Part shown: piece after piece, positions 1-64,000 of the stretch
Layout of the letters: every line of letters starts with the position of its first letter
Position numbering within the stretch: position 1 is the first letter of the stretch
DNA from: an uncultured Bacteroidia bacterium
GTDB lineage: Bacteria > Bacteroidota > Bacteroidia > Bacteroidales > Prolixibacteraceae
Reading direction: 5' to 3'
Assembly (NCBI GenBank): GCA_903902325.1
Contig: CAIUUO010000150.1
Location: forward strand, 1-64,000
Length of the DNA stretch: 64,000 nt
Notes under the pieces: generated by a model
Databases searched by the model: none
Told to the model about the DNA's origin: nothing
The model's input: the letters and a program-made list of their open reading frames with translations, nothing else
Translations under genes and position numbers: made by a program

Positions 1-51
1 TGTATCAATTCAAAATAGATTAAGTTCCTGGAGTTGCAATTTTTAATGTTT

Positions 52-59
52 TAACTTTG
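52..59 (+). promoter_or_regulatory. Candidate -7 box for the first gene
   Basis: TAACTTTG matches the Bacteroidota -7 consensus TAnnTTTG. Its distance to the ATG at 87 fits a short leader and supports that start over the upstream in-frame TTG at 57. No well-spaced TTTG -33 box is visible; the nearest TTG is at 34-36, which is closer than usual. Confidence 0.35.
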
Positions 60-86
60 AGTAGCTTGTGCTTAAACCTGACATTT

Positions 87-623
87 ATGAAAAATTCATA
101 CAATTCATTGGTACGAAATTTTGTCATTCTATTTATAATTTTTGCCGGATTTATTCTTCCTGAAAATCCTGCTTTTTCTCAAAGTAAACTTGAACTTTCG
201 GGCGGATTGGGCGCACCTGAATACATCCATACGAGAATAAAATATGGTCAAAAGGTACAGGTTGGAATATGTGCCGGATTTATAGCCGGAACTTTTTACA
301 CACATGCATTCTTCAATGGATCCATTTCGGCAGAAATCACCTGGCATTTTTTAGGTAAATCAAAATTTGTTGATCAGACACCATGGTACATACTGGGCGG
401 ATTGGGATATTATTACCTCCCGATGTCAGCAAAATACGGAGAGTACGACGTTGGTTTTTTCCCCAGAATCGGAAGAACCATTAATTTTTCAAAAAGAACA
501 GGGATAAACCTGGACCTGGGGATTTTCCTTCCAATAGCCAAGGCCAATGACAGTTCCATGAATGAACTTGCATACAAAATTCTCGGATCCTGGAGCATCA
601 GTTATTTTATCAGACTGAGATGA
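87..623 (+). CDS. Small exported envelope protein of unknown function
   Basis: I do not recognise a family. From the ATG at 87 the protein is 178 residues, with a clear Sec signal peptide (hydrophobic stretch NFVILFIIFAGFIL, then PAFSQ as a likely cleavage region). The mature part is rich in Gly, Tyr and Phe and alternates polar and aromatic residues, with phrases such as ILGGLGYYYLP and INLDLGIFLPI that look like beta-hairpins of a small outer-membrane barrel, and it ends in an aromatic strand (WSISYFIRLR). The start at 87 is preferred because the in-frame TTG at 57 would bury the signal peptide behind extra residues and because the candidate -7 box ends at 59. Barrel topology is an inference. 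Confidence 0.6.
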   Translation: MKNSYNSLVRNFVILFIIFAGFILPENPAFSQSKLELSGGLGAPEYIHTRIKYGQKVQVGICAGFIAGTFYTHAFFNGSISAEITWHFLGKSKFVDQTPWYILGGLGYYYLPMSAKYGEYDVGFFPRIGRTINFSKRTGINLDLGIFLPIAKANDSSMNELAYKILGSWSISYFIRLR

Positions 624-791
624 TTTGGTCCATATGATTTACTGTAATAATTAGTAGATAAGGATTTAATTGACTAAATTTAAGCGTTTTTAAACCCCAA
701 AGGGTAAAGTCAGTTAATTTATTCCACAAATGTCTCCTTTCTCCCGGAGAATGATGACTGTCAGCACTCAGAACCATCACCTTCACATGAT
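624..791. other. Intergenic stretch before the hybrid kinase
   Basis: AT-rich, no ORF of note. Imperfect inverted arms around ATTTAATTGACT (about 664-678) and AGTCAGTTAATTT (about 708-721) could form a weak terminator-like stem for the upstream gene. Confidence 0.3.
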
Positions 792-799
792 TAGTTTTG
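792..799 (+). promoter_or_regulatory. Candidate -7 box next to the hybrid kinase start
   Basis: TAGTTTTG fits TAnnTTTG and ends only six bases before the ATG at 806, so transcription from it would give an almost leaderless mRNA. No convincing -33 box is present, so this may be chance. Confidence 0.3.
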
Positions 800-805
800 C
801 ATACC

Positions 806-2203
806 ATGAAAGATTCCTACAAATCTAAAAGAGAGCTCATTATAGAGTTACAAGAATTTAGAACGAACTTTACATCATTGAAGGTCATATCCGACCTCGA
901 CATGGATAAACTCGGGAAAATAGAGCATAATCTTGCTATTGCCAATAAAGAATTAGCCTTTCAGGATAAGGGAAAAGTACAAAGAGCAGATCAACTGGCG
1001 ATTGCCAACAAGGAATTGGTCTGTCAGGTTGAAGAGAAAGCGCAAAGGATTGAAGAATTGGTAAGTGACGTGGAGAATGCAGAAAAGAGCAATCGACTGA
1101 AATCTTCCTTCTTAGCTAATATGAGCCACGAAATCAGAACTCTGATGAATGGGATTCTGGGATTTACAGGGTTGCTGAAAGAGCCCAATCTTCCGGGTGA
1201 AGAGCAGCAGGAATATATTCGGATTATCGAAAAAAGCGGATTTAGATTGTTAAATATCATCAATGACATCGTTGATATTTCTAAAATTGAATCAGGACTG
1301 TTGGTTGTTAATTTTACGAAATGCAGCGTAAGTGATCAGGTAGATTACATTTATGACTTCTTTAAACCTGAGATGGATAGTAAGAAGTTGCAATTCATAG
1401 TGAATAAATCCTTTCATTTGAAAAATCCTCAGATCAATACAGACCAGGAAAAATTATTGGCTGTATTGATTAATCTTTTTAAAAATGCAATTAAATATAC
1501 AGACGCCGGATCAATTGAAGTGGGATATGAACCAAAAGGCAAGATGATCGAGTTTTTCGTAAAAGACACAGGAATCGGGATTCCAAAAGAAAGACTGGAG
1601 GCCATATTTGAACGTTTTATACAAGCAGACATTGAAAACAGACATGCTTACCAGGGAGCTGGTTTGGGTTTGTCCATTGCCAAAGCGTATGTTGAATTAC
1701 TTGGAGGAGCGATCTGGGTTAAGAGTGTGGAAGGGAAAGGTTCAACTTTCTATTTTTCCATTCCTATGAACCAGTTAGTTGAGGAAACTCCTATAAAGAT
1801 TGATGATGCGGATGTTGAAATGAATTATACCAAAAACTTAATCGTACTGATAGCAGAAGATGATAATATTTCTGAAATGCTCCTTTCTATGGAAGTAAAT
1901 GTTTTTAGCAAACAGATTATTAAAGTAAAAACGGGAATTCAGGCCGTCGAAGTATGCAGAAATAATCCAGATATTGACTTAATTCTGATGGATATCATGA
2001 TGCCGGAAATGAGTGGATATGATGCTACAAAACTTATTCGTCAATTCAACAAAGAGGTAATTATCATCGCTCAAACTGCCTTTGGATTTTCTGAAGACCG
2101 GGAGAAGGCAATTCGTGCCGGATGCAATGACTATTTGTCAAAACCTGTCGATGGGATGGAACTTCAAAGCATGATCAGAAAATATTGCAGGAAAAATTCA
2201 TGA
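806..2203 (+). CDS. Hybrid sensor histidine kinase/response regulator
   Basis: Two-component phosphorelay protein of about 465 residues. The N-terminus has no recognisable sensor domain and no membrane segment; it is a coiled-coil-like stretch with two copies of LAIANKEL, as seen in many soluble hybrid kinases. The HisKA domain has the phospho-acceptor H108 in MSHEIRTLMNGI (usual HEIRTPMNGI, so Pro is replaced by Leu). The HATPase domain shows the N box LFKNAIKYT and the G boxes DTGIGIP and GAGLGLSI. A C-terminal receiver carries the acidic pair AEDD, phospho-acceptor D396 in LILMDIMMPE, and the conserved Lys in SKPVD. There is no DNA-binding output, so phosphate must pass to a separate Hpt or regulator. 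An in-frame TTG at 797 is an alternative start; ATG 806 is preferred. Confidence 0.9.
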   Translation: MKDSYKSKRELIIELQEFRTNFTSLKVISDLDMDKLGKIEHNLAIANKELAFQDKGKVQRADQLAIANKELVCQVEEKAQRIEELVSDVENAEKSNRLKSSFLANMSHEIRTLMNGILGFTGLLKEPNLPGEEQQEYIRIIEKSGFRLLNIINDIVDISKIESGLLVVNFTKCSVSDQVDYIYDFFKPEMDSKKLQFIVNKSFHLKNPQINTDQEKLLAVLINLFKNAIKYTDAGSIEVGYEPKGKMIEFFVKDTGIGIPKERLEAIFERFIQADIENRHAYQGAGLGLSIAKAYVELLGGAIWVKSVEGKGSTFYFSIPMNQLVEETPIKIDDADVEMNYTKNLIVLIAEDDNISEMLLSMEVNVFSKQIIKVKTGIQAVEVCRNNPDIDLILMDIMMPEMSGYDATKLIRQFNKEVIIIAQTAFGFSEDREKAIRAGCNDYLSKPVDGMELQSMIRKYCRKNS

Positions 2204-2342
2204 ATAAAATTGAAATAAGTATGTGAATTATGTAAAATATCAGGATAACAATGTAACAATTCACTCTTCTTTTCTTTGAACCTTTGTTGGAAATAGAGAA
2301 TCTCCGCGATTCCAATTGGCAAAAAAATATAATAGTATATAC

Positions 2343-3350
2343 ATGAAATTTCCGACATCTGGTTACTTTTTGTTTTCAACTTTTTTATTGATCTCCCTGA
2401 CTTTTTGTTCTAAAAAAGAGACGCCTGTATCAGCGCCAACACTCACTTCTTCCATCATAACCAACATTACCACAAATTCAGCATCATCGGGAGGTGAGGT
2501 AATTTCCGACGGTGGAGCAGTTGTTACGGGAAGAGGGGTTTGCTGGAGTTTGACGAATCAGGCACCTACGATTTCAGACAGCAAAACGACGGATGGTTCA
2601 GGTTTAGGCACATTTACTAGCACATTTGCAGGGTTGGCAGCAGGGAGCCGGTATTATACAAGGGCATATGCCACCAACAGCGCAGGAACCAATTATGGTA
2701 CACTATGGTCGTTTGTGACCCTGCCTTTATTTGTCGGACCGTTTTCAGACTCAGACGGTAACAGTTATGCGACTGTTGTTATCGGTACCCAAGTCTGGAT
2801 GGCAGAAAACCTGAAATCGACCAAATACAACGATGGTACGGCCATTTTGTACAACACCGACAATGGGATGAGCTATTCTGAAGCCCCCGGTTATTGTTGG
2901 TACAATGATAATGCAACAAATAAGAATACCTATGGAGCTCTGTACAACTGGTTTGCAGTGAATACCGGAAAACTTTGCCCGGTTGGCTGGCACGTGCCAC
3001 AATACACGGAATGGTGGACCCTGGTATCCTATCTGGCAGGAACAGAAGGTTCAACAGCAGAAGGTATTTCCGGAGGGAAAATGAAAGAAGCCGGCACCGT
3101 TCACTGGAGAACACCAAATACAGGGGCAACCAATAGTAGCAGTTTCTCAGCACTTCCCGCTGGCTGTCGTCCCATTGGCTTTCCTTACCAGGAATTGGGT
3201 GACAGGGGATACTGGTGGACTGCCACTGCGGATGCCGGAGCATTAAATGCCAGGTTTGTTTATACAACTTTCGACAGCAGTGCCTGTATTAGTTATTACA
3301 TTCTCATCGACAAAAGGCACCAGTATTCTGTTCGTTGTATGAAGGATTAA
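2343..3350 (+). CDS. FISUMP-domain surface lipoprotein
   Basis: Protein of about 335 residues starting at ATG 2343; the upstream in-frame TTG at 2316 would precede the signal peptide. A lipoprotein signal ends in LISLTFC, with Cys followed by SKKE, so lipidation and export are expected. A first region resembles the Ig/fibronectin-like repeat common in Bacteroidota lipoproteins (RGVCWSLT, YYTRAYATNSAGTNYG). The C-terminal part matches the Fibrobacter succinogenes major paralogous domain (TIGR02145): VVIGTQVWMAENLKST, YGALYNWFAV, CPVGWHVP, GYWWTATA and a terminal YSVRCMKD. The molecular function of this domain is not established; it is typical of secreted surface proteins. Nothing in the neighbourhood shows its partner. 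Confidence 0.85.
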   Translation: MKFPTSGYFLFSTFLLISLTFCSKKETPVSAPTLTSSIITNITTNSASSGGEVISDGGAVVTGRGVCWSLTNQAPTISDSKTTDGSGLGTFTSTFAGLAAGSRYYTRAYATNSAGTNYGTLWSFVTLPLFVGPFSDSDGNSYATVVIGTQVWMAENLKSTKYNDGTAILYNTDNGMSYSEAPGYCWYNDNATNKNTYGALYNWFAVNTGKLCPVGWHVPQYTEWWTLVSYLAGTEGSTAEGISGGKMKEAGTVHWRTPNTGATNSSSFSALPAGCRPIGFPYQELGDRGYWWTATADAGALNARFVYTTFDSSACISYYILIDKRHQYSVRCMKD

Positions 3351-3635
3351 CTTCATCCATCCTTTATTTTTACTTTCCTGGTTTATTGTTTCAATCAGGT
3401 AACCTAATCCAAAATCATTCGTATAGAATTACTGAGTTTTGCAGGAGTTCATTGATAAATATAAAAGAGACTTTCTGCAAATTTAAGTTTGCATTATTTT
3501 TCGACTATATTGAAAAACAATTCAGATAGTTGTTTAATTTTGCAAATTGAGATTTTAATAATTCAGGATCCTGTTTTGAAACAGTGATTTATTTTGATAT
3601 TTTGGTCGTCAGGATCATTAAAAATAGAATTTAGT
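3351..3635. other. AT-rich intergenic stretch
   Basis: About 285 bases without a convincing gene. Short open frames run through it but lack starts with context or any recognisable protein. No clear hairpin or promoter seen. Confidence 0.4.
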
Positions 3636-4244
3636 ATGTTGTTTATCAGATTATTGCTGGCTGTTATATTTATAAACGCAAACGCAAGCGTAAGTACAGA
3701 CTGGAAGTTGAGAAGAGAGGAATCTGGAGTCAAGATATTCACCCGGAACATTCAGGGTTCCCCATTTGAGGAGTTTAAGGGAACTGTCACCATTTCCAAG
3801 ACTACCTTGACTGGGGTACTTGACATCATCATGGATGTGAAGAATTACCCCAATAATTTTCCGAATTGTGGGAGTGCGAAAGTGCTTGAACAAAAGGGGA
3901 AGTACAACGACATCCACTATATTACCATAAAAGCTCCATGGCCGGTCAATGACAGGGATGCCATCTATGAGGCAAATACCACTTTTTCACAGGATGGCAA
4001 ACACGCCAGGGTAAAATTGAGCCCTCGGGGTGATTACGCTCAGGAGAATAAGAATTACATCCGCGTCCACAATGGTTCAGGCTTCTGGCAACTGGACGAA
4101 GTTTCACCCGGAACAGTTCAGGTGGTTTACCAGTTTCATGCCGATCCTGCCGGTGAAATTCCTGCATGGATTGCCAACAGCGTGATAGTCATCAATCCGC
4201 TGAAAACATTGGAGAGCTTACGTAACCTGGCTACGCGAAATTAG
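3636..4244 (+). CDS. Exported START-domain (lipid-transfer fold) protein
   Basis: Roughly 202 residues from ATG 3636, chosen because it places the hydrophobic signal MLFIRLLLAVIFINANA at the N-terminus; an in-frame upstream start at 3594 would add 14 polar residues. The rest fits a START/SRPBCC-type lipid-binding domain: WKLRREESGVKIFTRNI, a central VMDVKNYPNNFPNCGSAKVL segment, IKAPWPVNDRDAIY, and a C-terminal helix WIANSVIVINPLKTLESLR. Bacterial proteins of this type are small periplasmic or cytosolic proteins thought to bind a hydrophobic ligand; the ligand is unknown. It is followed by a 198-base gap before the FAD-dependent oxidoreductase, so operon membership is uncertain. Confidence 0.8.
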   Translation: MLFIRLLLAVIFINANASVSTDWKLRREESGVKIFTRNIQGSPFEEFKGTVTISKTTLTGVLDIIMDVKNYPNNFPNCGSAKVLEQKGKYNDIHYITIKAPWPVNDRDAIYEANTTFSQDGKHARVKLSPRGDYAQENKNYIRVHNGSGFWQLDEVSPGTVQVVYQFHADPAGEIPAWIANSVIVINPLKTLESLRNLATRN

Positions 4245-4442
4245 TGGACATTTGGCTGGTCTCTCCTGCTCCGGCCATGACTTTATGCCTGGATTAATGA
4301 TCTTGATTTTTCTTTGAGAAGCCAGTTGATTTCCTTATTACAATCATTGTGGTTAAATATTAACTTCACCAAAATGATTGAAAAGGTTCTCATCAGGGAC
4401 AAAAGGGAGAATCGGTCCAATTGATCATTAAGAATTTTTGAA

Positions 4443-6128
4443 ATGAAGAAATCTTCCTTGCCTGTTACGGCTGTTGTGATTGCATCACTCATCTGCTTTT
4501 TTGTATTTGCAGGCATACAATCTTTCGCAAAAGTTAATTCCAAATCCTTTAAAGCCGACATCATCGTCTATGGCGGTACCTCTGCAGCGGTGATAGCCGC
4601 TGTTGAAGCGGTTCACTCTGGGAAATCGGTGCTGGTTGTCTCTCCCGACGTTCATCTGGGCGGGCTCTCCTCCGGAGGACTTGGCTTTACAGATACTGGA
4701 AATAAGTCGGTGATAGGTGGACTCTCCAGGGAGTTCTACCACAGGGTATGGCTGCATTACAACGATCCTGCAGCCTGGAAATGGCAGAAGCAGGATGAGT
4801 TCGGCAACAAGGGTCAGGGTACGGTGGCTATGGACGGCGAGAACCGCACCATGTGGCTATTCGAACCCCATGTGGCAGAGCAGGTTTTCGAAGAGTTGGT
4901 CCGGGAGAACAATATCAGGGTACTGCGAAATGAATGGCTTGATCGGGAAAAGGGAGTTGAGAAGAAAAGTGGGAGGATTCTGTCCATCAAAACCTTATCA
5001 GGAAAATCGTTTTCCGGAAAAATGTTCATCGATGCCACCTACGAAGGAGACCTGATGGCTGCAGCCGGGGTTACATACATTGTGGGTCGGGAAGGTTGCT
5101 CTGTCTATAATGAAACATACAATGGAGTACAGGCAGATATTAAAGAGAGGGGCCATTTCTTCCCGGATCCAATTGATCCCTACAGAATTTCCGGCAGGAA
5201 GGAGAGCGGTCTTTTGTACGGCATATCGCCTGAACCAATATCCCCCAATTGCAGAGGTGACCAAAAAGTGCAGGCATACTGCTTCAGACTTTGCATGAGC
5301 GATCATCCCGGTAACCGGGTTCCCTTTCCCAAACCGGCATCCTACGATCCTGCCAAATATGAGTTGATTGCCAGGGTGTTGGACACCGGGTGGCTGGGCT
5401 GGTTCAATAAGTACGACAGGATTCCGAACCGGAAGACAGATACCAATAACCACGGGCCGTTCAGCAGTGACTTTATCGGAGGGAGCTATGATTATCCCGA
5501 CGCATCCTATGAAAAAAGAAGGGAGATCATCCTGGCACATGAAACCTACCAGAAAGGGCTGCTCTATTTTCTAAGCAACGACCTGCGCGTGTCGGAAGGT
5601 ATAAGGGCCAAGATGCTGGACTGGGGATTGGCAGCAGATGAATTCACCGACAATGGCAACTGGCCCTGGCAACTCTATATCCGGGAAGCGAGGAGAATGA
5701 TTGGGGTATCTGTAGTGACAGAACAGGTAGTGACCAACAAAACAAAAGTGCCTGATCCTGTGGGGATGGGCTCCTACAACATGGATTCCCACAATGTGCA
5801 GCGCTATGTGACTTCAGACGGACGGGTGCAGAACGAGGGAGATGTGGAGGTTCGCCTGAATGCTCCCTATTCCATCTCCTTTGGATCGATGGTACCCAAA
5901 AAGGAAGAATGCGCCAATCTTCTTGTTCCTGTTTGTGTTTCAGCCAGCCACATCGCCTACGGATCCATCCGTATGGAGCCGGTCTTCATGATCCTGGGGC
6001 AATCGGCCACAGCTGCGGCATGCATGGCCATCGACAATAAATCGGCAGTGCAGGATGTTCCATATAACACATTGAAAAAGAGACTTCTTGATGAAAATCA
6101 GGTGCTGGAGGAAAAAGGAAATAAGTAG
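4443..6128 (+). CDS. Exported FAD-dependent oxidoreductase (PF12831 type)
   Basis: 561 residues with an N-terminal hydrophobic export segment (VTAVVIASLICFFVFAGI) and then the dinucleotide-binding fold ADIIVYGGTSAAVIAAVEA. The motifs HLGGLSSGGLGFTDTG and FIDATYEGDLMAAAGV, and the C-terminal GQSATAAACMA, are typical of the FAD-dependent oxidoreductase family PF12831, found in Bacteroidota and Planctomycetota carbohydrate regions and sometimes labelled xanthan-lyase-associated. The substrate is unknown; periplasmic oxidation of a sugar is a reasonable guess. It stands alone, with a CACAAAGG-type inverted repeat pair between it and the convergent rlmF gene. Confidence 0.85.
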   Translation: MKKSSLPVTAVVIASLICFFVFAGIQSFAKVNSKSFKADIIVYGGTSAAVIAAVEAVHSGKSVLVVSPDVHLGGLSSGGLGFTDTGNKSVIGGLSREFYHRVWLHYNDPAAWKWQKQDEFGNKGQGTVAMDGENRTMWLFEPHVAEQVFEELVRENNIRVLRNEWLDREKGVEKKSGRILSIKTLSGKSFSGKMFIDATYEGDLMAAAGVTYIVGREGCSVYNETYNGVQADIKERGHFFPDPIDPYRISGRKESGLLYGISPEPISPNCRGDQKVQAYCFRLCMSDHPGNRVPFPKPASYDPAKYELIARVLDTGWLGWFNKYDRIPNRKTDTNNHGPFSSDFIGGSYDYPDASYEKRREIILAHETYQKGLLYFLSNDLRVSEGIRAKMLDWGLAADEFTDNGNWPWQLYIREARRMIGVSVVTEQVVTNKTKVPDPVGMGSYNMDSHNVQRYVTSDGRVQNEGDVEVRLNAPYSISFGSMVPKKEECANLLVPVCVSASHIAYGSIRMEPVFMILGQSATAAACMAIDNKSAVQDVPYNTLKKRLLDENQVLEEKGNK

Positions 6129-6187
6129 AAATAGATTGAAATAGGGAGATTTCTTATTGCCAGGGCAATTTCATTCAGTCAAAAAAT

Positions 6188-6290
6188 TACTTTGAGTCCT
6201 TTGTGTTTTCCTTTGTGACCTTCGTGGTTAAAGTTAAATAGTCCGATTTTACCACTAAGGACTCAAAGGTTCGCACAAAGGGCAATAAGG
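6188..6290. repeat. CACAAAGG-type inverted repeat pair (copy 1)
   Basis: The left arm (about 6188-6232) reads TTTGAGTCCTTTGTG and CCTTCGTGGTTAAA on the plus strand. The right arm (about 6251-6290) is its inverse with ACCACTAAGGACTCAAAGG. The arms can fold into a long stem between the convergent FAD oxidoreductase and rlmF genes, so it may end transcription from both sides. Four related pairs occur elsewhere in the window. Confidence 0.75.
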
Positions 6291-6306
6291 ATCGGTCTAA
6301 TTGACT

Positions 6307-7230
6307 TCAGATATACCTCCAGGCAACGATCCTGCTCACCTTGTTGCCGTGGCTCATTTCGATGGTCTTGATTTCGGATGCCTCCGCCAGTTTTAGGGCA
6401 TGCCGAATACCGGGCAGGTGCACACTTTTAGAAACCAGGGTTGAGAACCAGCCACATTGTTTTGAAAATAGCCTGCTCTCGGCAATCATTAGCCGAATGA
6501 AATGCGCCTCGCCACCTTCACACCACAGTTCATGGCTTATTCCTCCAAAATTCAGGAGCGGTTGGCTGTTTCGCTTTCCTTTCAGGTTACTGATTTTTTG
6601 CCGTGAGCCTGATTCTGCTTCTTCGGCAGAGGAGTGGAAGGGCGGATTGCAGAGGGTCAGGTCGAAATATTCTCCGTCCCGGATCACATCCTTAAATATA
6701 TTATCCGGATTTTTTTGTAACCTGATTTCTATGGCATTTTTCAGGCAATCATTTTTTGATATGATGTCAGCAGCATTTTCTTTGGCTTTTAAATCAACCT
6801 CCGTCCCGACGAAAGACCAGCCAAACAGACGGTTCCCAAGGATCGGATAAATGCAATTGGCCCCGGTTCCGATGTCCAGGCATCTGGTACCATTGCCGGT
6901 TGGTATTATTCCCTTGTTTCCTGAAGCAAGCAAATCCGAGATATGGTGCAGGTAATCTGCCCTGCCGGGAATCGGTGGACATAGGTATCCGGCCGGTATG
7001 TCCCAATAGCTGATACCATAAAAATGCCTGAGCAAGGCTCTGTTGAGCATCTTAACAGCCTCCGGATCAAAAAAATCGACGGATTCATCCCCATAAGGAT
7101 TCAGTTTCACATAAGGCGCCAGTTCATGACATTCCTGTACCAGTACCCTGAAATCGTATCTTTCACGGTGCCTGTTTGCCTGATGCAGTCCCGGTTTTAT
7201 CTGCGGATGTTCTTTTTTTTGTTGCAACAT
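6307..7230 (-). CDS. rlmF: 23S rRNA (adenine-N6)-methyltransferase RlmF
   Basis: SAM-dependent methyltransferase that modifies A1618 of 23S rRNA in E. coli. Seen here: the RlmF opening NRHRERYDF, LNPYGDESVDFFDPEAVK and YWDIPAGYLCPPIPGRADY, the SAM-binding motif CLDIGTGANCIYP, and the N6-adenine methyltransferase motif NPPFHSS. The start at 7230 (MLQQKKEHP) gives 307 residues, the usual size. An in-frame ATG at 7329 would extend translation through the GACAATTC octamer array, so I reject it. The upstream region is divergent with the GH30 gene and is filled by two inverted octamer arrays. Confidence 0.93.
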   Translation of the reverse strand: MLQQKKEHPQIKPGLHQANRHRERYDFRVLVQECHELAPYVKLNPYGDESVDFFDPEAVKMLNRALLRHFYGISYWDIPAGYLCPPIPGRADYLHHISDLLASGNKGIIPTGNGTRCLDIGTGANCIYPILGNRLFGWSFVGTEVDLKAKENAADIISKNDCLKNAIEIRLQKNPDNIFKDVIRDGEYFDLTLCNPPFHSSAEEAESGSRQKISNLKGKRNSQPLLNFGGISHELWCEGGEAHFIRLMIAESRLFSKQCGWFSTLVSKSVHLPGIRHALKLAEASEIKTIEMSHGNKVSRIVAWRYI

Positions 7231-7236
7231 ATTATA

Positions 7237-7389
7237 ATTCGACAATTCGACGATGTGACAATTCGACAATGGTAAAGATTGGAGATTAAATGGATTATTT
7301 ATGTGTAAGATACGCAATTTAGGATACAAAATTCTAATGTTTGTGCTGAATTCATTGTCGAATTGTCACATCGTCGAATTAGCAAATTA
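7237..7389. repeat. Inverted pair of GACAATTC octamer arrays (rlmF / GH30 region)
   Basis: Plus-strand array at 7237-7271 reads as units GACAATTC, GACGATGT, GACAATTC, GACAATGG with an exact 8-base period. The array at 7350-7389 is its reverse complement with units CATTGTC, GAATTGTC, ACATCGTC, GAATTAGC. The two share a run of about 28 bases in inverse orientation, separated by 78 bases of unrelated AT-rich sequence. It occupies the whole divergent intergenic region. Confidence 0.8.
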
Positions 7390-7428
7390 AAGCATTATTC
7401 TTAACTTAGGGTCAAAATTTTCGCACAT

Positions 7429-8895
7429 ATGAAGTACCTGAATATTCTCCTGATCCTTCTGCTTTTTTCCGTTTCTGCATGCCTGAACAAACCAAATACT
7501 GCAACTTCCCAAACGCAGGCAAAAGCATTTATTCCGGTTAAGGCCCTGATTTTTGTGACAGCAAAAGACACCCAACTTCAGTTGTCCCAAATCGCAGATG
7601 CATCCTTCATCGCGTTGAACCAGCCCAATGAAGGGCAGATTTGCATCTTCGTTGATCCGGCCAGGACTTTCCAAACCATGGTGGGAATAGGCGGCGCCCT
7701 GACGGACGCATCGGCAGAGGTGTTTGCAAAATTGCCTCCTGCTGCTCAAAAAGACCTGCTTTCTGCCTATTACGACAAGGAAAAGGGGATAGGATACAAT
7801 TTTGCGCGGACCAACATCGGAAGTTGTGATTTTTCTTCTGATTCATATGGTTATGTTGCCTATAACGATACCTCGCTCATCTCATTCAGCGTGGTGCATG
7901 ATGAGAGATTCAGGATTCCCCTTATCAAACAAGCCATTACGGCAGCCGGAGGAAAGCTTCCACTGTTTGTAAGCCCATGGAGTCCTCCGGCATGGATGAA
8001 AGACAACCGTAGTTTGATTAAGGGTGGAAAATTGCTTCAAAGTTGCAGCCAGAGCTGGGCCAACCATTATGTGAAATTTATACTGGCATATGAATCGATG
8101 GGTATTCCTGTCTGGGGATTATCCGTTCAGAATGAGCCCATGGCGGTTCAGAAATGGGAGTCATGTGCCTATTCTGCAGAAGATGAACGTGATTTTGTGA
8201 AATACTACCTGGGACCCACACTTCAGAAAAATGGTTTGGCGGAGAAAAAACTCATCGTGTGGGACCATAACCGGGATTTGATCTATCAGCGTGCAAGTGT
8301 GGTTCTCGGCGATCCTGAAGCGGAAAAGTACATCTGGGGCATCGGATTCCACTGGTACGAAACCTGGACCAAAAGCGGCATGCAGTTTGACAACGTCAAG
8401 CTTGTCAACGATGCTTTCCCCAAAACTCATTTGCTTTTTACAGAAGGTTGTGTGGAGAAATTCAATCTTGACAGCATTCACAACTGGTCGCTGGGCGAGC
8501 GTTACGGACATTCGATGGTGAATGACTTCAACTGCGGAACCGTAGCCTGGACCGACTGGAATATCCTATTGGACGAAACAGGCGGACCTAACCATGTCGG
8601 CAATTTCTGCTTTGCACCTGTCCACGCAGACGTGAAAACGGGCAAACTGATCTTCACCAACAGCTATTTCTACATCGGACACTTTTCCAAATTCATTTTG
8701 CCGGGTGCCAAACGGATAGCCTGCTCCTCCAACCGCGACAAGCTGGAAGCTACAGCCTTCCTGAATCCGGATGGAAAATTGGTGGTAGTCGTGCTGAATA
8801 AAACAGACGAAAAGATGCCCTTCAATGTATGGATTTCCGGAAAAGCCGTCCAGGCAAGCAGTCTGCCTCATTCCATCATGACCTTCATTATTTAA
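7429..8895 (+). CDS. Lipoprotein glycoside hydrolase, family GH30
   Basis: 488 residues. A lipoprotein signal ends at FSVSAC (Cys18), so the enzyme is probably anchored in the envelope. GH30 (glucosylceramidase-type, retaining) hallmarks are visible: VGIGGALTDASAEVFA, NFARTNIGSCDFS, SPWSPPAWMK, the acid/base E236 in VQNEP, the nucleophile E339 in FTEGC, and the C-terminal beta-domain with GHFSKFILPGAKRI and VVVVLNKTD. Spacing of the two glutamates (about 100 residues) is as expected. Members cleave beta-glucosides, beta-1,6-glucans or related substrates; which one cannot be told. It is 10 bases upstream of the pirin gene and probably co-transcribed with it. Confidence 0.92.
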   Translation: MKYLNILLILLLFSVSACLNKPNTATSQTQAKAFIPVKALIFVTAKDTQLQLSQIADASFIALNQPNEGQICIFVDPARTFQTMVGIGGALTDASAEVFAKLPPAAQKDLLSAYYDKEKGIGYNFARTNIGSCDFSSDSYGYVAYNDTSLISFSVVHDERFRIPLIKQAITAAGGKLPLFVSPWSPPAWMKDNRSLIKGGKLLQSCSQSWANHYVKFILAYESMGIPVWGLSVQNEPMAVQKWESCAYSAEDERDFVKYYLGPTLQKNGLAEKKLIVWDHNRDLIYQRASVVLGDPEAEKYIWGIGFHWYETWTKSGMQFDNVKLVNDAFPKTHLLFTEGCVEKFNLDSIHNWSLGERYGHSMVNDFNCGTVAWTDWNILLDETGGPNHVGNFCFAPVHADVKTGKLIFTNSYFYIGHFSKFILPGAKRIACSSNRDKLEATAFLNPDGKLVVVVLNKTDEKMPFNVWISGKAVQASSLPHSIMTFII

Positions 8896-8905
8896 AAATC
8901 AATCC

Positions 8906-9760
8906 ATGGAAACCAACCGCAAAATAAGCCGCATCATTCATGGTCAACCTACTTCCGATGGGGCAGGGGTTCGGCTTACCAGGATATTCGGATTCTACGA
9001 ACAGGGGCTCCTTGATCCTTTTCTGATGCTGGATTATTTCGGCTCAGAGAATCCGAATGATTACATCGCAGGTTTTCCCTGGCATCCGCACCGGGGCATG
9101 GAGACCGTCACGTACATGCTGGATGGAAAGGTTGAACACAGCGACAGCATGGGCAACAGCGGCGTGATTGGCAAGGGAGATATCCAGTGGATGACGGCCG
9201 GCAGCGGTATCATTCACCAGGAGATGCCTCAGAATACGGGAGGCCGGATGGGCGGATTCCAGTTATGGGTTAATTTGCCAAAGTCGGCCAAGATGATCGC
9301 ACCGAGGTATCAGGATATTCCGGCCTCAAAAGTGCAGACTGTAACTTTGGAGAACGGCGTTAAAGTCAAAGTTCTTGCCGGTACCTTCCAGGGTACCCGC
9401 GGACCCGTTGAAAACATCATCGCGGATCCTGAATATTTTGATGTGGAGATGCCCGAAAATAGTGAATTTGTGATGCCTGTCAACACCGATTACACTGTAT
9501 TTGCATACCTCTATGAGGGCAGCGCCCGATTCGATGAAAACCGCACGGATCCGATGCGCGCCGGTCAGGGGGCCTTGTTTGGCAAAGGGCCCCAGGTGAA
9601 GGCCATGACAGGCGCCTCAAAAGCCAGATTCATCCTGATCTCCGGAAAACCTATTGGAGAACCCATTGCCTGGCGCGGACCGATCGTGATGAATACGGAA
9701 GCGGAGCTGAATGAGGCTTTCAAGGAGTTGAGGGAAGATCAGTTCATTAAAACTGTTTAA
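8906..9760 (+). CDS. Pirin family protein
   Basis: 284 residues, normal for bacterial pirins (bicupin, cytoplasmic, iron-binding; several members have quercetinase activity or act as regulators). The N-terminal cupin has the signature FPWHPHRGMETVTYML with the metal-binding histidines, and later GSGIIHQEMP with His and Glu. The C-terminal cupin includes FAYLYEGSARF and GQGALFGKGPQV. It follows the GH30 gene by 10 bases on the same strand, which suggests co-transcription but does not reveal a linked function. Its stop codon (GTTTAACCAC) forms the first bases of the CACAAAGG-type repeat behind it. Confidence 0.92.
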   Translation: METNRKISRIIHGQPTSDGAGVRLTRIFGFYEQGLLDPFLMLDYFGSENPNDYIAGFPWHPHRGMETVTYMLDGKVEHSDSMGNSGVIGKGDIQWMTAGSGIIHQEMPQNTGGRMGGFQLWVNLPKSAKMIAPRYQDIPASKVQTVTLENGVKVKVLAGTFQGTRGPVENIIADPEYFDVEMPENSEFVMPVNTDYTVFAYLYEGSARFDENRTDPMRAGQGALFGKGPQVKAMTGASKARFILISGKPIGEPIAWRGPIVMNTEAELNEAFKELREDQFIKTV

Positions 9761-9860
9761 CCACTAAGGTCACAAAGGAAAACACGAAGTACACAAAGAG
9801 TTCATAATCAAAATTATTACTTTGAGTCCTTTGAGCATCCTTCGAGTCCTTCGTGGTTAG
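9758..9860. repeat. CACAAAGG-type inverted repeat pair (copy 2)
   Basis: The left arm (9758-9802) has TAACCACTAAGGTCACAAAG and ACACGAAG followed by TACACAAAGAG. The right arm (9817-9860) has CTTTGAGTCCTTTGAG and TCCTTCGTGGTTAG. It begins on the stop codon of the pirin gene and could act as its terminator. Confidence 0.75.
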
Positions 9861-9889
9861 ATTTGACATTTATTATTAACCAAAATCCA

Positions 9890-9897
9890 TATCTTTG
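9890..9897 (+). promoter_or_regulatory. Candidate -7 box of the symporter gene
   Basis: TATCTTTG is a perfect TAnnTTTG match 33 bases before the TTG start at 9930. A TTTG lies at 9862-9865, but the 24-base spacer is longer than the usual 19-21. Confidence 0.4.
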
Positions 9898-9929
9898 GTA
9901 TCAATCACCATATTGAAATTTGACTTGCC

Positions 9930-11321
9930 TTGGAAAATAAACTGAAGAACAAAATCTCCCTGCCCTGGACTACCTGGTTTTTGATCGCCACCCTGACGGT
10001 TACCGTTGTGCTCTCATTTCTAAAAATATTCCGCCTGGCTGATGCAGGCGATGAAATACTGACAATTACCCGGATTCTCACCATACTGGCTTTCGCTTTG
10101 ATTGCCTGGCAGAAGAAATCCCTCACTGTCTGGATACTGTTCGGCCTGGTTGCCGGTGCCGAGTTCGGTCATGATCTTCCGCAAATAGCCGGGTCCATGC
10201 AGTTCCTGAGCGAGATCTTCCTGAGGATGATCAAGACCATTATTGCACCGCTGTTGTTCGCGACCCTAGTCAACGGCATTGCAGGGCATACCGACCTGAA
10301 ACAGGTGGGCAGGATGGGGTGGAAGTCGTTGCTCTATTTTGAGATCGCCTCCACGCTGGCCCTCTTCATCGGACTGATTGCCATCAATGTATCGAAAGCG
10401 GGCGTCGGAATCAATCTAGCTGCCATCACCGGCAATGTGCCGATCACGCCAGCGAAGATGCAGACCACTTCCGAGTTCCTGCTTCATATCTTCCCCGAAA
10501 ATATTGCCAAGGCCGTTGCCGAGGGTAACATCCTACAGATCGTCATCTTCAGCATCATCTTCGGCATCGCCCTCTCCATGCTGGGAGAGAAGCACAAGAC
10601 CCCGATGTTGAAACTGACCGCCAGTCTGACGGAGGTGATGTTCAAATTCACGGGCATCGTCATGTATTTTGCCCCTGTGGCAGTTTTTGCCTCCATTGCC
10701 TTCACGATCGGGCACATGGGCACCGACGTGCTTTTTACCTTGCTGAAGTTGCTGGTGACCCTTTATGTGGCGCTGATCGCCTTCCTGTTGCTGGTGCTGT
10801 TTCCAGTGGCGTTGATTTTCAGGATTCCGGTATTGAAATTCATGAGCGCTGTTTCCAAACCCGCCTCTATTGCCTTTGCAACGGCCAATTCGGAGTCTGC
10901 ACTGCCATCCGCCATGGAGTCGATGGAAGCGTTCGGGGTACCCCGGAAGATCGTCTCCTTCGTGATTCCCACGGGTTACAGTTTCAACCTCGACGGCTCG
11001 ACGCTCTACCTTTCGCTGGCAGCCATCTTCGTGGCGCAGGCGGCAGGGATAGACATGCCCATCGGCAGGCAATTCGCAATTGCCCTGACCCTGATGCTGA
11101 CCAGCAAGGGAGTTGCCGGAGTCTCGCGGGCCTCCTTTGTGATCCTGCTGGGAACCGTCACGACATTTGGACTACCTGTCGAGCCTGTGATGATTATCCT
11201 GGGCATTGATGTCCTGCTGGATATGGCCCGAACCGGTGTGAACGTGATCGGCAATTGCCTGGCCACTGCCGTGATTGCCAGGTGGGAAGGGGAGTTCGAT
11301 GAGGAGAAGGCGAGGGGGTAA
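9930..11321 (+). CDS. Dicarboxylate/amino acid:cation symporter (DAACS)
   Basis: 463 residues of a GltP/DctA-type secondary transporter that takes up glutamate, aspartate or C4-dicarboxylates with Na+ or H+. Visible family features: several long hydrophobic helices, the re-entrant-loop motif ATANSESALPSAMESMEAFG (family S-rich loop), the unwound-helix region PTGYSFNLDGSTLYLSLA, and the second re-entrant loop LTSKGVAGVSRASFVIL. The start appears to be TTG 9930 (MENKLKNK), because no in-frame ATG lies between it and the first membrane helix. Base composition is slightly richer in GC than the neighbours, but not enough to claim transfer. Confidence 0.9.
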   Translation: MENKLKNKISLPWTTWFLIATLTVTVVLSFLKIFRLADAGDEILTITRILTILAFALIAWQKKSLTVWILFGLVAGAEFGHDLPQIAGSMQFLSEIFLRMIKTIIAPLLFATLVNGIAGHTDLKQVGRMGWKSLLYFEIASTLALFIGLIAINVSKAGVGINLAAITGNVPITPAKMQTTSEFLLHIFPENIAKAVAEGNILQIVIFSIIFGIALSMLGEKHKTPMLKLTASLTEVMFKFTGIVMYFAPVAVFASIAFTIGHMGTDVLFTLLKLLVTLYVALIAFLLLVLFPVALIFRIPVLKFMSAVSKPASIAFATANSESALPSAMESMEAFGVPRKIVSFVIPTGYSFNLDGSTLYLSLAAIFVAQAAGIDMPIGRQFAIALTLMLTSKGVAGVSRASFVILLGTVTTFGLPVEPVMIILGIDVLLDMARTGVNVIGNCLATAVIARWEGEFDEEKARG

Positions 11322-11353
11322 GTAAGATTATAGGTTGTAGTAACCCGTCCTGA

Positions 11354-11755
11354 CTATTTGTAAATCAGGTTTATTTCTGAGAGTTCCTGTCCGATTTGAT
11401 GAATACCCATCAATATTTTTTCCGTTTGTGATTCGGATGGTTTTTTGTGTCCGGTAACATATTGTGATAAAAGCGTTGCATTCATGCCAATTTTGTCTGC
11501 CAGGAATTTTGAGTTGATGACTTTGTAATATTGGAAGAATTGCCTGAAATCAAGCTCGAATTTCAGATTTTCAGGAGTGATAGTAATCTGTTGATCTGCA
11601 TAATAGAGGCTGGTTGCTTCCTGGGCATTGTCAATCAAATCAGTGATATTGCTTCCAGTTGTAAAAATTGGAAAATCAATAGAATAAGCAGAAAATCCTG
11701 TATCTGTCTTTTCTACTATCATTTTAATCTTTTTCCTGATCGTTTTCATTTCCAC
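11354..11755 (-). CDS. hicB: HicB-type antitoxin with HTH domain
   Basis: 133 residues from GTG 11755, or 131 from ATG 11749. The N-terminal half is the partly degraded RNase-H-like fold of HicB (VEKTDTGFSAYSIDFPIFTTGSNITDLIDNAQEA). The C-terminal half is a helix-turn-helix of the XRE kind (NSKFLADKIGMNATLLSQYVTGHKKPSE). HicB binds and neutralises the HicA toxin and represses the operon through its DNA-binding domain. It directly follows hicA, with 4 or 10 bases between them depending on the start, the usual hicA-hicB order. Confidence 0.85.
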   Translation of the reverse strand: MEMKTIRKKIKMIVEKTDTGFSAYSIDFPIFTTGSNITDLIDNAQEATSLYYADQQITITPENLKFELDFRQFFQYYKVINSKFLADKIGMNATLLSQYVTGHKKPSESQTEKILMGIHQIGQELSEINLIYK

Positions 11756-11759
11756 TTTT

Positions 11760-11945
11760 TTATCTTAATTCTGCATCCTTCCGGATTTTATGTTCAAGAC
11801 CTTTGCCAAGCTCCTGACTTCCATGATTGGGGAAAATAATAATTCCCGGCTTTGAATTATGCTTCATTTTAACATGAGAACCGCTTTGGGAAACCGGATA
11901 CCATCCGTCATTCACCAGGATTCGATATAATTCAGAGCATTTCAT
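11760..11945 (-). CDS. hicA: HicA-type mRNA interferase toxin
   Basis: 61 residues, standard HicA length. The double-stranded-RNA-binding-like fold is recognised from ELYRILVNDGWYPVSQSGSHVKM with the conserved catalytic histidine at H24 (SGSH), and IIIFPNHGSQELGKGLEHKI. HicA cleaves mRNA to arrest translation and is held in check by HicB, encoded immediately downstream. A well-formed promoter lies just in front of it, giving a leader of only about ten bases. The pair sits next to a decayed HigA antitoxin, so this is a spot where toxin-antitoxin modules have been gained and lost. Confidence 0.87.
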   Translation of the reverse strand: MKCSELYRILVNDGWYPVSQSGSHVKMKHNSKPGIIIFPNHGSQELGKGLEHKIRKDAELR

Positions 11946-11961
11946 CTGAGATTTACTATGG

Positions 11962-11992
11962 CAAAGGTAAATAATTATTTACTTTTCTCCAA
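11962..11992 (-). promoter_or_regulatory. hicAB promoter
   Basis: Read on the minus strand: TTG (11992-11990), a 20-base spacer, then TACCTTTG (11969-11962), a full match to the Bacteroidota consensus. It lies 17 bases before the hicA ATG. Its -33 box overlaps the 3' end of the higA remnant. Confidence 0.55.
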
Positions 11993-11994
11993 TT

Positions 11995-12192
11995 TTATTT
12001 TGGATATGAGGTCTTGCTTTTGTCTCCAATCGCATCAATCAGGTCAACCTATTTCATATCCATTTCTTCCATTCTGATCTTAATTGCCTCAATAGGATCC
12101 GGAGTCTCTATCGGATCATGGTTCTTTTCATATTCGTCAATAAATAATCCAAGAATATCCGCTTCATCGCTTTCAGCTGTTCCAAGTAATAG
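11995..12192 (-). pseudogene. Remnant of a HigA-family antitoxin
   Basis: Reading 12192 down to 11995 on the minus strand gives a continuous frame that resembles the middle of HigA (XRE-type antitoxins encoded with HigB toxins): LGTAESDEADILGLFIDEYE, then DPIETPDPIEAIKIRMEEMD, then MK, an in-frame TAG at 12051-12049, and on to VDLIDAIGDKSKTSYPK before a TAA. In intact relatives the TAG position is normally Gln or Lys and the frame continues through the helix-turn-helix. Here the N-terminus (a TAA at 12195-12193), the central codon and the C-terminal half are all lost. No HigB toxin is visible beside it. Confidence 0.75.
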
Positions 12193-12307
12193 TTACAACG
12201 TATTTAGATAAACAATAAAACTTTACTTATACAGCCTATCGCTTGGTATTAATCTTTGTTAACTGGGGCTTGTTTAGACTATTTTATCACAACAGTATTA
12301 TTTCAAT
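12193..12307. other. Intergenic stretch without recognised features
   Basis: AT-rich sequence between the higA remnant and the end of the nitroreductase gene. I see no gene or clear regulatory motif. Confidence 0.4.
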
Positions 12308-13015
12308 CTAAAACTTTTCTTTAATGATAAACTCTTCTAGTTTCTTCTTTTCTGGTGTTGCAGGCCATTTAACTGGTATTCCTAAAGGAGTAATACAAAC
12401 CCTGGTATAATTATCCGGTATCTGAAGCACTTCATTTGTAACACTTTCAGGTATGGCATCTGTAATAAATACAGTCCCGTAACCTAACGCACGTGCTGCC
12501 AGCATTAAATAACCGCCTGCCAATGGACCATCCCAATGGTTATAGTCCGGGTACATTGAATTATTATCTGTTAAAATGACAATAAAAACTGGTGCAGAAA
12601 AATAACCGGTAGAGAGTTGTTTGCTAATTCTTTCTGTGAATTGCTGTTTGGTTTCCTTGTTATTAGTGTTTTTTTCAAACCTATCCAATGCCCTTTTGAT
12701 ACAGGCATCCTTCATTTGGTTAATCTTGTTTTTATCCTTGATTACGAGAAATTTCCAGGGTTGCTGATTACCTGAGGTTGGTGCCATTCTGGCAGCATCA
12801 ATGATTCTAATTATATCTTTTTCCGGAATTGAATCAGACTTAAATTCTCGGACAGAACGACGATTTTGAATCACATTCCAAATGTTTTCTTCTTTACATG
12901 CATTATTTACACACTGCTTAGTAGCATCAGTTTTAGCATCAATAGTATTTGATTGTGCTGCGACAGTTATTGATAAAAACAGACTGATCCCAAAAACTAA
13001 TGTCTTCCTATTCAT
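12308..13015 (-). CDS. Exported nitroreductase-family protein
   Basis: 235 residues. It starts with a Sec signal peptide (KTLVFGISLFLSITVAAQS), followed by a short linker with two Cys (QCVNNACKEE), then a nitroreductase fold: NRRSVREFKSDSIPEKDI for FMN phosphate binding, ARMAPTSGNQQPWKFLVI, and the C-terminal ALGYGTVFITDAI and PLGIPVKWPATPEKK. The family reduces nitro compounds, quinones or flavins with NAD(P)H and FMN, normally in the cytoplasm. The signal peptide is unusual because FMN and NADH are cytoplasmic; the linker cysteines could tether a cofactor or form a disulfide. It stands alone, with 95 bases to the next minus-strand gene. Confidence 0.85.
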   Translation of the reverse strand: MNRKTLVFGISLFLSITVAAQSNTIDAKTDATKQCVNNACKEENIWNVIQNRRSVREFKSDSIPEKDIIRIIDAARMAPTSGNQQPWKFLVIKDKNKINQMKDACIKRALDRFEKNTNNKETKQQFTERISKQLSTGYFSAPVFIVILTDNNSMYPDYNHWDGPLAGGYLMLAARALGYGTVFITDAIPESVTNEVLQIPDNYTRVCITPLGIPVKWPATPEKKKLEEFIIKEKF

Positions 13016-13110
13016 AAATAATTTAATTCTATATATTATTCCTATCCCTCGCTTGGAAAGATTTACAATCTGAATCTAAGCCGTATTTTATTCGTTGGAT
13101 TCCTGTGGTA

Positions 13111-14487
13111 TTAAATATTATATGGCGCCCTCATCTCCCTTACATACAATTTCATAGCCTCAGCGTCGCCGGCAACTTCGCCCTTGATGGGATCCCAGTT
13201 AACTTTACGGCCTGTGCGGATGGCGATGTCGCCCATGTGGCTGATGGTGTCGGAGATGATCGCTTCATCCAGCGGGCATAATTCGGGTTCCTTGCCACGA
13301 ACTACATTGACAAACCTCCTGCCCATGGTGTTGTTTTCGCCCATTACCCTGCCATTGGCCTGTTTGGGCACGCTGTTCAGCTTTTGGTCCAATTCGGGAA
13401 TGCTTGACTGGCAGGAGGAGCGGCTGAGGGAGATCCAGCCTTTGGTGCCAAAGAAAGTAGTGCCGTTGGATTCCTTCACTGTCTTGTCGTTCAGGATCGT
13501 GTTAGAGGCGATATCCTGGCTGATAAAGTGGACCTTCAATCCGTTCTGGTAGATGAGGTTCAGGTCCCACGAGAGGATGTTGTTGTAGAGTCCTCCGGCA
13601 GGCCAGAATTGTCCGGTGCCTTCGCAACTGTAACTTCCGGTTACCTTGTCCTTCAGGATCCAGACCATGATGTCGAGCGGGTGTGCGCCCCAGCCGCCGA
13701 GGAACCCGATGCTGTAATCGTAGTTGAACCACGAACTGTTGTTGGTTACCCTGTCGGGACAGTACGGCCGCATTTGTGCGGGACCGGTCCAGCGCTCGAA
13801 ATCGAAATCAGGAGGAACGGGTACTTCGTTGCAGACAGGGGAATGGACGTCATTTCTGCCCGGAGCCCAGACATCCACCCTTTCAATTTCCCCGATCAGT
13901 CCTTCGCGGATCATGTCGTAACCGATCTTCATGTGGTCGAGGGTACGCTGCTGGGTACCGTAGTGAAACTTCACGTTGTGCGCCTTCAGCTCTTTGGCAA
14001 GCACAAGGTTTAGGGGATAGCTGAGTCCGAGCGGCTTGGCTAGCATGATGTGCTTGCCCGCCCTGGCGACTTTGATGGCGGCAAGTACGTGCCAGTGGTC
14101 GGGGGTGGTGATGTGCACGGCGTCGAGGTCCTTTCGGGCGAGCAGTTCATCCATTTCAAGATAGGTCTTGCATTCATCGGCTGTGAATTTATTCTCCTTA
14201 TAGAAATCGTTGATGCGTTTGGCCGTATTTTCCCTCCTGTCTTTGAAAGTATCGCAAACAGCTATGTTCAGGGCTTCCCGCAAGGGGAGGAAATACCCCA
14301 TCAACTCGTCTGTGCCCCTTGACCCGACACCAATATGGCCAATTACAACCCTGTCGTTGGCTCCTTTCCAGCCGGAGCAGGAGGTCAGAACAGTCGGAAG
14401 CAATGCAGTACCGGCTGCGAGGGTAGTTGTTTGTCCTAAAAAGGATCGACGTGAAAGTTCCCGGATTTTTTCATCTTTTTTCATCAT
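13111..14487 (-). CDS. Tat-exported Gfo/Idh/MocA family oxidoreductase
   Basis: 458 residues. The N-terminus has a twin-arginine signal (ELSRRSFLGQTTTLAAGTA), as in the periplasmic branch of this NAD(P)-dependent sugar oxidoreductase family. The Rossmann part has VVIGHIGVGSRGTDELMGYF, and the next motifs are VHITTPDHWHVLAAIKVARA and GKHIMLAKPLGLS, where the Lys-Pro is part of the catalytic EKP-type motif (here AKP). Later GTQQRTLDHM and a bacterial Gfo/Idh/MocA C-terminal domain follow. Members act on sugars, inositols or sugar acids. It lies upstream of a small exported protein and the ThuA-PmoA fusion on the other side, all on the minus strand, so the group may share a sugar-processing role. 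Confidence 0.9.
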   Translation of the reverse strand: MMKKDEKIRELSRRSFLGQTTTLAAGTALLPTVLTSCSGWKGANDRVVIGHIGVGSRGTDELMGYFLPLREALNIAVCDTFKDRRENTAKRINDFYKENKFTADECKTYLEMDELLARKDLDAVHITTPDHWHVLAAIKVARAGKHIMLAKPLGLSYPLNLVLAKELKAHNVKFHYGTQQRTLDHMKIGYDMIREGLIGEIERVDVWAPGRNDVHSPVCNEVPVPPDFDFERWTGPAQMRPYCPDRVTNNSSWFNYDYSIGFLGGWGAHPLDIMVWILKDKVTGSYSCEGTGQFWPAGGLYNNILSWDLNLIYQNGLKVHFISQDIASNTILNDKTVKESNGTTFFGTKGWISLSRSSCQSSIPELDQKLNSVPKQANGRVMGENNTMGRRFVNVVRGKEPELCPLDEAIISDTISHMGDIAIRTGRKVNWDPIKGEVAGDAEAMKLYVREMRAPYNI

Positions 14488-14519
14488 GGCTTGTTTTCTG
14501 TCTTTTGAAAATTCTCAAA

Positions 14520-14580
14520 GTTTTAGCAAGTGCTTAAAGTGTCTAGAATGCCTAGAGTGCCTAAAGTTATCGGAGTGTAT
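14520..14580. repeat. Nonamer array around AGTGCCTAA
   Basis: Degenerate tandem units with a 9-base period (GTGCTTAAA, GTGTCTAGA, ATGCCTAGA, GTGCCTAAA, GTTATCGGA, GTGTATCAA) in the gap between two minus-strand genes. Related sequence (TTTTAGTTCACTCTAGTCAC) recurs at about 15027-15056 in the next gap. Confidence 0.65.
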
Positions 14581-14957
14581 CAATATTTTTTGATCAGAAG
14601 GGTGTATTTTTCGGCAGAATCCGGTTTGTAAACAGGCGTTGGGAAGGATCCCTGCGGATTGATGCAAGGCATATTGTCGATGGCGCGAGGAGTCTGAAGT
14701 TTGGCATTTAATAACTGACCAAAGTGCAGATCCTTGTCGTCTGATCTTGGTTCTAGTTTGAATTTGTGACCAGGAGGATAGTTCAAAAATCGCTTAAAGT
14801 CGATGGAATCTGGAAGTTGAAGCGTCTTCGGGCTGTTGTTAAAGCCAAATTTCAAATTAGCGGCGTCAGGTTGATTTTGACTCATCGATTGCGAAAAGGT
14901 GGTCAGATGATATCCGACGATCAATACTGCCAATAAAAAGATCTTTCTCAAATTCAT
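14580..14957 (-). CDS. Small exported protein of unknown function
   Basis: 125 residues with a Sec signal (LRKIFLLAVLIVGYHLTTFSQ). The mature part is short and hydrophilic, containing the phrases LNAKLQTPRAIDNMPCINPQ and PTPVYKPDSAEKYTLLIKKY, and no family I can name. It has a single Cys. Placed between the Tat-exported Gfo/Idh/MocA oxidoreductase (upstream in transcription order from 16.7 kb it comes second) and the ThuA-PmoA gene, it is probably a minor envelope protein. The stop falls at the edge of the nonamer array. Confidence 0.6.
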   Translation of the reverse strand: MNLRKIFLLAVLIVGYHLTTFSQSMSQNQPDAANLKFGFNNSPKTLQLPDSIDFKRFLNYPPGHKFKLEPRSDDKDLHFGQLLNAKLQTPRAIDNMPCINPQGSFPTPVYKPDSAEKYTLLIKKY

Positions 14958-15064
14958 TTATTTTATTGATATCTGTTCTTTACATTTGCCCAAAATAATG
15001 TGAACCATCGGAGTCCCCAAATACTTTAGGCATTTTAGTTCACTCTAGTCACTCTATGCACTTC

Positions 15065-16705
15065 TTACCTAACTTCCCCCTCCATCATTTGTATCCGGTA
15101 TTTCAGCCTCCAGGTCGTGCCTTTCCTTAGTATCACCGGGCTGTCAAATATCACGGCCGGACTGAAGTAATAGAAAGGTATAAGCGGATCGTTGATGATG
15201 TACCAGGTATTGGTGGCCGATCTGTATTGTTGATCTTGTTCGATTTTGACGCCGACTTTTTTCCCCGTTAGGCTTTCGAAGCCATAATATTGCCAGTCGC
15301 ATTTCTTGCATTGGGTGCTGTCGCCCGAAGATTTGAAAACCGGAGAGGTAAAATCCTGACTGAACCGAATCGAAATGCCGGCGTATCCACCCTGTATCCT
15401 TCCACCGCGGATGGCTGGCGGAGTCCTGTCGAGTACCACACTGTCGGACAGAACCTTGAACAGGTGATCTTCATCGATAAAGTAGCTTCCATCCTTTGCC
15501 GGAACCGATACATGGTAGCTCCGTTCTTCGGACATCACAGGTTCTCCCTTGAGCGGATGGTAGTTGATGCTTAATCTGATGTCTGCTGAATAATCCGGGT
15601 TGCGTAAAATCTTTGAATCCATGATTTCTGTAGCTCCTTCGGATTTATAGCCCGTTTTTGCGGACCTGTATTCGTTGAGATATTCCCAGTAATTCAGATG
15701 GTTGATGTATTTCCAGCAAAACCACATTCCGAGGTGATGCGGATGATCGGGAGGCGAGACACAGGTAATCAGGGTATTGTTTACGGTAAGCGGATGAAAG
15801 TAGGGTCTTTGGAACCGATCCTTGTAATTGAATTGCCAGACGGTTTCCTTGTGGTTGAGCAAGGTGAATGTGGTATCTGATTCTACCCAACTGTATTTAG
15901 GTTTGGAGTCAGTTTTCTTTGTGCTCATCTCCATGGGCGGCAGAACTGTTACTGCCCTTCCCGCACACCACTGCGCGGCACGTAGCAGGAGAGTCCGCAT
16001 ACCGGAATTGAGCAACGCCCTTTCGTCGTGACCCAGGATGGTAAAGAAATTTCTCCCCTTGCCTGTTTGGCTGACGAAGATGGCAGGTTCGTCGATTGCA
16101 TGTCCGTCCCTGGCATTGGTTGCCTTGAGGAAACCAATTGCTTTGGCTCCATCAGACAATTCGGTCTTCTCCCATACCTCATCCATGATCCGGAAACCAT
16201 TCAAACCTTTGGTAATAGGATGTTTCTGGTCGAGATTGTAAAGGGATGCCACAACCGGTGCATTGTGAAAGGTCTCTTTTCCCCACCTGCCTATTCCGAT
16301 CTTGCGGAAGTCATCCCAGCCGTAGAAGGAGGAAGCGCTGGCGTGAAAGAAGAGGGTGCCACCACCTTCCCTGACGTATCTGCTGAAGTCATTTTCCCAT
16401 TGTGAACCCAGTCGGGCAGCGTTATCCGGCCATGTATTCGCATTGCAGAATATCAGGTCGAACTTTTTCCAGGTGGCGTAGCTCATGGAATCCGGTTTTT
16501 CAGTAATCTCTGTCAAGAAAAGACCGGACTCATCGAGGATCCTGTTCAGCAGCGGAGTGGTTTTTTTCCATTCGTGGTTGTTGGAGCCGCTTAAAATAAG
16601 GACTTTGATGGGTCTGGAACTGAACTGATCATTGGAAGCAAAACTGCAAACTGTTGCGGAAAACATGACAAGAAAGAGCGACAGTGCGAGGATATTTCTG
16701 TTCAT
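15065..16705 (-). CDS. ThuA-like domain fused to a PmoA-like (DUF6807) domain
   Basis: 546 residues from ATG 16705 (MNRNILALSLFLVMFSATVC), which places the signal peptide at the N-terminus; an in-frame ATG at 16735 would add ten residues ahead of it. The first half is a ThuA-type class-I-amidotransferase fold (IKVLILSGSNNHEWKKTTPL, REGGGTLFFHASASSFYGWD, FFTILGHDERAL), found next to sugar utilisation genes. The second half fits the PmoA/DUF6807 family: PYFHPLTVNNTLITCVSPPD, HPHHLGMWFCWKYINHLNYW and RGGRIQGGYAGISIRFSQDF. Neither domain has an assigned reaction. A separate gene for the second domain alone lies at 26046-26939, so this fusion is informative about partnership. Confidence 0.85.
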   Translation of the reverse strand: MNRNILALSLFLVMFSATVCSFASNDQFSSRPIKVLILSGSNNHEWKKTTPLLNRILDESGLFLTEITEKPDSMSYATWKKFDLIFCNANTWPDNAARLGSQWENDFSRYVREGGGTLFFHASASSFYGWDDFRKIGIGRWGKETFHNAPVVASLYNLDQKHPITKGLNGFRIMDEVWEKTELSDGAKAIGFLKATNARDGHAIDEPAIFVSQTGKGRNFFTILGHDERALLNSGMRTLLLRAAQWCAGRAVTVLPPMEMSTKKTDSKPKYSWVESDTTFTLLNHKETVWQFNYKDRFQRPYFHPLTVNNTLITCVSPPDHPHHLGMWFCWKYINHLNYWEYLNEYRSAKTGYKSEGATEIMDSKILRNPDYSADIRLSINYHPLKGEPVMSEERSYHVSVPAKDGSYFIDEDHLFKVLSDSVVLDRTPPAIRGGRIQGGYAGISIRFSQDFTSPVFKSSGDSTQCKKCDWQYYGFESLTGKKVGVKIEQDQQYRSATNTWYIINDPLIPFYYFSPAVIFDSPVILRKGTTWRLKYRIQMMEGEVR

Positions 16706-16784
16706 TTTGAAGCAATAAGGATTTACAATTTTCATGCAATTTAATCAATTTTGGAATATTTTGTTTGGGGGTATTTGAAAAGTG

Positions 16785-16817
16785 AGACCTGACAGGTTTC
16801 CAAAACCTGTCAGGTCT
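16785..16817 (+). repeat. REP palindrome, copy 1 (contains the RAYT stop codon)
   Basis: A 33-base palindrome built from GACCTGACAGGTTT and its inverse around a CCAA centre. The TGA stop codon of the transposase gene (16812-16810 on the minus strand) lies inside it. Confidence 0.9.
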
Positions 16818-17436
16818 GGTGCAACCATTCTTCGATTTTGTCGATTTGAATTTTCTGATTGTGCTGGTATTTGAAGTTGGCCATGTTAACAAACCAACCA
16901 ATGACTGATTCCCTGTGCAGTTTGGTCGGTTTTGTGGTTATACAGGTTAGGTAGCTGCACCATGGATAATCCAAAATATGTTCACAAAAACCATGATGTA
17001 TAGGGTTATTGTGTATGTATAGGATTACCTGCTTTAAATGATCTGTATCGCAGATCGGTTTTCTTTGAAAAGGTCTTTCAAAAAGTGCACCGTGGCGAAG
17101 AAATCGTTTGTTAACTGCTTTGGTATAGGCATTGAAAAGATTTGAAAAGTGCTGGTGAGGTGGTTTGAGTTTTACCAGACCTGACAGGTTTTGGAAACCT
17201 GTCAGGTCTGAAGATGTGGATAAAATTTCATTTTCCTCTTTTATCCTAACCAGCAGATGAAAGTGATTCGGCATTAAAACCCATGCAAAGGTATCAGCAA
17301 CAGGCGTTATATAATGATCATACAATTCAAGGAAATATTCAAAGTTCTCTCTTCCTCCGAATAATTTGCAACCATTGATGCCTCGATTATTAATATGGTA
17401 ATAGCAGCCAAATTTTAGCTTTTCTGTCTTTTGCAT
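16810..17436 (-). CDS. REP-associated tyrosine transposase (RAYT, Y1/IS200-like)
   Basis: 208 residues from ATG 17436 (MQKTEKLKF); an earlier in-frame ATG at 17505 lies within a REP palindrome and is rejected. The Y1 transposase fold is clear: YYHINNRGINGCKLF, the HUH metal-binding motif in MPNHFHLLVRI, and the helix with the likely catalytic Tyr in VILYIHNNPIHHGFCEHILD followed by YPWCSYLTC. RAYTs nick and rejoin REP hairpins and are thought to spread them. Here the gene is flanked by REP copies 1 and 3 and carries copy 2 inside, translated in frame as SDLTGFQNLSGLV. The stop codon is within copy 1. The ORF appears intact. Confidence 0.9.
   Translation of the reverse strand: MQKTEKLKFGCYYHINNRGINGCKLFGGRENFEYFLELYDHYITPVADTFAWVLMPNHFHLLVRIKEENEILSTSSDLTGFQNLSGLVKLKPPHQHFSNLFNAYTKAVNKRFLRHGALFERPFQRKPICDTDHLKQVILYIHNNPIHHGFCEHILDYPWCSYLTCITTKPTKLHRESVIGWFVNMANFKYQHNQKIQIDKIEEWLHQT
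17177..17209 (-). repeat. REP palindrome, copy 2 (inside the RAYT gene)
   Basis: Same 33-base palindrome as copies 1 and 3, with the asymmetric centre in the opposite orientation (GGTTTTGGAAACC on the plus strand). Its 33 bases equal 11 codons and leave the transposase frame open. Confidence 0.92.
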
Positions 17437-17487
17437 GATCAACTGATTTTTATCTATATAAGTTACGGCAAATTCTGCAAATTCAGA

Positions 17488-17519
17488 AACCTGACAGGTT
17501 TCCAAAACCTGTCAGGTCT
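17488..17519 (+). repeat. REP palindrome, copy 3 (upstream of RAYT)
   Basis: Same palindrome and same orientation as copy 1 (GGTTTCCAAAACC centre), 52 bases upstream of the transposase ATG and between it and the divergent amidohydrolase gene. Confidence 0.92.
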
Positions 17520-17576
17520 AACAGCAGAAAAATTGAATTTTTCATTAGTTTTATATGCCGAATTAATGCTATTCCC

Positions 17577-18737
17577 ATGAAAAATCCGAAGAGTCCGAAC
17601 TCTCCTGTTCTGCGTGGAAGAATGTTTTTTACATTCCTTGCTCTCCTTTCTTTTCTTGCTTTTACAGGATTCTACAAAATTCAGAATAGCCCTGATACTG
17701 CGGATTCCCGGAAGCTACATTACTACAATGTCTCCGATTTTGCGAAGGTGCCCAAAATTGATCTCCATTTTCATTACAATACTCCCGACACAAAATACCT
17801 TTTATTTGCTGATTCCCTGAACTTCAGGTTGATATCTCCAAACGTGGATACAGAAATACCTATTGATAAGCAACTTTCGATATGCAGGAAGATCAAACAG
17901 CAGTATCCTGCTAAATTTGCTTTTTTTGGTACTTTCTCCGTTGATGGTTTTGGCAGTCCGGAATTTGAAGCGGCGACGATCGATCGAATTGATTTGTGCA
18001 TGAAGTCAGGCGCGTGCGGAATCAAAATATGGAAAAACATGGGGATGTCTTTGCTGGATAGGGAGGGACATTATGTGATGGTCGACAATCCCGGTTTCGG
18101 CAAGGTCTTCGAATACATGGAAAAGCAAAAAATTCAACTGATTGCGCATCTGGGGGAACCAAAGAATTGCTGGTTGCCACTCGATCAGATGACTGCAGCC
18201 AACGACAAGCGGTACTATGCCAATCATCCGCAGTACCACATGTACCTGCATCCCGAGGCCCCATCCTACGAAGACCAGATCAATGCCCGCAACAATTTGC
18301 TGACCGGGCATCCGTCTCTTGCCTACATCGGTGCCCACCTGGCGAGTGAGGAATGGAACATTGATGAACTGGCCAAAAGTTTCGACAGATTTCCCAATCT
18401 GAGGGCAGATATGGCAGCCAGGATCAGTCATTTGCTTTACCAGTCGTCAAAAGACCGCGAAAAAGTGCGGAATTTTCTGATCAAATACCAGGATAGGATT
18501 CTATATGGAACGGATTTTTCTGTTAATGAGAAAGATACGTCATACAAGGATGTAAGTGAGGGAATGAAGCGAACGTGGCTGAACCAATGGATCTATCTGG
18601 CTACAGACTCAATCATGGCTTTCAGGGAGATGCCGGATACGCAGCTGAAAGGATTGCAGTTGCCGAGAGAAGTGATTGATAAAATATACTGCAGGAACGC
18701 AGAAGATTTCTTCAAAAGTTGGTTGATAAAATTGTGA
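17577..18737 (+). CDS. Amidohydrolase-family protein (Amidohydro_2 type), exported
   Basis: 386 residues. The N-terminus has a hydrophobic segment MFFTFLALLSFLAFTGFY; the true start may be ATG 17577 or ATG 17622, which begins exactly at that segment. The metal-dependent TIM-barrel pattern of PF04909 is visible: KIDLHFHYNTPD with the HxH metal pair, SGACGIKIWKNMG, QLIAHLGEP with another His, YIGAHLASEEW, and the C-terminal metal Asp in RILYGTDFSV. Members are hydrolases or decarboxylases of cyclic or carboxylated substrates; here the substrate is unknown. It is followed after 70 bases by the URO-D-family gene on the same strand. Confidence 0.85.
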   Translation: MKNPKSPNSPVLRGRMFFTFLALLSFLAFTGFYKIQNSPDTADSRKLHYYNVSDFAKVPKIDLHFHYNTPDTKYLLFADSLNFRLISPNVDTEIPIDKQLSICRKIKQQYPAKFAFFGTFSVDGFGSPEFEAATIDRIDLCMKSGACGIKIWKNMGMSLLDREGHYVMVDNPGFGKVFEYMEKQKIQLIAHLGEPKNCWLPLDQMTAANDKRYYANHPQYHMYLHPEAPSYEDQINARNNLLTGHPSLAYIGAHLASEEWNIDELAKSFDRFPNLRADMAARISHLLYQSSKDREKVRNFLIKYQDRILYGTDFSVNEKDTSYKDVSEGMKRTWLNQWIYLATDSIMAFREMPDTQLKGLQLPREVIDKIYCRNAEDFFKSWLIKL

Positions 18738-18807
18738 TATCTTGCCTGTGTTCTTTCTTGGAACAAGCGGGATATGAATTATATTTGAGGTTAAAACCGA
18801 TTTAAGC

Positions 18808-19842
18808 ATGACAAATAGTCAATGGGAAGCCTTGCTGGCAGTAGTCGAAGGCAGAAGCAGCGATACAAAAGCATTGGGATTTATCATCGACAGTCCCTGG
18901 TTGCCGGGGTGGGCCGGTATCTCCACGCTCGATTATTATTCGTCGGATGATATCTGGCTGAAAACCAATCTGAAGGCGATCGAGACATTTCCAGAAATTA
19001 CCTTCCTGCCGGGATTCTGGTCCGAATACGGAATGTGCACGGAGCCATCCGCCTTCGGGGCCAGGTCGGTATGGTATGAAGCTAATCTGCCGCATGCCGA
19101 AAAGGTAATCCATTCGGATGAAGATATCGACAGGCTGCCGCAACCCAATGTCACCTGCGACGGATTGCTTCCTTTCATGATCAACAGACTGAAATTGCTG
19201 GAGCCGAAAATCAGGGAGCAGGGGCATGTAATCAAATTTGCAGTGACTCGCGGTCCGTTGAACATCGCCACTTTTTTAATGGGTACCACTGAATTCCTGC
19301 TGCTTCTGGCCATGGATCCTGACAAAGCCCATGTTTTACTGGATAAAGTCACAAAATTCATTGAAGACTGGGTGCGGTACCAGAAAGAGTGTTTCCCAAC
19401 CATTGAAGGAATACTTTTACTGGATGATATCGTCGGATTTGTCGGGGAAGAGGATATCCGCGAGTTTGTTGTTCCTTCGCTGAAGCGCTGTTTCGGGGCC
19501 TTTGAATCCAAAATCGGCTTCTTCCATAACGACGCCTTTGGACTGACCTGTGCTCCTTTCCTGAAGGAGATGGGGGTGGACCTCTTCAATTTTGCCTTCG
19601 ACCATCCCATCAGCCATATCCGTGAACTCGCCGGACCAGATGTAGCGCTGATCGGCAATCTGCCACCGCGCGACGTGCTGGCTGCTGGTACACCCGAACA
19701 GGTTTATCAGGCCACCCAGACAATGATAAGCGAGGCTCCTGACCATAGCCGGATCATCTGGTCATGCGGGGGAGGCATTCCGCAAAATGTGCCGACACAA
19801 AATTTGCAGGCTTTTGTGAAGGCTGTAAGGGAATATCAATAA
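18808..19842 (+). CDS. Uroporphyrinogen-decarboxylase-family protein
   Basis: 344 residues with the URO-D (PF01208) TIM-barrel pattern: GPLNIATFLMGTTEFLLLLA, a paired FFHNDAFGLTCAPFLKEMGV, DLFNFAFDHPISHIRELAG, and the C-terminal IGNLPPRDVLAAGTPEQVY followed by IWSCGGGIPQNVP. It is not the haem-pathway HemE, which has a different N-terminus; proteins of this type are common in environmental Bacteroidota and some relatives are corrinoid-dependent methyltransferases. The substrate is unknown. It follows the amidohydrolase and may share its operon. Confidence 0.85.
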   Translation: MTNSQWEALLAVVEGRSSDTKALGFIIDSPWLPGWAGISTLDYYSSDDIWLKTNLKAIETFPEITFLPGFWSEYGMCTEPSAFGARSVWYEANLPHAEKVIHSDEDIDRLPQPNVTCDGLLPFMINRLKLLEPKIREQGHVIKFAVTRGPLNIATFLMGTTEFLLLLAMDPDKAHVLLDKVTKFIEDWVRYQKECFPTIEGILLLDDIVGFVGEEDIREFVVPSLKRCFGAFESKIGFFHNDAFGLTCAPFLKEMGVDLFNFAFDHPISHIRELAGPDVALIGNLPPRDVLAAGTPEQVYQATQTMISEAPDHSRIIWSCGGGIPQNVPTQNLQAFVKAVREYQ

Positions 19843-19971
19843 TTGACAATGGACAATGAATTATGATGGAATTGATTGAATGTAAATCTTTGTTAGTTTG
19901 TTTTCATAATAATCCAAATACTTATTTAATTTTATTGCAAAATCAACCAGCCTGACATACTCATTCACACT

Positions 19972-20391
19972 ATGAAAAATACTTTCGAACTTAAAAAAGG
20001 GAAACTCGTTTTCGAGGAGGACAAAATTATTATCTCAGATAATGCGAAGTATCTTAAGAAATCAAGACTATTTTCTTCCGTCTTGCTGATTGCTCTGGGT
20101 GTTTTTAATCTGATGAGTTTTTTCAAGCACAGTGACCTGCATACCCAATGGACTGGTTCACTTGTTGGCGTGTTTGGAGTAATTTTTCTTGTATCTGCAA
20201 TTTTGGTGAATGACCAAAGTGAAATATATTTGAAAGATGTGAAATCAATGAAAGTAAAACGGTTTTTATTCATGGAATTTTTTGTGATCAAACTTACCAA
20301 CAACAAAACCCGACAGGTGGCCGGAATATACAATGCCGAAAGACTGGAGGAATATATTGCAACAATTTCACTTCCAAATAAATTCGCATGA
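19972..20391 (+). CDS. Tandem paralogue 1: two-helix membrane protein, PH-like?
   Basis: 139 residues, no family recognised. Plan shared by four neighbours: a short N-terminal beta region (TFELKKGKLVFEEDKIIISD), a hairpin of two transmembrane helices (about residues 32-50 and 61-80), then QSEIYLKDVKSMKVKRFLF and VIKLTNNKTRQVAGIYNAER and a C-terminal helix LEEYIATISL. The beta-rich pieces either side of a membrane hairpin suggest a bacterial PH-like fold with an inserted helical hairpin, but this is inference. The stop overlaps the start of paralogue 2 by four bases (ATGA), so translation is probably coupled. Confidence 0.8.
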   Translation: MKNTFELKKGKLVFEEDKIIISDNAKYLKKSRLFSSVLLIALGVFNLMSFFKHSDLHTQWTGSLVGVFGVIFLVSAILVNDQSEIYLKDVKSMKVKRFLFMEFFVIKLTNNKTRQVAGIYNAERLEEYIATISLPNKFA

Positions 20392-20786
20392 ACAACACAT
20401 TTGAACTCAAAAAAGGCAAACTTGTATTTGAAGCGGACAAAATCGTTATTACCGACAATGCCAAATACGAAAAGCGATACAGGCTATTTTCCGCTAGTTT
20501 ATTGCTGTTGCTTGGACTTTCTTTTTTGATAAAATTTGGGATAACCCATAAGGAATCAACCCCGACTTTTGGCTTGCTGATGAGTGCTGCAGGTTTGGTG
20601 AATTTTGCTTTTGAATATTTTAAATCGGTTCAAAGTGAAATTAGCTACAAGGATGTGAAATCGATAAAATTGAACAAGATATTTTTCAGTGAAGTTCTTT
20701 TCATCCGGCTTCAAAACAACAAAACCAGACGTGTCAACGGAATATACAATGCGGAAAGACTTGCCGAGTACATTCAAAATATGTAA
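20388..20786 (+). CDS. Tandem paralogue 2: two-helix membrane protein
   Basis: 132 residues. Same order of parts as paralogue 1: TFELKKGKLVFEADKIVITD, AKYEKRYRLFSASLLLLLGL as the start of the first helix, a second helix GLLMSAAGLVNFAFEYF, then QSEISYKDVKSIKLNKIFF and FIRLQNNKTRRVNGIYNAER with LAEYIQNM. It shares the GIYNAERL motif exactly with paralogue 1. The start ATGA overlaps the stop of paralogue 1; 17 bases separate it from paralogue 3. No function known. Confidence 0.8.
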   Translation: MNNTFELKKGKLVFEADKIVITDNAKYEKRYRLFSASLLLLLGLSFLIKFGITHKESTPTFGLLMSAAGLVNFAFEYFKSVQSEISYKDVKSIKLNKIFFSEVLFIRLQNNKTRRVNGIYNAERLAEYIQNM

Positions 20787-20803
20787 CCACACAACTATTT
20801 CAA

Positions 20804-21214
20804 ATGAACCAGACATTCGAACTTAAAAAAGGCAAACTTGTTTTTGAAACTGATAAAATTGTCATTACAGACGATGCCAGGGGCCAAAGACGATTAATGC
20901 TATACCTGTTTGGGATCTCTTTGTTTTTGTTAATAGTGTCTGTCATTGGATATTTTGCCAAAGGTGTACCTTCTGATACCTGGGTTGGGTTTTTTACGGG
21001 TATAACTCTTATTCTGTTGATTGCGTTATCTTCGTACATTTCGGTACAAAGTGAAATTTATCTGTATGAGGTTAAATCGATAAAAATCAGGCATAATTTT
21101 TTAAATAAATACCTTGAAATTAAACTCAAAAACAAAATATGCAGAATGGTCGCGGGAATCGTTGATGCAGAAGTTCTCCGTGATTACCTTGAAACGATTA
21201 AACTACCAAAATAG
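20804..21214 (+). CDS. Tandem paralogue 3: two-helix membrane protein
   Basis: 136 residues with the shared plan: TFELKKGKLVFETDKIVITD, helices around LYLFGISLFLLIVSVIGYF and FFTGITLILLIALSSYI, then QSEIYLYEVKSIKIRHNFL and LEIKLKNKICRMVAGIVDAE with a terminal LRDYLETIKL. It is more divergent in the last motif (GIVDAEVL in place of GIYNAERL). Six bases separate it from paralogue 4. No function known. Confidence 0.8.
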   Translation: MNQTFELKKGKLVFETDKIVITDDARGQRRLMLYLFGISLFLLIVSVIGYFAKGVPSDTWVGFFTGITLILLIALSSYISVQSEIYLYEVKSIKIRHNFLNKYLEIKLKNKICRMVAGIVDAEVLRDYLETIKLPK

Positions 21215-21220
21215 GTTTAT

Positions 21221-21643
21221 ATGATCCGAACATTTGAACTCAAAAAAGGCACCATCGTATTTGATGAAGAGAAAATCACCATTAAAGACAAATCGCAGAG
21301 TCAAAGGAATCTGTGGCTTTATCTGTCATTGGCAGGTGCAGTCATAGGTATCTTGTTCATTCTGGGTTATCTGAGAACCGACAATGAATTGTTGCTCTGG
21401 ATTGGATTATTTTACACGATTGCCGATATCGCGATTTTTTTCGCCATCCTGATGGGACCACTTCAGAGCGAAATTTACCTGAAAGAGGTTAAATCATTGA
21501 AATTGAAAGAAAAATACGGAAACTACTTTCTCGAAATTAAACTTCAAAACAATAAAATCAGAAGGGTGAACCGGATAGAAAATCCAGTTTATCTGCAGCA
21601 ATTTATTGAGATTGTACTGAATCACAGATGGAATCTTGATTGA
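21221..21643 (+). CDS. Tandem paralogue 4: two-helix membrane protein
   Basis: 140 residues, the most diverged copy: TFELKKGTIVFDEEKITIKD, helices LWLYLSLAGAVIGILFILGY and LLLWIGLFYTIADIAIFFAI, then QSEIYLKEVKSLKLKEKYG and LEIKLQNNKIRRVNRIENPV with a C-terminal LQQFIEIVL. The YNAE part of the shared motif is replaced by ENPV. Its stop lies 26 bases before the ATG of the next gene, so the Gfo/Idh/MocA oxidoreductase may be read through from this cluster. Confidence 0.8.
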   Translation: MIRTFELKKGTIVFDEEKITIKDKSQSQRNLWLYLSLAGAVIGILFILGYLRTDNELLLWIGLFYTIADIAIFFAILMGPLQSEIYLKEVKSLKLKEKYGNYFLEIKLQNNKIRRVNRIENPVYLQQFIEIVLNHRWNLD

Positions 21644-21669
21644 ACTTTAACAACCAACAAACCAATATC

Positions 21670-23049
21670 ATGGAAAGAAGAAACTTCCTAAGAAATACCT
21701 CCTCAGCAATGGCAGGCGCCATCCTAGTACCGACCATTGTGCCTTCTTCCGTTTTCGGCGCCAATGCTCCCAGCAACAAAATCAATGTGGCACAGATCGG
21801 CTTTGGTCGTATTGCCAGAGGACATGACCTGGCTGAAACCCTGCCACTGGATATGGCAAGGGTCATCGCAGTTGCAGACCTGGATTCCAACCGTCTCGCG
21901 AAGGGGAAACAGTTTATTGAGGATTTTTATGCCAAAAAGAGTGGCAGCGCTTCTGCTGTCAATGTCAAAACTTATGGCGATTACCGCGAAATGCTTCTGA
22001 ACAGGGAGATTGATGCGGTGATGATTTCCACACCCGACCACTGGCACGCTCAGCCTGCCATTGAGGCAACCCTGGCTGGGAAACATGTTTATTTGCAGAA
22101 ACCTACTGCCCTTACGATTGCAGAAGGACGCATGCTCGCAGATGTGGTGAAGAAAAAGGGGAATATCTTCCAGCAGGGAACCCAGCAACGCGCCATGCCA
22201 CAGTTCAGGATCGCAGCCGAACTGGTGAGGAATGGCAGAATCGGAAAGCTCCATACGGTCAAGATTGGATTGCCTGGTGACCCGGGCGGTCCTGAGGCTC
22301 CTGAGATGCCGGTTCCGAAGAATCTCAATTACGACATGTGGCTGGGATCGACACCACAGGTTTATTATACGGAGATGCGGGTTCATCCACAGAACAGCCT
22401 GAACGACAGACCGGGATGGCTTCGTTGCGAACAATTCGGAGCGGGGATGATCACAGGCTGGGGACAGCATCACTTCGATTCGGCCGCATGGGGTATGGAT
22501 ACAGAACTAACAGGTCCCATCTCCATCAATGCCATGGCTACCTTCCCGAAATCGGGTTTGTGGGATGTACACGGTGATTTCTTGGCGGTAGCGGAATATA
22601 AGAACGGTATTACCCAACTCACCAGCGGTGCCTATCCCAATGGAATCAGATACGAAGGCAGTGAAGGCTGGATATTTGTTACTAGAGGAGCATACACAGC
22701 TTCCGCAAGTGATCCGGTAGCACAGGGCAATAATACTCGGGCGCTTGAAGCAAGCGATCCCAAAATCCTCACTTCGGTGATTGGTGAAAACGAAATTCAT
22801 CTGTACAAGATTGACAACCAACACCAAAACTGGCTCGATTGCATCAAATCGGGAAAGGAAACCATCTCTCCAGTTGAAAAAGGGCACAGGGCTTGTACGG
22901 TCTGCCTGATTACCCATATCTCCATGAAACTGGGAAGAAAATTGCAGTGGAATCCGGATACGGAAAAATTTGTCAACGATGAGGATGCCAACAAACTGCT
23001 TTCAAGGTCGCAGCGGTTTCCGTATGGGACGACGAATATCAAGATCTGA
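21670..23049 (+). CDS. Gfo/Idh/MocA family oxidoreductase, Tat-like signal
   Basis: 459 residues from ATG 21670 (MERRNFLRNTSSAMAGA), chosen because it starts with the twin-arginine signal; an in-frame ATG at 21640 overlaps the preceding gene. Rossmann motif INVAQIGFGRIARGHDLAET, then VMISTPDHWHAQPAIEATLA, GKHVYLQKPTALT with the catalytic-type Lys-Pro, and GTQQRAMPQFRIA as in the paralogue at 13-14.5 kb. The C-terminal half ends in ACTVCLITHISMKLGRKLQW. Likely a periplasmic NAD(P)-binding sugar or inositol oxidoreductase. Substrate unknown. Confidence 0.9.
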   Translation: MERRNFLRNTSSAMAGAILVPTIVPSSVFGANAPSNKINVAQIGFGRIARGHDLAETLPLDMARVIAVADLDSNRLAKGKQFIEDFYAKKSGSASAVNVKTYGDYREMLLNREIDAVMISTPDHWHAQPAIEATLAGKHVYLQKPTALTIAEGRMLADVVKKKGNIFQQGTQQRAMPQFRIAAELVRNGRIGKLHTVKIGLPGDPGGPEAPEMPVPKNLNYDMWLGSTPQVYYTEMRVHPQNSLNDRPGWLRCEQFGAGMITGWGQHHFDSAAWGMDTELTGPISINAMATFPKSGLWDVHGDFLAVAEYKNGITQLTSGAYPNGIRYEGSEGWIFVTRGAYTASASDPVAQGNNTRALEASDPKILTSVIGENEIHLYKIDNQHQNWLDCIKSGKETISPVEKGHRACTVCLITHISMKLGRKLQWNPDTEKFVNDEDANKLLSRSQRFPYGTTNIKI

Positions 23050-23506
23050 GCGTTAGGTGAAAGAGGGGGAGACCCGGTGAGTGGGAGAGGGGGTGAATTC
23101 AACTCCGGATCTGTGCTCCTGGTGAAGTGGGATTGAAGAACAACGTGCAATGCACTGTTCTGCTCAATTGCATGAGAAGATTTTAACCTGACCCAGCCAT
23201 TGTCTAAGTTTACACTTTGAGACCTTTGTGTTGTCCTTTGTGTCCATTGTGGTTAGAATTGACATTTTTACCACAATGGACACTTCTTTATTCCTTTACA
23301 AACCTTAACGTACTCTGAGATTTTGTGAATGGAAACCTGCCTAAATCGAAAGGGAACAAAAATCATCCATCAATTAAACCAAATACGGGGTCGAGGATCG
23401 AATATCAGCAATCATTCATGAATAGAATCAGTGAATTTTCAGCAAAATTCAAAGTTTCTACAAGGTTGCCTGCTTTCTTTGTGACTTTAAATTATTCTTT
23501 CCATCT
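23050..23506. other. Long intergenic region before the TonB-type receptor
   Basis: About 457 bases. The first part carries GA-rich sequence after the stop; 23212-23285 holds the CACAAAGG-type repeat pair described separately. The remainder up to 23506 is AT-rich with no gene that I can support, and no clear promoter was found. Confidence 0.4.
23212..23285. repeat. CACAAAGG-type inverted repeat pair (copy 3)
   Basis: The left arm (23212-23257) reads ACTTTGAGACCTTTGTG and CCTTTGTGTCCATTGTGGTT; the right arm (23269-23285) reads TACCACAATGGACAC. It lies behind the Gfo/Idh/MocA gene. Confidence 0.7.
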
Positions 23507-25927
23507 ATGCTCTTACCTAAAAAATGGATTTCCATTTGTTGCATCTTATTTGCCGGCATTTTTAATGCCTGGTCCCAAAAACCGGTACAAGCCGTTATTA
23601 CTGGCTTCATTTACGAAAAATCTTCTGATAAACCCCTCGAATTCGCTCAGATAATTCTTCAGAAAGCGAAGGATTCAACTTTCGTTCAGGGTGCCGTTAC
23701 AGATAACAAGGGAAAATTCTCCTTCGAAAAAGTCCCGTTCGGAGAATACAGGATCACCTACAGTTTTATCGGATTCGAGAAAACAGGCACTTCCGTATTG
23801 AAAGTCAGCGCCGGTGCCAATAGACTGATTCTTGGAAAATTATATATCGCAGAAACAGTAAGGGCATTGAATGAAGTGGAGGTTACGGGCCGAAAATCCA
23901 CCTTCGTCAATTCCATCGATCGCAAGACATTCAACGTTGGAGAGGACCTGATGAGTAAAACTGGTTCGCTGAGCGATCTTTTACAGAATGTGCCTTCCGT
24001 TCAGGTGGATATTGACGGGAATGTAAGCCTCCGCGGATCAGACAATGTTACCATTCTGATTGACGGGAAACCTTCATCTATGATGAATTTGAACAGGGCT
24101 GCGATCCTGCAGCAGATACCTGCCAACTCCATCGAAAAGATTGAGGTGATTACCAACCCGTCGGCGAAATACAAGCCGGACGGCACTTCCGGTATCATCA
24201 ACATCGTGTTGAAGAAAAACAAAAGCCTGGGCACAAATGGAAATGCAAGTGCCAATGTGGGCAATGACAACCGTTACAACGGGAATTTTGCGATGAATTA
24301 CAATCCGGGAAAATTCAATGTTTTTGGAAATCTTGGATTCCGTCAGGATGACAGGAACCGTATCAACAACATCTCGACACAAACCTATTCAAATGGAAAG
24401 GAAACTTCATCTATTTACAACCATTCGGATAGTCATGGAAGGCCAATCAGTTTTATCGCCGGACTTGGTGCCGATTTCAAGATTGATGCACGAAACAGGT
24501 TCGGGGTTTCTGCCAATTACAATTACCGTTACCAGGAGCAGAGTGACCAGTCGGTTTATCATGTCGACAGCAACTCGGTGCGACAGGAAGACTACAACCG
24601 GAACCGGTTCCTCCCTGAAACAGAAACAGATCTGGAAATGGCTTCATTTTATCAGCACAAGTTTGCGAAAGAGGGGCATGAATTAAACGTGAATTATACC
24701 GCATCACACACCACAGAATTTGAAGACAATTATTACACAAATATTTACAGGATCCCTGCTTCAGAAGTATTCTACGACAACATGTTCTACCATCACTGGA
24801 ACAATGTATCCCAACTTCTTGCCGAATATTCCAATCCACTGACAAAAGAGTCCAAACTGGAAGCGGGATATGAAATGGATTACGTTAACAATGACCAGGA
24901 TTTGCATCGCGACACTACAGCCGTCAACAAACAGGTTTTTGCAACTGACATATCACGATCGAATCGATTCATCCGTTCCGAAATGACCAACGTGGTATAT
25001 GTGACCTATGAAAGAGATTACGATAAATTCAGTTACATGCTGGGATTCAGGGGGGAGATTACGGCCAACAGCGCCAATTTGGTCACGAAAAATATGGTGA
25101 TAAACAACCAGTATAGCCGACTATATCCTTCACTTCACACATCCTATAAATTTACGGATAAGCAGGAGATGCAGTTCAATTACAGCCATCGCATCAGGAG
25201 GCCTGAGGACGAGCAACTCAACCCATTTCCAGAATACCAGGATCTTCGCAACATCCGACAGGGAAACCCATATTTGCTCCCTGAGGACATACATTCGTTT
25301 GAATTGGGATATAAGTACAAAAAAGGTGTTACAACCTTCCTTTCCACTGTTTACTGCCGGTTCAATTTCAATGGGATAACCTCCATCACAAAGGCCCATG
25401 GAGATACCCTCATATCAACCCTTGAGAATCTTGCAGAAAGTAAATCCGCCGGACTGGAACTGATTCTTAGCACAAGCTTTGGAAAATTTGCCACGCTTAA
25501 TCTCAGTTCCAACACCTTCTACAACACCATTGATGCCTCGGCTCTTGGTTACAGTTCCAATAAATCGTCCATATCACTTTTGCTCAGCGGAAGTCTGGGA
25601 ATTAACCTGTCAAAAAGTACTGTATGGCAGATCAATTCGATCTACACGGGAGAGCAGTTAACTCCCCAGGGTAAACGACTGCCGTCATTTGTGCTAAATA
25701 CAGGACTGAAACAGGAAGTGCTAAAGAAGAAAGCAGCAATTATCTTAACCGTTTCCGATGTATTTAATTCTCTTACAAATAAATCTGTCATCGACACGCC
25801 CGATCTTCAGCGGCAGGAGGACAGGAAAAGAACAGCACGGATCATCTATTGCGGATTTACCTATAATTTTGGCAGTTCCGGTAAAAAACAGAATGGAGAT
25901 GCCCTGAAATACGACAATAAGATGTAA
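23507..25927 (+). CDS. TonB-dependent receptor-like outer-membrane protein
   Basis: 806 residues. Sec signal MLLPKKWISICCILFAGIFNAWSQ (read as a signal by its hydrophobic core), then a carboxypeptidase-regulatory-like domain (ITGFIYEKSSDKPLEFAQII, GKFSFEKVPFGEYRITYSFI). A plug-like region follows (LSDLLQNVPSVQVDIDGNVS, LRGSDNVTILIDGKPSS, IEKIEVITNPSAKYKPDGTS) and then a long barrel of the OMP_b-brl_3 group (PF14905). This group lacks a SusD partner here, so it is not a SusCD pair. The transported ligand is unknown; the nearby sugar genes suggest a carbohydrate or an iron complex. Confidence 0.87.
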   Translation: MLLPKKWISICCILFAGIFNAWSQKPVQAVITGFIYEKSSDKPLEFAQIILQKAKDSTFVQGAVTDNKGKFSFEKVPFGEYRITYSFIGFEKTGTSVLKVSAGANRLILGKLYIAETVRALNEVEVTGRKSTFVNSIDRKTFNVGEDLMSKTGSLSDLLQNVPSVQVDIDGNVSLRGSDNVTILIDGKPSSMMNLNRAAILQQIPANSIEKIEVITNPSAKYKPDGTSGIINIVLKKNKSLGTNGNASANVGNDNRYNGNFAMNYNPGKFNVFGNLGFRQDDRNRINNISTQTYSNGKETSSIYNHSDSHGRPISFIAGLGADFKIDARNRFGVSANYNYRYQEQSDQSVYHVDSNSVRQEDYNRNRFLPETETDLEMASFYQHKFAKEGHELNVNYTASHTTEFEDNYYTNIYRIPASEVFYDNMFYHHWNNVSQLLAEYSNPLTKESKLEAGYEMDYVNNDQDLHRDTTAVNKQVFATDISRSNRFIRSEMTNVVYVTYERDYDKFSYMLGFRGEITANSANLVTKNMVINNQYSRLYPSLHTSYKFTDKQEMQFNYSHRIRRPEDEQLNPFPEYQDLRNIRQGNPYLLPEDIHSFELGYKYKKGVTTFLSTVYCRFNFNGITSITKAHGDTLISTLENLAESKSAGLELILSTSFGKFATLNLSSNTFYNTIDASALGYSSNKSSISLLLSGSLGINLSKSTVWQINSIYTGEQLTPQGKRLPSFVLNTGLKQEVLKKKAAIILTVSDVFNSLTNKSVIDTPDLQRQEDRKRTARIIYCGFTYNFGSSGKKQNGDALKYDNKM

Positions 25928-25984
25928 ATCATAAGACATGAGATATAAGATAGGAGACTTGAGAAATGAGATAAGGCTTGGATA

Positions 25985-26042
25985 ATGATAAAATCGTACG
26001 TACTTTAGTCACTTTAGCTCACTTTAGTCATTTTAGTCACTA
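25985..26042. repeat. Nonamer array TTTAGTCAC
   Basis: Tandem degenerate nonamers (ACTTTAGTC, ACTTTAGCTC, ACTTTAGTC, ATTTTAGTC, ACTATT) immediately upstream of the PmoA-like gene, whose ATG is at 26046. Confidence 0.65.
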
Positions 26043-26045
26043 TTT

Positions 26046-26939
26046 ATGAAAAAGTTAAAATTTCTGTTTGCGTTTCTCCTCTTGGCAGGCAGCGTTTTCC
26101 AAATTCAGGCTGCCAAAATTAATGCCGTAAAGGTCGGATCAAAAATCAATGTGACCATTGATGGAAAGTATTTTACGAGCTATATTTTTTCCTCAGACGA
26201 GAAATATCCTTTTTTCTATCCGGTCAACGGACCAATGTCAGGTGGATCCGTCACCTCCATGCGAAATGGGGAATACCCGCACCACAGTTCACTTTTCTTT
26301 GGCTGTGACCAGGTAAACGGAGGAAATTACTGGCAGGAAGGGTTGGAACGCGGTCGCATCATCTCTGTGAATGCTGAAATATTGAAAGAAGGCGGAGATA
26401 GCGTTGTTATTTCGGATGAATGTATCTGGAGCAGACCGGGTGCGGTTTCACCCGTCAAGGACAAAAGAATTTTCACGATTACGGCTCCTTCTGCAACGAT
26501 GCGGCAGATTGATGCTGAACTGACCCTCGATATGCTGATGGATGTACACATCAAAAAGACCAATCACTCCCTTTTCAGCGTGCGCATGGCTGCTGACCTT
26601 TCGGTTAAAAACGGAGGTACGATGGTAAATGCCGCAGGAGATAGCGGTGAAAAGGATACTTTCGGCAAGAGTTCCCCCTGGATGGATTATTGCGGTAAAA
26701 GAGGGGATTTTATTGAGGGGATTGCCATTCTGCAACATCCTTCCAATCCCTGGTATCCATCGCCATGGTTCACGAGGGACTATGGCTTCTTTTCACCGAC
26801 GCCCATGTACTGGCCTTCCGGTGACAAAGAGACCTTTGTCAAAAAAGGAGAAAGTCTGCTTTTGCGCTACAGGGTTTTGGTGCATGGAGGTACCACTGCA
26901 GAAGCGAAAATAGCTGAGCAATTTGAACAATATAAATAG
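26046..26939 (+). CDS. Stand-alone PmoA-like (DUF6807) exported protein
   Basis: 297 residues. Signal peptide KFLFAFLLLAGSVFQIQA, then a domain of the PmoA/DUF6807 family: FFYPVNGPMSGGSVTSMRNG, YPHHSSLFFGCDQVNGGNYW, and a C-terminal WFTRDYGFFSPTPMYWPSG. The same domain is fused behind ThuA at 15-16.7 kb. The family label refers to a neighbour of methane-oxidation genes in some genomes; no reaction is proven, and there is no methane oxidation here. Its stop is five bases before the ATG of the downstream hydrolase (26945), so the two are probably one operon. Confidence 0.85.
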   Translation: MKKLKFLFAFLLLAGSVFQIQAAKINAVKVGSKINVTIDGKYFTSYIFSSDEKYPFFYPVNGPMSGGSVTSMRNGEYPHHSSLFFGCDQVNGGNYWQEGLERGRIISVNAEILKEGGDSVVISDECIWSRPGAVSPVKDKRIFTITAPSATMRQIDAELTLDMLMDVHIKKTNHSLFSVRMAADLSVKNGGTMVNAAGDSGEKDTFGKSSPWMDYCGKRGDFIEGIAILQHPSNPWYPSPWFTRDYGFFSPTPMYWPSGDKETFVKKGESLLLRYRVLVHGGTTAEAKIAEQFEQYK

Positions 26940-26944
26940 AGGTG

Positions 26945-28384
26945 ATGAGAAAATGGATATTCCTTTCTGTGATCATTTTTCTGAATGTCAGAGTAGGTGT
27001 TTCTCAGAATAAACCGGGTGTTAAGGACAAAAGCCTGCAAAAATACATTAATGTTGAGGCCAAACGCCGGACGAGCGCAAACGGCAGAATGAGTTATGGC
27101 GCATACGAGCCCTTCAAGACCCGCACTGTAGAACTCTTAGATGGGTTCCACCCACCCCGCAAAATGCCTGAATTGAGTAAATATGGAGGCTGGAAGGACC
27201 ATCGCGCCAAGGCTACAGGTTTTTTTCATGTTGAAAAGGTAGGTGACAGGTGGTGGGGAGTTGATCCTGAAGGGTATCTCTATTTCAACATGGCCGTAAA
27301 CAGTATTAGTCAGGGCAAATCTCCACGAAATGAAAAAGCAGTTCTCGATAAATTTGGCAATTCACAGAACTGGATGAAGCAAACCATTGACATGCTTGAA
27401 CAAAATGGTTTCAACTGTGCTGGTTCATGGTCAGATTATGAGGCTATTATCGAAGCCAACAAAACGGCAGCACGTCCGTTGGCCTATACCATCAACTGGA
27501 ATTTCATGAGTGGCTACGGCAGGGAGCGAGGCGGCACTTTCCAGCAGCCGGGTCATACAGGCTATCCGAACGATGCAATATTCGTATTCGATCATGGTTT
27601 TGAGGCTTTTTGTGACAGGCATGCAAAACAAATCGCTGCCTACAAGGACGATAAGAATCTCTTCGGCTATTTTTCTGACAACGAAATGCCTTTTAAATTC
27701 AAATCACTTGATAATTTTCTGGGCCTGCCGGATAAGGAGGCAGGCAGACAGGCTGCAGAGAGATGGTTGCAGGAACAGGGCATTACAAGGGAACAAATTA
27801 CGGATCAGCACAGGGAAGCATTTATGGCCTTTGTCGGCGAAAAATATTTTTCCATCGTCTCCGCTGCGATAAAGAAATACGATCCAAACCACATGTACAT
27901 TGGTGCCCGCTTTTATGGGGATGAAAAACACCACGAAAAATTCATGAAGGCCGCAGGAAAGTATCTGGATGCGGTAACCAATAACTACTACAATTACTGG
28001 ACACCTGATTCCACACATCTGGCAGATTGGACCGCATGGACCGGCAAGCCTTTTATTGTTACAGAATATTACACCAAGGGAGAAGATTCCGGCATGCCAA
28101 ACCAAAGTGGCGCCGGCTGGATCGTTCGCACTCAGAAAGACCGCGGGTTGTTCTATCAGAATTACAACCTTGCACTGATTGAATCAAAAAACTGTGTGGG
28201 TTGGCATTATTTCAAGTACCAGGACAATGATCCGGAAGCAAAAGGCGTAGATCCGTCCAATACGGATGCCAACAAGGGAATCGTGAATAACTATTACGAG
28301 GTATGGCAGCCAATGATGGACAAGATGAAGGAATTGAATACGCAGATTTACTCCATCATCAGCTATTTTGACAAGAAAAAATAA
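26945..28384 (+). CDS. Exported glycoside hydrolase, agarase (GH50)-like
   Basis: 479 residues from ATG 26945 (an in-frame GTG one codon earlier is possible). Signal peptide IFLSVIIFLNVRVGVSQ. The catalytic region is a TIM barrel of clan GH-A kind: FHVEKVGDRWWGVDPEGYLY, FSDNEMPFKFKSLDNF with the N-E pair typical of the acid/base, and FIVTEYYTKGEDSGMP with a Glu suited to be the nucleophile. This layout resembles GH50 beta-agarases and related uncharacterised enzymes in Bacteroidota. The substrate is not proven. It is co-directional with the PmoA-like gene. Confidence 0.72.
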   Translation: MRKWIFLSVIIFLNVRVGVSQNKPGVKDKSLQKYINVEAKRRTSANGRMSYGAYEPFKTRTVELLDGFHPPRKMPELSKYGGWKDHRAKATGFFHVEKVGDRWWGVDPEGYLYFNMAVNSISQGKSPRNEKAVLDKFGNSQNWMKQTIDMLEQNGFNCAGSWSDYEAIIEANKTAARPLAYTINWNFMSGYGRERGGTFQQPGHTGYPNDAIFVFDHGFEAFCDRHAKQIAAYKDDKNLFGYFSDNEMPFKFKSLDNFLGLPDKEAGRQAAERWLQEQGITREQITDQHREAFMAFVGEKYFSIVSAAIKKYDPNHMYIGARFYGDEKHHEKFMKAAGKYLDAVTNNYYNYWTPDSTHLADWTAWTGKPFIVTEYYTKGEDSGMPNQSGAGWIVRTQKDRGLFYQNYNLALIESKNCVGWHYFKYQDNDPEAKGVDPSNTDANKGIVNNYYEVWQPMMDKMKELNTQIYSIISYFDKKK

Positions 28385-28392
28385 ATCCTCAT

Positions 28393-28476
28393 TTAACCAC
28401 AAAGGGCACAAAGTTAACCACGAAGGACACAAAGAGATCAGATTTCCTGATTACTTTGTGTCCTTCGTGGTTAAAC
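28393..28476. repeat. CACAAAGG-type inverted repeat pair (copy 4)
   Basis: Left arm 28393-28436 (TTAACCACAAAGGGCACAAA, then AACCACGAAGGACACAAAG); right arm 28451-28476 (ACTTTGTGTCCTTCGTGGTT). The ACCACGAAGGACACAAAG arms are perfect complements of each other across a short loop. It lies between convergent genes and probably ends transcription from both. Confidence 0.8.
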
Positions 28477-28501
28477 CAAAATTTTTGGAGGTTGCTTTAA
28501 G

Positions 28502-30136
28502 TTATTTCCTCGACTGGTCCCTGACTGCCTTAAATTCTGAATCCTTGTTCCATGCCGGCCATGCTGAGGAATTGGCGAGGTTGGTTCCGACCTGATACAG
28601 TAGTTTGGCATCTTCCACGATCCCGCTCAAATCAGCTGTTTCAGGATGATATTCATCGGATGGTGTATGGTAGGTCTCTTTCCAGTACTTGTCGACAATC
28701 TTCATCGTTTCAACTTTGCCATATTTTACGGCATCCACATACCCTTTGGCATAGATAGCAGGCACTCCCTGTTTGACAAATGGAAACTGGTCGGAACGGA
28801 AAAACATTCCGTTCTCCGGATTTGGATCAGGGGCGAGGTAGCGACCTTGTTTGACGGCTTCCCGGTTCACCCATTCATCAAGTTCTGACTGACCTGAACC
28901 TGTAATCATCACATCTTTGAATTTTCCCAGGAACAGCATGACATCGGTATTGATGCAGGCAACAGTTTTATTCATCGGGAAAAATGGATGTTCTGCATAG
29001 TATCCTGAACCCAGTAAGCCTGATTCCTCGCAGGTAACCGAGATAAATAGAACAGAACGCTCCACTGGTTGTGCAGTTTTGAAGGCTCTTGCTATTTCCA
29101 GCATCCAGGCTACCGCGCTTGCATTGTCTGTCGCACCGTTGTAAATACTATCGCCATTCACTTTAGTACCGATACCCAGGTGGTCCCAATGTGCAGTAAA
29201 GACGATGGCTTCATCCGGGCGCTTGCTGCCGCGGATCAGACCGCAAACATTCTTCGAAGTTTTCGTTTCGAAATGGTTGAACATTTTGCCTGAAACTTTT
29301 ACAGGCAGTATTTGCGGTTTAAAATCCTTTTGGAGGGCCATCTGTTTGGCCTGTTCGAAACTCATTCCGCAGGCCGAAAAGAGTTGCTCTGCTGAAGATT
29401 TGGAAATCCACCCCTCGAATGCACACCGGTCCTTGTTTCCATTCTCCGGGTTAAGGTACAACTTCGTAGTTTCTCCGTTGTTACGCACTACCTGCCAGGG
29501 ATATCCCGCCTGACCGGTTTCATGAACAATCAGGCATCCTTTGGCGCCGCGGCGTGCCGCTTCCTCAAATTTATAGGTCCACCTTCCGTAGTAGGTCATG
29601 GTATTTCCTTTGAAATAGGTGTCATTGGTTCCGTACCCGGGATCGTTGACAAAAACAAGGATGGTCTTTCCTGTCAGATCCATCCCCTGAAAATCATCAC
29701 GGTTGTATTCGGGCGCTGTGATGCCGAAACCGGCAAATATGAGTTGCGACTGATTGAGGGAAAGCTCCTCTTCCATTCTTCTTGAAAAGGCCACGTATTC
29801 TGTCAGTTTTGATAGTTTAAGCGTTCCTTTCGGTGTCTCAAAATCGAGTGAGTTGGCTAATTTTGAACTAACTGAAAGCAACGGAACTTCCTGAAAATAG
29901 CTTCCGTTGTTGGCAGGCTCCAGACCAATTTCCTTCATTTGGGATGAGATGTAGTCTGTGGTGAGTTTTTCTGCGCCTGTCGTTGGCATACGGCCTGTAA
30001 ACTTATCGGATGACAAGATGGAAATGTGTTTCCCGATATTTTTGTAAAGGATGGCATCTTCCCCTGAATTCTTCAACAGGTAAGAACAGGATATGCTCAG
30101 AATGGTCAATAAGCACAAGATGACATTTTTCATCAT
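28502..30136 (-). CDS. M28-family metallopeptidase (lipoprotein)
   Basis: 544 residues. Start MMKNVILCLLTILSISC gives a lipobox at ISC, so it is probably an envelope lipoprotein. A PA domain is inserted in the middle (GMDLTGKTILVFVNDPGYG, RRGAKGCLIVHE). The M28 zinc site is visible: VFTAHWDHLGIG with His, GATDNASAVAWMLEIA with the bridging Asp, ISVTCEESGLLGS with the catalytic Glu-Glu pair, CINTDVM with an Asp ligand, and YHTPSDEYHPETAD with the final His. Members are aminopeptidases or glutaminyl cyclases. It lies 33 bases downstream of the efflux adaptor on the same strand, so it may be co-transcribed with the efflux genes. Confidence 0.9.
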   Translation of the reverse strand: MMKNVILCLLTILSISCSYLLKNSGEDAILYKNIGKHISILSSDKFTGRMPTTGAEKLTTDYISSQMKEIGLEPANNGSYFQEVPLLSVSSKLANSLDFETPKGTLKLSKLTEYVAFSRRMEEELSLNQSQLIFAGFGITAPEYNRDDFQGMDLTGKTILVFVNDPGYGTNDTYFKGNTMTYYGRWTYKFEEAARRGAKGCLIVHETGQAGYPWQVVRNNGETTKLYLNPENGNKDRCAFEGWISKSSAEQLFSACGMSFEQAKQMALQKDFKPQILPVKVSGKMFNHFETKTSKNVCGLIRGSKRPDEAIVFTAHWDHLGIGTKVNGDSIYNGATDNASAVAWMLEIARAFKTAQPVERSVLFISVTCEESGLLGSGYYAEHPFFPMNKTVACINTDVMLFLGKFKDVMITGSGQSELDEWVNREAVKQGRYLAPDPNPENGMFFRSDQFPFVKQGVPAIYAKGYVDAVKYGKVETMKIVDKYWKETYHTPSDEYHPETADLSGIVEDAKLLYQVGTNLANSSAWPAWNKDSEFKAVRDQSRK

Positions 30137-30169
30137 TATTTATTTTATTGATAATTATGTATTGAAGAA

Positions 30170-31402
30170 TCAGCTTTTGGGTCTGTTTAGCAAAATTCTG
30201 TCACCCTCCTTTAAACCGTTTTTGACTACTGCGAATTTCTCGCTCTGGTTGCCACATTCCACATTCCTGACCGTGATCCCACCAAATTCTTTCAGATAGA
30301 CATATTGTTTTTCTTCATCCGAAAATAGCGCAGTTCGGGGAATGACAAGTACGTTCTGTTCCCGCGAGATGATAATCTCATTGTTGGTCGTCATGGCAGG
30401 TTTGATTTTCTTGTTGTCACTGGCAATGCGGATATTCACCTTAAATACTTTGGACTCGAACCCTGTCATCTCCTGGCCAACATTGGAAATTGCCGATATA
30501 ACCCCGGATTTTTCCTGATTTTTGAGTGCATCTATGATGACCCTTGCGCTGTCTCCAACCTTGATCTTGGAAATGTATATCTCCTCCACGTAGGTTTCGG
30601 AGACTATTACTGACAAATCAGGTAAAGTGGCAATAACAGGATTTTGCATGCTTACCCAGGAGCCGATTGTAAGTTTACGGCTTCCTCCCCTGCCGAAAGT
30701 CCGCCCATAGATGACCATCCCATCCTGAGGGGCCTTTATCGTTGCTTCGTCGTAAGCCAACTGATATTTCTTGTCCTTGGATGTAAAATCTTCAATCTGG
30801 GTTTCCATTCGTTTTATCCTGGTGCTCAAATTTCTCTGCGTCAGCCGATAAGCACGAATCTTCGCATCAAGTTGCCGCAAGGCTCTTTCATAAGCCATTT
30901 GCGCTTTTCGCTGGTAGGCAGGTGATTCATAAACCGACTGCTCCATCTCTATTTTACTATTCTGAAGATCAAATTGAAATTGTTCTATGCCATTGCGCAT
31001 GTCAACAAGATCAACAGTGCTGTCAATCTTTTCATCATTGTAGTTGAATATCAATTTCTTTAGCACCTCCTGGTTGGTTTCCATCAGTTGCTTGATCCTG
31101 CCCTGATCCAGCAAAGCCACATAATCTCCTTTTTTAACGATGGATCCCTCGGGAATCAGATCCTTTATCTGCGTGTCCCAAATCTCCAGTTTCCTGTCTC
31201 CCATCACATCCGGCACGTTGATGAGAATTGCTTTTTCACTCTGAATCTCACCCTTGCAGGTAATGATCGCTTCAAAATTCTCCCTCTTTACTTTATAAAC
31301 ACCCAAAGCAGGCTTAATCCGTAAAAAATAGATCGAAACAGCAAGCAACACCAGAAATCCGGCTGCAATGAATGTAATTTTTTTTGACCTTTTTAGCGTC
31401 AT
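30170..31402 (-). CDS. RND/MacA-type periplasmic adaptor (second copy)
   Basis: 410 residues. A membrane-anchoring N-terminal helix (KITFIAAGFLVLLAVSIYFL) is followed by a lipoyl-like half (VKRENFEAIITCKGEIQSE), a long coiled coil, and a barrel domain (GDSARVIIDALKNQEKSGVI, AMTTNNEIIISREQNVLVIP). It is an efflux adaptor that bridges inner-membrane permease and TolC. A paralogue of the same plan lies at 34300-35649, so the operon has two adaptors. It overlaps the TolC gene by four bases at 31399-31402, and the M28 gene follows. Confidence 0.88.
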   Translation of the reverse strand: MTLKRSKKITFIAAGFLVLLAVSIYFLRIKPALGVYKVKRENFEAIITCKGEIQSEKAILINVPDVMGDRKLEIWDTQIKDLIPEGSIVKKGDYVALLDQGRIKQLMETNQEVLKKLIFNYNDEKIDSTVDLVDMRNGIEQFQFDLQNSKIEMEQSVYESPAYQRKAQMAYERALRQLDAKIRAYRLTQRNLSTRIKRMETQIEDFTSKDKKYQLAYDEATIKAPQDGMVIYGRTFGRGGSRKLTIGSWVSMQNPVIATLPDLSVIVSETYVEEIYISKIKVGDSARVIIDALKNQEKSGVISAISNVGQEMTGFESKVFKVNIRIASDNKKIKPAMTTNNEIIISREQNVLVIPRTALFSDEEKQYVYLKEFGGITVRNVECGNQSEKFAVVKNGLKEGDRILLNRPKS

Positions 31403-32886
31403 TGGTTTAGAATTTTATCAAAATCAGCAACCAAGTCGGTATTCGATTCAAAATCATACAAGGAAAGTTCTCTGATCAGGTAATACGAGTTCCAGTACTT
31501 CTGAAGCGAATTGATATAGGCTCTTTTGGCATTTTCCAGATCGGTTCGGGCCATGTTCAGCTTGGTCACATCCAGTTTGCCAATTTTAAAACGCCGCATG
31601 GTCACATCAAAACCCATCTGTGCAATGGTATCTGCCTTTGCAGAGTTGTTGACCATTTCAGACTGTAAATTAAACTCCAGCACATTCATCATCACAGATT
31701 GCTGGAAATCAATTCTCTGCTGTTTAGCCGTATTGACAACCACTTCCCTGTTTGATTTAGCCATTAAAATCTGCCCTTTTCTTTTGCCCCAGTCGATGAT
31801 CGGAACGGAAAGCCCGACAAGTCCTAAATTCTGAAACCGGTTGGGATTTTGGTAAACTGTCGAAAGTTCGTTGGATTTCTGGTTCAAACCCGCCATTGCA
31901 TTGATATCCACACTCAGGCCATTCTGTGCTTTAACCAGTTTGACATTGCTGTCCTGCTCCAGTATCTGTCTTTGGAGGGCCATAATATCAGGATTGTTTT
32001 CCAACGATTTCTGGATGGCCGCATCTACGTTGATCTGAAGTGCAGAACTAATGGATTTGGGCAATACGCATTCAATTACAGTACTTTTCTCGAGCCCCAA
32101 AAAAACATTCATATCCGAACGAGCCCTTAATAGTCCCTGATTGGCGCGGGTCAGCGCAATTTTTGCATTCATCAGGTTCAACTCGAAATTCAGGAGTTCG
32201 TCCTGCGTCAATGTCCCAACCTGATACCGGCCCTTACCAATCTGGTACAATGTATCGGCGTTGGCAAGGTTTGTAGTGGCAATGTTGATTTCAATCTGAG
32301 CATCTACCAGACTAAAAAATTTAGTGGTTGTTTTGATGGCAATGTCCTCTTTTGACTGGATAAACTTCTTCTTGGCTGTTTCAAATTTCAGCGGTTCAAT
32401 CTTCGATTTCCAGTGCAGGCTATTGTATCCGTTCAATCTTTGAGTGTAACCCAGACTAACCATGTTGGATGAATAGGTGGTCGACATATCGCCAATAAAG
32501 TTCTTCACCATTCCAAGGTCTGTGCTCGCAGAGATACTTCCGCCAGTAAGACCTACGTTTTGGGTCATCCTAAGTGATGCGTTGGAGGAGATAGCCTGTT
32601 GCTGTGTATATTGCCAACTCTGGTCCTGCGGAACATAGTCCGCCCTGATCGAATTGTTGTACTGAAAAGGATTGGCTCCTATGGCTAACTGAGGTAATTT
32701 ATTGGACCTGTAATACATGAATTCCCAGTAACTGGACAAATACATGTTTTCCTGCTTGAATGCATCCAGTGACTGTCTGGAAGCCAGATCAATAGCCTCA
32801 TTGAGTGTCATGTTGATGATCTGTCCTTCAGCCAGGGATGTTTTGCAGATGGCAATTAGAAGTATAAAAATAAAAATACGGATCAT
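31399..32886 (-). CDS. TolC-family outer-membrane channel
   Basis: 495 residues. Signal peptide MIRIFIFILLIAICKTSLAE, then repeated coiled-coil hairpin parts typical of TolC (ITMTLNEAIDLASRQS type opening, here NMTLNEAIDLASRQSLDAF; TLTQDELLNFELNLMNAKIA; and LENNPDIMALQRQILEQDSN). The C-terminal part has KIGKLDVTKLNMARTDLENA. It forms the exit duct of the efflux system with the adaptors on either side. Four-base overlap with the downstream adaptor and seven-base gap to the upstream permease show tight operon structure. Confidence 0.88.
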   Translation of the reverse strand: MIRIFIFILLIAICKTSLAEGQIINMTLNEAIDLASRQSLDAFKQENMYLSSYWEFMYYRSNKLPQLAIGANPFQYNNSIRADYVPQDQSWQYTQQQAISSNASLRMTQNVGLTGGSISASTDLGMVKNFIGDMSTTYSSNMVSLGYTQRLNGYNSLHWKSKIEPLKFETAKKKFIQSKEDIAIKTTTKFFSLVDAQIEINIATTNLANADTLYQIGKGRYQVGTLTQDELLNFELNLMNAKIALTRANQGLLRARSDMNVFLGLEKSTVIECVLPKSISSALQINVDAAIQKSLENNPDIMALQRQILEQDSNVKLVKAQNGLSVDINAMAGLNQKSNELSTVYQNPNRFQNLGLVGLSVPIIDWGKRKGQILMAKSNREVVVNTAKQQRIDFQQSVMMNVLEFNLQSEMVNNSAKADTIAQMGFDVTMRRFKIGKLDVTKLNMARTDLENAKRAYINSLQKYWNSYYLIRELSLYDFESNTDLVADFDKILNQ

Positions 32887-32893
32887 AATTATA

Positions 32894-34258
32894 TTATTGT
32901 CGTAATGATTCTACCGGATCCTGTTCGGCGGCCTGTTTGGCGGGCAAATACCCAAAAGTTATCCCGATAAAGACAGAAACGCCAAATGAAACAAATATGG
33001 AGAAAAATGAGATGATTGTTTTGATGTCAAACACCGTCTGAATCACTTTGGAGAGGACCACTCCCAGAATAATTCCTATGATACCTCCGGCGAGGCTGAT
33101 CAGGGTTGACTCAGATAGGAACTGGAAGATAATATCCTTCCTGGAAGCTCCAATGGCCTGCCTTGTTCCAATTTCCCGAATTCGTTCCATCACCGAGGCC
33201 AGCATGATGTTCATGATGCCGATACCCCCAACGATCAGGGATATTCCGGCGATAGCGCCCAATACGATGTTGAAGATTTTCTTCGTTTTTTGTTGCTGTT
33301 TCAGTAATAATTCAGGGATACTGACATCAAAATCATGGATGTCGTTGTGTTTCCGTAACAACATAGCACCTACCACCTTGGCAGTTGCTGTGAGCTGCTG
33401 GGTCTCTTTAACCCGAACGATAATCTGGTCAAGTTGATTGATATCTTCTGTGTTATTTTGATTCCCGTTATTTCCGGCACTAACAAGCTTTACCTGGTCG
33501 CCCCTGATCAAGGCCCTGTTGCGAAACCTCAGCAACATGGTCTTAACAGGAATGATGATGCTGTTGTCGGTGCTGCTGATGGTCTTTGTTCCGCCGCTGG
33601 AGCCGACAAAACTTCGTTTTTCGATTACGCCAACAACCTGCAGCCAGATCTGTCCACATTTTATATATTTCCCGATAGGCGACTCGTGATTGAAGAAAAC
33701 ATTCTTGACATTGTACCCGATGATACAAACCGGATATCCGTCTTTCATGTGTTTATCGTGAAAAAGAGTCCCACTTTCCAACTTGATGTTAAAGAGGTTG
33801 AAATAGCTGTTGTCGGTTCCGTCCAACTTTACCGGACTGCTGATATCATTCAGGATGGCGGTATAATTAAAGGTGATGATGGGGCATACTTCCTGTACTG
33901 TCGGAATAATTTCCTGTATCGAATTGGCATCCAGAAGTGTCAGGCCTTTGGAGAATTTCTGTTTGTTTCCGGCAAGCTGATTGCCTTCTGTCGTACTGCT
34001 GCTTTTCGGGTCGTTGGAACTGGCCTGGTCGGCCTGCAATATAGGGGTAACAATAATGTTATTCACCCCAACCATCTTGATTTGCTCCAGAATCTCCTGT
34101 TCAGCCCCGTTGCCAATTGCCAGCATGCTGATAACGGCTGCAACACCAAAAATAATTCCCAGTGCAGTCAGCAATGACTTCACCTTGTTGGCAATGATCG
34201 CCTCGATGGCAATCTGAACATTGTAGGAATATCTGGTATAAAAGGCTCTTATCTTCAT
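32894..34258 (-). CDS. ABC transporter permease of the MacB type, without ATPase domain
   Basis: 454 residues. Family pattern of MacB/FtsX permeases: N-terminal helix IIANKVKSLLTALGIIFGVA followed by AVISMLAIGNGAEQEIL, a large periplasmic MacB-PCD domain, then three C-terminal helices with GISLIVGGIGIMNIMLASVM and EIGTRQAIGASRKDI. In E. coli MacB the ATP-binding domain is fused to the N-terminus; here it is absent. No ABC ATPase gene is found anywhere in the window, so the partner must be encoded elsewhere. Operon neighbours are two adaptors and a TolC, consistent with a tripartite efflux pump. Confidence 0.9.
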   Translation of the reverse strand: MKIRAFYTRYSYNVQIAIEAIIANKVKSLLTALGIIFGVAAVISMLAIGNGAEQEILEQIKMVGVNNIIVTPILQADQASSNDPKSSSTTEGNQLAGNKQKFSKGLTLLDANSIQEIIPTVQEVCPIITFNYTAILNDISSPVKLDGTDNSYFNLFNIKLESGTLFHDKHMKDGYPVCIIGYNVKNVFFNHESPIGKYIKCGQIWLQVVGVIEKRSFVGSSGGTKTISSTDNSIIIPVKTMLLRFRNRALIRGDQVKLVSAGNNGNQNNTEDINQLDQIIVRVKETQQLTATAKVVGAMLLRKHNDIHDFDVSIPELLLKQQQKTKKIFNIVLGAIAGISLIVGGIGIMNIMLASVMERIREIGTRQAIGASRKDIIFQFLSESTLISLAGGIIGIILGVVLSKVIQTVFDIKTIISFFSIFVSFGVSVFIGITFGYLPAKQAAEQDPVESLRQ

Positions 34259-34299
34259 TATTTAATGTGTCATGATGAAAAACAATCCAAATGATCGCC

Positions 34300-35649
34300 T
34301 TATTTACCAGGCATATTCATTCCAATCTTGCCCGAATCGGCCTTTTCAGTGATGGTTCCTGATATTTTTTTCTCTTTCAACCTCATCAGTTGTTCCTGAT
34401 AAATATCCCAGCCAATCGTCTCAACATCTTCGGGTTTTTCAGGTTCATTCAGCAACAGGACATCTCCCTCGGCAATTCCCTTGTTTATAACCATATAATC
34501 TTCATTCTCCTCACCGGTATCCACAAGTTGTCGTACTACTTTATTCTTTTTCAGGTAAACAAATTTGGTGGAATCGGATTCAAACACAGCCTCGGTCGGA
34601 ACAAACAATTTATCCTTGAATACCCCTGTCTGAATTAAATTGCCTGTGGTCATAGCTGGTTTGAGATCCTTGTCGCTGCCAAAAACCCTGATGTTCACCA
34701 GAAATACCTTTGAATCACTTTTTGGCATTGGTTGCCCGATGTTGGCAACTGAAATTACCTCTCCGTTCAATTGTTTTTCGGGAAAGGCATCAATGCTGAT
34801 GGTTACTTTCTGTCCAGCCTTGATTTTTGCAATATCAATTTCGTTGACATAAGTCTCGGATATCATTTTTGTCATATCGGGAAGCGTTGCAATAATTGGA
34901 CTCCACGGAGTCAGAACCGAACCAATCTGAATCTTGATGCCAAAACGGTCCCTTGCATAAATTACCATCCCGGGCTTTGGAGCCTTGATGACGAGGGCAT
35001 CGTATACTTTCAACAAATCATCCACCCTTTTCTGCTTCAGCCTTAAATCAATATTCCTCCTTTCCATCTGAGAATTTAACTGCCTTTGCCGCATGGCAAG
35101 ACCCTTAATATCCTGTTCCAGTTTCCGCTCTGCCTTGCTGACATCCATCTCAGCCTTCTTTATGACTGAAGGAGACTCATAAACTGATTCGGCCAATACA
35201 ATTTTGCGTTCTTCAACATCGGACCTGGAATTTGTAATCAGATCGCGATAGTTGCTAAGACTAAGGTTTGAATCCAGTTTTGCATCTTCTACAATTATCA
35301 TGGCTGCTTCAAGTTCGAGACGGGCCTGGGTAAGCACCTCCTCAACCACTTTGTGGTCAAGAGTAGCAATATACTGTCCTGAATCAACAACAGATCCTTC
35401 TTCAATCAAATCAGTAATTTTGATTTCGTAGACACGCACATTTTGTGTAGATAAAACGGTAGGCAACAAAATGTTTTCAGATTTTTCCGATTGCAACTGA
35501 CCGGATGTATGAACCTTTACCTCTATGGAACCTTTTTTGACTTTACAGGTAATTTCTTCATCTCCTGATTTTCCGCCAAAAATGAAAAACAGAATGATTA
35601 AGATGGGTACTACGACCGCCAGAATGATATAAACTCTTTTTTTGTTCAT
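34300..35649 (-). CDS. RND/MacA-type periplasmic adaptor (first copy)
   Basis: 449 residues, first gene of the efflux operon. N-terminal membrane helix RVYIILAVVVPILIILFFIF, a lipoyl-like half (KVKKGSIEVKVHTSGQLQSE), a coiled-coil stretch, and beta-barrel parts (GQKVTISIDAFPEKQLNGEV, AMTTGNLIQTGVFKDKLFVP). The C-terminus is extended with a Lys-rich tail (RLKEKKISGTITEKADSGK) relative to the second adaptor at 30170. It begins 41 bases ahead of the permease start. A candidate promoter lies about 100 bases upstream. Confidence 0.88.
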   Translation of the reverse strand: MNKKRVYIILAVVVPILIILFFIFGGKSGDEEITCKVKKGSIEVKVHTSGQLQSEKSENILLPTVLSTQNVRVYEIKITDLIEEGSVVDSGQYIATLDHKVVEEVLTQARLELEAAMIIVEDAKLDSNLSLSNYRDLITNSRSDVEERKIVLAESVYESPSVIKKAEMDVSKAERKLEQDIKGLAMRQRQLNSQMERRNIDLRLKQKRVDDLLKVYDALVIKAPKPGMVIYARDRFGIKIQIGSVLTPWSPIIATLPDMTKMISETYVNEIDIAKIKAGQKVTISIDAFPEKQLNGEVISVANIGQPMPKSDSKVFLVNIRVFGSDKDLKPAMTTGNLIQTGVFKDKLFVPTEAVFESDSTKFVYLKKNKVVRQLVDTGEENEDYMVINKGIAEGDVLLLNEPEKPEDVETIGWDIYQEQLMRLKEKKISGTITEKADSGKIGMNMPGK

Positions 35650-35955
35650 TGTAAATGAGATTACTCAAAGAAATAACCTGATATTGTATGTTCTCAAAAC
35701 AATATCCAGCCTACGTAAGAATTTTGATTTTGGTAGAAAATTGACGGTCGCAAAGATAAGAATAGAATTTGTTTGAACACCTATATTCTATTATGTCCTT
35801 CTGCTATTTTTTAATGTTTTATAACTATGTCTCTCTGTTTCCGGGTGAGGTTTTTTGCATCTCATCCTCGTTTTTCATCGATTCGTCAGAATTTTGATTC
35901 ATGGTAACGGAAGTTGATTGACTTTTGTCTCAGCAACAATTAAAAAATAAAAACT
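35650..35955. other. Divergent intergenic region (efflux / TonB receptor)
   Basis: About 306 bases. It holds the candidate minus-strand -7 box at 35751-35758. The remainder is AT-rich; I found no convincing plus-strand promoter or recognisable operator. Confidence 0.4.
35751..35758 (-). promoter_or_regulatory. Candidate -7 box of the efflux operon
   Basis: CAAAGATA on the plus strand is TATCTTTG on the minus strand, a full TAnnTTTG match, about 100 bases before the first adaptor ATG. The -33 region is not a good TTTG match. Confidence 0.4.
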
Positions 35956-38316
35956 ATGAAACGAATTTTCATTATTCTTCCGATATTCTTTATATCGTTT
36001 TCCTTACTCGGGCAGGTTGCGCAAACCATCCGGGGTAAAGTACTCGATAAAGAATCCAAAATACCATTGGCCGGCGCTTCCGTCGTGCTTTTAAACTCAA
36101 ACCCGCAAAGAGGTGTCATGTCTGACAAGGATGGTAACTTTAGGCTTGAAAAAGTGACTACCGGGAGACAGGACATCCAAATAAGTTTTATGGGATATCG
36201 GCCTGCATTGTTCCAGGGAATCATTGTGAACTCTGTGAAAGAAGTCATCATTGATGCTGAACTCGAGGAGAATGTAATTACCGGACAGGAAGTGGTGGTT
36301 ACAGCTACAGCCCCCAAGGATGAAACAAGAAACAGAATGGCTGCAGTAAGTGCCCGCTCATTTACTGTTGAGGAGACTGAGAAATACGCAGGAAGCAGAG
36401 GCGATGTGGCAAGAATGGCGATGAACTATGCCGGCGTTTCTTCGGCCAACGACCAGCGCAATGATATCGTCATCCGAGGTAACTCCCCCAGTGGGCTTTT
36501 GTGGAGGCTGGAAGATGTGGATATACCTAATCCAAATCACTTTGCCGAAAATGGTACCACTGGCGGACCTGTTGGAATGCTTAACAACAATGTGCTTGAA
36601 AACAGTGATTTCTTCACGAGCGCCTTTCCTGCCCAATATGGGAACGCGGTAAGCGGTGTTTTTGATCTTAACATGCGAAATGGGAACAACCAAAAGCACG
36701 AGCATCTTTTTCAGGTTGGTTTTAACGGATTTGAGGCTGGCACCGAAGGACCATTAAATGCGAACCACAAATCTTCCTATATTGCAAATTTCAGGTATTC
36801 AACACTTCAGTTAATGAGTGGAATCATCGATCTTGGTACAACCGGGATTCCTGAATACCAGGATTTTACATTCAAATTCAATTTCCCCTTGAAGAAAGGT
36901 AAGATTACTCTTTTCGGACTTGGCGGAAACAGTAAGATATCGATACTTGACAGTAAAAACGGGAATAGCCAGGATCTCTATTCCAATGAAGGACAAGACC
37001 TTGTCAATCATTCGAAAATGGGAACCATGGCATTGTCCTATACCAGGTTTGTCAATGACAGGACCTATTATAAGTTGATTCTTTCAGGCTTGTATCAGGA
37101 AGGTGGAACAACCATTGACACGTTGGATGTAAATTCTGTTCCACATCCCAATATTGATCACAATTACGATGAATTCCGTGCAGCTTTGACCGGATTCATC
37201 AACAAGAAATACAACTCCCAATTGTCAGTAAAAACAGGCTTTTCGGTTGATAGGATTGGATTCGACCTGCTGACCAAAACCTACAATCATCAGGCTGATG
37301 CCCTGTGTCCCGTTATCGATTACAGCAGGGGTTTTTCAAATGGTGTAACCCTTGTCCAGCCCTATGTGCAGGCAATCTATCGGTTCAGTGACAAGTTTAG
37401 TGTTATCCCTGGTCTCCATTATACTTATTTCGATTTGAATAAAGCCTCTTCACTCGAACCACGCATAGCTTTCAATTTTCAATTTTCTGATAAGCAAAAG
37501 TTGAGTATTGGCTATGGTTTGCATTCACAAACCCAGACCATGGCAACTTATTTCCTGGGTACTCAAATGCCAAATGGATCGCTGGTCGAGACCAACACAA
37601 ATCTCGGATTTACCAAATCCAATCAGTTTGTCCTGGGATATAACCAATCAATATCACCAAATACAAGGTTGAAGGCCGAGGCCTATTACCAGGATCTCTA
37701 CAATGTTCCTGTTGAAACCAGTAAAACCTCTTTCAGTATGTTAAATACAGGAGCATACTGGGGCGTCCAAACAGTTGACAGCCTCAGGAATACAGGTACC
37801 GGGAAGAACTACGGTATTGAATTTACCCTGGAACGATTTTTCAGCAAAAACATTTATTATCTTTCAACCTTATCTTTGTTTGAGTCGAAATACAAGGGCA
37901 GCGATGGAATAGAAAGAAATACGGCTTTTAATGGTAACTATGTATTTAATTTCCTGATAGGGAAGGAGTTCCCTGTTAACAACAAATCTGCTTTCAATCT
38001 GGACTTTAAGGTTACCTATGCAGGTGGGAAACGTTATACACCGGTTGATTTATTGGCTTCACAAGCTGCTCATTCAACCAAATATATTGAATCAAAGGCA
38101 TTTAGTGAACAATTCGATCCGTTCCTGAAAGCGGATATCAAAGTTGGATACAGGATAAATATGAAACATATATCTCAGGAGTGGATTTTTTACATCGAAA
38201 ATTTTACCAACCACACAAATGTGCTGACCCAGGTCTACAGTCCCTCCGCCAATGCGGTGAAAAATGTAAACCAACTTGGATTCTTTCCTATGATGCAATA
38301 TCGACTTCGTTTTTGA
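35956..38316 (+). CDS. TonB-dependent receptor of the LytS/LytTR-linked type
   Basis: 786 residues. Signal peptide MKRIFIILPIFFISFSLLGQ, then a carboxypeptidase-regulatory-like domain (RGKVLDKESKIPLAGASVVL, GNFRLEKVTTGRQDIQISFM), a plug with YAGVSSANDQRNDIVIRGNS and PSGLLWRLEDVDIPNPNHF, and a barrel to the C-terminus (FFPMMQYRLRF, a typical aromatic end). It is followed after 20 bases by a LytS kinase and a LytTR regulator, so the three may form one operon in which the regulator controls the receptor or is controlled by an envelope signal. The ligand is unknown. Confidence 0.9.
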   Translation: MKRIFIILPIFFISFSLLGQVAQTIRGKVLDKESKIPLAGASVVLLNSNPQRGVMSDKDGNFRLEKVTTGRQDIQISFMGYRPALFQGIIVNSVKEVIIDAELEENVITGQEVVVTATAPKDETRNRMAAVSARSFTVEETEKYAGSRGDVARMAMNYAGVSSANDQRNDIVIRGNSPSGLLWRLEDVDIPNPNHFAENGTTGGPVGMLNNNVLENSDFFTSAFPAQYGNAVSGVFDLNMRNGNNQKHEHLFQVGFNGFEAGTEGPLNANHKSSYIANFRYSTLQLMSGIIDLGTTGIPEYQDFTFKFNFPLKKGKITLFGLGGNSKISILDSKNGNSQDLYSNEGQDLVNHSKMGTMALSYTRFVNDRTYYKLILSGLYQEGGTTIDTLDVNSVPHPNIDHNYDEFRAALTGFINKKYNSQLSVKTGFSVDRIGFDLLTKTYNHQADALCPVIDYSRGFSNGVTLVQPYVQAIYRFSDKFSVIPGLHYTYFDLNKASSLEPRIAFNFQFSDKQKLSIGYGLHSQTQTMATYFLGTQMPNGSLVETNTNLGFTKSNQFVLGYNQSISPNTRLKAEAYYQDLYNVPVETSKTSFSMLNTGAYWGVQTVDSLRNTGTGKNYGIEFTLERFFSKNIYYLSTLSLFESKYKGSDGIERNTAFNGNYVFNFLIGKEFPVNNKSAFNLDFKVTYAGGKRYTPVDLLASQAAHSTKYIESKAFSEQFDPFLKADIKVGYRINMKHISQEWIFYIENFTNHTNVLTQVYSPSANAVKNVNQLGFFPMMQYRLRF

Positions 38317-38336
38317 TTTTTTAATTTTTGACTGTC

Positions 38337-39404
38337 ATGACTGCCAAATACCCTGATTTGCCTTATTTTGGAAATGTGATCATCCCGGAAAAAGATTATA
38401 GGCGGGAGTATATTATCCGGTACTCCGGGATTGTCCTGATCGCATTTATTGCTTCCTGGTTCGAAGTAGATTATCATTATCATGAAGGAGGATTTTTTGC
38501 TGCCTTCCTGGTTGCTTTTATTCGTGCTGCACTAATCTGGAACGGGAGTATGCTGATTATTCAATACTCGGTTAATCGGTATAATATGTTTAGGGAAACC
38601 CTGAAAATAATGGTATTTCAGGTTAGCACACTTACCTTCTATGTGTTTTTGATTGAATTGGGTGAAATTTTAACTGTTGAGAGTATTCTTAAAATTACAC
38701 TTAGTCAATCAGAGAAACTTGAGTTGTTTGGAATTTCACTGATTATAACCTTCATGATCAGTTCAATTTATGCTGCTGTATCTTTTTTTATCCAATGGAA
38801 GGAAAATTTGCTTCGAGCGCAGGCACTGGAAAAGGCCAATCTTGAAGCAAGGTATGACACCCTGCGGAATCAGGTAAATCCGCATTTTCTTTTCAACAGT
38901 TTAAACACGCTCGTTATGCTGGTAAATGACAATCCTGTTGCAACGAAATATGTAGAAAGCATGGCTGAAATCATGAGATATATGCTCCAATCCCGCGATA
39001 AGGAGGTGGTTCTGGTCAGGGATGAACTTGCCATTGCCCGCGAGTATGTCTTTATTCAGCAAAACCGTTTTGGCGATAAACTTCAGGTTGACTTTGATAT
39101 TGCGGAGCAATTTTATCATTATGCCATACCTCCCCTGGCTTTGCAAATGCTGCTTGAAAATGCCATTAAGCACAATGTTGTCTCAAGGGAACACCCTCTT
39201 CAGGTCAAGGTTTATGTTTCGGACGACAGGCAGATTGTGATTGAAAACTCTATCACCCCAAAAATAGACAAAGAACCATCGACAGGTGTAGGACTTGAAA
39301 ATATCAGAAACAGGTATCTTCATCTGACGGGGAAAGACATTACTGTGAAAATCGAAAATGACAGGTTTATTGTCATGTTACCCTTGTTTGAAAAATCGAT
39401 ATGA
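38337..39404 (+). CDS. LytS-type sensor histidine kinase (His_kinase family)
   Basis: 355 residues from ATG 38337; a TTG at 38328 is possible but weaker. Four transmembrane helices occupy the first half with no extracytoplasmic sensor domain. The phosphoacceptor motif is YDTLRNQVNPHFLFNSLNTL (His in NPHFLFN), followed by the HATPase region with LLENAIKHNV and STGVGLENIRNRYLHLTG. This is the PF06580 kind used with LytTR regulators. The stop and the start of the regulator overlap by four bases (39401-39404), indicating coupled translation. Confidence 0.93.
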   Translation: MTAKYPDLPYFGNVIIPEKDYRREYIIRYSGIVLIAFIASWFEVDYHYHEGGFFAAFLVAFIRAALIWNGSMLIIQYSVNRYNMFRETLKIMVFQVSTLTFYVFLIELGEILTVESILKITLSQSEKLELFGISLIITFMISSIYAAVSFFIQWKENLLRAQALEKANLEARYDTLRNQVNPHFLFNSLNTLVMLVNDNPVATKYVESMAEIMRYMLQSRDKEVVLVRDELAIAREYVFIQQNRFGDKLQVDFDIAEQFYHYAIPPLALQMLLENAIKHNVVSREHPLQVKVYVSDDRQIVIENSITPKIDKEPSTGVGLENIRNRYLHLTGKDITVKIENDRFIVMLPLFEKSI

Positions 39405-40177
39405 GAATATTAATCGTTGAAGATGAAGAACCTGCAGCCAAAAGACTGGTTCAGATGATTAAAATGGTGCTGCCTGATGCTGTGATTCACGGACCTTTGG
39501 ATACCGTTACAGAGACAATACGGCATTTAAACGAGATATCGGATTATGATTTGATTTTCATGGATATCCAATTGGCCGACGGCAAAAGTTTTTCCATTTT
39601 CGATCAGTGCAGGATCGTAACACCCGTCATATTTACCACTGCGTATGATGAATATGCACTGAAGGCTTTTGAATTGAACAGCATTGACTACCTTCTAAAA
39701 CCAGTAAAGAAGGAAAAACTGAAGTTGTCGATAGATAAATTTAGAAAACTGAAGGAATATTACGGGCAAGGTGATTCCAATACTAAACTCTATGAGATTA
39801 TCAGGAGTATTCGGGTTTCGGATGCTCCTGTTTATAAGGATCGCTTTCTGGTGAGCAGGGCTGACACAATGATTCCAATAAAAATAAATGAGATAGCCTG
39901 CTTTTTTGCGGAGGAAAAGTACGTTTTTTTACTGACCCATGATAATAAAAAGCATCTGATACCGCATTCCATTGAGGAATTGTCCATTAAACTTAATCCA
40001 AAATTATTTTTCAGGGTCAACAGACAATACATACTTTCGAACGAATCGATATCGAAAGTTTTCAACCATTTTAATTTTAAGCTTAAAATTGAGCTGAAGG
40101 CAGATCCAAAAGCGGAAATATTTGTAAGCCGTTCAAAATCTTCCGAGTTTAAGGCATGGATGAATGGGGAATGGTAG
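39401..40177 (+). CDS. LytTR-family response regulator
   Basis: 258 residues. The receiver has acidic residues VEDEEPAAK, the phospho-acceptor Asp in DLIFMDIQLADG, TTAYDEYALKAF, and Lys in YLLKPVKKEKL. The C-terminal LytTR DNA-binding domain shows FLVSRADTMIPIKINEIACF, then KHLIPHSIEELSIKLNPK and FFRVNRQYILSNESI. It is the output partner of the LytS kinase directly upstream (four-base overlap). Likely target is the receptor gene or a distant operon; no LytTR repeat was recognised upstream of the receptor. Confidence 0.93.
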   Translation: MRILIVEDEEPAAKRLVQMIKMVLPDAVIHGPLDTVTETIRHLNEISDYDLIFMDIQLADGKSFSIFDQCRIVTPVIFTTAYDEYALKAFELNSIDYLLKPVKKEKLKLSIDKFRKLKEYYGQGDSNTKLYEIIRSIRVSDAPVYKDRFLVSRADTMIPIKINEIACFFAEEKYVFLLTHDNKKHLIPHSIEELSIKLNPKLFFRVNRQYILSNESISKVFNHFNFKLKIELKADPKAEIFVSRSKSSEFKAWMNGEW

Positions 40178-40228
40178 AGAAAGGAAATAAATAGAAAATT
40201 GAAATAAGTAGAAATAATTTTTTGGATT

Positions 40229-40810
40229 ATGAAAAATATTCTGATTATCAATGCTCACCCGGTGAAAGGAAGCTTCTGTGATGCATTGGCTCAAAGTTAT
40301 CTCAAAGGGGCGGACCAATCAGGTTCCAAATGCAAATTGATCCATCTTGCTGACCTGAGTTTTGACCCAATTTTACGGTATGGTTACACCAAACGTATGG
40401 ATTTGGAGCCCGATTTAATTCAGATCCAGCAGGATATTTTGGCAGCTGAGCATTTGGTTTTCGTCTATCCCAACTGGTGGGCGACCTATCCCGCCTTGTT
40501 GAAAGGATTCTTTGACAGAACTTTTCTTCCCGGATTTGCATTCAACTATCGTGAAAATTCTCCTCTGTGTGAAAAATTGCTTACTGGAAAATCTGCCAGA
40601 ATTTTAGTTACCATGGATACTCCAGGGTGGTTCTATTCATTGTTCATAAAGAGTCCGGGTCACAATTCAATCAAGTACGGAATTCTGAATTTTTCCGGCA
40701 TTAAGCCTGTAAAGATTTCTTCTTTCGCACCCATCAGGTCATCCACCGAAAAGACACGGTTAAAATGGCTGTGTGAAGTAGAGGAATTGGGTGCCAGGGA
40801 AGGAATATAA
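40229..40810 (+). CDS. NAD(P)H dehydrogenase (quinone)/flavodoxin-fold oxidoreductase
   Basis: 193 residues of the flavodoxin-like NAD(P)H:quinone oxidoreductase family (Flavodoxin_2). Evidence: the FMN/FAD-phosphate loop NILIINAHPVKGSFCDALAQ, the FVYPNWWATYPALLKGFFDR segment, TFLPGFAFNY, and ILVTMDTPGWFY. It reduces quinones or related electrophiles by two electrons, protecting against redox stress. It lies 51 bases behind the LytTR gene on the same strand; whether it belongs to that operon is unclear. Confidence 0.87.
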   Translation: MKNILIINAHPVKGSFCDALAQSYLKGADQSGSKCKLIHLADLSFDPILRYGYTKRMDLEPDLIQIQQDILAAEHLVFVYPNWWATYPALLKGFFDRTFLPGFAFNYRENSPLCEKLLTGKSARILVTMDTPGWFYSLFIKSPGHNSIKYGILNFSGIKPVKISSFAPIRSSTEKTRLKWLCEVEELGAREGI

Positions 40811-40899
40811 ATAGATTGAATCCCAGTTGCTTGTTTAGCTATTGAAAAGTAAAATGCAATGGTCAATTTCCCATCGTCAATTTTGATCCATCCCGATCT

Positions 40900-41427
40900 T
40901 CAGTAATTGTTGAGGCGCCCCTTGAGTTTGTGTTTGGTTTTGTGCGATTGGTGATTGGTCTTGTTGGCAAAATCATCGCTCACAATGCTTATATTTCCGT
41001 CCACTTCAAGCATGCAGAGTTTGACTTTGCTTATTTCTTCTATACCGTGCTCTCTGGCTGCAGCTTCAATTTCATCTTCCGTGATTTCGGCGGTTAGAAG
41101 ATTTTCAGGCAATAGTTTTCCCTGGTAAACTAGAACGATGGATTTACCCTGAACCAGCTCACTAATTTTCCTGTTTCGGTACAATACCTTCTTGAACAGG
41201 AAATTGGTAGCGAAGAGCGCCAGCGCAGCAACGATTCCACCTGTCAACGAAGTATCACTGCCCACCATGGCGTTTTGAACCGCATTGCTGATCAGCAAAA
41301 TAAAAACCAGGTCAACCACAGAAAGCTGGGCCAATTCTTTTTTGCCAAATAGACGTATGGCCAGGACGATGAAAAGATAAACTGCGACAGATCGCACCAC
41401 AACTTCGGCCAAAGGAGGAAGGTTCAT
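40900..41427 (-). CDS. DUF421 (YetF-like) membrane protein
   Basis: 175 residues from ATG 41427 (MNLPPLAEVV). An in-frame upstream ATG at 41511 would run back into the octamer repeat and lacks a family match. Three N-terminal transmembrane helices (VYLFIVLAIRLFGKKEL, DLVFILLISNAVQNAM, IVAALALFATNFLFKKV) and a cytoplasmic domain with LVYQGKLLPENLLTAEITED and LCMLEVDGNISIVSDD match DUF421. The function is not well known; relatives in Bacillus affect spore or membrane properties. Its gene is divergent from the antiporter. Confidence 0.87.
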   Translation of the reverse strand: MNLPPLAEVVVRSVAVYLFIVLAIRLFGKKELAQLSVVDLVFILLISNAVQNAMVGSDTSLTGGIVAALALFATNFLFKKVLYRNRKISELVQGKSIVLVYQGKLLPENLLTAEITEDEIEAAAREHGIEEISKVKLCMLEVDGNISIVSDDFANKTNHQSHKTKHKLKGRLNNY

Positions 41428-41508
41428 TGTTTTTTTGACTAAAATAATAAAAACCACATTAAAATTTGCAGTTTTCAAATTACTGGTTTCAAGATATATA
41501 TGTTCTTT

Positions 41509-41570
41509 CATTGTCGAATCGTCGAATTATCACATTGTCGAATTACCAAATTGCCGGATTGCCACATTTA
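41509..41570. repeat. GACAATTC-type octamer array (antiporter/DUF421 region)
   Basis: Eight degenerate octamers read as CATTGTC, GAATCGTC, GAATTATC, ACATTGTC, GAATTACC, AAATTGCC, GGATTGCC, ACATTTACC. It is one arm only; the opposite arm found at 7237-7389 and 60566-60741 is absent here. The TTG used as a -33 box for the antiporter lies within it. Confidence 0.75.
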
Positions 41571-41580
41571 CCTATCTTTG
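41551..41580 (+). promoter_or_regulatory. Promoter of the antiporter gene
   Basis: TTG (41551-41553), 19-base spacer, TATCTTTG (41573-41580), a near-perfect Bacteroidota promoter 29 bases before the ATG at 41609. The -33 box is formed by an octamer of the repeat array. Confidence 0.6.
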
Positions 41581-41608
41581 GAGTTCTAATCCGTATCGCA
41601 TATTAGTT

Positions 41609-43744
41609 ATGACCAAATTATTGGAGAGGCTGATAGATTTACTGCAGAAACCATTCCACAGTTCGGTTTTGATCTTTGCAGTAATTCTGTTCATCATTCT
41701 GCTTGCTCCGATTTTACTGAGAAGTCTGAAGATTCCGGGGATCATTGGATTGATTCTTTCAGGGTTGATCATTGGACCTCATGGTTTGGGATGGATTGAA
41801 AAAAATGCGGCAGTTGATCTCTTTTCAACCATTGGATTGCTGTACATCATGTTTCTGGCGGGACTGGAACTTGACCTGAAGGAATTTAAAGCCAACAAAA
41901 ATAAGAGTCTCGTTTTTGGTTTGTTTACCTTCCTGATACCCATGGCTTTGGGATTTCCTGTTTGTCGCTATCTGCTCGGATTGGATTTTAATGCCAGCCT
42001 GCTGGTGGCGAGTATGTTTTCAACCCATACCTTGGTTACTTATCCGATTGTAAGCCGAATGGGTATCTCCCGGCATGAGGCAGTGGCTGTCACTGTAGGG
42101 GGGACGATGCTTACGGATACTGCCGTTTTGGTCCTCTTTGCTGTAATTGTAGGTTCCGTAAAGGGCGAAATTAATGTTCATTTCTGGTACACTTTTGGTG
42201 TATCAGTTGTGCTTTTCCTTTTGGTAGTCTTCTTGTTGATTCCCTTGCTCACTGCCTGGTTCCTCAAAAAACTGGAAGGTGAGAAAAGATCGCATTTTAT
42301 CTTTGTGCTTTCCATGGTTTTCTTTGCTGCATTTTTATCGGAGGTTGCCGGACTGGAACCCATTATTGGTGCCTTTGCAGCAGGAATTGCCCTGAACAAG
42401 TTCGTACCACGCACTTCCTCCCTGATGAATCGTCTGGAATTTGTGGGCAACGCGCTGTTTATTCCATTTTTCCTCATTAGTGTCGGGATGCTGATCAACC
42501 TAAAGGTGATAGGAAACGGAACTGCTGCCTGGATTATTGCAGGAACCCTTACAGTTGTTGCCATCATTGGCAAATACCTGGCGGCTGCCATGACCTCCTT
42601 TGTCTTTAAATTTCCACCAACCTGGCGCCGGTTGATTTTCGGAATGAGCAGTTCTCATGCTGCCGCAACGCTGGCTGTGATCCTGGTGGGCTTTAAAATG
42701 GGCATCGTGGATGAGAATGTATTGAACGGAACCATCGTATTGATCCTGGTAACCTGCCTGGTAGCCTCCTTCGTAACCGAGAATGCGGCAAAGAAGATAC
42801 TGATACAGGAGGAGACCTTCGTGGAAGAGCCATTTATGCCCATAACCGAGCAGAAAATACTGGTTCCGATTTCCAATCCCGGTACGATGGAGCGATTGAT
42901 TGACCTGGCAATAGCCATCAAACTGCCCAAAAACAAGTTCCCAATCGTGAGTCTTTCTGTTGTCGATGACGATCATACAGCCAAGGCCAAACTGATTGAA
43001 GCAAAAAGAATGCTTGAAAAAGCCATTATTCATGCTGCTGCTATTGATCAGAAGGTCGAAATCATTACCACCATCGACCAAAAAGTCACAGCCGGTATAA
43101 AAAGGGTGGCAAAAGAGATTTTTGCTTCTGAAATTATCCTCGGTTTCGCCATGAAAAACCAATTTTCCGAGATGCTTTTTGGTAATAATGTCAAATATCT
43201 GGTTGAAAATACGGATCTGGCGGTATGGGTTTCAAGCATTCATTCAAATTTGAACCGATTTAAGAAAGTTGTGGTCATTTGTCCAAAGTTTGCCGATCGT
43301 GAATTTGGGTTTCACAATTGGCTGATCAGGATCTTCCGTATGAGCAAGACCCTTGATCTCACATGTCACTTTCTTTCAACCCCGCAAACCTTTGAACATG
43401 TAGTCACTTTTCAACAGCAGCAACGTTCATCTGTCAGAATCAGTTTTGAGGAATTTCAGAATTGGGAAGACTTTACATCCCTTGGACAAATCCTGACGCC
43501 TGCCGACCTGATTATCATTCCGCTTCCAAGGAGCGGGGGAGTCTCCTATAAATTATCACAGGAAAGCATACCAAGACTGATGGCCAGGCATTTTGAAAAT
43601 TTTAGTTTCATCCTGGTATATACCTCTTCTGCAGACGATACCACAGAGTTAATGTTCTCGCATGATTTTGACAATACCATCATTGAAAAGGGAATGAAGC
43701 TGGTGAAAAACCCGGCCAGGTGGTTCGGAAAACTATTCAAATAG
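41609..43744 (+). CDS. CPA2 cation:proton antiporter with C-terminal USP-like region
   Basis: 711 residues from ATG 41609; in-frame codons upstream of that cross the octamer array and are rejected. The first part is a monovalent cation:proton antiporter-2 domain (LFIILLAPILLRSLKIPGI style helices; FSTIGLLYIMFLAGLELDLK; AFAAGIALNKFVP; GMSSSHAAATLAVILVGFKM), exchanging Na+ or K+ for H+. After about residue 400 the protein leaves the membrane and has two universal-stress-like segments (KILVPISNPGTMERLIDLAI, RFKKVVVICPKFADREFGFH). The last eight bases overlap the convergent acyl-ACP thioesterase gene. Confidence 0.9.
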   Translation: MTKLLERLIDLLQKPFHSSVLIFAVILFIILLAPILLRSLKIPGIIGLILSGLIIGPHGLGWIEKNAAVDLFSTIGLLYIMFLAGLELDLKEFKANKNKSLVFGLFTFLIPMALGFPVCRYLLGLDFNASLLVASMFSTHTLVTYPIVSRMGISRHEAVAVTVGGTMLTDTAVLVLFAVIVGSVKGEINVHFWYTFGVSVVLFLLVVFLLIPLLTAWFLKKLEGEKRSHFIFVLSMVFFAAFLSEVAGLEPIIGAFAAGIALNKFVPRTSSLMNRLEFVGNALFIPFFLISVGMLINLKVIGNGTAAWIIAGTLTVVAIIGKYLAAAMTSFVFKFPPTWRRLIFGMSSSHAAATLAVILVGFKMGIVDENVLNGTIVLILVTCLVASFVTENAAKKILIQEETFVEEPFMPITEQKILVPISNPGTMERLIDLAIAIKLPKNKFPIVSLSVVDDDHTAKAKLIEAKRMLEKAIIHAAAIDQKVEIITTIDQKVTAGIKRVAKEIFASEIILGFAMKNQFSEMLFGNNVKYLVENTDLAVWVSSIHSNLNRFKKVVVICPKFADREFGFHNWLIRIFRMSKTLDLTCHFLSTPQTFEHVVTFQQQQRSSVRISFEEFQNWEDFTSLGQILTPADLIIIPLPRSGGVSYKLSQESIPRLMARHFENFSFILVYTSSADDTTELMFSHDFDNTIIEKGMKLVKNPARWFGKLFK

Positions 43745-44477
43745 CATTCGTTTGCCATTCTACATCTGCACGAAATGCAGCTTTTCCGGTTTTTACGTTC
43801 ACAGCCTGAATGTGATACGAGGAACCTTCCTGTCCTGACCGCAGTTCAACCTCATCCCCCCAATGCATTTCACCTAAAAATTCGAGAGTGAAATTTTTTA
43901 GTTCATGGGACAGATAAAACTCGCTATCAAAACAGTCCATCACCCAGTCCAGATAGCGGGTATTGTTGACATGGTTATTGACATCGATCTCATTGTACAA
44001 AATTTTCTTGCTGAAAACGGGTGTTTCTGCAGAACCGTTTAACCTGTCGGGGAAAGTTTCAAGGGCAAACTTGCCTTCGTTAAAAGGCAATTCAATTTTC
44101 AGCCTGTCTGCTCGCTGCGGGCGCATGTTTTCTGCACTTAGGAGCAACCAGCCTGATACACCCCGAAAAATTATCTCATCCCTGCTGTCGAAAAAGATAA
44201 AGTCACGCCGGAAGAAGGGTCCGACCAGACTGCATGGCCAGGTTTCAATCCTTATCTCCTCGCCCCATTTTGGAATCCGGATCAGTTCAACCCGGATGCG
44301 CGACAAGGCCCAGAAAAGCTTCTCTTCAAAAAGCTTGGAATAGCCGGCTCCCAAATGTTGTGCATGGTTGCCCGCAGCCTCCTGAAAAAGTTGCATCAGG
44401 TTGGTGGGTTTTATTTTTTCCTGAAAATCTACCTGGTACGAGGTGATTTTATAGTTTTCTTTCCAGACGGGAATCAT
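43737..44477 (-). CDS. Acyl-ACP thioesterase
   Basis: 246 residues, standard length for bacterial acyl-ACP thioesterases (PF01643), which release free fatty acid from acyl carrier protein in the cytoplasm. Two hotdog halves: VDFQEKIKPTNLMQLFQEAA, then ALSRIRVELIRIPKWGEEIR and IETWPCSLVGPFFRRDFIFF, and in the second half NEIDVNNHVNNTRYLDWVMD with the Asn-His pair used in catalysis. It is convergent with, and overlaps by eight bases, the antiporter gene. The upstream region is the GCTAATGT octamer array and lies between it and obg. Confidence 0.9.
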   Translation of the reverse strand: MIPVWKENYKITSYQVDFQEKIKPTNLMQLFQEAAGNHAQHLGAGYSKLFEEKLFWALSRIRVELIRIPKWGEEIRIETWPCSLVGPFFRRDFIFFDSRDEIIFRGVSGWLLLSAENMRPQRADRLKIELPFNEGKFALETFPDRLNGSAETPVFSKKILYNEIDVNNHVNNTRYLDWVMDCFDSEFYLSHELKNFTLEFLGEMHWGDEVELRSGQEGSSYHIQAVNVKTGKAAFRADVEWQTNAI

Positions 44478-44481
44478 ATTT

Positions 44482-44575
44482 GTTAATATGCTAATGTGCT
44501 AATGTGCTAATGTGCTAATATGCTAATGTGCTAATGTGCTAATGTGCTAATGCATTAATATGCTAAAATGCTGGA
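44482..44575. repeat. GCTAATGT octamer array
   Basis: About eleven tandem units with an exact 8-base period, mostly GCTAATGT with GCTAATAT and ATTAATAT variants, directly upstream of the minus-strand thioesterase gene. Confidence 0.9.
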
Positions 44576-44583
44576 ATATTAAA

Positions 44584-44624
44584 TTTTTCATTTTTCATTT
44601 TTCATTTTTCATTTTCAACTTTCC
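44584..44624. repeat. TTTTTCA heptamer array
   Basis: Five tandem heptamers TTTTTCA, then TTTTCAACTTTCCAC as degenerate continuation, next to the GCTAATGT array and upstream of the obg promoter. Confidence 0.85.
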
Positions 44625-44684
44625 ACTTTCCTCCAAAGGTAGTTAAACGGTCGATCGAACCAAAAAAATGTGTAATTTCGATCG

Positions 44685-44716
44685 TTTCGGATAGTCGGGG
44701 ATAGTATGTACCTTTG
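44685..44716 (+). promoter_or_regulatory. Promoter of obg
   Basis: TACCTTTG (44709-44716) matches TAnnTTTG; TTTCG at 44685-44689 is a plausible -33 box with a spacer of 19 bases. The ATG is at 44738. Confidence 0.5.
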
Positions 44717-44737
44717 CGGCAACCGATAAAAGGATCA

Positions 44738-45727
44738 ATGGCAGAAACGAATTTTGTAGATTATGTGAAGATCATGTGCCGCTCCGGCCATGGTGGTGCG
44801 GGATCAAAACACTTCCGCAGGGAAAAATTTGCTGCCAAAGGTGGGCCGGATGGCGGTGACGGCGGAAGGGGAGGTCATATCATTCTCAAAGGCAACTCCC
44901 AGATGTGGACCCTTTTGCACCTAAAATACCGGAAACATATCTATGCTGAATTTGGGGAATGCGGAGGTGCTTCACGCAGTCATGGCAAGGATGGAGAAGA
45001 TATTATCCTCGATGTCCCATTGGGCACTGTAGCCAAAGATGCCGAAACAGGCGAGGTCCTTTTTGAAATAACAGAACACGATCAAACCCAAATATTGGTG
45101 AAAGGTGGGAGGGGAGGACTTGGAAATGTCAATTTCAAAAGTGCAACCCATCAGACGCCGCGCTATGCCCAGCCAGGCGAAGAGGAAGAAGAGGGCTGGA
45201 AAATTCTGGAACTTAAAATATTGGCAGATGTCGGATTGGTAGGATTCCCCAATGCCGGTAAATCCACCCTTCTCTCGGTTGTTTCCGCAGCTAAACCTGA
45301 GATTGCCGATTATCCGTTTACCACGCTGGTGCCAAACCTGGGTATAGTAGCCTATCGGGATAACCAGTCCTTTGTTATGGCAGATATTCCCGGTATCATC
45401 GAAGGAGCACATGAAGGTCGTGGATTGGGCCTGCGTTTTTTGCGTCACATCGAAAGAAATTCGATCCTTCTTTTCCTGATTCCTGCCGATAGCAAAAATC
45501 ACAGGAAAGAGTTGGATATTTTGCTCAATGAACTGGAGATGTTCAATCCTGAGTTGTTGGATAAACAAAGGTACGTAGTCATCTCCAAGTCTGACATGCT
45601 CGATGGTGAACTCATGAAAGAAATTAGCAAGGAATTTAAAAATATTCCTCATACCTTTATCTCATCGGTTTCAGGTTATGGAATAGTAACTTTGAAAGAC
45701 GAAATCTGGAAACTTTTAAATTCATAA
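44738..45727 (+). CDS. obg: Obg/CgtA GTPase
   Basis: 329 residues from ATG 44738, preceded by AAAAGGATCA as a weak ribosome-binding site; an in-frame upstream start at 44714 lies inside the promoter box and is rejected. The N-terminal glycine-rich Obg domain ([36 protein letters not shown]) is followed by the GTPase G domain: G1 GFPNAGKST, switch region [12 protein letters not shown]3 [16 protein letters not shown] and G4 SKSD. The usual C-terminal OCT domain is absent, as in other Bacteroidota. Obg is an essential factor in ribosome (50S) assembly and stringent response. Confidence 0.96.
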
Positions 45728-45734
45728 TACAGAC

Positions 45735-46421
45735 ATGGGAGTGATACAGACAATATCCGATTGGGACAAATCTGCATTTCTTTACCTCAATGGTCATCAC
45801 AACGACTTGATGGATTATGTGATGACTTTGTTTACCCTTACACCCACCTGGTTGTTGTTTTATGGAGTGACCCTCTACATCATTATCCGGAAATACGGAA
45901 GAAAATCGGTACCTGTAATTATCGGACTTATCCTGATTCTCGTGCTTTCAGATCAGATTTCAAACATCTTTAAACATTCGGTAATGAGGCTTCGGCCCTC
46001 CAATGATCCTGTCATCGCACCGCTGACTCATATTTTCTTCAATAACGGAGGATCATACGGATTTGTTTCTGCTCATGCTGCAAATGCCTTTTCTTTTGCC
46101 ACCTTTTCAACTCTTCTTTTTCGGAGCAAACGGTATGCGGTTTTTATCTTCCTCTGGGCTGTGGTTATTGCCTATACCCGAATTTATCTCGGAGTTCACT
46201 ATCCCGGAGATATCCTGGGCGGAATGGTTGTCGGGACTCTGGTAGGGTGGGGAGTATTCAGGTTGTTGATATTAATTGAAAGTCGGGCCTTTCCTGTTCA
46301 TCCCTATCAACGTAATAAGCTCACACATAATGAGTTGGAAACCATCATCATTTCTGCCTTCATGGTCATGTTTTTTACTTTTTCAACGGTGATATTGCTG
46401 TTGCAGAATGATCTGCTATAG
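45735..46421 (+). CDS. PAP2-family membrane phosphatase
   Basis: 228 residues, five or six transmembrane helices. Phosphatase signature motifs of the PAP2 superfamily: KHSVMRLRPSN, SAHAANAFSFA (usual PSGH position), and TRIYLGVHYPGDILGG with the catalytic His. Members dephosphorylate undecaprenyl pyrophosphate, phosphatidic acid or lipid A; here the class cannot be fixed from sequence. It starts 7 bases after the obg stop and is likely co-transcribed. Confidence 0.88.
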   Translation: MGVIQTISDWDKSAFLYLNGHHNDLMDYVMTLFTLTPTWLLFYGVTLYIIIRKYGRKSVPVIIGLILILVLSDQISNIFKHSVMRLRPSNDPVIAPLTHIFFNNGGSYGFVSAHAANAFSFATFSTLLFRSKRYAVFIFLWAVVIAYTRIYLGVHYPGDILGGMVVGTLVGWGVFRLLILIESRAFPVHPYQRNKLTHNELETIIISAFMVMFFTFSTVILLLQNDLL

Positions 46422-46586
46422 AGTCCCGGATTCAGGCAACGAAGCTTTCGAATAGCGGGATACAGGTTGCAGGTTGCAAGTTACAGGATAGGTGAAAATC
46501 AAGATCGCAGCGTTCTTTACTTTAGCCTTTAGCCTTTTTACTTTTTCCTTGGCAGGAATATTCAATTAACCAAAAATTCATGCATT
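46422..46586. repeat. Short heptamer arrays before RidA
   Basis: GGTTGCA twice with related flanks near 46464-46485, and CTTTAGCC twice near 46520-46536, each with a 7-base period. The stretch is intergenic between the PAP2 phosphatase and RidA. Confidence 0.5.
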
Positions 46587-47063
46587 ATGGATTACGAAAA
46601 ACGTATTATGGAACTTAATCTGCAACTGCCACCGGTTTCTGCTCCGAAAGGTTTGTACCGTCCATTGGTTATTGCTGGCAACATGGCTTATCTTTCTGGC
46701 CACGTTTCAAGCCGTCAGGATGGTACGCTGATTCAGGGCAAAGTCGGCCTTGACTATGACATGGATGGTGGAAAACTTGCAGCCCGTGCCGTTGGACTTG
46801 CAATTCTTGCCACGTTGCGCAACGAGCTGGGTTCACTGAATAAAATCAAAAGGGTGGTCAAGCTGTTGGGCTTGGTGAATGCAACCCCCGATTTTGACAA
46901 GCATCCCTATGTGATCAATGGATGTAGCGAATTGATGGAAGAGGTATTCGGCGCCGAAAACGGAGTTGGGGCAAGAAGTGCCTTTGGCGTATCTGGATTA
47001 CCCGGAAATTGCGCTGTCGAGATCGAAGCTATTTTCGAATTGAACGACGAACAAATAGTTTGA
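46587..47063 (+). CDS. RidA/YjgF family enamine/imine deaminase-like protein
   Basis: 158 residues, the longer branch of the YjgF/RidA superfamily that opens with a PPVSAPKGLYRPLV segment. Family features: YLSGHVSSRQDG, VGLAILATLRNELGSLNKIK, VNATPDFDKHPYVINGCSEL and VGARSAFGVSGLPGNCAVEI with the Arg that binds the substrate carboxylate. RidA proteins hydrolyse reactive enamine/imine intermediates. It precedes the GntR gene (convergent), so it is not in the dehydrogenase operon. Confidence 0.9.
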   Translation: MDYEKRIMELNLQLPPVSAPKGLYRPLVIAGNMAYLSGHVSSRQDGTLIQGKVGLDYDMDGGKLAARAVGLAILATLRNELGSLNKIKRVVKLLGLVNATPDFDKHPYVINGCSELMEEVFGAENGVGARSAFGVSGLPGNCAVEIEAIFELNDEQIV

Positions 47064-47167
47064 AATGTTTGAAGGGTTTGTAAAGTTTAAAGGGTTTCCC
47101 TTCGACTTCGCTCAGTAACCAGTAACTTTTCAAACATTTTAAACTAAAAAAACATTTCAAACAAATT
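47064..47167. terminator. Inverted repeats between convergent ridA-like and gntR genes
   Basis: Left arm AATGTTTGAAGGGTTTG at about 47062-47078; right arm CTTTTCAAACATTTTAAAC at about 47126-47144, with further AACATTTCAAAC at about 47152. The stretch also includes CCCTTCGACTTCGCTCAG at 47099-47116. It probably serves as a bidirectional terminator. Confidence 0.45.
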
Positions 47168-47911
47168 TCAGAAGTTTCCGCTCAGCACAAACTCATCCGT
47201 ATTGCAGAAAACCTGACTGTAGATGTAAATTCCTTCGCGGTTGGTTTCAATTTTGCGGTTGAGCTGGACAACCGGGTGACCGGAAGGTACTCCAAAATAT
47301 TTTTGCAACCTTTCGTCTGCGGTAATGGCAAGAATGCGTTGTTCTCCCCCTTTTACCTCGAGCCGGTAATTCTTTCTTAAAACATCAAACAGCGATTTGT
47401 TTTCCAGGTTCCTTCCTGTGAAGCGCGGAAAATTGATGTTGGGAATCATAGTAATGTCAAAAAATACAGGCTTATTGTTCACAAGTCGCAATCTTTCTAT
47501 ATAAATACAACCCGATTCCTGCTCAACGCGCGTAAGTGAGAAGGAAAAAGCTTCATTCCAGGTCCTGATCTCAGGTTTTACAATGATACTGGTAAGCAGG
47601 TTTTCCTTACCAACGGCTGAAGTGGTTCCTTTCATGGCCAGGATACCAACCCCTTTCGGAGCTCCCTTTACGATACTGCCTTTGCCTTGGTGCCTGACGA
47701 TGAAACCTTCGTTCGAAAGCCTGTCCAACGCTTTCCGGATGGTTGGTCTTGTTACCTTGTGAATTGCACACAACTCGTTTTCGGAAGGAAGAAGATCCCC
47801 TTCATGGTATACCCCATCTGTGATGTGCTGGCGCAGCATCTCATACACCGCACTATGGCGTGGCATGGTTGTCTTGTATTCTACATAGGGTTCAGTCATA
47901 ACTGTACTCAT
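47168..47911 (-). CDS. GntR-family transcriptional regulator, HutC type
   Basis: 247 residues. N-terminal winged helix of the GntR family: VYEMLRQHITDGVYHEGDLL, PSENELCAIHKVTRPTIRKA and LDRLSNEGFIVRHQGKGSIV. The C-terminal UTRA-like ligand-binding domain has YIERLRLVNNKPVFFDITMI and FPRFTGRNLENKSLFDVLRK. It is divergent from the dehydrogenase operon, and the shared region contains three copies of an operator-like palindrome, so it is probably that operon's repressor and also represses itself. The ligand is likely an intermediate of the pathway. Confidence 0.92.
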   Translation of the reverse strand: MSTVMTEPYVEYKTTMPRHSAVYEMLRQHITDGVYHEGDLLPSENELCAIHKVTRPTIRKALDRLSNEGFIVRHQGKGSIVKGAPKGVGILAMKGTTSAVGKENLLTSIIVKPEIRTWNEAFSFSLTRVEQESGCIYIERLRLVNNKPVFFDITMIPNINFPRFTGRNLENKSLFDVLRKNYRLEVKGGEQRILAITADERLQKYFGVPSGHPVVQLNRKIETNREGIYIYSQVFCNTDEFVLSGNF

Positions 47912-47919
47912 CAGGTCTG

Positions 47920-47927
47920 CAAAGTTA
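47920..47927 (-). promoter_or_regulatory. Candidate gntR -7 box
   Basis: CAAAGTTA on the plus strand is TAACTTTG on the minus strand, a full TAnnTTTG match nine bases before the regulator ATG. The operator-like site at 47947-47962 covers its -33 position. Confidence 0.45.
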
Positions 47928-47946
47928 AAATAAATTTATTATTGTA

Positions 47947-47962
47947 ATTTGTAAATACATGA
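47947..47962. promoter_or_regulatory. Operator-like site 1 (over the gntR -33 region)
   Basis: ATTTGTAAATACATGA matches the reverse complement of site 3 (ACTTGTAAATACAAGT) at 13 of 16 positions. The centres of the two are exactly 100 bases apart. Confidence 0.6.
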
Positions 47963-48000
47963 TATTTTTGAATAATATTATTAAAACGCAATAAATCAAA

Positions 48001-48014
48001 TATATAAATACAAT
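48001..48014. promoter_or_regulatory. Possible operator-like site 2
   Basis: TATAAATACAAT (48003-48014) shares the TAAATACAA core of sites 1 and 3 but with degenerate arms. It lies between them, about 53 and 47 bases from their centres. Confidence 0.35.
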
Positions 48015-48046
48015 ATATTTGGATTTAATAAATATTTAACATGAAT

Positions 48047-48062
48047 ACTTGTATTTACAAGT
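48047..48062. promoter_or_regulatory. Operator-like palindrome, site 3 (over the operon -33 box)
   Basis: ACTTGTATTTACAAGT has perfect 7-base arms (ACTTGTA / TACAAGT) and a two-base centre. It overlaps the -33 box of the dehydrogenase operon, as expected for a repressor site. Confidence 0.7.
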
Positions 48063-48079
48063 TGGAATATTTAGCTTTG
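48049..48079 (+). promoter_or_regulatory. Promoter of the dehydrogenase operon
   Basis: TTG (48049-48051), 20-base spacer, TAGCTTTG (48072-48079); the ATG of E2 follows at 48096. The -33 box lies inside the operator-like palindrome. Confidence 0.65.
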
Positions 48080-48095
48080 TCAAAAAAATGTAGAT

Positions 48096-49421
48096 ATGGC
48101 AACCATTGTGATTATGCCCAAGCAGGGGCAATCTGTTGAAAGTTGTATTTTAACTGAGATTCCCAAGAAAGTAGGGGATAAAGTATTCAAGGGAGAGCTC
48201 CTGTTCGCCTATGAGACAGACAAAGCCTCATTTGAAGAGTATGCTTCTGTAGATGGAACAATACTTTCTTTCAATTATGAGTCAGGAGATGAAGTCCCTG
48301 TGCTGAAGGAAGTATGTATTATCGGCGAGGCAGGAGAAACCGTGAGTTCAGGTCAAACGGAGGTTTCGGCACCTGCCAAACTTGAAGCTGTTGCCGTTTC
48401 AGTTTCAGAAGAGAAGATGGTGGTAACGAAATTGGTCACTGAAAAGACGACTGCAGGAGAGACCTCATTTGCCTCTCCGCGCGCAAGGATGCTGGCAGAA
48501 GAGGAAAATGTTGATATTTCCGGAATCCGCGGAAGCGGTCCGAAAGGAAGGATTATTGAACAGGACGTCGTGGCTTATCTTGCCGTGAAACCAAAGATTA
48601 CACCCCTTGCCAAAAAGAAAGCGGTAGAGGAGCAGCTATGTACCGATTGTGCAGGCAGCGGACTTGGCGGTACCATCACTTCCAAAGATCTGAAACAACC
48701 TTCAGCAGGCAAAGTTTCTTCCGATGATTTCGAAATCAAAAAATTGTCCAATATCCGCAAGTTGATTGCCAGGGCGATGCTCAATTCTTTGCAGAATTCG
48801 GCCCAGCTGACCCATCATTTATCTGCAGATGCAAGACAAATTACTCACCTGCGTAAAATTTTCAAAAAAGCAGTTGATGATGGTTATCCTACCAACATTA
48901 CGCTCAACGACATGATCTGCTTCGCGGTAATCAAAGCGCTGAAAAAATATCCTCAGGTGAACACGCACTTTATGGATGAGTCCATGAAGTATTTCAGGAA
49001 AGTCCATTTGGGCATAGCCGTAGATACCGACCGCGGATTGATGGTCCCTGTTGTACGAAATGCGGATGATCTTTCGATTCAGGGATTATCCAATCAAATG
49101 AAGGAAATTGCCGCTGCCTGTAAAAATGGCAGTATAAATCCAGATTTACTCTCCGCTGAAGCTGCGACCTTTACGGTATCCAATCTCGGGAATTACGGGG
49201 TTGAAATGTTCACACCAGTGATTAACCTTCCCCAGACTGCCATCCTTGGCGTAAATACCATTATTCCACGACCCAAAGAGTTGGGAGACGGGGTTTACGG
49301 GTTCGTTCCGCATCTCGGATTGAGCCTGACTTACAACCATCAGGCGCTTGACGGTGGAGAAGCTACACGATTTTTGAAACAAATTGCGACGGAAATCGAA
49401 AACTTAACTATTGAACTTTAA
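48096..49421 (+). CDS. E2: dihydrolipoamide acyltransferase
   Basis: 441 residues. The lipoyl domain has the lipoyl-lysine motif ETDKASFEE (K43). A peripheral-subunit-binding domain follows (ASPRARMLAEEENVDISGIR, GSGPKGRIIEQDV, about 125-160) and a second, degenerate one (PLAKKKAVEEQLCTDCAGSG, TITSKDL, about 167-205) with an unusual C-x2-C pair. The catalytic core contains YNHQALDGGE with the active His (H415), and GVNTIIPRPK. E2 transfers the acyl group from E1 to CoA. It is the first gene of the operon, ahead of E3 and E1. Confidence 0.93.
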   Translation: MATIVIMPKQGQSVESCILTEIPKKVGDKVFKGELLFAYETDKASFEEYASVDGTILSFNYESGDEVPVLKEVCIIGEAGETVSSGQTEVSAPAKLEAVAVSVSEEKMVVTKLVTEKTTAGETSFASPRARMLAEEENVDISGIRGSGPKGRIIEQDVVAYLAVKPKITPLAKKKAVEEQLCTDCAGSGLGGTITSKDLKQPSAGKVSSDDFEIKKLSNIRKLIARAMLNSLQNSAQLTHHLSADARQITHLRKIFKKAVDDGYPTNITLNDMICFAVIKALKKYPQVNTHFMDESMKYFRKVHLGIAVDTDRGLMVPVVRNADDLSIQGLSNQMKEIAAACKNGSINPDLLSAEAATFTVSNLGNYGVEMFTPVINLPQTAILGVNTIIPRPKELGDGVYGFVPHLGLSLTYNHQALDGGEATRFLKQIATEIENLTIEL

Positions 49422-49438
49422 TTAGTAAGAAAAACACT

Positions 49439-50803
49439 ATGAGCAAAAATTACGATCTCGCAATCATCGGTGGCGGACCTGCAGGATATGTTGCAGCCGA
49501 ACGCGCCGGTCACAAAGGGCTTAAAGTGGTCCTGATAGAAAAAGGTGAATTGGGCGGTGTATGTCTGAATGAAGGTTGTATCCCGACCAAAACGCTTCTG
49601 TATAGTGCCAAACTGTACGACAATGCAATCGGAGCTGAAAAATATGGTGTAACTGCCACCGGGGTAACTTTCGATTTTGGGAAAATGATGTTGAGGAAAG
49701 AGAAAGTGGTGAAGAAACTGGTCGGTGGTGTAGGACTCAAAATGAAAGAGCACCATGTGGATGTGATCAAAACCGAAGCATTCATCAAAGGACGCTCCGC
49801 CTCAGGAATTACCATTATTGCAGGAGATGAAGAGATCCTGGCTACCAACCTTTTGATTTGTACGGGTTCCGAGGCATTTATTCCTCCGATTCCCGGATTG
49901 GGCACTCCCAACGAGACCATCCTAACCAACCGTGAGATTCTAAAACTGAAAGAACTACCTGCTTCGCTGGTGGTTATTGGTGGCGGTGTGATAGGCATGG
50001 AGTTTGCTAGTTTCTTCAACTCACTGGGAACCAAGGTAACCATCGTTGAAATGCTGGATGAAATCCTGACGGGAATGGATAGGGAAATGAGCGTCATGAT
50101 GCGTCAGATGTATGCCAAAAAAGGAATCACTTTCCATCTCTCTGCCAAAGTGGTTGAGGTAAAGGGAACTGAAGTGATTTTTGAAAAAGATGGAAAGAAA
50201 GAATCCGTCACAGGAGAAAAAATATTGGTTAGTGTCGGCCGCAAACCGGTTACCAAGGGGTTTGGACTCGAAAACCTGGGTGTTGAGCTCGACAGGGGTG
50301 GCATTAAGGTGGATGAAAAGATGGGCACCAATGTTCCGAATGTATTCGCCGCAGGTGATGTTACCGGATTTTCACTGCTTGCCCATACAGCCAGTCGCGA
50401 GGGTGAAGTGGTGGTCAACAACCTCACAGGCCGGAGTGACAGGATGCGCTACAATGCCATCCCCGGTGTGGTCTATACCAATCCTGAATTTTCAGGGGTC
50501 GGACTGACCGAAGAAAAAGCAAAAGAACAGAACATTGCCTACCGGATGGTGAAACTTCCGATGGCCTATGCCGGACGCTTCATCGCAGAAAATGAAGGTG
50601 GTAGCGGACTGTGCAAGGTACTCGTAGGAGAAAAATATGGTGAGGTTCTCGGTGTCCACATGCTTGGAAATCCTTCCAGTGAGATGATCTATGGCGCCAG
50701 TATGGCCATTGAGATGGAGATGACGCTCAAGGAGATGGAAGAAGTAGTATTCCCGCATCCGACTGTATCCGAAATTTTTAAAGAAACAATTTTTGGATTT
50801 TAG
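49439..50803 (+). CDS. lpdA: E3: dihydrolipoyl dehydrogenase
   Basis: 454 residues. FAD-binding motif AIIGGGPAGYVAAERAG, the redox disulfide region GGVCLNEGCIPTKTLLYS (CxxxxC), a second dinucleotide motif VVIGGGVIGMEFASFF, and the C-terminal HPTVSEIFKE with the His-Glu pair that serves as proton acceptor in the family. It reoxidises the E2 lipoyl group with NAD+. The start is 17 bases after E2. Its stop codon (TTTTAG) is formed by the TTTTGGA-type heptamer array that continues into the gap behind it. Confidence 0.94.
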   Translation: MSKNYDLAIIGGGPAGYVAAERAGHKGLKVVLIEKGELGGVCLNEGCIPTKTLLYSAKLYDNAIGAEKYGVTATGVTFDFGKMMLRKEKVVKKLVGGVGLKMKEHHVDVIKTEAFIKGRSASGITIIAGDEEILATNLLICTGSEAFIPPIPGLGTPNETILTNREILKLKELPASLVVIGGGVIGMEFASFFNSLGTKVTIVEMLDEILTGMDREMSVMMRQMYAKKGITFHLSAKVVEVKGTEVIFEKDGKKESVTGEKILVSVGRKPVTKGFGLENLGVELDRGGIKVDEKMGTNVPNVFAAGDVTGFSLLAHTASREGEVVVNNLTGRSDRMRYNAIPGVVYTNPEFSGVGLTEEKAKEQNIAYRMVKLPMAYAGRFIAENEGGSGLCKVLVGEKYGEVLGVHMLGNPSSEMIYGASMAIEMEMTLKEMEEVVFPHPTVSEIFKETIFGF

Positions 50804-50923
50804 ATTTTCAATTTTGGATTTTCGATTATTCCGCCCCCTTCGACTTCGCTCAGGGACCGGTCTTAACTCATATCTCATAACTCATAACTCATAACTCATA
50901 ACTCATAACTCATAACTTAAGAA
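50791..50923. repeat. Repeat block between E3 and E1
   Basis: Three distinct repeat types are stacked: TTTTGGA-type heptamers (about 50791-50828), the palindromic CCCCTTCGACTTCGCTCAGG (50835-50854), and six ATAACTCAT nonamers (about 50865-50918). The E1 ATG follows at 50924. The block sits inside what should be a single operon. Confidence 0.85.
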
Positions 50924-53392
50924 ATGCCTAAAGTTCAGTTTATTGACCCAAGCGTGGCCAGAAAAGCAGGTGAGATCACCTTTCAGCCGATTCCTGTAAA
51001 CCAGTACAAAAAAACCATCAAGGAGGAAACAAAAAATTTCTCGAACGATGATCTGATCAGGATTTACCACGATATGGTGGTAATCAGGGAATTTGAAACG
51101 ATGTTGAACCTGATCAAGACCACAGGGGAATATAGCGGAGTTCCCTACGACCATCCTGGTCCGGCTCACCTTTCAATCGGACAGGAGGCTTCGGCTGTCG
51201 GCATGGCTTATACGCTCACCGTCGATGACTTCATCTTCGGTTCGCACCGCAGTCACGGCGAGATTCTTGCCAAAGGATTGAGTGCAATTCAGAAACTGGA
51301 TGATGCCAAACTCATGGAAATCATGGAAAACTTCTTCGGAGGTACCATCCTGAAAATCGTTCAGAAAGATTTCAAGGGATCCGTGAAGGAACTGGGCAGG
51401 AAATTTCTGGTTTACGGAACGCTGGCCGAAATCTTTGCCCGTGAAACAGGTTTCAACAAAGGTTTGGGCGGAAGTATGCATGCCTTTTTTACCCCGTTCG
51501 GAGTCTATCCGAACAATGCGATTGTGGGTGGCAGCGGCGATATCGCAGTAGGTGCAGCTCTTTTCAAAAAGGTAAACCGCAAACCGGGCGTAGTAGTTGC
51601 CAACATCGGTGATGCCTCGATGGCTTGTGGTCCGGTTTGGGAAGGAATTTCCTTCGCCGCTATGGATCAGTTTACCCAGCTTTGGGACGATGGTATGAAA
51701 GGCGGATTGCCTGTAATCTTCAATGTCATGAACAACCAATACGGCATGGGCGGACAAACTGCCGGCGAGACCATGGGATACGGAATGGCGGCCCGAATCG
51801 GGGCGGGTGTCAATCCCGATCAGATGCATGCCGAAAGGGTCGATGGATACAACCCCCTGGCTGTCATTGATGCCTACAAAAGAAAACTCAAGATCATTGA
51901 TGATAAAAGAGGACCTGTCTTACTGGAAGTCCTGACCTACCGTTTCAGCGGTCACTCACCATCTGATGCATCTTCCTACCGTTCAAAGGAAGAGGTAGTA
52001 GCCTGGCAGAACCAGGATTGCATCCATTCTTTCGCCAGAAATCTGGTGGAAGCAGGTGTGACGGATCAGAAAAAACTGGACGGCATCTGGGATGAGATCA
52101 AAAACCTGATGGTTGAATTATTGAAATTATCTATCGATCCAGCTATATCACCCCGCATGGACATCCGAAACAAGCCAGAACAAATCGGGGAGATGATTTT
52201 CTCCAATACGCCAACTGAAAAGATGGAAGACCGTCAGGTTGAGGTGAATCATGCCATGGAAGAAAATGCACGCGTAATTCAACTTGCCAAGAAGGAGCGC
52301 TTCGCTTTTGATGCAGAGGGTAAACCATTTTCAAAAATGAAGCAATACCAGCTTCGGGACGGAATTTTCGAAGCGATCATCGACCGTTTCTACAAAGACC
52401 CGACCCTCATTGCCTACGGTGAGGAGAACCGCGACTGGGGTGGTGCATTTGCCGTTTACCGCGGACTGACAGAAGCATTGCCTTACCACAGGTTGTTCAA
52501 TTCGCCGATTTCGGAGGCATCCATCGTTGGAACATCCATTGGTTATGCCATGTGTGGCGGACGAGTGATACCGGAGATCATGTATTGCGACTTCCTCGGG
52601 CGCTGCGGAGACGAAGTTTTCAACCAGTTGCCCAAATGGCAGGCGATGAGCGGCAATGTGCTGAAAATGCCTGTTGTGCTTAGGGTTTCAGTTGGTTCCA
52701 AATACGGGGCCCAGCATTCCCAGGACTGGACTTCCCTGGTTGCCCATATTCCTGGACTGAAGGTTGTATTCCCTGTAACTCCCTATGATGCCAAAGGTTT
52801 GATGAATACTGCCCTGCAAGGTACTGATCCTGTAGTCTTCTTTGAAAGTCAGCGTGTTTACGATATTGGCGAGCAATTTCATACAGGCGGTGTCCCGGAA
52901 GGGTATTACGAAATTCCAATGGGTGAACCCGATATCAAAAGAGCAGGCAAGGATGTGACCATCCTGACGATCGGTGCAACCCTTTACCGTGCACTGGATG
53001 CGGCTAAAATCCTCGAAGAGAAATATGGCCTTTCGGCTGAAGTGATCGATGCACGTTCGCTTGTTCCGTTTAATTATGAGCTTGTGATCGAATCCGTTAA
53101 GAAAACTGGCCGCATTCTGATTTCCGGAGATGCCACAAACCGTGGTTCATTTTTGAATGATCTTGCGCGCAATGTCACGGAACTGGCCTTTGATTACCTG
53201 GATGCCCCTCCCGTAGTGGTTGGGTCGCGCAACTGGATCACACCTGCCTACGAACTGGAAGAAGCTTTCTTCCCACAGCCTAGCTGGTTCCTGGATGCCA
53301 TCCATGAAAAAATAGTTCCGCTTGCCGGATATGTGCCGGGAGAGAATTTTACGGATGCAGAACAAATCCGTAGGGCAAAACTGGGAATATAA
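50924..53392 (+). CDS. E1: fused alpha-beta 2-oxoacid dehydrogenase
   Basis: 822 residues, alpha and beta chains in one polypeptide. Alpha half: SHGEILAKGLS, then the thiamine-diphosphate region ANIGDASMACGPVWEGISFA followed by MNNQYGMGGQ (GDA-x-NN). Beta half from about residue 472: LRDGIFEAIIDRFYKDPTLI, AYGEENRDWGGAFAVYRGL, SPISEASIVGTSIGYAMCGG, and C-terminal DARSLVPFNYELVIESVKKT. It decarboxylates a 2-oxo acid and acylates the E2 lipoyl group. Its branched-chain, acetoin or pyruvate specificity cannot be fixed from sequence. Fused chains are less common than separate genes. Confidence 0.92.
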   Translation: MPKVQFIDPSVARKAGEITFQPIPVNQYKKTIKEETKNFSNDDLIRIYHDMVVIREFETMLNLIKTTGEYSGVPYDHPGPAHLSIGQEASAVGMAYTLTVDDFIFGSHRSHGEILAKGLSAIQKLDDAKLMEIMENFFGGTILKIVQKDFKGSVKELGRKFLVYGTLAEIFARETGFNKGLGGSMHAFFTPFGVYPNNAIVGGSGDIAVGAALFKKVNRKPGVVVANIGDASMACGPVWEGISFAAMDQFTQLWDDGMKGGLPVIFNVMNNQYGMGGQTAGETMGYGMAARIGAGVNPDQMHAERVDGYNPLAVIDAYKRKLKIIDDKRGPVLLEVLTYRFSGHSPSDASSYRSKEEVVAWQNQDCIHSFARNLVEAGVTDQKKLDGIWDEIKNLMVELLKLSIDPAISPRMDIRNKPEQIGEMIFSNTPTEKMEDRQVEVNHAMEENARVIQLAKKERFAFDAEGKPFSKMKQYQLRDGIFEAIIDRFYKDPTLIAYGEENRDWGGAFAVYRGLTEALPYHRLFNSPISEASIVGTSIGYAMCGGRVIPEIMYCDFLGRCGDEVFNQLPKWQAMSGNVLKMPVVLRVSVGSKYGAQHSQDWTSLVAHIPGLKVVFPVTPYDAKGLMNTALQGTDPVVFFESQRVYDIGEQFHTGGVPEGYYEIPMGEPDIKRAGKDVTILTIGATLYRALDAAKILEEKYGLSAEVIDARSLVPFNYELVIESVKKTGRILISGDATNRGSFLNDLARNVTELAFDYLDAPPVVVGSRNWITPAYELEEAFFPQPSWFLDAIHEKIVPLAGYVPGENFTDAEQIRRAKLGI

Positions 53393-53559
53393 AAAGTAAT
53401 TTTCGATTTTGGATTTTCGATTTTGGAATATGGAACTCCAAAGATTTGTGATTTTATAATGCAATTTAGATCGAAGCGCAATCGAAAATCCAAAATCGAA
53501 CCCTTCGACAAGCTCAGGGACCGAATCGAAAATATCAATTTGGGTAACAAATTATTTTT
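53393..53559. repeat. Repeat block between E1 and the PHP-like gene
   Basis: TTTTCGATTTTGGATTTTCG heptamers (about 53400-53427), inverse copies (AATCGAAAATCCAAAATCG, about 53481-53499), and the palindromic CCCTTCGACAAGCTCAGGGA (53501-53520). Last part before the ATG at 53560 is AT-rich. Confidence 0.8.
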
Positions 53560-54801
53560 ATGGTTAATTTTTGGAATATATTTCCTGCCAAAGCGGAATT
53601 GCTGAGATGGTATTCGGAAAACGGTAAAGGCAACATTTCGCCTGTAAATGCACACCTGCATACGCCCTATTCTTTCAGTGCCTTCAAAGACATCACACAG
53701 GCGATGAATATGGCGGTAGCAGAAGGTGTGAGGGTGATGGGGATCAATGATTTCTATACCACTGACGGATATGCTGCCTGGGCTGCCGAATGTGCTGCAA
53801 GGGGTATTTTCCCCCTGTTCAATATTGAGTACATCAGTTTGAACAAGGCAGACCAGCTTGCATGTTTAAAGGTCAACGATCCCGGCAACCCGGGAAGGAC
53901 CTATCTCAGCGGCAAAGGGCTTACATTTCCACCGGTTATGGGTGAACCCTTTGCATCTGCGCTGGCAACTGTTCGTTCAGAATCGAACAAGCACGTGGCA
54001 GGGATGTGCGCTAAGCTGAATGAAATACTTCCAAAGGCTGAAGAAGGATTTCTCCTTGATTTTGAGGCAATCAAGAGGGAAATGACCAAAGGAATGGTAC
54101 GTGAACGCCATCTGGCAAAGGCCATTCGTGAAAAGGCCGACAAACTTTTTACTGTTGCAGATGACAAAAAAGCATTTTATAGCAGGCTATTTGCCGGAAA
54201 GGAACTCGTTTCCGACCTGAATGCGCCTGCTTCCATAGAGAATGAATTGCGCAACAACCTTTTGAAGGCAGGTGGTCCGGCTTTTATTCCGGAACCTGCC
54301 GAAGCATTTCTGGAATCCGATATGGTATGCAAAATGATTTTAAACCAGGGAGGAATTCCCACCTATCCATTCCTTGCAGATGATGCAAACGGTAATTTTA
54401 CTCCATTTGAAGAATCAAAGGAAAAGGCTGCCAAAACACTGAAAGAAAGGAATATATGGTCCGTAGAATTGATTACGACCAGAAACAGTCTTGCCGTATT
54501 GGAGGAATATGTACAATATTTCCATAGCGAGGGTTTCGTGGTAACGCTTGGGAGTGAGCACAATACACCCGCCATGGAACCGATTGAACTCTTTGCGCGA
54601 AAGAAAACAGAACTTTCTCCCATATTGAAAGAAATCAATTACAAGGGAGCATGCGTTGTAGCTGCACACCAGTACCTGTCTGCCACAGAAGGAAGTGGTT
54701 ACCTTGATTCAAACGGAAAACCAAAAATCGGGCAGCGCGAACATTTTGTTGCCATAGGAATGGCTTTAATAGAATACCTTAATTTTATTGTCCATGCATA
54801 A
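53560..54801 (+). CDS. PHP-domain-like protein
   Basis: 413 residues. The N-terminal PHP-like pattern is NAHLHTPYSFSAFKDITQAM then AVAEGVRVMGINDFYTTDGY; the first HxH of the family is present, but the usual DH metal ligand pair is DF here, so one ligand may be lost or replaced. Other parts include LFNIEYISL (E ligand candidate), VTLGSEHNTPAMEPI with Glu and His, and GACVVAAHQYLSATEGSGYL. PHP proteins are phosphoesterases or related metal enzymes. In this operon it may act on a phosphorylated or lactone intermediate; not proven. It overlaps the SDR start by eight bases. Confidence 0.72.
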   Translation: MVNFWNIFPAKAELLRWYSENGKGNISPVNAHLHTPYSFSAFKDITQAMNMAVAEGVRVMGINDFYTTDGYAAWAAECAARGIFPLFNIEYISLNKADQLACLKVNDPGNPGRTYLSGKGLTFPPVMGEPFASALATVRSESNKHVAGMCAKLNEILPKAEEGFLLDFEAIKREMTKGMVRERHLAKAIREKADKLFTVADDKKAFYSRLFAGKELVSDLNAPASIENELRNNLLKAGGPAFIPEPAEAFLESDMVCKMILNQGGIPTYPFLADDANGNFTPFEESKEKAAKTLKERNIWSVELITTRNSLAVLEEYVQYFHSEGFVVTLGSEHNTPAMEPIELFARKKTELSPILKEINYKGACVVAAHQYLSATEGSGYLDSNGKPKIGQREHFVAIGMALIEYLNFIVHA

Positions 54802-55981
54802 TGCTATTGTCAATCAAGTACTTCCTGCATTGCGGATGATGGCCTCCGGAGAAAATGTACTTACCCTGCGGCTGGACGACCGCGAAATATTCGCCAATGC
54901 AACAGATGAACAGTCCCTCAGGGAACTCCTCATCATGGGTGAGGATGCGAAAATTCTTGTGGTTGATGAAACCACCGATCCTACCGACATTGTATCGGAT
55001 CTGGAAGTAAAACTATCCATGTGGAAAGAGGAACGTGAAGATCATCCGGATTATGTGTTGCTAAAGGATATCGGGTTGGTGGCATTGGCTCAGCATGCGG
55101 CTCAGTTGGATGAAATGCTGGGAAAGGATGAGCATGATTACCTGGTATCTTTTGGAAGACTTGCCAACAAAATCGCTGTAGTTACAGGGGCAGCCATGGG
55201 TTTTGGATCGGGTATTGCGGGCATGTTGTTTATGGAGGGGGCCAATGTTGTGATTGCTGACTGGAATGAGGTTGAAGGTCAGAAAGCAGCTGATTTTTTA
55301 AACAAGGAAGCTGCTACAAGCAACCGGGCCATGTTTGTAAAAGTGGATGTCTCAGATGCGGCTTCTGTTGAGAATATGATAACAGAGACTATCGGCTTTT
55401 TTGGCGGATTGGATCTGATTGTCAGTAATGCCGGAGTTTTGAGGGCAGGTGGACTGGACGAAATGACGCCTGAGAACTTTGATTTCATGACCAATGTTAA
55501 TTACAAGGGCTATTTCCTGTGTGCAAAATATAGCTCGGCTGTGATGAAAATACAGTCGAAATACCGTGAAAATTACTTCACAGATATTATCCAGATCAAT
55601 TCCAAATCCGGATTGAAAGGGAGCAACAAGAATTTCGCCTATGCAGGCGGAAAGTTTGGCGGAATAGGTTTAACCCAGTCCTTCGCAATGGAACTGATGC
55701 CTTTTAAAATCAAGGTAAATTCAGTATGTCCCGGCAATTTCTTTGAAGGTCCTTTGTGGAGTGATCCTGACAAGGGTTTGTTTGTTCAATACCTCCGGGC
55801 TGGAAAAGTACCGGGAGCCAGGACCATTGGCGATGTAAAAGCCTTTTATGAAAAGCAGGTTCCCGCTGGAAGGGGTTGCCGCGTACAGGATGTTTTCAGG
55901 GCGATCCTATACATCATCGAACAAGAATATGAAACGGGGCAGGCAGTACCAGTTACCGGTGGTCAGAATATGCTGAATTAA
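54794..55981 (+). CDS. SDR oxidoreductase with extra N-terminal region, sorbitol-6-P dehydrogenase-like
   Basis: 395 residues from ATG 54794. Residues 1 to about 125 are not SDR; they include YVLLKDIGLVALAQHAAQLD, which loosely resembles the C-terminal part of class-II aldolases (LLKGHGLVAVG type), so it may derive from an aldolase-dehydrogenase fusion; this is a guess. The SDR follows: IAVVTGAAMGFGSGIAGMLF, VIADWNE, IVSNAGVLRAGGLDEM, catalytic Ser in QINSKSGLKG, Tyr/Lys in YAGGKFGG, and VNSVCPGNFFEGPLWSDP. This is close in pattern to sorbitol-6-phosphate 2-dehydrogenases. It overlaps the PHP-like gene by eight bases. Confidence 0.8.
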   Translation: MHNAIVNQVLPALRMMASGENVLTLRLDDREIFANATDEQSLRELLIMGEDAKILVVDETTDPTDIVSDLEVKLSMWKEEREDHPDYVLLKDIGLVALAQHAAQLDEMLGKDEHDYLVSFGRLANKIAVVTGAAMGFGSGIAGMLFMEGANVVIADWNEVEGQKAADFLNKEAATSNRAMFVKVDVSDAASVENMITETIGFFGGLDLIVSNAGVLRAGGLDEMTPENFDFMTNVNYKGYFLCAKYSSAVMKIQSKYRENYFTDIIQINSKSGLKGSNKNFAYAGGKFGGIGLTQSFAMELMPFKIKVNSVCPGNFFEGPLWSDPDKGLFVQYLRAGKVPGARTIGDVKAFYEKQVPAGRGCRVQDVFRAILYIIEQEYETGQAVPVTGGQNMLN

Positions 55982-56121
55982 AAATTTTGGATTTTGGATT
56001 TTGGATTTTCGAATGCGTCTTTATCAGGATTGTTTTCCAAAATCACAAAACTTAGGTGTTCAACATTCCAAAATTGAAAATCGAAAATCCAAAATTTTAA
56101 TGTGTTGTAAAAACGATAAAA
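55982..56121. repeat. Heptamer repeat block before the zinc dehydrogenase
   Basis: TTTTGGA heptamers (about 55983-56012) and their inverse (AAAATCGAAAATCCAAAATT, about 56078-56097) bracket an AT-rich stretch. The pair could fold, yet it sits between two same-strand genes. Confidence 0.75.
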
Positions 56122-57402
56122 ATGAAAACAAAAGCAGTGCGATTATATGGGAAGAAAGACCTCCGTCTGGAGGAGTTTGAACTTCCACCTATTAAAGAGA
56201 ATGAGATATTGGCCAGGGTAGTTTGCGATTCTTTGTGCATGTCATCCTACAAGGCAGCATCACAGGGGACTGACCACAAGCGCATTCCAAATGACGCGGC
56301 AGAAAATCCAGTGATCATTGGGCATGAATTTGCCGGTGAGCTGATTGAAATTGGAGCCAAATGGCAAGGCCAGTTCAAACCTGGAGACAAATTTTCAATC
56401 CAGCCAGCCTTAAATTATGCGGATGGTCCGGTTGGTGTTTTGAGTGCACCCGGATATTCGTATCATTATATTGGAGGCGATGCCACCTATGTGGTAATCC
56501 CGAATGAGGTGATGGAGTTGGGGGCATTGTTGCCATTTTCGGGCGACGGTTTCTACCCGGCTTCGCTGGCCGAGCCGCTTTCCTGCGTCATTGGCGCCAT
56601 GCATGCCAATTACCACATCACTCCCGGATCGTACATCCACAATATGGAGATTGTGGAGGGCGGTAAGATGGCTATTCTGGCAGGCGTGGGTCCAATGGGG
56701 CTCGCTGCCATCAATTATGTGCTGAACCGCGAAGACATGAAGCCTTCCCTGGTGGTAGTCACAGATATTGAACAGTCCAGACTTGACAGGGCAGCCTCCC
56801 TTTATACAGTTGATTTTGCCAAATCCCGTGGCATAGACCTCCGTTACATTAATACTACTTCCTTTTCTGAACCTGTCAAGGAATTGAAAGCCCTGACAGG
56901 TGATACCGGTTACGACGACGTATTCGTTTTTGCACCTGTTTCACCCGTCGTCGAACAGGCGGATGCCTTGCTGGCCTTTGACGGATGTCTGAATTTTTTT
57001 GCGGGTCCATCGAATCCCGATTTCAGCGCCAGAATTAATTTTTACAATGTCCATTATGCCTATACACATCTGGTCGGGACAAGCGGAGGAAATACCGACG
57101 ATATGAAGGAGGCGATCAAATTGATGTCTGCCGGACTCGATCCTGCAGGATTGGTCACTCATATAGGTGGATTGAATGCAGTAATTGAGGCAACGCTTCA
57201 CCTGCCTGAAATTCCGGGTGGTAAGAAGTTGATCTATAATCATATTGAGATGCCTCTGACTCCTATATCTGATTTTGCAGAAAAAGGAAAAACTATTCCG
57301 CTTTTTGCCGAACTCGATCGGCTATGCAGCAAACACAAGGGATTGTGGAATCTGGAAGCAGAAAAATATCTGCTCTCAACAATCGCGCAAGAAGGGTTTT
57401 AG
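56122..57402 (+). CDS. Zinc-type dehydrogenase, L-sorbose-1-phosphate-reductase-like
   Basis: 426 residues of the MDR alcohol dehydrogenase fold. Visible: MKTKAVRLYGKKDLRLEEFE, catalytic Cys region VVCDSLCMSSYKA, HEFAGELIEIG with zinc His and Glu, and a Rossmann part MAILAGVGPMGLAAINYVLN with VVVTDIEQSRLDRAASL. The overall layout, including GTSGGNTDDMKEAIKLMSAG and a C-terminal FAELDRLCSKHKGLWNLEAE, resembles the L-sorbose-1-phosphate reductase (SorE) group. With the SDR it would interconvert sugar phosphates or their free analogues, e.g. through hexitol intermediates. It is the last gene of the operon, with a strong stem-loop behind it. Confidence 0.85.
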   Translation: MKTKAVRLYGKKDLRLEEFELPPIKENEILARVVCDSLCMSSYKAASQGTDHKRIPNDAAENPVIIGHEFAGELIEIGAKWQGQFKPGDKFSIQPALNYADGPVGVLSAPGYSYHYIGGDATYVVIPNEVMELGALLPFSGDGFYPASLAEPLSCVIGAMHANYHITPGSYIHNMEIVEGGKMAILAGVGPMGLAAINYVLNREDMKPSLVVVTDIEQSRLDRAASLYTVDFAKSRGIDLRYINTTSFSEPVKELKALTGDTGYDDVFVFAPVSPVVEQADALLAFDGCLNFFAGPSNPDFSARINFYNVHYAYTHLVGTSGGNTDDMKEAIKLMSAGLDPAGLVTHIGGLNAVIEATLHLPEIPGGKKLIYNHIEMPLTPISDFAEKGKTIPLFAELDRLCSKHKGLWNLEAEKYLLSTIAQEGF

Positions 57403-57407
57403 AATAT

Positions 57408-57468
57408 TACCACAATAGACACCTAGGTCACATAGAATTCTATTGTGACCTATGTGTCTATTGTGGTT
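57408..57468 (+). terminator. Long inverted repeat behind the dehydrogenase operon
   Basis: ACCACAATAGACACCTAGGT and ACCTATGTGTCTATTGTGGT pair almost perfectly (one mismatch in 20) across a short AT-rich loop. The sequence belongs to the CACAAAGG-type family (ACCACAATGGACAC in copy 3). It probably acts as the operon terminator. Confidence 0.65.
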
Positions 57469-57578
57469 TTTTTTCTTCAGCCCTGCATCAGGTGTTGAGA
57501 TTCAAAAGAAAATCGTTTGGCAGGACTTCATTTCACTTTTCCATAAAATTGTTAACTTTCAGCGACAATTGAATCGCT

Positions 57579-60566
57579 ATGGAAAAAGAGAAACTGGACC
57601 AGATATCGATATCCAACCTGTTTAAAAGACGCAAAACAGACAGGGATATTTTTCAGGAACTGATGCCCACCCGGGTCAAGGAAGTATTGCTGTTCGCCAC
57701 ACTTTACGACGCCTATTCCATTGAAAGGGAAGGACAATTTACAGACAAGATATTCGGAGAGTACCTGCAGCTTAACCTTTATGCAGCCCCTCGGTTTACC
57801 AGCGTGAATACTCCTGAGGATGTGGTTCCGACCATTAATCTCCGGCATTTCGACCTCATCATCATCATGGCCGGAGTCGACAAAGAGATGCCGATTCAGG
57901 TAGCTGAACTGATTCACCAGCACAAACCCCGTATTCCAATCCTCCTGCTTGTCAATAACAACAATGATGTTGGCTATTTCAAACGTTCTGCCGCTTTGGT
58001 TCCTGCCATCGACAGGGTGTTTGTCTGGAACGGCAACTCCAACGTATTCCTGGCCATGATCAAATACATTGAGGACAAGCGCAATGTTTTCAGGGATACT
58101 TCATTGGGGGGAGTTAGAATTGTGTTGTTGGTGGAGGATTCCATAAAATATTATTCGCGGTATCTGCCTTTGCTTTTTTCAAGTGTCCTGACTCAGACCC
58201 AGGCTTTGGTTTCTGATGATTCGACGGACGAGCTACACAAAATATTCAAATACCGTGCCCGACCCAAGGTATTGCTGGTAAGTACCTATGAGGATGCTGT
58301 GCAAATCATCAGCGATTACAAGGATTATCTGCTCTGTGTTATTTCGGATGTCAAATTTTCGAAGGATGGCGTTAACGATGAGGATGCAGGAATAGAGTTG
58401 CTGAAATATACCCGCAAAAGCCTGAAATATCCCATTCCGCTGCTTTTGCAATCCCATGATATTGAAAATGCCAAAAGGGCTGAGGCAATTGGAGCCGGAT
58501 TTATAACTAAGAATTCGGATACATTGGCACATGATATACACGCTTTTATCAATTCGAAGCTCGGTTTTGGCGATTTTATCTTCAAGGATAAAAGAGGCAA
58601 CAAGATTGCTTGTGCCAGAAACCTGCATGAATTTGAGGAACTTGTATCCAAAGTACCTATGGAATCACTGTTGTACCATGCCGGGGAAAATGATTTTTCT
58701 ACCTGGCTGATGGCACGCGGAGAGTTTAATATGGCAGAAAGGCTAATACCCTATAAAGTCGAGGATTTCGAGAATACCGAGAAACTCCGCGACTTTTGTT
58801 TGAACGTTTTTACCGATGTCCGTGAAAAGAAAAACAGGGGCAGAATCATCAATTTTGATTCGACACTGATTACAGGAAATCGATATATTGTCCGCATGGG
58901 ACTTGGTTCCCTGGGCGGAAAGGGGAGAGGTCTGGCATTCATGAGTAATCTGTTGGAAAATATCGACATGAAGGCCATCCTGAGTGGAATAAACATTCGC
59001 ATGCCTGCCACCTCGATTATTGGCGCCTTAGAGTTCGATAAATTTCTTGAGTCGAATAACTTGCTGAGCCTCGCCTTTCATTCCACAGATCAGGAAAAGA
59101 TTAAAACTGCATTTTTAGCGGGAGACCTGAGTGTTACGCTGAAAGATAAATTGATGCAGTATATCCAACAGATTCGGCAGCCTCTGGCCATCCGGTCATC
59201 CGGTTTGTTTGAAGACTCCCTTCTGCAGCCTTTTTCCGGGGTATATGATACCTACATGATTCCCAACAACCACGCTGACCAGGAAGTAAGATTTGATCAG
59301 TTGTGCAATGCAGTCAAGCTAATCTATGCATCCGTTTTTAGCAACGATGCACGATCCTATTTCCAGGCAATCAATTATAAAATTGAAGAGGAGAAGATGG
59401 CCATTATCATTCAGCCTGTTGTCGGAAAGGAGCATTCCGGTAAATTCTATGTGGATATTAGCGGAATTTCCCAATCTTACAACTATTATCCCTATTCCTA
59501 TATGCAGCCTGAAGACGGCTTTGCTGTGGCAGCAATGGGACTTGGACAGGCAGTTTCGGGCGGCGAAAAGGCGTACCGTTTCTGTCCGAAATATCCGGCG
59601 CTGAATATCGGTGCCATTTCTGACCAGATTAGGGATACACAACGGGAATTCTATGCCATCGATCTGACTCACAGTGAATTTGATATGCCTCATCTCGGCG
59701 AATTGGCAGCCATTCGTAAATATCCCATATCAGCAGCAGAAAAAGATGGCGTTATTGAACAATGCGTTTCTACCTACGACATGGAAAATGAGGTCGTCCA
59801 ACCGGGAATCGGTTCCAGGGGCCCCCGTGTAGTTGATTTTGCCAACATGTTGAAATACAATCAAGTTCCACTGGCCGATGCGCTGATAGTCACGATGAAA
59901 CTCTTTCAGCAGGCCATGGGTTCGCCTGTCGAGATGGAATTTGCCGTTGATCTCAACAAGGGAGACAACGGATGGCCTACTTTTTACCTGCTTCAGCTGA
60001 AACCTCTTATTCGAAGGGAAGATGATATAAAAATAGACCTGGATGAACTTGACAGGAACAACCTGGTGCTGCTCTCTCAAAAAGGGATGGGCAACGGCAG
60101 AATCAAGGGGATTCATGATGTGATTTATGTGGATACTAAGCGGTTTGACCGGACACGGACCAAAGAAATTGCTGCTGAGATACAGGAATTTAATAAATTG
60201 TTATGTGAGGAAGACCGGAAATATGTATTGATCGGTCCCGGCAGATGGGGCACACGCGATGAATTTACTGGTATTCCGGTCAGGTGGGCGAATATCAACA
60301 ATGCCAAGGTGATTGTCGAAATCGGTTTACCCGATTTTCCGCTGGATGCATCTCTCGGTTCGCATTTCTTTCACAATGTGACCTCTATGAATGTGGGTTA
60401 TTTTTCAGTACCCGTGATCGACGGCAATGATTTTGTCAATATGCAATTGCTGGACTCGCAGGAACTTGTCAGGGAGGGAAAATTCGTAAGATGGGTACGC
60501 TTCGAGAATTCATTGGAGGTTTTGATGGATGGACGTAAACGAACGGCGGTGGTGCGGATGAAATAA
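57579..60566 (+). CDS. Receiver-linked PEP-synthase-like ATP-grasp protein
   Basis: 995 residues. Residues about 30-165 form a receiver-like fold in which the phospho-acceptor position is not Asp (DLIIIMAGVD), so it is probably inactive. Residues about 185-325 form a second receiver with acidic LVEDS, phospho-acceptor D257 in LLCVISDVKF, LLLQSHD and Lys in GFITKNS. From about residue 445 the protein matches the PPDK_N/PEP-synthase ATP-binding domain: MGLGSLGGKGRGLAFMSNLL, LAIRSSGLFEDSLLQPFSGV and VEMEFAVDLN. The phosphohistidine swivel and the PEP-binding TIM barrel of true PEP synthase are missing. It may phosphorylate something other than pyruvate, controlled by the receiver. Confidence 0.83.
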   Translation: MEKEKLDQISISNLFKRRKTDRDIFQELMPTRVKEVLLFATLYDAYSIEREGQFTDKIFGEYLQLNLYAAPRFTSVNTPEDVVPTINLRHFDLIIIMAGVDKEMPIQVAELIHQHKPRIPILLLVNNNNDVGYFKRSAALVPAIDRVFVWNGNSNVFLAMIKYIEDKRNVFRDTSLGGVRIVLLVEDSIKYYSRYLPLLFSSVLTQTQALVSDDSTDELHKIFKYRARPKVLLVSTYEDAVQIISDYKDYLLCVISDVKFSKDGVNDEDAGIELLKYTRKSLKYPIPLLLQSHDIENAKRAEAIGAGFITKNSDTLAHDIHAFINSKLGFGDFIFKDKRGNKIACARNLHEFEELVSKVPMESLLYHAGENDFSTWLMARGEFNMAERLIPYKVEDFENTEKLRDFCLNVFTDVREKKNRGRIINFDSTLITGNRYIVRMGLGSLGGKGRGLAFMSNLLENIDMKAILSGINIRMPATSIIGALEFDKFLESNNLLSLAFHSTDQEKIKTAFLAGDLSVTLKDKLMQYIQQIRQPLAIRSSGLFEDSLLQPFSGVYDTYMIPNNHADQEVRFDQLCNAVKLIYASVFSNDARSYFQAINYKIEEEKMAIIIQPVVGKEHSGKFYVDISGISQSYNYYPYSYMQPEDGFAVAAMGLGQAVSGGEKAYRFCPKYPALNIGAISDQIRDTQREFYAIDLTHSEFDMPHLGELAAIRKYPISAAEKDGVIEQCVSTYDMENEVVQPGIGSRGPRVVDFANMLKYNQVPLADALIVTMKLFQQAMGSPVEMEFAVDLNKGDNGWPTFYLLQLKPLIRREDDIKIDLDELDRNNLVLLSQKGMGNGRIKGIHDVIYVDTKRFDRTRTKEIAAEIQEFNKLLCEEDRKYVLIGPGRWGTRDEFTGIPVRWANINNAKVIVEIGLPDFPLDASLGSHFFHNVTSMNVGYFSVPVIDGNDFVNMQLLDSQELVREGKFVRWVRFENSLEVLMDGRKRTAVVRMK

Positions 60567-60741
60567 TTCGACATTTAAAAAATTCGACAATGTGACAATT
60601 CGACGATTCGACAATGAAAAAGAATAGAGCTGAGTAGAAATTTATATTAAAAAATGAAGGCCAACCTTCATATCTTGATTAAAAAATGCAATTTTGAATT
60701 GCGTAATTGTCGAATCGTCGAATTGCCGAATTGTCAAATTA
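60566..60741. repeat. Inverted pair of GACAATTC octamer arrays
   Basis: The first array at 60566-60616 has units GACAATGT, GACAATTC, GACGATTC, GACAATG after AATTC; the second at 60700-60741 is the inverse, with TAATTGTC, GAATCGTC, GAATTGCC, GAATTGTC. Both have an 8-base period; about 85 bases of unrelated sequence separate them. A short inverted repeat GAAGGCCAACCTTC lies between (about 60656-60669). Confidence 0.8.
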
Positions 60742-60751
60742 AAAGGATTTT

Positions 60752-61753
60752 ATGAAAACGCTAAAAATTTTCCTGATCTCACTGATCGCCCTCATTCTGA
60801 TTTATCTCGCAGGGCCAAAGATGCCCAAGCCGGTTCTGAACCAAAATCTTCCAATCATCGAGGGAAGTGTTGAAAATTATGTGGCATCCATGGAAAGCAA
60901 ACCGGGATTGAAAATAAGGCCGGGTTGCGAGGCCAAGATTTTATGGGCCAATGATTCCCTGCATGCTGTAACCGAATATGTTCTGTTGTATTTGCATGGT
61001 TTCTCCGCCAGTTGGAGGGAAGGTTCCCCCGTCAATGCGGATTTTGCCCGTCATTTCGGCTGCAATGCATTTCTGGCGCGACTGGCTTCTCACGGACTGG
61101 TTACAGATGATCCTTTGTTGGATATGACTCCTGAACGTTTGTATGAATCTTCCAAAGAGGCACTTGTGGTGGCACATCAACTTGGGAAAAAAGTGGTCAT
61201 CATGGGTTGTTCAACAGGATGTACCCTGGCCTTGAAACTGGCTGCTGATTTTCCCGATCTGGTCTATGGAATGATCCTGTATTCACCGAATGTGCAGATC
61301 AAGCAGAAATCTGCAGCATTACTTTCTGGTCCATGGGGATTACAGATTGCCAGAATAAACTATGGCAGCAATTACAGGGTAACGGATGACGATCCGAACG
61401 GTGAGGTCTGCAAATACTGGAATTGTAAGTACCGGTGCGAGGCAATCGTCTACTTGCAGCAGCTTCTGGATGCCACCATGAACAAAGAGGAATTTGGAAA
61501 GGTGAAATGCCCTGTCTTCATGGGGTATTATTACAAGGACGAGCAGCATCAGGATGAGACTGTTGAGGTGAAGGCTGCCATCAAAATGGTCGATAAACTG
61601 GGTACCACGGAATCCCTAAAGAGAAAGATGCCTTTTGCCAATGCCGGAGCTCATGTGATGGCCAGTGATTTAACCTCCGGTGCAGTTCCTGAAGTCAGAA
61701 AAGCCACATTTGCCTTCGCAGAAGAAATACTGAAAATGAAAACGGCTCAATAA
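60752..61753 (+). CDS. Alpha/beta hydrolase, membrane-anchored or exported
   Basis: 333 residues. N-terminal hydrophobic segment IFLISLIALILIYLAG anchors or exports it. The fold shows YVLLYLHGFSASWREGSP with the oxyanion HGF, nucleophile Ser in VIMGCSTGCTLALKLA (GxSxG), VYGMILYSPNV and a C-terminal FANAGAHVMAS where the His probably is catalytic. The likely acid is between these. It is a serine hydrolase such as an esterase or lipase; substrate unknown. It ends one base before the convergent Hpt gene, so there is almost no space for a terminator. Confidence 0.87.
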   Translation: MKTLKIFLISLIALILIYLAGPKMPKPVLNQNLPIIEGSVENYVASMESKPGLKIRPGCEAKILWANDSLHAVTEYVLLYLHGFSASWREGSPVNADFARHFGCNAFLARLASHGLVTDDPLLDMTPERLYESSKEALVVAHQLGKKVVIMGCSTGCTLALKLAADFPDLVYGMILYSPNVQIKQKSAALLSGPWGLQIARINYGSNYRVTDDDPNGEVCKYWNCKYRCEAIVYLQQLLDATMNKEEFGKVKCPVFMGYYYKDEQHQDETVEVKAAIKMVDKLGTTESLKRKMPFANAGAHVMASDLTSGAVPEVRKATFAFAEEILKMKTAQ

Positions 61754-61754
61754 T

Positions 61755-62099
61755 TCAAAGTAAAGCCAATTCGGACTTAAGCTCTATGATTGCGGCTTCA
61801 CACTGGCGTTCGAAATTGCCAATATGGATAGGATAGCTTTCAGGATCAATATTTTGCCTGATTTTTGTCAGTAAGACATCCATCTCAATGGCAGACTCCT
61901 TCATACCCATAATCTGAATGGATGACTTGATTTTATGCGCTTCTGCACCAAGTGCCGAATATTGTCCTTTCCGGTATAAATCCTTCAAATTCTGATTAAA
62001 TTCAGGAACGTGAGATAGAAACATCTCAACCATTTCACGAATGATTTGCTTGTCCCCTTCTGCAGCCTCCTTAAGATAATCTAAGTTTATGTATTCCAT
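61755..62099 (-). CDS. Stand-alone Hpt phosphotransfer protein
   Basis: 114 residues, a single histidine-phosphotransfer domain. The acceptor His is in GAEAHKIKSSIQIMGM. The N-terminal EYINLDYLKEAAEGDKQIIR and EMVEMFLSHVPEFNQNL are usual for Hpt proteins. It can receive phosphate from hybrid kinase receivers and pass it to another regulator; the hybrid kinase at 806-2203 is one candidate but is 60 kb away, so the partner is unknown. Confidence 0.9.
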   Translation of the reverse strand: MEYINLDYLKEAAEGDKQIIREMVEMFLSHVPEFNQNLKDLYRKGQYSALGAEAHKIKSSIQIMGMKESAIEMDVLLTKIRQNIDPESYPIHIGNFERQCEAAIIELKSELALL

Positions 62100-62139
62100 T
62101 AAGAATGATGGTGTGTGTAAATTCGGATAATCCGGTTAG

Positions 62140-62147
62140 CAAAAATA
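62140..62147 (-). promoter_or_regulatory. Candidate -7 box of the Hpt gene
   Basis: CAAAAATA on the plus strand is TATTTTTG on the minus strand, 41 bases before the Hpt ATG. No good -33 box. Confidence 0.35.
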
Positions 62148-62300
62148 AGAATATTAATTCTGACGGCATGAGTTTTGTTAGGAACTTCTTTTTTAATTAT
62201 TCTTAATTTTGGCGGAAAGTTAAAAATCTCGAAAGAGCAGTCAGTGACGTTTAGTAATGAAATTTTGCAGTAAATCCCAAATATCTTAATTTCTTATATT

Positions 62301-63383
62301 ATGCAAACCACCTATTTTCACGGTATTCATCTGAATTATAAGGCTAAAATGGCCGAATTTGCCGGTTTTGATATGCCAATTGAATACACAGGGATCAAGG
62401 ATGAACATATGACTGTCCGAAACAGAGTCGGAGTTTTTGATGTGTCCCATATGGGCGAAATATGGGTTAAGGGATCGTCTGCATTGGACTTTCTGCAGAA
62501 AGTTACCACAAATGATGTATCTGCTCTTCAGCCTGGCCAGGCTCAGTACTCCTGTTTTCCAAACGGAAAAGGCGGAATCGTGGATGATCTGCTTGTTTAC
62601 TTTTTTTCTCCAGAAAAATACCTTTTGGTGGTTAATGCCGCTAATGTGCAAAAAGACTGGAATTGGCTCGTGTCGCAGAATGATTCAGGCGCTGAACTTG
62701 ACAACGCTTCTGACCGGTTCTCCCAGCTTGCCATTCAGGGACCCAAAGCCCTGGAAGTTCTGCAGAAACTTACTGAAGTCGATCTTTCTGCCATCAAATA
62801 TTACACTTTTGAAGTAGGTGAGATGGCAGGAGTAAAAGATGTAATCATCTCGGCCACAGGATACACAGGCGCCGGAGGCTTTGAACTTTATTTTGAAAAT
62901 AGGTTTGCTGATCACATGTGGAATGCAATTTTTGATGCCGGTAAAGAAGAAGGCATCAAACCAATCGGACTTGCCGCCCGCGACACTTTGCGCCTTGAGA
63001 TGGGCTTTTGCCTGTATGGGAATGATATCGACGACACTACCTCTCCCATTGAAGCAGGATTGGGATGGATCACAAAATTCAATGACCACAAGCAATTTAT
63101 TGACAAAGATCTGCTTATGCAGCAGAAAAAGCAGGGTACAGCCAACCGCTTATGCGGATTTGAGATGATCGACAGGGGCATTCCGCGGCACCATTATCTG
63201 ATTGCTGACGCATTGGGAAAAACGATCGGACACGTTACATCGGGAACCCAGTCACCGGTTTTGGAGAAAGGTATTGGTATGGGATATGTTCCCGCAGAAT
63301 GGTCTAAACCCGGGAGTGAGATTTATCTGGAAGTCCGTGGTAAACTGCTTAAAGCCAAAGTGGTGAAAATGCCATTTATTTAG
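62301..63383 (+). CDS. gcvT: Glycine cleavage system aminomethyltransferase (T protein)
   Basis: 360 residues, the usual size. Transfers the methylene group of the glycine-derived aminomethyl-H protein to tetrahydrofolate and releases ammonia. Family signature: [88 protein letters not shown], and [20 protein letters not shown]. The other glycine cleavage genes (gcvH, gcvP) are not in the window. It is followed by serC on the same strand. Confidence 0.96.
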
Positions 63384-63592
63384 ATTGTTTCCATATCTCG
63401 GAATTTTTGCAGGATTAACCTAAAATTAACTGATTTTTATCATGTTTTGAAGATAAATGTGTTAATTTTACACTCGTTCTATCTGATGTAAGTACATTAA
63501 ATATAAGTAGTTAAATATCTAACAGATTATATATTTTAAACCTGCCCGGCACCATCCGGCCAGCCAGTCAAAACAATTAAAAACTGATCCAA
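63384..63592. other. Intergenic stretch before serC
   Basis: AT-rich for about 150 bases, then a small GC patch with CCGGCACCATCCGG near 63547-63560, which could form a short stem. No recognised promoter or riboswitch. Confidence 0.35.
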
Positions 63593-64000
63593 ATGAAGAA
63601 GCATAATTTTTACGCGGGACCATCTATTCTTCCCGAGTTCACGATTCAGAAAACGGCAGAAGCCGTAATCAATTTTGCAGGAACAACTTTGTCGGTGATG
63701 GAAGTTTCGCACCGGAGCAAGGAATTTGTGGCTGTCATGGACCAGGCCATCGCATTGGTAAAGGAGTTGCTGGAAGTACCGGAAGGCTATGAAGTTCTCT
63801 TTTTGCAGGGCGGCGCAAGCACCCAGTTTTACATGGCTCCCTACAACCTCATGAAAACAAAAGCTGGTTACATGAACACAGGTGTTTGGGCAACTGCAGC
63901 CATCAAGGAAGGTAAATTCTTTGGCGAGGTGGTAGAAGTGGCCTCTTCCAAGGACAAAAATTTCAACTACATCCCTAAAGGCTTTGATATTCCTGCCGAT
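63593..64000 (+). CDS. serC: Phosphoserine aminotransferase, N-terminal part (cut by window end)
   Basis: Opens with ATG 63593 ([20 protein letters not shown]) and continues to the last base of the window, about 136 residues. The pattern [20 protein letters not shown] and [20 protein letters not shown] is characteristic of SerC, the PLP-dependent enzyme that forms 3-phosphoserine from 3-phosphohydroxypyruvate and glutamate. The reading frame stays open through the visible part. It follows gcvT, so serine and one-carbon metabolism may be neighbours here. Confidence 0.93.

Follow-up and report, generated by a model that had tools for sequence, protein, structure and literature searches.

An in-frame palindrome inside a Bacteroidales RAYT gene changes in step with the palindromes on its flanks

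A standing question about REP-associated tyrosine transposases (RAYTs) is how they recognize their palindromes and spread them. Known relatives of these enzymes act on single-stranded hairpins. In the window analyzed here, a 64,000-nt stretch from an uncultured Prolixibacteraceae bacterium, the palindromes presumed to be targets of one such enzyme lie both outside and inside its gene: one upstream, one in frame within the coding region, and one over the stop codon (Table 1). The internal copy might be a passenger that landed in a tolerated place, a hairpin selected in the mRNA, a template kept by coding selection, or the product of continued copying between positions at the DNA level. The locus is compared here with its relatives.

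A RAYT gene with three palindromes

The encoded protein combines an HUH motif and a Y---NP motif on a Y1 transposase fold and is a RAYT. Pfam Y1_Tnp matches it weakly, and a phmmer search of the single window protein against solved structures returned no match; its AlphaFold2 model (pLDDT 92), in contrast to the single sequence, has as its best Foldseek match 4er8, a structure of the E. coli RAYT in complex with a REP hairpin, to which an alignment profile also leads. The NHFH and YIHNNP motifs are invariant or nearly so across 40 homologues. In the alignment to 4er8, the protein has F/E where the E. coli enzyme has its guide residues W94/Q95 (IWQ to LFE), and the region of R104 is not conserved.

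Table 1. Features of the RAYT locus in window coordinates
Feature	Position	Strand	Support
RAYT (TnpA_REP) gene, 208 codons, ATG at 17436; HUH motif NHFH, catalytic Tyr motif YIHNNP	16810..17436	-	NCBIfam NF047646 (REP_Tyr_transpos) 5.6e-16, below the curated cut-off; Foldseek 4er8 E 1.9e-8; alignment-profile match to 4er8 2.9e-6
Upstream REP palindrome	17487..17519	-	predicted RNA fold -21.8 kcal/mol, z -5.4
Internal in-frame REP palindrome, encoding SDLTGFQNLSGL	17176..17210	-	predicted RNA fold -28.1 kcal/mol, z -7.9
Variable-loop coding sequence (residues 71-90) holding the internal REP, between the HUH-motif strand and helix 93-111	17167..17226	-	AlphaFold2 model; loop position conserved in homologues
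3' REP palindrome over the stop codon	16785..16817	-	predicted RNA fold -24.5 kcal/mol
TGA stop codon, part of the 3' palindrome	16810..16812	-	overlap with 16785..16817

The three palindromes, described as near-identical in an earlier sequence-only reading of this DNA, are indeed of one 33-nt type and 88-97% identical in register, the internal one having 16-bp perfect arms. The spacing of 52 bases to the ATG given there for the upstream palindrome holds for its 29-nt core and becomes 50 nt for the 33-nt unit. The internal copy is read as TCA GAC CTG ACA GGT TTC CAA AAC CTG TCA GGT CTG GTA, giving SDLTGFQNLSGLV, and its 33-nt core contributes a net 11 codons with the frame kept, just as had been proposed. 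Two further features of that description are real in the window and are not conserved among homologues. The central bases of the internal palindrome are inverted relative to the other two (TTTCCAAAA against TTTTGGAAA), but the closest relative (locus L053) carries its internal copy in the other orientation than the window's, and inverse orientation was rejected as a conserved feature. The stop codon of the gene is a TGA lying within CCTGACAGG; a palindrome-borne stop occurs in only 5 of the 33 loci having a 3' palindrome and is thus incidental rather than conserved.

Chance origin of the three palindromes is excluded, because the whole 4.79-Mb draft genome (304 contigs) holds about nine full copies of this type and three of them fall within these 735 bases. 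An assembly artefact is an unlikely source of the layout, since the layout or an internal palindrome is also present in isolates, namely Prolixibacter bellariivorans (L062), P. denitrificans (L067), and Labilibaculum (L086). The REP-encoded loop is the sole low-pLDDT stretch of the model and precedes the catalytic Tyr, and homologues without an internal palindrome exist. The added residues thus most likely do no harm in what is modeled as a surface loop, in line with the earlier suggestion that the transposase tolerates the internal copy.

Palindromes in one loop across two RAYT clades

A protein search returned relatives from Prolixibacteraceae and other Bacteroidales; the peptide patterns used for retrieval lie outside the REP-encoded stretch, so that the REP itself did not steer which loci were found. 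The set comprises 85 homologous loci with a readable RAYT, several of them cut by contig ends or from fragmented draft genomes. Seventy belong to the clade of the window gene and 15 to that of a second, divergent RAYT of the same genome (C44), which is 38% identical to the window RAYT over the aligned part. The C44 gene (L134 496-1220, equivalent to G000:C44:6695-7419) has the same three-palindrome layout built from an unrelated palindrome, AGTGACCGGGTGACT. A third RAYT of the genome (L133 526-1224, G000:C127) has a loop with the inverted repeat ACGCTGACAGGTCT/AGACCTGTCAGCGT around a 50-nt spacer and no tight palindrome. The window RAYT is accordingly not the only one of its genome, a point the sequence-only reading had raised.

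The upstream, internal, and downstream layout recurs in homologues from Prolixibacteraceae and other Bacteroidales, with a palindrome type that varies among loci and agrees within each locus: CCTGACAGG in the window, CCTTCCAGG in L061, CCCTGACAGGG in L064, L072, L075, and L094, CCCTCAAGG in L087, and a long-loop form in L086. Relatives of the C44 RAYT add many further types. One of these relatives, L138, has palindromes at three places in or at the end of the coding region (nt 195, 399, and 620). The L059 and L077 genes have an ambiguous start codon, and their proteins may begin with an extension (TNLTGFQNLSG) encoded by the upstream palindrome.

With loop borders set by simple sequence rules, the loop holds a palindrome in 40 of the 70 loci of the window clade and in 9 of the 15 of the C44 clade, counts that are lower bounds because the detector misses long-loop and composite elements. 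Several homologues scored as lacking an internal palindrome in fact carry longer composite elements matching their own flanks (L090, L091, L096, L102, L104, L107, and L111), and palindrome-less homologues are therefore weaker evidence of empty sites than they appear. The loop holds 4.27 palindromes per kb, against 0.21-0.26 in the rest of the coding sequence (about 17-fold lower), 1.98 and 1.55 within the 300-bp flanks, and 0.24 and 0.18 outside them.

The internal and flanking palindromes change in step across unrelated sequences in both clades. Similarity of the internal palindrome to its own flanks is 0.83 in the window clade, against 0.62 to the flanks of other loci (permutation p<=5e-5), and 0.85 against 0.27 in the C44 clade (p=1.5e-4). 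In a separate blastn comparison, 54% and 60% of loops match their own flanks, as opposed to 0-4% of N- and C-terminal coding segments. When relatedness is taken into account by a nearest-neighbor test, there are 20 wins against 8 losses, with 6 ties (p=0.036), a modest result because close relatives usually share a palindrome type; the losses are mostly loci whose neighbor has the identical type. Presence of a flank palindrome is not clearly tied to presence of a loop palindrome (p=0.09 in the first clade, no association in the second). On a tree built without the loop, a quick one with many open forks, presence of the loop palindrome requires 20 changes, with at least 10 forced by well-supported branches.

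Translation of the CCTGACAGG core uses either of two codon phases (19 against 6). Together with the orientation change in L053, this argues against selection on the peptide, which is probably close to neutral in function. The earlier reading would, by its own account, have been refuted by homologues in distant species with the same stretch but no palindromic DNA; homologues do share the loop, but its palindrome follows the flanks in sequence and has two reading phases.

Copy number bears on whether the loop is merely one tolerated landing site among REPs inserting at random throughout the genome. Apart from the three copies at this locus, the window-type palindrome does occur elsewhere in the genome, at the low total given above, where its absence would have counted against the earlier reading; among the few other copies that were read, one is intergenic (L133 2889-2927). 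The AGTGACCGGGTGACT palindrome has five copies, three of them in the C44 locus, and 100 related genomes hold 0-18 palindrome copies each. Cognate REPs usually exceed 100 copies per genome, although not universally (PMC2817692), and neither the window nor the C44 palindrome approaches this number. A passive accident of this kind could draw on the low model confidence of the putative surface loop, on the homologues without a loop palindrome, and on the known REPs in unrelated genes (PMC3733652). Yet with about nine and five copies in 4.79 Mb, more than half of the 85 RAYT genes have a copy in this one loop, at a density above that of the neighboring DNA, and the internal palindromes co-vary with the flanks. 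So few copies and so strict a site speak against random insertion, a reading that is already disfavored and that we regard as very improbable.

Several observations stand beside these counts. Two relatives, G004 and G085, have 18 window-type copies each and no RAYT match at E<=1e-8; the RAYT may have been lost or missed. The window holds other long palindromes at 23240-23283, 57409-57467, and 28414-28474, the first two of which share a core (GTGTC.ATTGTGGT) and may represent a different dispersed repeat family. A text search of the literature for the palindrome sequence returned unrelated papers only.

Copying between loop and flank

Two Labilibaculum loci, L086 and L096, can be compared at close range. 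Their gene bodies are 84-86% identical and their downstream DNA 90-92% identical; the loop and the 3' element differ together, such that the loop of each genome matches its own 3' element. In L096, a 131-nt (131-column) match joins the internal loop plus coding sequence to the DNA 3' of the stop codon of the same gene, at about 2184-2307, and extends some 40 nt beyond the loop into ordinary coding sequence encoding GIKKPNP-KHFSHL. This copy ran from gene to flank, because the 3' element carries true coding sequence.

This case could point to a role of the internal copy as master template or functional DNA site of the element, with one REP, held in the RAYT frame by coding selection, renewing the flanking REPs. 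The strict position of the internal copy would fit as well. However, there is one clear directional case only, and many homologues do without the internal copy, which has been repeatedly gained or lost, so that we hold this account to be a long shot. In a related form, the maintained in-frame REP would be a template or reference for the flanking REPs, with palindrome and enzyme specificity evolving as one unit inside one gene; this we consider unlikely, if not negligible. The internal copy may instead be a brake on the enzyme or have no role of its own.

The sequence-only reading had also suggested regulation by hairpins in the transposase mRNA, whereby the upstream, internal, and stop-codon stem-loops would limit translation or protect or terminate the transcript, and selection would keep the internal hairpin. 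The predicted stems are very stable (Table 1), the upstream and downstream copies are predicted to pair in the full transcript, and hairpin control of IS transposase mRNA is described in PMC8450116. Nevertheless, mismatches between the arms of the loop palindromes on the sense strand comprise 7 G-T and 7 A-C, without wobble or strand bias; this equality, in small numbers, lends mRNA-hairpin selection no support. Moreover, a search of Rfam matched no family, the internal copy is missing from many homologues, and action at the RNA level alone would leave the sequence identity of the three positions unexplained. Regulation by mRNA hairpins thus appears decidedly unlikely.

As random insertion, selection on the peptide, and selection on an mRNA hairpin are all disfavored, insertion and renewal of the loop palindrome at the DNA level, in step with the flanks, is left as the better account. 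We favor, at a probability of about two in three, insertion targeted by the RAYT to a permissive loop, with ongoing copying among the positions. The locus would then be REPtron-like, with a single-strand HUH endonuclease whose presumed cognate palindromes lie on both sides of its gene and, in frame, within it. The internal palindrome sits in the modeled surface loop that separates the HUH motif from the catalytic tyrosine, a place where added residues may be harmless, and would arise and be repeatedly replaced as the RAYT acts on neighboring REPs while DNA is synthesized, or by hairpin copying. Such renewal could keep internal and flanking palindromes alike while they change together over evolution. 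The RAYT is the obvious candidate for this work, although that it does the copying itself we infer; copying by ordinary recombination is the alternative route. Against RAYT-targeted copying stand the rarity of the GT[AG]G head, found near either foot of only 6 of 114 palindromes, a protein without the guide residues W94/Q95 that E. coli TnpA_REP has, and the modest nearest-neighbor co-variation; in view of the first two, the palindrome is a presumed target.

Comparison with known systems

An in-frame REP inside a RAYT, which the sequence-only reading did not know of, has already been published: Quentin et al. 2018 (PMC6006769) report it for TnpA_REP subclass 2.4, equivalent to RAYT group 4, call in-gene REPs unique to this subclass, and remark that they "may have little impact". 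The window RAYT resembles subclass 2.4, as described there, in its NH[IFV]H and YIxNNP motifs, its occurrence in Bacteroidetes, its flanking REPs, and the placement of the in-frame REP, which follows HuH and precedes Y in a variable region that separates beta3 from alphaC. It differs in that subclass 2.4 REPs have a 5' GT[AG]G foot, single or double, which is rare here; in that W94, Q95, and R104 (E. coli numbering) are well conserved in the subclass; and in its very low palindrome copy number. Judged by traits rather than by tree placement, the window RAYT shares the striking feature and departs from two stated traits, and we do not class it as a plain member of the subclass.

Gammaproteobacterial REPtrons, such as those of E. 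coli TnpA_REP and the Stenotrophomonas RAYTs (PMC2817692, PMC8266576), likewise have a palindrome-flanked HUH/Tyr RAYT, and RAYT and REP co-evolve there as they do here. In contrast, no in-gene REP is known from them, the GT[AG]G head is essential in E. coli, and their REPs are present in large numbers. The palindromic elements of Rickettsia, like other intragenic REPs (PMC3733652), also lie in frame within protein genes and are tolerated in loops; these elements, however, are scattered over unrelated genes at various sites, whereas here the palindrome occupies one loop of the associated transposase gene and matches its own flanks. The IS200/IS605 TnpA proteins (IS608, ISDra2) share the HUH fold, as a fold match, and hairpin recognition, but belong to insertion sequences whose ends carry subterminal hairpins and have a Y---Q tyrosine motif in place of the RAYT-type YIHNNP.

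Relative to the layout described in 2018, what is added is the position of the palindrome in the modeled loop, its co-variation with the flanks, the second RAYT of the same genome, the low copy number, the two phases, and the L096 copy; neither the co-variation nor the two reading phases appears in the main-text passages on subclass 2.4 of PMC6006769. The internal REP is thereby more than a random passenger, which goes beyond the published remark on its impact. With two clades, many palindrome types, and no GT[AG]G head, these loci form a large natural set of enzymes matched with their presumed targets, and pairs such as L086 and L096, in which loop and 3' element differ together at the same locus, may make the rules of recognition readable and testable.
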